A program made the position numbers and the translations under genes. Positions 1 through 13,324 of a DNA stretch of 13,324 nucleotides are shown one piece after another (position 1 is the first letter of the stretch; each line of letters starts with the position of its first letter). The DNA lies in the NCBI GenBank assembly GCA_026706505.1, contig JAPOYQ010000347.1, positions 1 through 13,324 on the forward strand, given 5' to 3'. Source of the DNA: Gemmatimonadota bacterium. Lineage in GTDB: Bacteria; Latescibacterota; UBA2968; UBA8231. The notes below the pieces were generated by a model, which ran no database searches, was not told where the DNA came from, and was given only the letters and a program-made list of their open reading frames with translations.

Positions 1-834
1 GTGCGAGAGGGTGCCGCGGCTACCGCGCTGGTGGACGGCCAGTGGAATTTCGGCCAGATTGGGGCCCAGCGGGTCACGGAGCTGGCGATTGAGCGCGCTC
101 AGCGGTTGGGCGTGGGCAGTGCCAGCCTGCGCCGCTGCCGTCACGTGGGGCGATTGGGAGCGTATGCAGAACAGGCCGCGCAGGCCGGGTGCGTGGCCTT
201 GGTCACCTGCAGCACGTCAGGCGAAGGGCATTGGGTAGCGCCGTTTGGCGGGCGCGAAGGACGGCTGGGCACCAACCCCATCGCGTTTGCGGCCCCCACC
301 TCGAACCAGCCCGTAGTAATGGATTTCTCAACCGCGGCCCTGCCCGAAGGACGCGTGCGCCTATACCGGGACACCGGGCAAGCGCTGCCCGAAGACACCT
401 TAGTAGATCGGAGCGGAGCGCCTTCCACCGACCCAGCTGACCTGTACGAGGCTGGGGCGATCCTGCCTTTTGGCGGGGATCAAGGATACAAGGGCTTCGG
501 CTTGGGCCTCATGGCCCAGATTTTTAGCTGCCTGCTGGGCGAGCCAACTTGGCTCGAAGAGGGACTGGAATCCAATGCCAATACGATGTGGCTGTTGGCG
601 GTGGATGCGGCGGCTTGGGGCAATGTCGAGCGCTTCCGCGCCGAATTGGACCGCATGATCACCTATGTGCACTCGTCTGCGCCGGCGCGTGGCAGCAATG
701 GGGTGCTGGTGCCGGGCGAACGCGAATTTGTCGCAGAGGCGTGCTACCGGCGCGAGGGCATCCCGGTGGAAGAAGGGGTTTGGAGCCAGCTAGTGCAGGT
801 CGCCCAAGAAGCTGGCTTGGAGATAGAGACGTGA
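1..834 (+). CDS. Ldh/MDH2-family (YiaK-type) NAD(P)-dependent oxidoreductase, 5'-partial
   Basis: The 277 visible residues match the malate/L-lactate dehydrogenase 2 family (ureidoglycolate, sulfolactate and 2,3-diketogulonate dehydrogenase relatives). These are cytoplasmic enzymes that interconvert 2-hydroxy and 2-oxo acids with NAD(P)H. Visible landmarks are a VDG start of the core (residues 11-13), RHVGRLGAY (47-55) with the likely catalytic His48, the nucleotide-binding stretch APFGG...RLGTNP (80-93), DFSTAA (108-113), STDP (142-145), GYKGFGLGL (162-170) and a late PGE (238-240). Family members are usually 330-350 residues, and the first visible residues align well inside the family, so about 70 N-terminal residues lie left of the window. 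The GTG at position 1 is therefore probably internal. The stop overlaps the GTG start of the next gene, which suggests translational coupling. The substrate cannot be read from the sequence. Family assignment is secure. Confidence 0.88.
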   Translation: MREGAAATALVDGQWNFGQIGAQRVTELAIERAQRLGVGSASLRRCRHVGRLGAYAEQAAQAGCVALVTCSTSGEGHWVAPFGGREGRLGTNPIAFAAPTSNQPVVMDFSTAALPEGRVRLYRDTGQALPEDTLVDRSGAPSTDPADLYEAGAILPFGGDQGYKGFGLGLMAQIFSCLLGEPTWLEEGLESNANTMWLLAVDAAAWGNVERFRAELDRMITYVHSSAPARGSNGVLVPGEREFVAEACYRREGIPVEEGVWSQLVQVAQEAGLEIET

Positions 835-1586
835 ACGAAGAATTGCAAGCCGCAGCCGAGCATCTAGACGCGTATGGGTACTGCGTGCTGAGTGACCGCA
901 TACCTCGCGAGGCCGCGTTGGCGTTGGGCCGCCGCTGTCTAGCGCTGCACAGCGACCCGCGCTGCCAGGACTATATCGTGGGCGACGAGTACTATCAGAC
1001 TTTGTTCGGCATGCTCAACCAAGACGACGAGGTCTGGAACTGCGCCTTCCACCCGGATACCGTAGCCCTTGCGCGGCACTTTTTGGGGCCGCGCTGCCGC
1101 GTCGTCGAAGCCTGCTCCAAGCCGACTTGGCCCGGGGCCCCCGCCCAGCATTTACACGCTGATTCTGCGGGCTCGTTTGCCCAAGTGCCCGATGTGCCGT
1201 GGATGATCAACAGCATCTGGATGCTGACGGATTTTACCGAGGCCAATGGGGCCACCGGCGTCGTGCCCATGAGCCACCGGTCGAGGCGGCCCGCTCCGCC
1301 ACCCGATATGGGTGCTGATAACCCGTTGATCAAGCCCGTGGAAGGCCGCGCTGGTTCCGTGATGCTGTGGCACGGGGGGCTTTTTCACCAAGCCCGGGCC
1401 AATCAGAGCGAGGAGGTAAGGATAGGGCTGAATATCGCGTATTACCCTCCTTGGTTTAACAATTGGATTGAAGGCGGCCACCAGCCTCTGTGGCCAGAGA
1501 CGTACGAGCGCATGCCCGAGGACTTCCGCAGCCTGTGCCCAAAGCTATTGGGTCGCCGCCGCGCCGACCGCTATGAGCAGCGGTGA
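831..1586 (+). CDS. Phytanoyl-CoA dioxygenase (PhyH) family Fe(II)/2-oxoglutarate oxygenase
   Basis: This 251-residue protein has the size and motif order of the PhyH family, whose members hydroxylate small molecules using Fe(II), O2 and 2-oxoglutarate, normally in the cytoplasm. The HxD iron ligands are His109 and Asp111 in HLHAD. The distal iron His is His186 in WHGGLFHQA, and Arg197 (SEEVRIG) is the expected 2-oxoglutarate carboxylate ligand. The motif ATGVVPMSH (141-149) is the usual GxxxxxPGSH-like turn. I chose the GTG at 831 because the sequence from there (NEELQAAAEHLDAYGYCVL) is the typical PhyH N-terminal helix with the 'yGYcvl' strand. The reading frame is open further upstream to 549, but that part lies wholly inside the preceding gene. 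The ATGA-like GTGA overlap indicates an operon with the Ldh-type gene. Substrate is unknown; PhyH paralogues are abundant and diverse in Poribacteria-like genomes. Confidence 0.88.
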   Translation: MNEELQAAAEHLDAYGYCVLSDRIPREAALALGRRCLALHSDPRCQDYIVGDEYYQTLFGMLNQDDEVWNCAFHPDTVALARHFLGPRCRVVEACSKPTWPGAPAQHLHADSAGSFAQVPDVPWMINSIWMLTDFTEANGATGVVPMSHRSRRPAPPPDMGADNPLIKPVEGRAGSVMLWHGGLFHQARANQSEEVRIGLNIAYYPPWFNNWIEGGHQPLWPETYERMPEDFRSLCPKLLGRRRADRYEQR

Positions 1587-1638
1587 CTAGCAGGCGACTG
1601 CCGCGATACCATCAGCGATTTAGAGAAAGGAATCCCCC

Positions 1639-2379
1639 ATGAAAACAGTGGTCTTCGGTGCCGCCGGTTGGCTCGGCCGCGCCGTCTTGCAAAACTTGGC
1701 TGGCAAACACGACATTCGCGCCTTTGAGTACGGCCCCCAAGCTTGGGAGGCGTATCGCGACATAGACGGCGATTGGAACGGCGGCGAAGTGGTCCACGGC
1801 GATATAGCCGATTATCACGCGGTGGAGAGAGCCATCAGCGGCGTGGATTGCGTCATTCACACCGCGGTTTACTTCGTCGGCGACCCCAACGACGACAAGC
1901 CCTTCCTCATCAACCTCAAGGGTCTGTGGAATGTCCTGCAAGCGTCCCAAGAGCAGGGCGTCCGCAAAGTAGTACACATCGGCTCGTGCCAGACCGTGCA
2001 TCCCGAGGGAATTTTCTTCTCCTCAGAGGTGCGGCGGCCCGACGGCAGCCTGTATGCGGTGTGCAAGCGACTGCAGGAGGAAATGTGCCGCCAGATCCAC
2101 GAAGCCTTTGGGCTGCCCATCGTAGTCTTGCGGCCCGACTACATCGTGGATTCGCGCTTGGGGATCGGCAAGTATCGGGAACCATTGAACGTCCGCAACG
2201 GCTTGGTCTGCCGCCACGATTTGGCCGAAGCCTGCCGATTAGCCTTAGAAAAAGACGAGGTGAAGTTCGACGTATTGCACGTGGTCGGCACGCCCGAAGC
2301 CGACGCCACCTGCAATACGGCGCGAGGCCGAGAAGTGCTGGGTTTGGAGTACAATGGGAATTTGGACCAGTACCGCTGA
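1639..2379 (+). CDS. NAD(P)-dependent epimerase/dehydratase-type SDR, uronate-dehydrogenase-like
   Basis: This is a 246-residue extended-type short-chain dehydrogenase/reductase. It opens with a Rossmann dinucleotide motif, VVFGAAGWLG (residues 4-13, GxxGxxG). An acidic strand end and GDIAD (54-58) follow, and then CVIHTAV (71-77), the family's 'D-I-H-A' region. The catalytic triad is Ser116 (HIGSCQTV), Tyr139 and Lys143 (YAVCK), followed by VLRPDYIV (163-170). The length and the 'GSLYAVCK' context resemble bacterial uronate dehydrogenases (about 265 residues) more than full UDP-sugar epimerases (310-330 residues). The C-terminal substrate domain is short. The ATG at 1639 has an AGAAAGGA-type Shine-Dalgarno site about 8 nt upstream. 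It follows the PhyH gene by 52 nt in the same direction, so co-transcription is likely. The substrate is inferred only loosely as a sugar or sugar acid. Confidence 0.85.
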   Translation: MKTVVFGAAGWLGRAVLQNLAGKHDIRAFEYGPQAWEAYRDIDGDWNGGEVVHGDIADYHAVERAISGVDCVIHTAVYFVGDPNDDKPFLINLKGLWNVLQASQEQGVRKVVHIGSCQTVHPEGIFFSSEVRRPDGSLYAVCKRLQEEMCRQIHEAFGLPIVVLRPDYIVDSRLGIGKYREPLNVRNGLVCRHDLAEACRLALEKDEVKFDVLHVVGTPEADATCNTARGREVLGLEYNGNLDQYR

Positions 2380-2410
2380 GCTTGCAGAGGCGCTGCGACT
2401 AACGGCTCCG

Positions 2411-2439
2411 TTGACACTGTTTAACGCCAACTCTTCCTT
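2411..2439 (+). promoter_or_regulatory. Possible promoter upstream of the quinoprotein array
   Basis: The 96-nt gap between the SDR gene and the first quinoprotein gene contains a perfect TTGACA (-35 consensus) at 2411-2416. At a 17-nt spacing the -10 position reads TTCCTT (2434-2439), which is a poor match, so the call rests mainly on the -35 hexamer and on this being the largest gap near the array. A short inverted repeat, AACGG/CCGTT, at 2401-2412 overlaps the -35 element and could be an operator half or chance. An A/T-richer stretch (TATTAA at 2455-2460) lies too far away to pair with this -35. Confidence 0.22.
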
Positions 2440-2475
2440 CGCTTGAGACCTTGCTATTAAAGAAGAGAGGAGTGC

Positions 2476-5382
2476 GTGAGACAGACCGATTGCGTCGTTC
2501 GTTTATTTTTTCTTTTACTGATCTATTCGGCCAGTCCAGCCCAGTCAGGGGACTGGCGCTACTACGGCGGCGACGCGGGCAGCACTAAGTACTCGCCGCT
2601 CGCTCAGATCGACCGCGACAACTTTGCCGACCTGCGCATCGTCTGGCGCTGGCGGCCCCCCGAGGCGGAAATTCTCGCAGAGCACGATGTTAGTAGAAAC
2701 TACTACCGCAGTACGCCGATAGTAGTAAATGGCGTACTCTACGTCAGCTCGCCCTTTGGAATCGTAGCGGCCCTCGATGCGGCCACTGGCGAGGAGTTGT
2801 GGAACTTCGATCCCGAATCGTGGCGAGACCAAGAGTGGTTCCCCAGCACCCACCGGGGCGTGGCCTATTGGGAAGAGGACGGGGCCAAGCGCGTGCTCTT
2901 CGGCACGACCGACGGCTATCTCTACTCGCTCGACGCCGAAACCGGCCAACCCGACCCAGCCTTTGGCGATAGCGGCCGCGTCGATCTGACCCAAGGCATG
3001 CGTCGGGAGGTGCGGCGCGGTGACTACGTTTCGGTCTCGCCACCGATGATCTACGGCAGCTTGGCCATCGTCGGCTCGTCCGTCCCCGACATTCGCGGTC
3101 GGCCCGTGCCCCGGCGCATGCCGCCGGGCGATGTGCGCGCCTTTGATGTGCGCACGGGCGAGCAAAAGTGGATCTTCGAGACTATTCCGCAAGAGGGTTC
3201 CTTCGGCAATGAGACTTGGGGCGCAGAGTCGTGGAAGGACTTCGGGGGCACCAATGTGTGGTCGATGATGAGCCTCGACCCGGCGTTGGGCTATGTCTAT
3301 CTGCCGGTTAGCACGCCGAGCAATGACTTTTACGGCGGCGAGCGCCCCGGCGACAACCTCTTCGGCGACAGCATCGTCTGCCTCGACGCCCGGACTGGTG
3401 GTCGGGTCTGGCACTTCCAGATAGCCCATCACGGAGTTTGGGACTACGATCCGCCCGCCGCGCCGATTCTCGTCGATATCGAGGTTGACGGCAAGCCGAT
3501 CAAAGCCGTGGTCCAGCTAACCAAACAGGCCTTCTGCTTTGTCTTCGACCGGGTCACGGGCGCGCCCGTGTGGCCGATCATCGAAATGCCGGTGCCCGCC
3601 TCGACCATTGTCGGCGAAGAGGTCTCTGAAACCCAGCCGATCCCCGTCTGGCCTCGGCCCTACGACCGCCAAGGCTTAAGTGTGGACGACCTGATCGACT
3701 TCACGCCCGAGTTGCGGCAAATGGCGATGGAGGCGATTGAAGGGCATAGGTACGGCTCCCTGTATGTGCCGCCCGCAGAGAAGGGAACGATTCTCGTGCC
3801 GGGCCTTTTGGGAGGTTCGGATTGGTCGGGCGGTGCCGTGAATCCGGCGACGGGCGTCCTCTACGTGCCTTCCAAGACCATGCCCTATCTAGTAACGCTG
3901 CGCCCGACCGACGCTTCACCTCGCCCCGGAGAGACCAGCGAGGCTACTTCGGCCTATACTGGCGTCTTCAACCACAACTTCACCGCCGCGAAGAACCTGC
4001 CGCTGCTCAAGCCGCCCTACGGCCGCCTCACCGCCATTGACCTCAACAGGGGCCGGCATCTGTGGATGCGGCCGATGGGTCGCGGTCCGATTGACCATCC
4101 CCTACTGCGCGATCTCGAAATCAAAGAAGACTTGGGCTGGCCCTCGCGGACCTTTCCTCTATTAACCCCGACGCTTCTGCTGACTGCGACCGAAGACCCA
4201 CGCGATGGCCAGTTCGGCCCGGCGGCCGGACAAGGATACTTCGTCGATCGCGAGGCGTATTTGCGGGCCTTTGACCCAGCGACGGGCGAATTAGTAGGCC
4301 AAGTCGAATTGCCGGGCAATGCGTATGCCAGCCCGGCTGTTTACCAAGCGGCTGGCCGCCAATACGTGGTCTTGTCGCTGGGCGACTCCTACCGGCCGAG
4401 CGAGCTAGTGGCTTTGGCCATTCCGCGCCCGGGCGAGGCCATGCCCGAGCAGGGCAAGAGTCGCAAAGACGCCGATCACAGGGCGTTCTACGAGGCCGTA
4501 GCAGCACTCGACGCGGGCGATAGCCAGCAGCTAAGCAAGCTCCTCAAAAAGCACGCAGGGTTAGTGAGGGCGCGCGGCTTTCTGGACGAGTGGTACGAGT
4601 TTCCCAACTTGCGCGGCGCTACGCTCTTGCACCTGACAGCCGGCGCACCGCTGCGCACGGCCTTGCCCGATAATGCCGTGAGCTTGGCCGAGGTCCTACT
4701 CGACGCGGGTGCCGATCCCAATGCAGCGACGCTCGATTCGGCGACCACGGCAGAACTTGCGGCTACCGCTATTCAACTCGAGTGGGCCGGGATCAAGGGC
4801 GACCTGCTCGCGCTGCTATACGAGAAGGGAGCCGACCCGAACCGCAACAACGGCAAGCTGCTGCACGATCTGCTGATCAGCCGCGAAAGAAAGCTGGCCG
4901 AGATGCTCCTCAGCGCCGGGGCCGAGGTAGATTTGCGCTTTGCCGCTGGACTCAATCGCACCGATTTGATGGCTAGCTTTTTCAAAGACGGTGTCCCGAC
5001 GCCAGAGGCCAATCGCCTCTACCGCGCCAACCCCGACACCGTCCTCACTGGCCAGCAGGTCGTCGATGAGGCACTGCACTACGCAGTGTACAGCGGCGGT
5101 CGGGAGGCCATTGACTTCCTGTTAGAGCGCGGTGCGAATATCGACGCTTTAGTCGGCTTTTTCTGGGAGTGGGATTGGGGTAGCACAGCCCTGCACAAGG
5201 CCGTGGATACCGAAGATGTGGCATTGATTCGCTATTTGCTGGAAAAGGGCCCAGACACGACCATTGGCGATGCGCGCTGGGACGAGACCGCCTATGACTG
5301 GGCAGGCTACTACGAAAACGACGCCATGCGCAAAACCATCGGCGCACATGACGCGGCGGCCAAGGAAACCGAAAAACAGTAG
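2476..5382 (+). CDS. Secreted PQQ-dependent dehydrogenase fused to C-terminal ankyrin repeats (copy A)
   Basis: 968 residues. Residues 1-24 form a Sec signal peptide (Arg9, hydrophobic LFFLLLIYSA, small residues before GDW), which places the enzyme in the periplasm. Residues 26-650 are a Gcd-like quinoprotein propeller. Landmarks are YYGGDAGSTKYSPLAQI (29-45), GVAYW (128-132), GNETW (244-248), YGGERPGDNLF (286-296), HHGVWDYDPP (318-327) with the catalytic Asp region, QLTKQAFCFVFDR (347-359) with the PQQ-contacting Lys350, and a closing GRQYVV. Such enzymes oxidise sugars or alcohols using pyrroloquinoline quinone and Ca2+. Residues about 665-955 are ankyrin-like repeats with LLDAGADPNA, LLYEKGADPN, LLSAGAEVD, LLERGANID and LLEKGPD helix-turn ends. 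No CxxCH haem site or membrane helix is seen after the signal. The start is the GTG at 2476 with GAGAGGAG just upstream. It is the most divergent propeller of the three copies. Confidence 0.9.
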   Translation: MRQTDCVVRLFFLLLIYSASPAQSGDWRYYGGDAGSTKYSPLAQIDRDNFADLRIVWRWRPPEAEILAEHDVSRNYYRSTPIVVNGVLYVSSPFGIVAALDAATGEELWNFDPESWRDQEWFPSTHRGVAYWEEDGAKRVLFGTTDGYLYSLDAETGQPDPAFGDSGRVDLTQGMRREVRRGDYVSVSPPMIYGSLAIVGSSVPDIRGRPVPRRMPPGDVRAFDVRTGEQKWIFETIPQEGSFGNETWGAESWKDFGGTNVWSMMSLDPALGYVYLPVSTPSNDFYGGERPGDNLFGDSIVCLDARTGGRVWHFQIAHHGVWDYDPPAAPILVDIEVDGKPIKAVVQLTKQAFCFVFDRVTGAPVWPIIEMPVPASTIVGEEVSETQPIPVWPRPYDRQGLSVDDLIDFTPELRQMAMEAIEGHRYGSLYVPPAEKGTILVPGLLGGSDWSGGAVNPATGVLYVPSKTMPYLVTLRPTDASPRPGETSEATSAYTGVFNHNFTAAKNLPLLKPPYGRLTAIDLNRGRHLWMRPMGRGPIDHPLLRDLEIKEDLGWPSRTFPLLTPTLLLTATEDPRDGQFGPAAGQGYFVDREAYLRAFDPATGELVGQVELPGNAYASPAVYQAAGRQYVVLSLGDSYRPSELVALAIPRPGEAMPEQGKSRKDADHRAFYEAVAALDAGDSQQLSKLLKKHAGLVRARGFLDEWYEFPNLRGATLLHLTAGAPLRTALPDNAVSLAEVLLDAGADPNAATLDSATTAELAATAIQLEWAGIKGDLLALLYEKGADPNRNNGKLLHDLLISRERKLAEMLLSAGAEVDLRFAAGLNRTDLMASFFKDGVPTPEANRLYRANPDTVLTGQQVVDEALHYAVYSGGREAIDFLLERGANIDALVGFFWEWDWGSTALHKAVDTEDVALIRYLLEKGPDTTIGDARWDETAYDWAGYYENDAMRKTIGAHDAAAKETEKQ

Positions 5383-5389
5383 AGGAGGA
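5383..5389 (+). promoter_or_regulatory. Strong Shine-Dalgarno site fixing the start of copy B
   Basis: AGGAGGA directly follows the TAG stop of copy A and lies 3 nt before the ATG at 5393. It decides the start of copy B: the same frame is open for 43 codons further upstream, but only inside copy A and without a signal peptide. The tight 10-nt spacing between stop and start implies translational coupling of A and B. Confidence 0.7.
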
Positions 5390-5392
5390 AGA

Positions 5393-8305
5393 ATGAACAG
5401 ACGAGCCTGTGGGGTCTTGCTGGCATCGTTGTCGCTCTCGCTCGCGGCGTTTGCCAGCGATGTCGATTGGCCGCACTACGCCGCCGACCAAAGCGGCACC
5501 CGCTACACCCCGGCGGACCAGATCAATCGCGACAATTTCGATCAGTTGCGCGTGATCTGGCGCTACCGCCCCCCCGATCAGCAAATCTACGAGACGGCTG
5601 GCCCCAACCCGACGGGGCGCCGCCTTAGTTTCGACAACAACCGAGGCACGCCACTCGCCGTCAACGGTGTGATCTACTATGGCTCGCCCTTCAACGTTCT
5701 CGTGGCTCTCGACGGCCAAAGCGGCGAGGAACTGTGGACCTTTGACCCAGAGGCTTGGCGGATGAATTACCGCTTCTTGGGCAACTTGTGCGGAGTGAGC
5801 TATTGGACCGATGGCGAGGTTGAACGGGTATTTATGGCCACTTCGACTTCCCATTTGTACTCCATCGACGCCAAGACCGGCCTGCCCGACCCCAATTTTG
5901 GCGAGGACGGGCGCGTCGATTTGGGGGCCTCGCTGCGTAGGCCGCTGGGCGAAGAGGATCGCTGGAACTACGGAGTCACCTCCCAGCCTGTAGTCTGCCG
6001 CGACGTGGTCGCCGTTGGCTCGGCCATGGGTGATTGGCGCTTCAGGCCGCCGCCCGAATACACCCCTCCCGGCGATGTGCAGGCCTTCGACGCGCGCACC
6101 GGCGAGAAAGTGTGGGAGTTCCACACGATCCCGTTAGAGGGCGAATACGGCAACGAGACGTGGGAAAGCGATGCGTGGAAAAAGTACGGCGCAGCCAATG
6201 TGTGGGCGACGATGACGGCCGACGAGGAGTTGGGCAACTTCTATCTGCCGGTGAGTACGGCCAGCCACGACTACTACGGCGGCGAGCGCCCCGGCGATAA
6301 CCTGTTCAGCGAGTCGGTCGTCTGCCTGAAAGCTGAGACCGGCGAGCGAGTTTGGCACTACCAACTAGTCCACCACGGCCTGTGGGACTACGATCCGCCG
6401 GTTGCTCCTCTGCTGTTGGACGTGGACGTTGATGGCCAACCGCGCAAGATCGTCGCTCAGCTAACCAAACAGGCTTTCTGCTTTGTCTTTGACCGCATAA
6501 CCGGCGAGCCGATCTGGCCGATTGTCGAAAAGCCAGTGCCCCAATCGCAAGTGCCAAGCGAAAAGACCTCGCCGACGCAGCCTTTTCCGACCAAGCCTGC
6601 ACCCTTTGAGCGCCAGGGTATCAGCGAGGACGACCTGATCGACTTTACGCCTGAGTTGCGCGAGGAAGCCAAGGCCATTCTCGCCCGGTACGACTACGGT
6701 CCGCTCTACACGCCGCCGACGGAGAAGGGCGTTTTGTCGGTTCCTGGTCAATGGGGCGGGGCCGACTGGGCTGGGGGCGCGGCGGATCCACACACGGGCG
6801 TACTCTACGTGCCGTCGCACATGGCCATCACCACCGTGCAGTTGCATCGGGTAGATGACCCGGAGGCGTACTCGGAATTTTCTGCTAGCAACAACATGCA
6901 CGTCGTCGGCCCGCGTGGTCTGCCGCTGGTCAAGCCGCCGTACGGCAGTATCACGGCGATTGACCTGAATAGCGGCGAGCATATATGGCGGACGACGGTG
7001 GGTAAGGGGCCGGTCAATCACCCGGCGCTCAAGGGCCTTGACTTGCCGGATATGGGTTGGGACAACCGAACCTTTGTCTTGGCCACGCCGAACCTTCTGT
7101 TGGCTACTTCGCAGGACCCACACGACCTCGCCGACGCCGGCAGGGACTACTTCGTCGACCGCGATGCCTATCTGCGGGCGTACGAGTTGGCGTCGGGCGA
7201 GGAGATCGGCCGCGTCGAATTGCCCAGCAATGCCTATGGCGCGCCGATGAGCTATACGGTCGGCGGTCGTCAGTACGTCATCGTGCCGGTAGGCAATGAC
7301 CACGTCGAGCCAGAGCGTCCGCCCGAGTTGGTGGCGCTGGCCATTCCGCACGAGAGTGAGGAACTGCCGCCCCAAGGCCGCGAGCGCGGCGACGCCGATC
7401 ACGAGGCTTTTTACCAAGCGGTACAGGCCATCGACGCCGGTGATAGCGAGATGCTGCGAAAGCTGCTCTCTGATTATCCCAAGCTAACGGCGGCGCGTGG
7501 CTATTTCGACGAGTACTACGAATACTCTTACTTTCGCGGGGCCACGCTCTTGCACCACGTGACGGGCGAGCCGCAACGAGTGCCGCTGCCCGAAAACGCC
7601 GTGGAGTTGGCCACTATCTTACTCGCCGCGGGTGCTGATCCCAACGCCGCGACGCTCGATTCGGTGACGACAGCGGAGTTGGCGGTCGCCGCTGACCAGC
7701 TCGAATGGGCCGAGATCAAGGGCGACCTGCTCTCGCTGCTCTACGAGCAGGGTGCGGACCCAGACCGCAACAACGGCAAGGTGCTGCACGACCTGCTGAC
7801 CAGCCGCCAAATGGAACTGGCCAAGGTGCTCCTCGCCTCGGGGGCCTCGGTTGACCTGCGCTTTGCCGCTGCGCTCAATCGCACCGATCTGATGGCGGGC
7901 TTTTTCAAAGACGGCGCACCCACGCCCGAGGCCAATCGCCTCTACCGCGCCAACCCCGACACCATCCTCACCGACCAGCAGGTCGTGGACGAGGCGCTGC
8001 ACTACGCGGTGTACAACAGCGGCCGAGAGGCCATCGACTTCCTACTGGAGAAAGGTGCCAATATCGACGCTTTAGTCGGCGGCTTCTGGCAGTGGGATTG
8101 GGGCAGCACGGCCCTGCACAAGGCCGTGGATACCGAAGACGTCGAACTGATTCGCTACTTGCTAGAAAAGGGCGCAGACACGACAATTGGAGACGCCCGC
8201 TGGAGTGAAACGCCCTACGACTGGGCTGGTTACTACGAAAACGACGCCATGCGCGAAGTCCTCAAAGCGGCATCAAACCCAGAAGAGGAAAAATCCAGTG
8301 AATAA
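5393..8305 (+). CDS. Secreted PQQ-dependent dehydrogenase fused to C-terminal ankyrin repeats (copy B)
   Basis: 970 residues. The signal peptide spans about residues 1-21 (Arg-rich start, leucine/serine-rich core, AFA before SDVDW), so the protein should be periplasmic. The propeller (about 25-650) carries YYGGERPGDNLF (294-305), HHGLWDYDPP (327-336), QLTKQAFCFVFDR (356-368; Lys359 is the expected PQQ contact), FERQGISEDDLIDFTPEL (405-422) and GRQYVIVPVGN. The ankyrin-like part (about 668-955) has repeat ends at LLAAGADPNA, LLYEQGADPD, LLASGASVD, LLEKGANID and LLEKGADTT. The expected role is PQQ-dependent oxidation of a sugar or alcohol. As in copy A there is no cytochrome domain. The propeller is closest to copy C, but from about residue 755 the protein is much closer to copy A (about 32 differences over roughly 200 residues, counted by eye). 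The last 8 nt overlap the start of copy C. Confidence 0.9.
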   Translation: MNRRACGVLLASLSLSLAAFASDVDWPHYAADQSGTRYTPADQINRDNFDQLRVIWRYRPPDQQIYETAGPNPTGRRLSFDNNRGTPLAVNGVIYYGSPFNVLVALDGQSGEELWTFDPEAWRMNYRFLGNLCGVSYWTDGEVERVFMATSTSHLYSIDAKTGLPDPNFGEDGRVDLGASLRRPLGEEDRWNYGVTSQPVVCRDVVAVGSAMGDWRFRPPPEYTPPGDVQAFDARTGEKVWEFHTIPLEGEYGNETWESDAWKKYGAANVWATMTADEELGNFYLPVSTASHDYYGGERPGDNLFSESVVCLKAETGERVWHYQLVHHGLWDYDPPVAPLLLDVDVDGQPRKIVAQLTKQAFCFVFDRITGEPIWPIVEKPVPQSQVPSEKTSPTQPFPTKPAPFERQGISEDDLIDFTPELREEAKAILARYDYGPLYTPPTEKGVLSVPGQWGGADWAGGAADPHTGVLYVPSHMAITTVQLHRVDDPEAYSEFSASNNMHVVGPRGLPLVKPPYGSITAIDLNSGEHIWRTTVGKGPVNHPALKGLDLPDMGWDNRTFVLATPNLLLATSQDPHDLADAGRDYFVDRDAYLRAYELASGEEIGRVELPSNAYGAPMSYTVGGRQYVIVPVGNDHVEPERPPELVALAIPHESEELPPQGRERGDADHEAFYQAVQAIDAGDSEMLRKLLSDYPKLTAARGYFDEYYEYSYFRGATLLHHVTGEPQRVPLPENAVELATILLAAGADPNAATLDSVTTAELAVAADQLEWAEIKGDLLSLLYEQGADPDRNNGKVLHDLLTSRQMELAKVLLASGASVDLRFAAALNRTDLMAGFFKDGAPTPEANRLYRANPDTILTDQQVVDEALHYAVYNSGREAIDFLLEKGANIDALVGGFWQWDWGSTALHKAVDTEDVELIRYLLEKGADTTIGDARWSETPYDWAGYYENDAMREVLKAASNPEEEKSSE

Positions 8306-11300
8306 ACGCGCCTATCGAGCCTTGTCAGTTTTGCTGTCGCTCGCGACGGCGGCGTTTGCCGATGAGGTCGATTGGCCGTACTACGCCGCCGATCAAGGTG
8401 GCACCCGCTACACCCCTGCCGACCAGATAAATCGCGACAACTTCGATCAGCTACGCGTGGTTTGGCGCTATCGGCCCCGCGATCAGCAGATCTACGAGAC
8501 GGCGAGAGCTAATCGAAGCCGGGACCGGGATCGGGGTCGGGGTGATCGGCGGCGCGGGGGTTTTCGCCTTGGCTTCAGCAACAATCGCGGCACGCCGCTG
8601 GCCGTCAATGGCGTGCTCTTCTACGGCTCGCCATACAACATCCTCTCGGCTATTGACGGCCAAAGCGGCGAGGAACTGTGGGCGTTCGACCCAGAATCTT
8701 GGAAGGCCAGTTCCACTTTCGCGGGCAATTCGCGCGGGGTGAGCTATTGGACCGATGGCGAGGTCGCGCGGGTTTTTTTGGCGACTTCGACCGCCTATCT
8801 GTATTCCATAGACGCCAAGACCGGCCTGCCCGACCCCAATTTTGGCGAGGATGGCCGCGTCGATTTGGGAGCCTTGCTGCGCCGGCCGCTGAGTGAAGAG
8901 GAGCGCAGGGACTACGGAGTTACGGCTCCGCCCGTGATCTGTCGCGATGTGGTCGCAGTTGGCTCGGCGATCATGGATGCGCGCTTCAGGCCGCCGCCCG
9001 AATACATGCCCCCGGGCGATGTGCAGGCCTTCAATGTGCGCACCGGCGAGAAAGTCTGGGAATTCCATACCATTCCGCAGGAAGGCGAATACGGCAACGA
9101 GACCTGGGAAAACGATGCGTGGAAGACCTTCGGCGCGGCCAATGTCTGGGCGACGATGACGGCCGACGAGGAGTTGGGCAACTTCTACCTGCCGGTGAGC
9201 ACGGCCAGCCACGACTACTACGGCGGCGAGCGCCCAGGCGACAACCTGTTCAGCGAGTCAGTAGTGTGTCTAAAGGCCGAGACCGGCGAGCGGGTATGGC
9301 ACTACCAACTCGTCCATCACGGCTTGTGGGACTACGACCCACCGGCTGTTCCCCTGCTGTTGGACGTGGTCGTCGATGGCCAACCGCGCAAGATCGTCGC
9401 TCAGCTAACCAAACAGGCCTTTTGCTTTGTCTTTGACCGCGTAACCGGAGAGCCGATCTGGCCGATTGAGGAAAAGCTGGTGCCACAGTCGCAGGTAGCG
9501 TGGGAAAAAACCTCGCCAACGCAGCCTTTTCCGACCAAACCAGCGGCCTTTGAGCGCCAGGGTATCAGCGAGGATGACCTGATTGATTTCACGCCTGAGT
9601 TGCGCGAGGAAGCCAAGGCCATTCTCGCCGAATACGACTACGGTCCGCTCTACACGCCGCCGACGGAGAAGGGGGTCTTGTTAGTTCCGGGCCAAGCCGG
9701 CGGAGCTGACTGGGCGGGCGGTGCGGCGGACCCGCGCACGGGCGTGCTGTACGTGCCGTCGCACATGGCCATTACCAATGTGGAGCTGCGGCCGGTACGC
9801 GACCTAGATGCCTATTCGGCGTTTTCTGCCCGCGCCGGTCGGCACATCCGCGGCCCTCGGGGTCTGCCACTGGTCAAGCCCCCGTACGGCAGCATCACGG
9901 CGATTGACCTCAACAGTGGCGAGCATCTGTGGCGGACCGCAGTGGGCCAAGGGCCGGTCGATCACCCGGCGCTCAAGGGCCTCGACCTACCGGATATGGG
10001 CTGGGACAACCGCACCTTCGTCTTGGCCACGCCGAACCTCCTGTTGGCTACTTCCGAGGACCCGCACGGCCTGGCCGACGCTGGCAGGGACTACTTCGTC
10101 GATCGCGACGCGTGCCTGCGGGCGTACGATTTGGCGTCGGGCGAGGAGATCGGCCGCGTCGAGATGCCCAGCAATGCCTACGGTGCGCCGATGAGCTATA
10201 TGGCCGGTGGCCGCCAATACGTGGTCGTGCCGTTGGGCAACCGTCTAGGCCGGTCCGGGCGTCCGCCTGAATTGGTCGCCTTGGCCATTCCGCACGAAGG
10301 CGAGAAACTGCCGCCCCAGGGTCGCGACCGCAGCGACGCCGACCACAAAGCCTTTTATAAGGCTGTAGAGGCCATGGACGCCGGCGACAGGGAGACGCTA
10401 CAGAAGCTGCTCACTGAGTACCCTGAGCTAGCGATGGCGCGCGGCTATTTCGACGAGTACTACGAATACCCCTACTTCCGCGGGGCCACGCTCTTGCACC
10501 ACCTCGCCGGCGAGCCGCAACGAGTACCGCTGCCCGAAAACGCGGTTGAACTAGCCGCGACCCTGCTCTCAGCAGGTGCCGACCCGAACGCCGCCACGTA
10601 CGACTCGATCTCTGTGCTGGATCTGTTCATAGAAAGCGATCCGCTCGAATGGGCCGAGAGCAAGCCCGAAATGATCCAACTTCTAGTGACCAACGGCGTG
10701 GATGTGAACCGCAACCGGGGGCAAATTTTATGGGACGCGCTTAGGGAGAGGGACTTAGATCTGGCGCGCATGTTGGTCGCCGAGGGGGCGACCGTGGATT
10801 TGCGCTTTGCTGCTGGCGTCAACCGCGTCGATCTGATGGCCGAGTTTTTCGACTCCGAAGGCCAGCTAAAAGAGGGAATCGGCCATCTGTACCATCCCGA
10901 CCCGGATACCGTGCTTACCGCCGAGCAGATTATGGTGGAAGCACTCAATTTTGCGGCCTATAGTGGCGCATTAGAAGCAGCGGAGTTTTTGCTGGATCGC
11001 GGTGTGGATGTCAACGGGATTGCCAGTGGGTTTACCCGTTACGATCGAGGTAGTGCGCCCTTGCACAAAACCGTCATGGCCGACCAGCTAGAGATGGCAC
11101 GCCTGCTCTTGGCACGGGGCGCGGATCCACTAGTGAGGGCGCGGCGCTTTCGCATCACGCCTTATGAATTGTCCAACTACTTGGATACCTCCGAGGCTCT
11201 CGACGAGCTACTCAGAGAGTACACTGAGGCCGCCGCAGGGCAGGCGGACGCAGACTCCAGCACCGCTCCTCCGCGAAGGCGCCGGGGGAACCGCGAGGGA

Positions 11301-11309
11301 TCGCGATAA
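8298..11309 (+). CDS. Secreted PQQ-dependent dehydrogenase fused to divergent C-terminal ankyrin repeats (copy C)
   Basis: 1003 residues. The GTG at 8298 overlaps the end of copy B (8 nt) and has GAGGA 8 nt upstream. It yields a clear signal peptide, residues 1-21, ending AFA before DEVDW. The propeller (about 25-662) contains YGGERPGDNLF (308-318), HHGLWDYDPP (340-349), QLTKQAFCFVFDR (369-381; Lys372) and GRQYVVVPLGN. Compared with copy B it has an extra Arg/Gly/Asp-rich stretch at about residues 69-91, encoded by short GC-rich repeats. The first ankyrin-like repeats (about 680-765) match copy B. From about residue 767 the sequence departs strongly from A and B, although it keeps repeat ends such as LLVTNGVDVN, LVAEGATVD, LLDRGVDVN and LLARGADP. 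A basic tail (PPRRRRGNREGSR, 991-1003) is absent from A and B. The role is PQQ-dependent periplasmic oxidation, substrate unknown. Confidence 0.9.
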   Translation: MNKRAYRALSVLLSLATAAFADEVDWPYYAADQGGTRYTPADQINRDNFDQLRVVWRYRPRDQQIYETARANRSRDRDRGRGDRRRGGFRLGFSNNRGTPLAVNGVLFYGSPYNILSAIDGQSGEELWAFDPESWKASSTFAGNSRGVSYWTDGEVARVFLATSTAYLYSIDAKTGLPDPNFGEDGRVDLGALLRRPLSEEERRDYGVTAPPVICRDVVAVGSAIMDARFRPPPEYMPPGDVQAFNVRTGEKVWEFHTIPQEGEYGNETWENDAWKTFGAANVWATMTADEELGNFYLPVSTASHDYYGGERPGDNLFSESVVCLKAETGERVWHYQLVHHGLWDYDPPAVPLLLDVVVDGQPRKIVAQLTKQAFCFVFDRVTGEPIWPIEEKLVPQSQVAWEKTSPTQPFPTKPAAFERQGISEDDLIDFTPELREEAKAILAEYDYGPLYTPPTEKGVLLVPGQAGGADWAGGAADPRTGVLYVPSHMAITNVELRPVRDLDAYSAFSARAGRHIRGPRGLPLVKPPYGSITAIDLNSGEHLWRTAVGQGPVDHPALKGLDLPDMGWDNRTFVLATPNLLLATSEDPHGLADAGRDYFVDRDACLRAYDLASGEEIGRVEMPSNAYGAPMSYMAGGRQYVVVPLGNRLGRSGRPPELVALAIPHEGEKLPPQGRDRSDADHKAFYKAVEAMDAGDRETLQKLLTEYPELAMARGYFDEYYEYPYFRGATLLHHLAGEPQRVPLPENAVELAATLLSAGADPNAATYDSISVLDLFIESDPLEWAESKPEMIQLLVTNGVDVNRNRGQILWDALRERDLDLARMLVAEGATVDLRFAAGVNRVDLMAEFFDSEGQLKEGIGHLYHPDPDTVLTAEQIMVEALNFAAYSGALEAAEFLLDRGVDVNGIASGFTRYDRGSAPLHKTVMADQLEMARLLLARGADPLVRARRFRITPYELSNYLDTSEALDELLREYTEAAAGQADADSSTAPPRRRRGNREGSR
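8521..8544 (+). repeat. Imperfect GC-rich hexamer repeat inside copy C
   Basis: Four consecutive 6-nt units (GGGACC, GGGATC, GGGGTC, GGGGTG) fall within the segment coding for RSRDRDRGRGD. The matching place in copy B is a shorter, non-repetitive linker (GPNPTGRRL). The pattern fits expansion by replication slippage in units of two codons, which keeps the frame. Confidence 0.65.
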
Positions 11310-11372
11310 AAACGCATAGAAGCATCGCACGGCCCGTTGTGGACATTCTCTACCGCTAAAAGAGGGAGCATC

Positions 11373-12581
11373 ATGGGCCAAAAGACAGAACTGTTCGACA
11401 AAAGGCTGTGCGAGTTATTCGGCACGGCCGCCCGCAGCGAGGGCCCGCTGGCCGCCAGCGGTGCCGGGCGGCGCTTCACGGGTATCGATCTGTGCCGCCC
11501 GCTCAATCCCGAGCAGGTCGCCTTTCTGCTGGACGCCCTGAGCCAGTTTCGCATCGTCAGCATTGCCGGGCAGGACTTGGAAGCCTTTTCCCTAGCCCAC
11601 TTTGAGCGCTTCGCCAACCACTGGGGCGCGCCGGTGCCGCACCCTAGCAACTTCATGCGCGGGGGTAAGCCGGCCCAGCAAGATGGCGACAGCGACGGCC
11701 CCTTTGAGTTGATTCCCTTCGCGCGTCGTACGGCCGCTGCGGTCAACGCGGCCTTCCCCGGCCAACTGCAATGTCTGCCGCACGAGTCGCCTGCGGTACT
11801 GGTAGTGTCCAACTTTCGGGGCGCGCGCAGTGCTGAACCCGTCAAGGTGACGCAGGGCGGCTCGTGGCACACGGACATTGAGTACGAGCCTTTGCCGATC
11901 TACGTCTCGATGTTCCTCGCCCACAAGTCGCCGGTAGCGCGCGATACCCCGGGCGGGAATTGGGTGCAGGCATCCGGCGACGGCAAGGCTCATCCGTACT
12001 ACGAAGGCTCGGATCGCGAACTCATGCGGCTGCGCAAGCGGCTGCCGTTGAACGGCGAGACGGCCTTTGCCGACACTGCGGGGGCCTTTGCGGCACTGCC
12101 GCCAACAGAGCAGGCAGCTTTGGAGCAAGTTCAGCTACGGCGGCGGTTGAACGAGGGAGACGAAGGCTGGCTGGCTCCGCTGGTGCGGACCAACCCGCGC
12201 TCTGGCATCAAGTCTCTGCACAGTCCAATATGGGCGTCGCGGCCACGGGTGCGGCCGGCGATCGAGGTGGAAGGGATGTCCGCGGAAGCATCGCGCGCGT
12301 TCCTCGACCGGCTCGAAGCGCACGTGCTGCAGCCGCAGTTCCGCTACGACCACCCGCATGCGCCGGGCGATGTGACGCTGTGGGACAACTGCATGACCCT
12401 GCACAACTCGCCGCCACTCAAGTCGAATATCAACTCGCTCGACGATGCTCGGCTGCTGTATCGCCTGAGTTGCAAGGGCGAGCCTGCCCTGTCGCTGCCG
12501 CGACGCGATCCGCCGGAGTGGCGCGCTGCTCACATCCCCGGTGGATACGCCACGCCTCCGGAGATTATAGACATCGCGTAA
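11373..12581 (+). CDS. TauD/TfdA-like Fe(II)/2-oxoglutarate dioxygenase with insertions
   Basis: 402 residues, against about 280-300 for TauD. Iron ligands are His166 and Asp168 in SWHTDIEYEPLP and His344 in WDNCMTLHNSPP. Arg360 (DDARLLYR) sits where TauD Arg266 binds 2-oxoglutarate, and Arg364 corresponds to the substrate-contacting Arg270. LVRTNPRSGIKSLH (270-283) and APGDVTLWDN (330-339) are further family signatures. Family members hydroxylate small acids, sulfonates or amino-acid-like molecules in the cytoplasm. Extra segments lie before the HxD (about 95-160) and between TPGG and NGETAFADT (about 195-227), plus a C-terminal tail. The ATG at 11373 has AGAGGGAG 4 nt upstream; a TTG 12 codons earlier lacks this. 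It follows copy C by 63 nt in the same direction and may be co-transcribed. Substrate unknown. Confidence 0.87.
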   Translation: MGQKTELFDKRLCELFGTAARSEGPLAASGAGRRFTGIDLCRPLNPEQVAFLLDALSQFRIVSIAGQDLEAFSLAHFERFANHWGAPVPHPSNFMRGGKPAQQDGDSDGPFELIPFARRTAAAVNAAFPGQLQCLPHESPAVLVVSNFRGARSAEPVKVTQGGSWHTDIEYEPLPIYVSMFLAHKSPVARDTPGGNWVQASGDGKAHPYYEGSDRELMRLRKRLPLNGETAFADTAGAFAALPPTEQAALEQVQLRRRLNEGDEGWLAPLVRTNPRSGIKSLHSPIWASRPRVRPAIEVEGMSAEASRAFLDRLEAHVLQPQFRYDHPHAPGDVTLWDNCMTLHNSPPLKSNINSLDDARLLYRLSCKGEPALSLPRRDPPEWRAAHIPGGYATPPEIIDIA

Positions 12582-12595
12582 AGATTTTGACGCGA
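12574..12595. terminator. Weak stem-loop between convergent genes
   Basis: A perfect 6-bp inverted repeat, TCGCGT (12574-12579) and ACGCGA (12590-12595), with a 10-nt A/T-rich loop spans the stop of the TauD-like gene. It lies just outside the end of the convergent metallophosphoesterase gene. Neither strand has a T-run after the stem, so it is not a canonical intrinsic terminator. Position between convergent genes is the main support. Confidence 0.25.
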
Positions 12596-12606
12596 CTGGT
12601 CTAGGT

Positions 12607-13324
12607 TCAGTCGAGATTGGTTTCGACGATTTCAGTGTGAACCTGAAAGATATGGCTGTCGGCTGGATCAACGATCACTCGCAGCCAGTGAATCTCGGGC
12701 GTACCAAAAGGCTCAATGCGCGTGAAGCGCGTTAAACGCTTCCCCGTGGCCGCTTGGCGTAGGGGCTTGTCCACGCGGAAATAGTGGGAGTCGCCGTGGG
12801 CTAGGGCCACCGGCCGACCAAAGCGGACCACTTCTTGCTCTAGGGCCTGCAAAAAAGCCGCGTATGGCCCGTCCGGCTCGTCTTCCCGCCTCTCAAAGCG
12901 CGGATTGGCGTGGATGATGAGGAAAACGGCGCGATGGTCTTGTTCCGCAGCTTGGGCGAATGTTTCGCGCATCCAAGCAATAGCGGCGTTGGTGCGGCTT
13001 TTGACTTCCTCGTCATTGGCCCGAGCGCGGCCTTCAAACTTGGCGGTGGCGTTGTGACTGCCGACTATGTGCAAGACCGCAAAGCTCGTCTGCCCGTGGG
13101 TCCAGCGCACGTGCTCGGGGAAGGTGCCTCCTTGGGTGCCGACGCGCATGGGTTGCTGGCCCAGAGTCCAACCCGGCCGCGGAAAAAAGAGTGCCCGCAC
13201 GTGCGCCAGCCGGTCCAGCGGCTGGTATCCGCTCCGGTGGCAGTCGGTCCAATCGTTGTCGCCCGGAGCCAGAATAAAAGGGCGTTCAAATTGTTGGAAC
13301 CACTCGAAGCGGCTTTGTAGCAAG
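12607..13324 (-). CDS. Calcineurin-like metallophosphoesterase, 5'-partial
   Basis: About 238 residues are visible, and the gene runs off the right edge. The remaining metal-site motifs of the metallophosphoesterase superfamily occur in order: APGDNDW (residues 19-25, the GDNxD/GNHD-type block), IVGSHN (87-92), IIHANP (136-141) and HGDSHYFR (176-183, the GHxH-like block). The usual first block (DxHxG near the N-terminus) must lie beyond position 13324, together with any signal peptide, so the TTG at the edge should not be read as the true start. Enzymes of this fold hydrolyse phosphomono- or diesters with two metal ions. The pattern 'GDND...HGDSH' resembles secreted or periplasmic members, but localisation cannot be seen here. 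It converges on the TauD-like gene with 25 nt between, and so belongs to a different transcript. Confidence 0.82.
   Translation of the reverse strand, partial: LLQSRFEWFQQFERPFILAPGDNDWTDCHRSGYQPLDRLAHVRALFFPRPGWTLGQQPMRVGTQGGTFPEHVRWTHGQTSFAVLHIVGSHNATAKFEGRARANDEEVKSRTNAAIAWMRETFAQAAEQDHRAVFLIIHANPRFERREDEPDGPYAAFLQALEQEVVRFGRPVALAHGDSHYFRVDKPLRQAATGKRLTRFTRIEPFGTPEIHWLRVIVDPADSHIFQVHTEIVETNLD

What the first reader, a model, noticed from the sequence alone, without database searches (positions are those of the whole stretch)
2476..11309. Triplicated PQQ-dehydrogenase/ankyrin-repeat fusion
Each of three adjacent genes joins a complete Gcd-like quinoprotein propeller to about 300 residues of ankyrin-like repeats. 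PQQ dehydrogenases are commonly stand-alone, fused to cytochrome c, or anchored by N-terminal membrane helices; I do not recall an ankyrin tail as a standard form. The fusion is in-frame and collinear in all three copies, so it is not an assembly or frameshift artefact. Because the proteins carry signal peptides, the repeats should sit in the periplasm. There they could dock a partner, hold an electron acceptor or assemble the paralogues into a complex.
Basis: partly seen in the sequence, partly recalled or inferred. Interest (0 to 1): 0.8.

Follow-up and report, generated by a model that had tools for sequence, protein, structure and literature searches.

The report
Quinoprotein dehydrogenases with ankyrin tails
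Three neighbouring genes each encode what looks like an exported sugar- or alcohol-oxidising enzyme of a known type with an unusual ankyrin tail, a protein-binding scaffold that seems to be kept, lost and even exchanged between sister genes in a group of uncultured bacteria.

Summary
Genes at 2476-5382, 5393-8305 and 8298-11309 each encode a signal-like N-terminus, a complete PF01011 propeller and about 310 residues of ankyrin-type repeats. It is no artefact: 13 of 64 genomes of the phylum carry the fusion. Nor is it a fresh triplication: copy 1 shares only 54-56% with copies 2 and 3 in the propeller, and related loci hold two or three copies. New here: the last ~200 residues of copy 2 are of copy-1 type; tails are under purifying selection; the fused state is not one clade; two relatives add a gluconolactonase domain. 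PqqC was found in 0 of 64 genomes, a PqqU-type PQQ importer in 14 of 16, once divergent from a PQQ-ankyrin gene. Most likely these are periplasmic Gcd-like dehydrogenases using scavenged PQQ, the tail docking a partner, perhaps a c-type cytochrome; but haem-motif genes lie near only 3 of 18 tailed loci, the window not among them. The enzyme part is well supported; the partner is inference.

The parts
2476..5382 (+). gene 1: exported PQQ propeller + ankyrin tail (968 aa); Gcd-type residues Asp323, Lys350, Trp262, Asp205
   Evidence: four orthologues 91-95% identical in the propeller
5393..8305 (+). gene 2: exported PQQ propeller + ankyrin tail (970 aa); Asp332, Lys359, Trp271, Asp214; start 10 bases after the stop of gene 1
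8298..11309 (+). gene 3: exported PQQ propeller + ankyrin tail (1003 aa); start codon overlaps the end of gene 2; Asp345, Lys372, Trp284, Asp227
7358..8302 (+). ankyrin-type tail of gene 2 (residues 656-970), folded alone
7643..8302 (+). part of gene 2 that is of gene-1 type (from about residue 751)
831..1586 (+). PhyH-family oxygenase, conserved neighbour (GTG 831 overlaps the stop of the Ldh_2 gene; start chosen by me)
1639..2379 (+). NAD-dependent epimerase-type protein, conserved neighbour
11373..12581 (+). TauD-family oxygenase, conserved neighbour (ATG 11373 chosen by me; the longest ORF starts at 11337)

Best explanation
Each gene makes a soluble, exported (periplasmic) quinoprotein dehydrogenase of the Gcd-like PF01011 class, with an ankyrin-type solenoid fused behind the last propeller blade. 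The enzyme binds PQQ that the cell imports through a PqqU-type outer-membrane transporter rather than makes, and oxidises a sugar, polyol or alcohol in the periplasm. The tail is a protein-docking arm that brings the enzyme to a partner: an electron acceptor such as a TPR-bearing c-type cytochrome, or a downstream enzyme such as a lactonase. Because the tail is a separable module, paralogues can lose or exchange it, which would change the partner without changing the catalytic head. Shown by calculation: domains, predicted fold, signal-like N-terminus, retained key residues, selection on the tail, tail of foreign type in gene 2, PqqU without PqqC in relatives. Inferred: substrate class, PQQ loading, docking, identity of the partner.
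Against: CXXCH-bearing ORFs occur near only 3 of the 18 distinct tailed loci examined (L061, L062, L065); 0 of 7 ORFs examined in the window and none in the six related loci L055-L060 have one, so no cytochrome partner was found here. Most Pfam cytochrome matches of those neighbours lie below their cut-offs. Untailed proteins nest among tailed ones, so the tail is dispensable for some members. The most conserved tail motif (DLRxAAG) also occurs in an ECF-sigma-ankyrin protein and a stand-alone ankyrin protein, so it need not mark a partner site. Gcd N355, N607 and H262 are not kept; 8 of 68 tailed proteins and both lactonase-fused ones have Asn for the catalytic Asp, so some members may not be dehydrogenases. 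In G013 only a tail ORF is left beside PqqU. G006 and G019 showed no PqqU at 1e-30. R304 of PqqU also aligns with Arg in an unrelated receptor, so it counts little.
Confidence: 0.5

Rival explanations
1. The tail is a host-interaction element: the protein or its tail reaches the cell surface or a sponge host and interferes with host phagocytes, as proposed for other ankyrin proteins of sponge symbionts; the propeller is the carrier.
For: Passages of PMC8163846 report ankyrin proteins enriched in sponge-associated MAGs and many repeat proteins in sponge-associated Latescibacterota; PMC7081726 reports ankyrin enrichment in PAUC34f and Poribacteria relative to Latescibacteria. PMC8163846 cites work in which repeat proteins helped evade phagocytosis (Nguyen et al. 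2014, seen only as a citation). That close relatives of the window are sponge MAGs is recalled from isolate names, not shown by a call.
Against: The propeller keeps its key residues under strong selection. PqqU lies beside one such gene. A similar ankyrin module sits on an ECF sigma factor. Only a Sec-like N-terminus was seen.
Confidence: 0.13
2. The tail is an intramolecular part: it stabilises the propeller or shields the active site, and binds no partner.
For: High pTM and unbroken confidence across the junction; similar selection on both parts.
Against: Relatives of 635-682 aa do without it, and gene 2 carries a tail end of another type, which is easier to understand for a separable module.
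Confidence: 0.22
3. The propellers are non-catalytic binding proteins ('empty' quinoproteins) and the whole is a scaffold or sensor.
For: 8 of 68 tailed and 3 of 51 untailed homologues have Asn for the catalytic Asp; a curated 'empty' quinoprotein group exists (TIGR04528); no PqqC in 64 genomes.
Against: All three window proteins keep Asp, Lys and Trp; they score far below the TIGR04528 cut-off (218-223 against 650 bits); PqqU is present in 14 of 16 genomes.
Confidence: 0.1

Closest known systems
Membrane-bound quinoprotein glucose dehydrogenase (Gcd; TIGR03074)
   Same: Best curated subfamily by score (372-408 bits); equivalents of Asp466, Lys493, Trp404 and Asp354 kept
   Different: Below the subfamily cut-off (832.65 bits); one signal-like N-terminal helix instead of a membrane domain; C-terminal ankyrin domain
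Type II quinohaemoprotein alcohol dehydrogenases (1yiq, 1kv9, 1kb0)
   Different: There the extra domain is a cytochrome c that takes the electrons (recalled); here it is an ankyrin-type solenoid, and no CXXCH occurs in the window's ORFs that were examined
ECF sigma factor-ankyrin and stand-alone ankyrin proteins (L038, L039, P0062)
   Same: Similar ankyrin module, 31-39% identical over about 260 residues; DLRxAAG motif in L038 and L039
   Different: No propeller in L038 and L039; L038 carries sigma-70 region 4 and is expected in the cytoplasm
AnkB of Pseudomonas aeruginosa (recalled: a periplasmic ankyrin protein that supports catalase KatB)
   Same: Ankyrin repeats outside the cytoplasm, serving a redox enzyme
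   Different: A separate protein, not fused to its enzyme; recalled, seen here only through a search listing
PqqU-based PQQ scavenging (PMC12124388)
   Same: Latescibacterota with PqqU and without PQQ synthesis genes are reported there (n = 14; section 11 read), in line
   Different: The main text does not mention ankyrin (0 occurrences)

Membership tests
PQQ propeller family PF01011 | score above Pfam's gathering cut-off over the full profile | tested here: met
   3 of 3 proteins, 596-650 bits against 26.7, profile 1-595
PQQ-dependent dehydrogenase (function) | catalytic Asp and Lys and stacking Trp of Gcd (D466, K493, W404) kept | tested here: met
   3 of 3 window proteins; residue roles recalled
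PQQ-dependent dehydrogenase (function) | metal-site residues of Gcd (D354, N355) kept | tested here: inconclusive
   D354 kept in 3 of 3, N355 in 0 of 3; residue roles recalled
PQQ-dependent dehydrogenase (function) | binds PQQ and oxidises a substrate | not testable with these tools
   needs protein
Membrane-bound Gcd subfamily TIGR03074 | score above the NCBIfam cut-off | tested here: not met
   372-408 bits against 832.65
Membrane-bound Gcd subfamily TIGR03074 | N-terminal multi-helix membrane domain | tested here: not met
   one N-terminal helix (residues 3-21) before the propeller in the gene 2 model
Methanol/ethanol dehydrogenases TIGR03075 | score above the cut-off | tested here: not met
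   210-230 bits against 480.05
Acido-empty quinoprotein group A TIGR04528 | score above the cut-off | tested here: not met
   218-223 bits against 650
Ankyrin repeat proteins | Ank models above their cut-offs | tested here: met
   Ank, Ank_2, Ank_3, Ank_4 and Ank_5 above cut-off in 3 of 3
Ankyrin repeat proteins | ankyrin solenoid fold in the predicted model | tested here: met
Dot/Icm ankyrin effectors (AnkX, AnkY, AnkH, AnkC models) | score above the NCBIfam cut-off | tested here: not met
   at most 37 bits against 450-1400; only the generic repeat matches

The most novel reading that the evidence does not exclude
A combinatorial periplasmic dehydrogenase system: bacteria that import PQQ keep several quinoprotein heads whose ankyrin tails are interchangeable address labels. 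By recombination between paralogues a head gets another tail and so another electron acceptor or partner enzyme; in related lineages the same frame gains a lactonase to pass the product on.
Probability: 0.25. Interest if true: 0.72.

Novelty: new variant of a known kind. Interest (0 to 1): 0.5.

Why it matters
Surveys of symbiont genomes count ankyrin repeats as 'eukaryote-like' host-interaction proteins (passages). Here some ankyrin repeats are tails of exported redox enzymes, so such counts can mix two things. If the tail docks an electron acceptor, this is a new way to wire PQQ dehydrogenases into the respiratory chain, besides fused haem domains and membrane anchors. The tail exchange gives a natural test: heads of nearly one kind with two kinds of tail. 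In relatives the combination of PqqU, no PqqC found and several quinoproteins makes PQQ exchange in such communities directly testable.

Tried and rejected
Recent triplication: rejected, since the propellers of gene 1 and genes 2 and 3 share only 54-56%, and relatives hold orthologues of each in the same order. Artefact or decaying appendage: rejected by dN/dS and by the many tailed homologues. One clade of tailed proteins: rejected for the propeller tree (AU p 2.6e-47, quick tree under LG+G4; 29 tailed against 19 untailed rows, a subset of the 71 and 51; 12 shorter tailed proteins were left out of both). Whether losses or re-gains explain it stays open. The tail tree puts 31 PQQ tails on one side of the branch from 5 other ankyrin proteins, with weak support (76).

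A PQQ transporter next to the G019 gene: the TonB receptor there (L067 3277-5367) is 23% identical to PqqU and lacks the Y99 and R365 equivalents, though R304 aligns; rejected. Haem protein beside the window genes: none among 7 ORFs (the Ldh_2 frame was not among them). Position of the tail relative to the active site: not settled, since no coordinates or pairwise error values are given. Complex prediction: not possible with the tool. Papers: search listings; passages of PMC12993501, PMC7081726 and PMC8163846; abstract, passages and section 11 of PMC12124388. Nothing seen there describes the fusion. The genome-contig scan used one short peptide pattern, so its 9 loci are a lower bound. The protein searches list 120 of 822 and 120 of 7996 hits and scored only 7998 candidates each. 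The phylum search covers 64 genomes, so presence in other phyla is not excluded.

Changed on checking: confidence lowered from 0.55 to 0.5, because CXXCH neighbours were recounted as 3 of 18 tailed loci; the shares of two rivals were raised slightly.
Full report
What is there. On the plus strand a partial Ldh_2 gene (1-834) is followed by a tight run of six genes: PhyH (start 831 overlapping the Ldh_2 stop), an epimerase-type protein (1639-2379), genes 1-3, and a TauD-type oxygenase (ATG 11373). On the minus strand lies a 238-aa ORF without Pfam match. Gene 2 starts 10 bases behind gene 1, and gene 3's start overlaps the end of gene 2, which fits one transcript; a consensus scan found no promoter or terminator in 2300-2500.

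Active site and export. Against E. coli Gcd, D466, K493, W404 and D354 are kept in 3 of 3 window proteins; N355, N607 and H262 are not. Among homologues D466 is kept in 60 of 68 full-length tailed and 48 of 51 untailed proteins; the rest have Asn. Residue roles are recalled knowledge of Gcd. D468 is also present in Gcd, so it does not mark lanthanide use. A strongly hydrophobic N-terminus (a crude hydropathy test; no signal-peptide predictor was available) is present in the three proteins and in 65 of 68 full-length tailed homologues, 5 of them with a lipobox-like motif; 3 lack it.

How common. The tail search lists 120 of 822 hits and the propeller search 120 of 7996; together they gave 191 proteins, of which 131 have the propeller, 80 with tail and 51 without. 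Because one search was made with the tail itself, 80 of 131 is no estimate of frequency. Nine named loci come from eight MAGs labelled Gemmatimonadota, Gemmatimonadetes, Latescibacterota or Latescibacteria and one labelled Gemmatimonas phototrophica. In that phylum 13 of 64 genomes have the fusion, all in this family; in one of them (G019) only about half a propeller is in frame. Ten further genomes have weaker tail hits that I did not count as fusions; of these I looked at two, an ECF sigma-ankyrin protein and a stand-alone ankyrin protein. In G005, G008 and G018, 2 of 5, 3 of 4 and 3 of 3 PF01011 proteins found at E <= 1e-30 are tailed (read).

History. Relatives hold PhyH - epimerase - PQQ-ankyrin (2 or 3) - TauD in the same order. 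Gene 1 is missing in G005, G009 and G011 and present in G001, G002, G003 and G008 (G001 and G003 are cut by contig ends). In G009 a piece of 86 residues, 88% identical to the end of the window's gene 2 tail, remains there. Gene 2 of the window has a propeller 91-92% identical to seven of seven gene-2 orthologues, but from about residue 771 to the end it is 79-80% identical to five of five gene-1 proteins and 40-48% to 17 of 17 gene-2, gene-3 and single-copy proteins; the DNA profile places the change at about residues 751-780. The equal distance to all gene-1 proteins says that the donor was gene-1-like but not the present neighbour. P0001, P0002 and P0003 share this tail, 94-99.6%. Tails evolve under purifying selection (dN/dS 0.105-0.216 in 11 pairs, against 0.059-0.143 for propellers; Nei-Gojobori). 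The tailed state needs at least 4 changes on both propeller trees.

Context that points to function. PqqC (TIGR02111) was found in 0 of 64 genomes of the phylum; its built-in controls did not ring, but the same search finds it in pSymB at 5e-129. A homologue of E. coli PqqU (28-33% identical) is present in 14 of 16 genomes searched, with Phe at Y99, and K274, R304 and R365 in 13 of 13 full-length copies; the 14th is a fragment that lacks the R365 region, and R304 also aligns in an unrelated receptor. This agrees with the published report of PqqU without PQQ synthesis genes in 14 Latescibacterota (PMC12124388 section 11). In G018 a PQQ-ankyrin gene is divergent from PqqU and is followed on its strand by a membrane protein with 5 CXXCH motifs and TPR repeats and by an ASPIC/UnbV protein. 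In G013 the same place keeps PqqU and the CXXCH protein, but only a 277-aa tail ORF. In G006 a protein with one CXXCH and TPR repeats lies about 2 kb downstream. Two CXXCH ORFs without Pfam match lie near the lactonase-fused gene of G018. Pfam cytochrome matches of these neighbours are weak, most below cut-off. In all, 3 of 18 distinct tailed loci have a CXXCH ORF in the stretch fetched, against 0 of 2 untailed loci and 0 of 5 other PqqU loci; this is too few to prove a link. G013 and G018 also have 1252-aa PQQ-ankyrin-gluconolactonase proteins (SGL E 7e-45 in G013; 87% identical in G018), but with Asn for the catalytic Asp. The window and the six related loci L055-L060 have no CXXCH ORF among those examined.

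Reading. The enzyme part, export and PQQ import in relatives are well supported by sequence. That the tail docks a partner follows from what ankyrin solenoids usually do, from selection on it, from its separability and exchange, and from the neighbours in G018 and G006; it is not shown. I put the combined reading at 0.5.

Novelty. Full-text searches for the combination returned nothing that I saw to describe it; automatic annotation calls some members quinoprotein glucose dehydrogenase. It is a new domain arrangement of a known enzyme class rather than a new kind of enzyme.

Noticed in passing
L062 5304-9062 and L063 3710-7468: PQQ propeller-ankyrin-SMP-30/gluconolactonase in one 1252-aa frame, in two genomes, with Asn in place of the catalytic Asp.
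   Followed up: partly
L061 7423-12541; L089 7936-10876: A PqqU-type PQQ importer is divergent from a PQQ-ankyrin gene in G018; in G013 the same place keeps only a tail ORF.
   Followed up: partly
L061 4426-7374; L089 4799-7732: Membrane protein with 5 CXXCH haem motifs and TPR repeats, 978-983 aa, near PqqU and the PQQ-ankyrin gene; possible electron acceptor.
   Followed up: partly
L038 991-2916: ECF sigma factor region 4 fused to an ankyrin module similar to the quinoprotein tails.
   Followed up: partly
L057 13586-17758: In G005 a 1390-aa ORF of unknown kind stands between the epimerase and gene 2, where gene 1 lies in relatives.
   Followed up: no
P0139, P0146, P0152, P0167, P0169, P0176, P0177, P0178: Tailed quinoproteins with Asn for the catalytic Asp: possible non-dehydrogenase branch.
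   Followed up: no
L055 557-1975 and 4487-6085: Two sulfatase genes upstream of the PhyH gene in G002; in the window a Ldh_2 gene stands next to PhyH instead.
   Followed up: no
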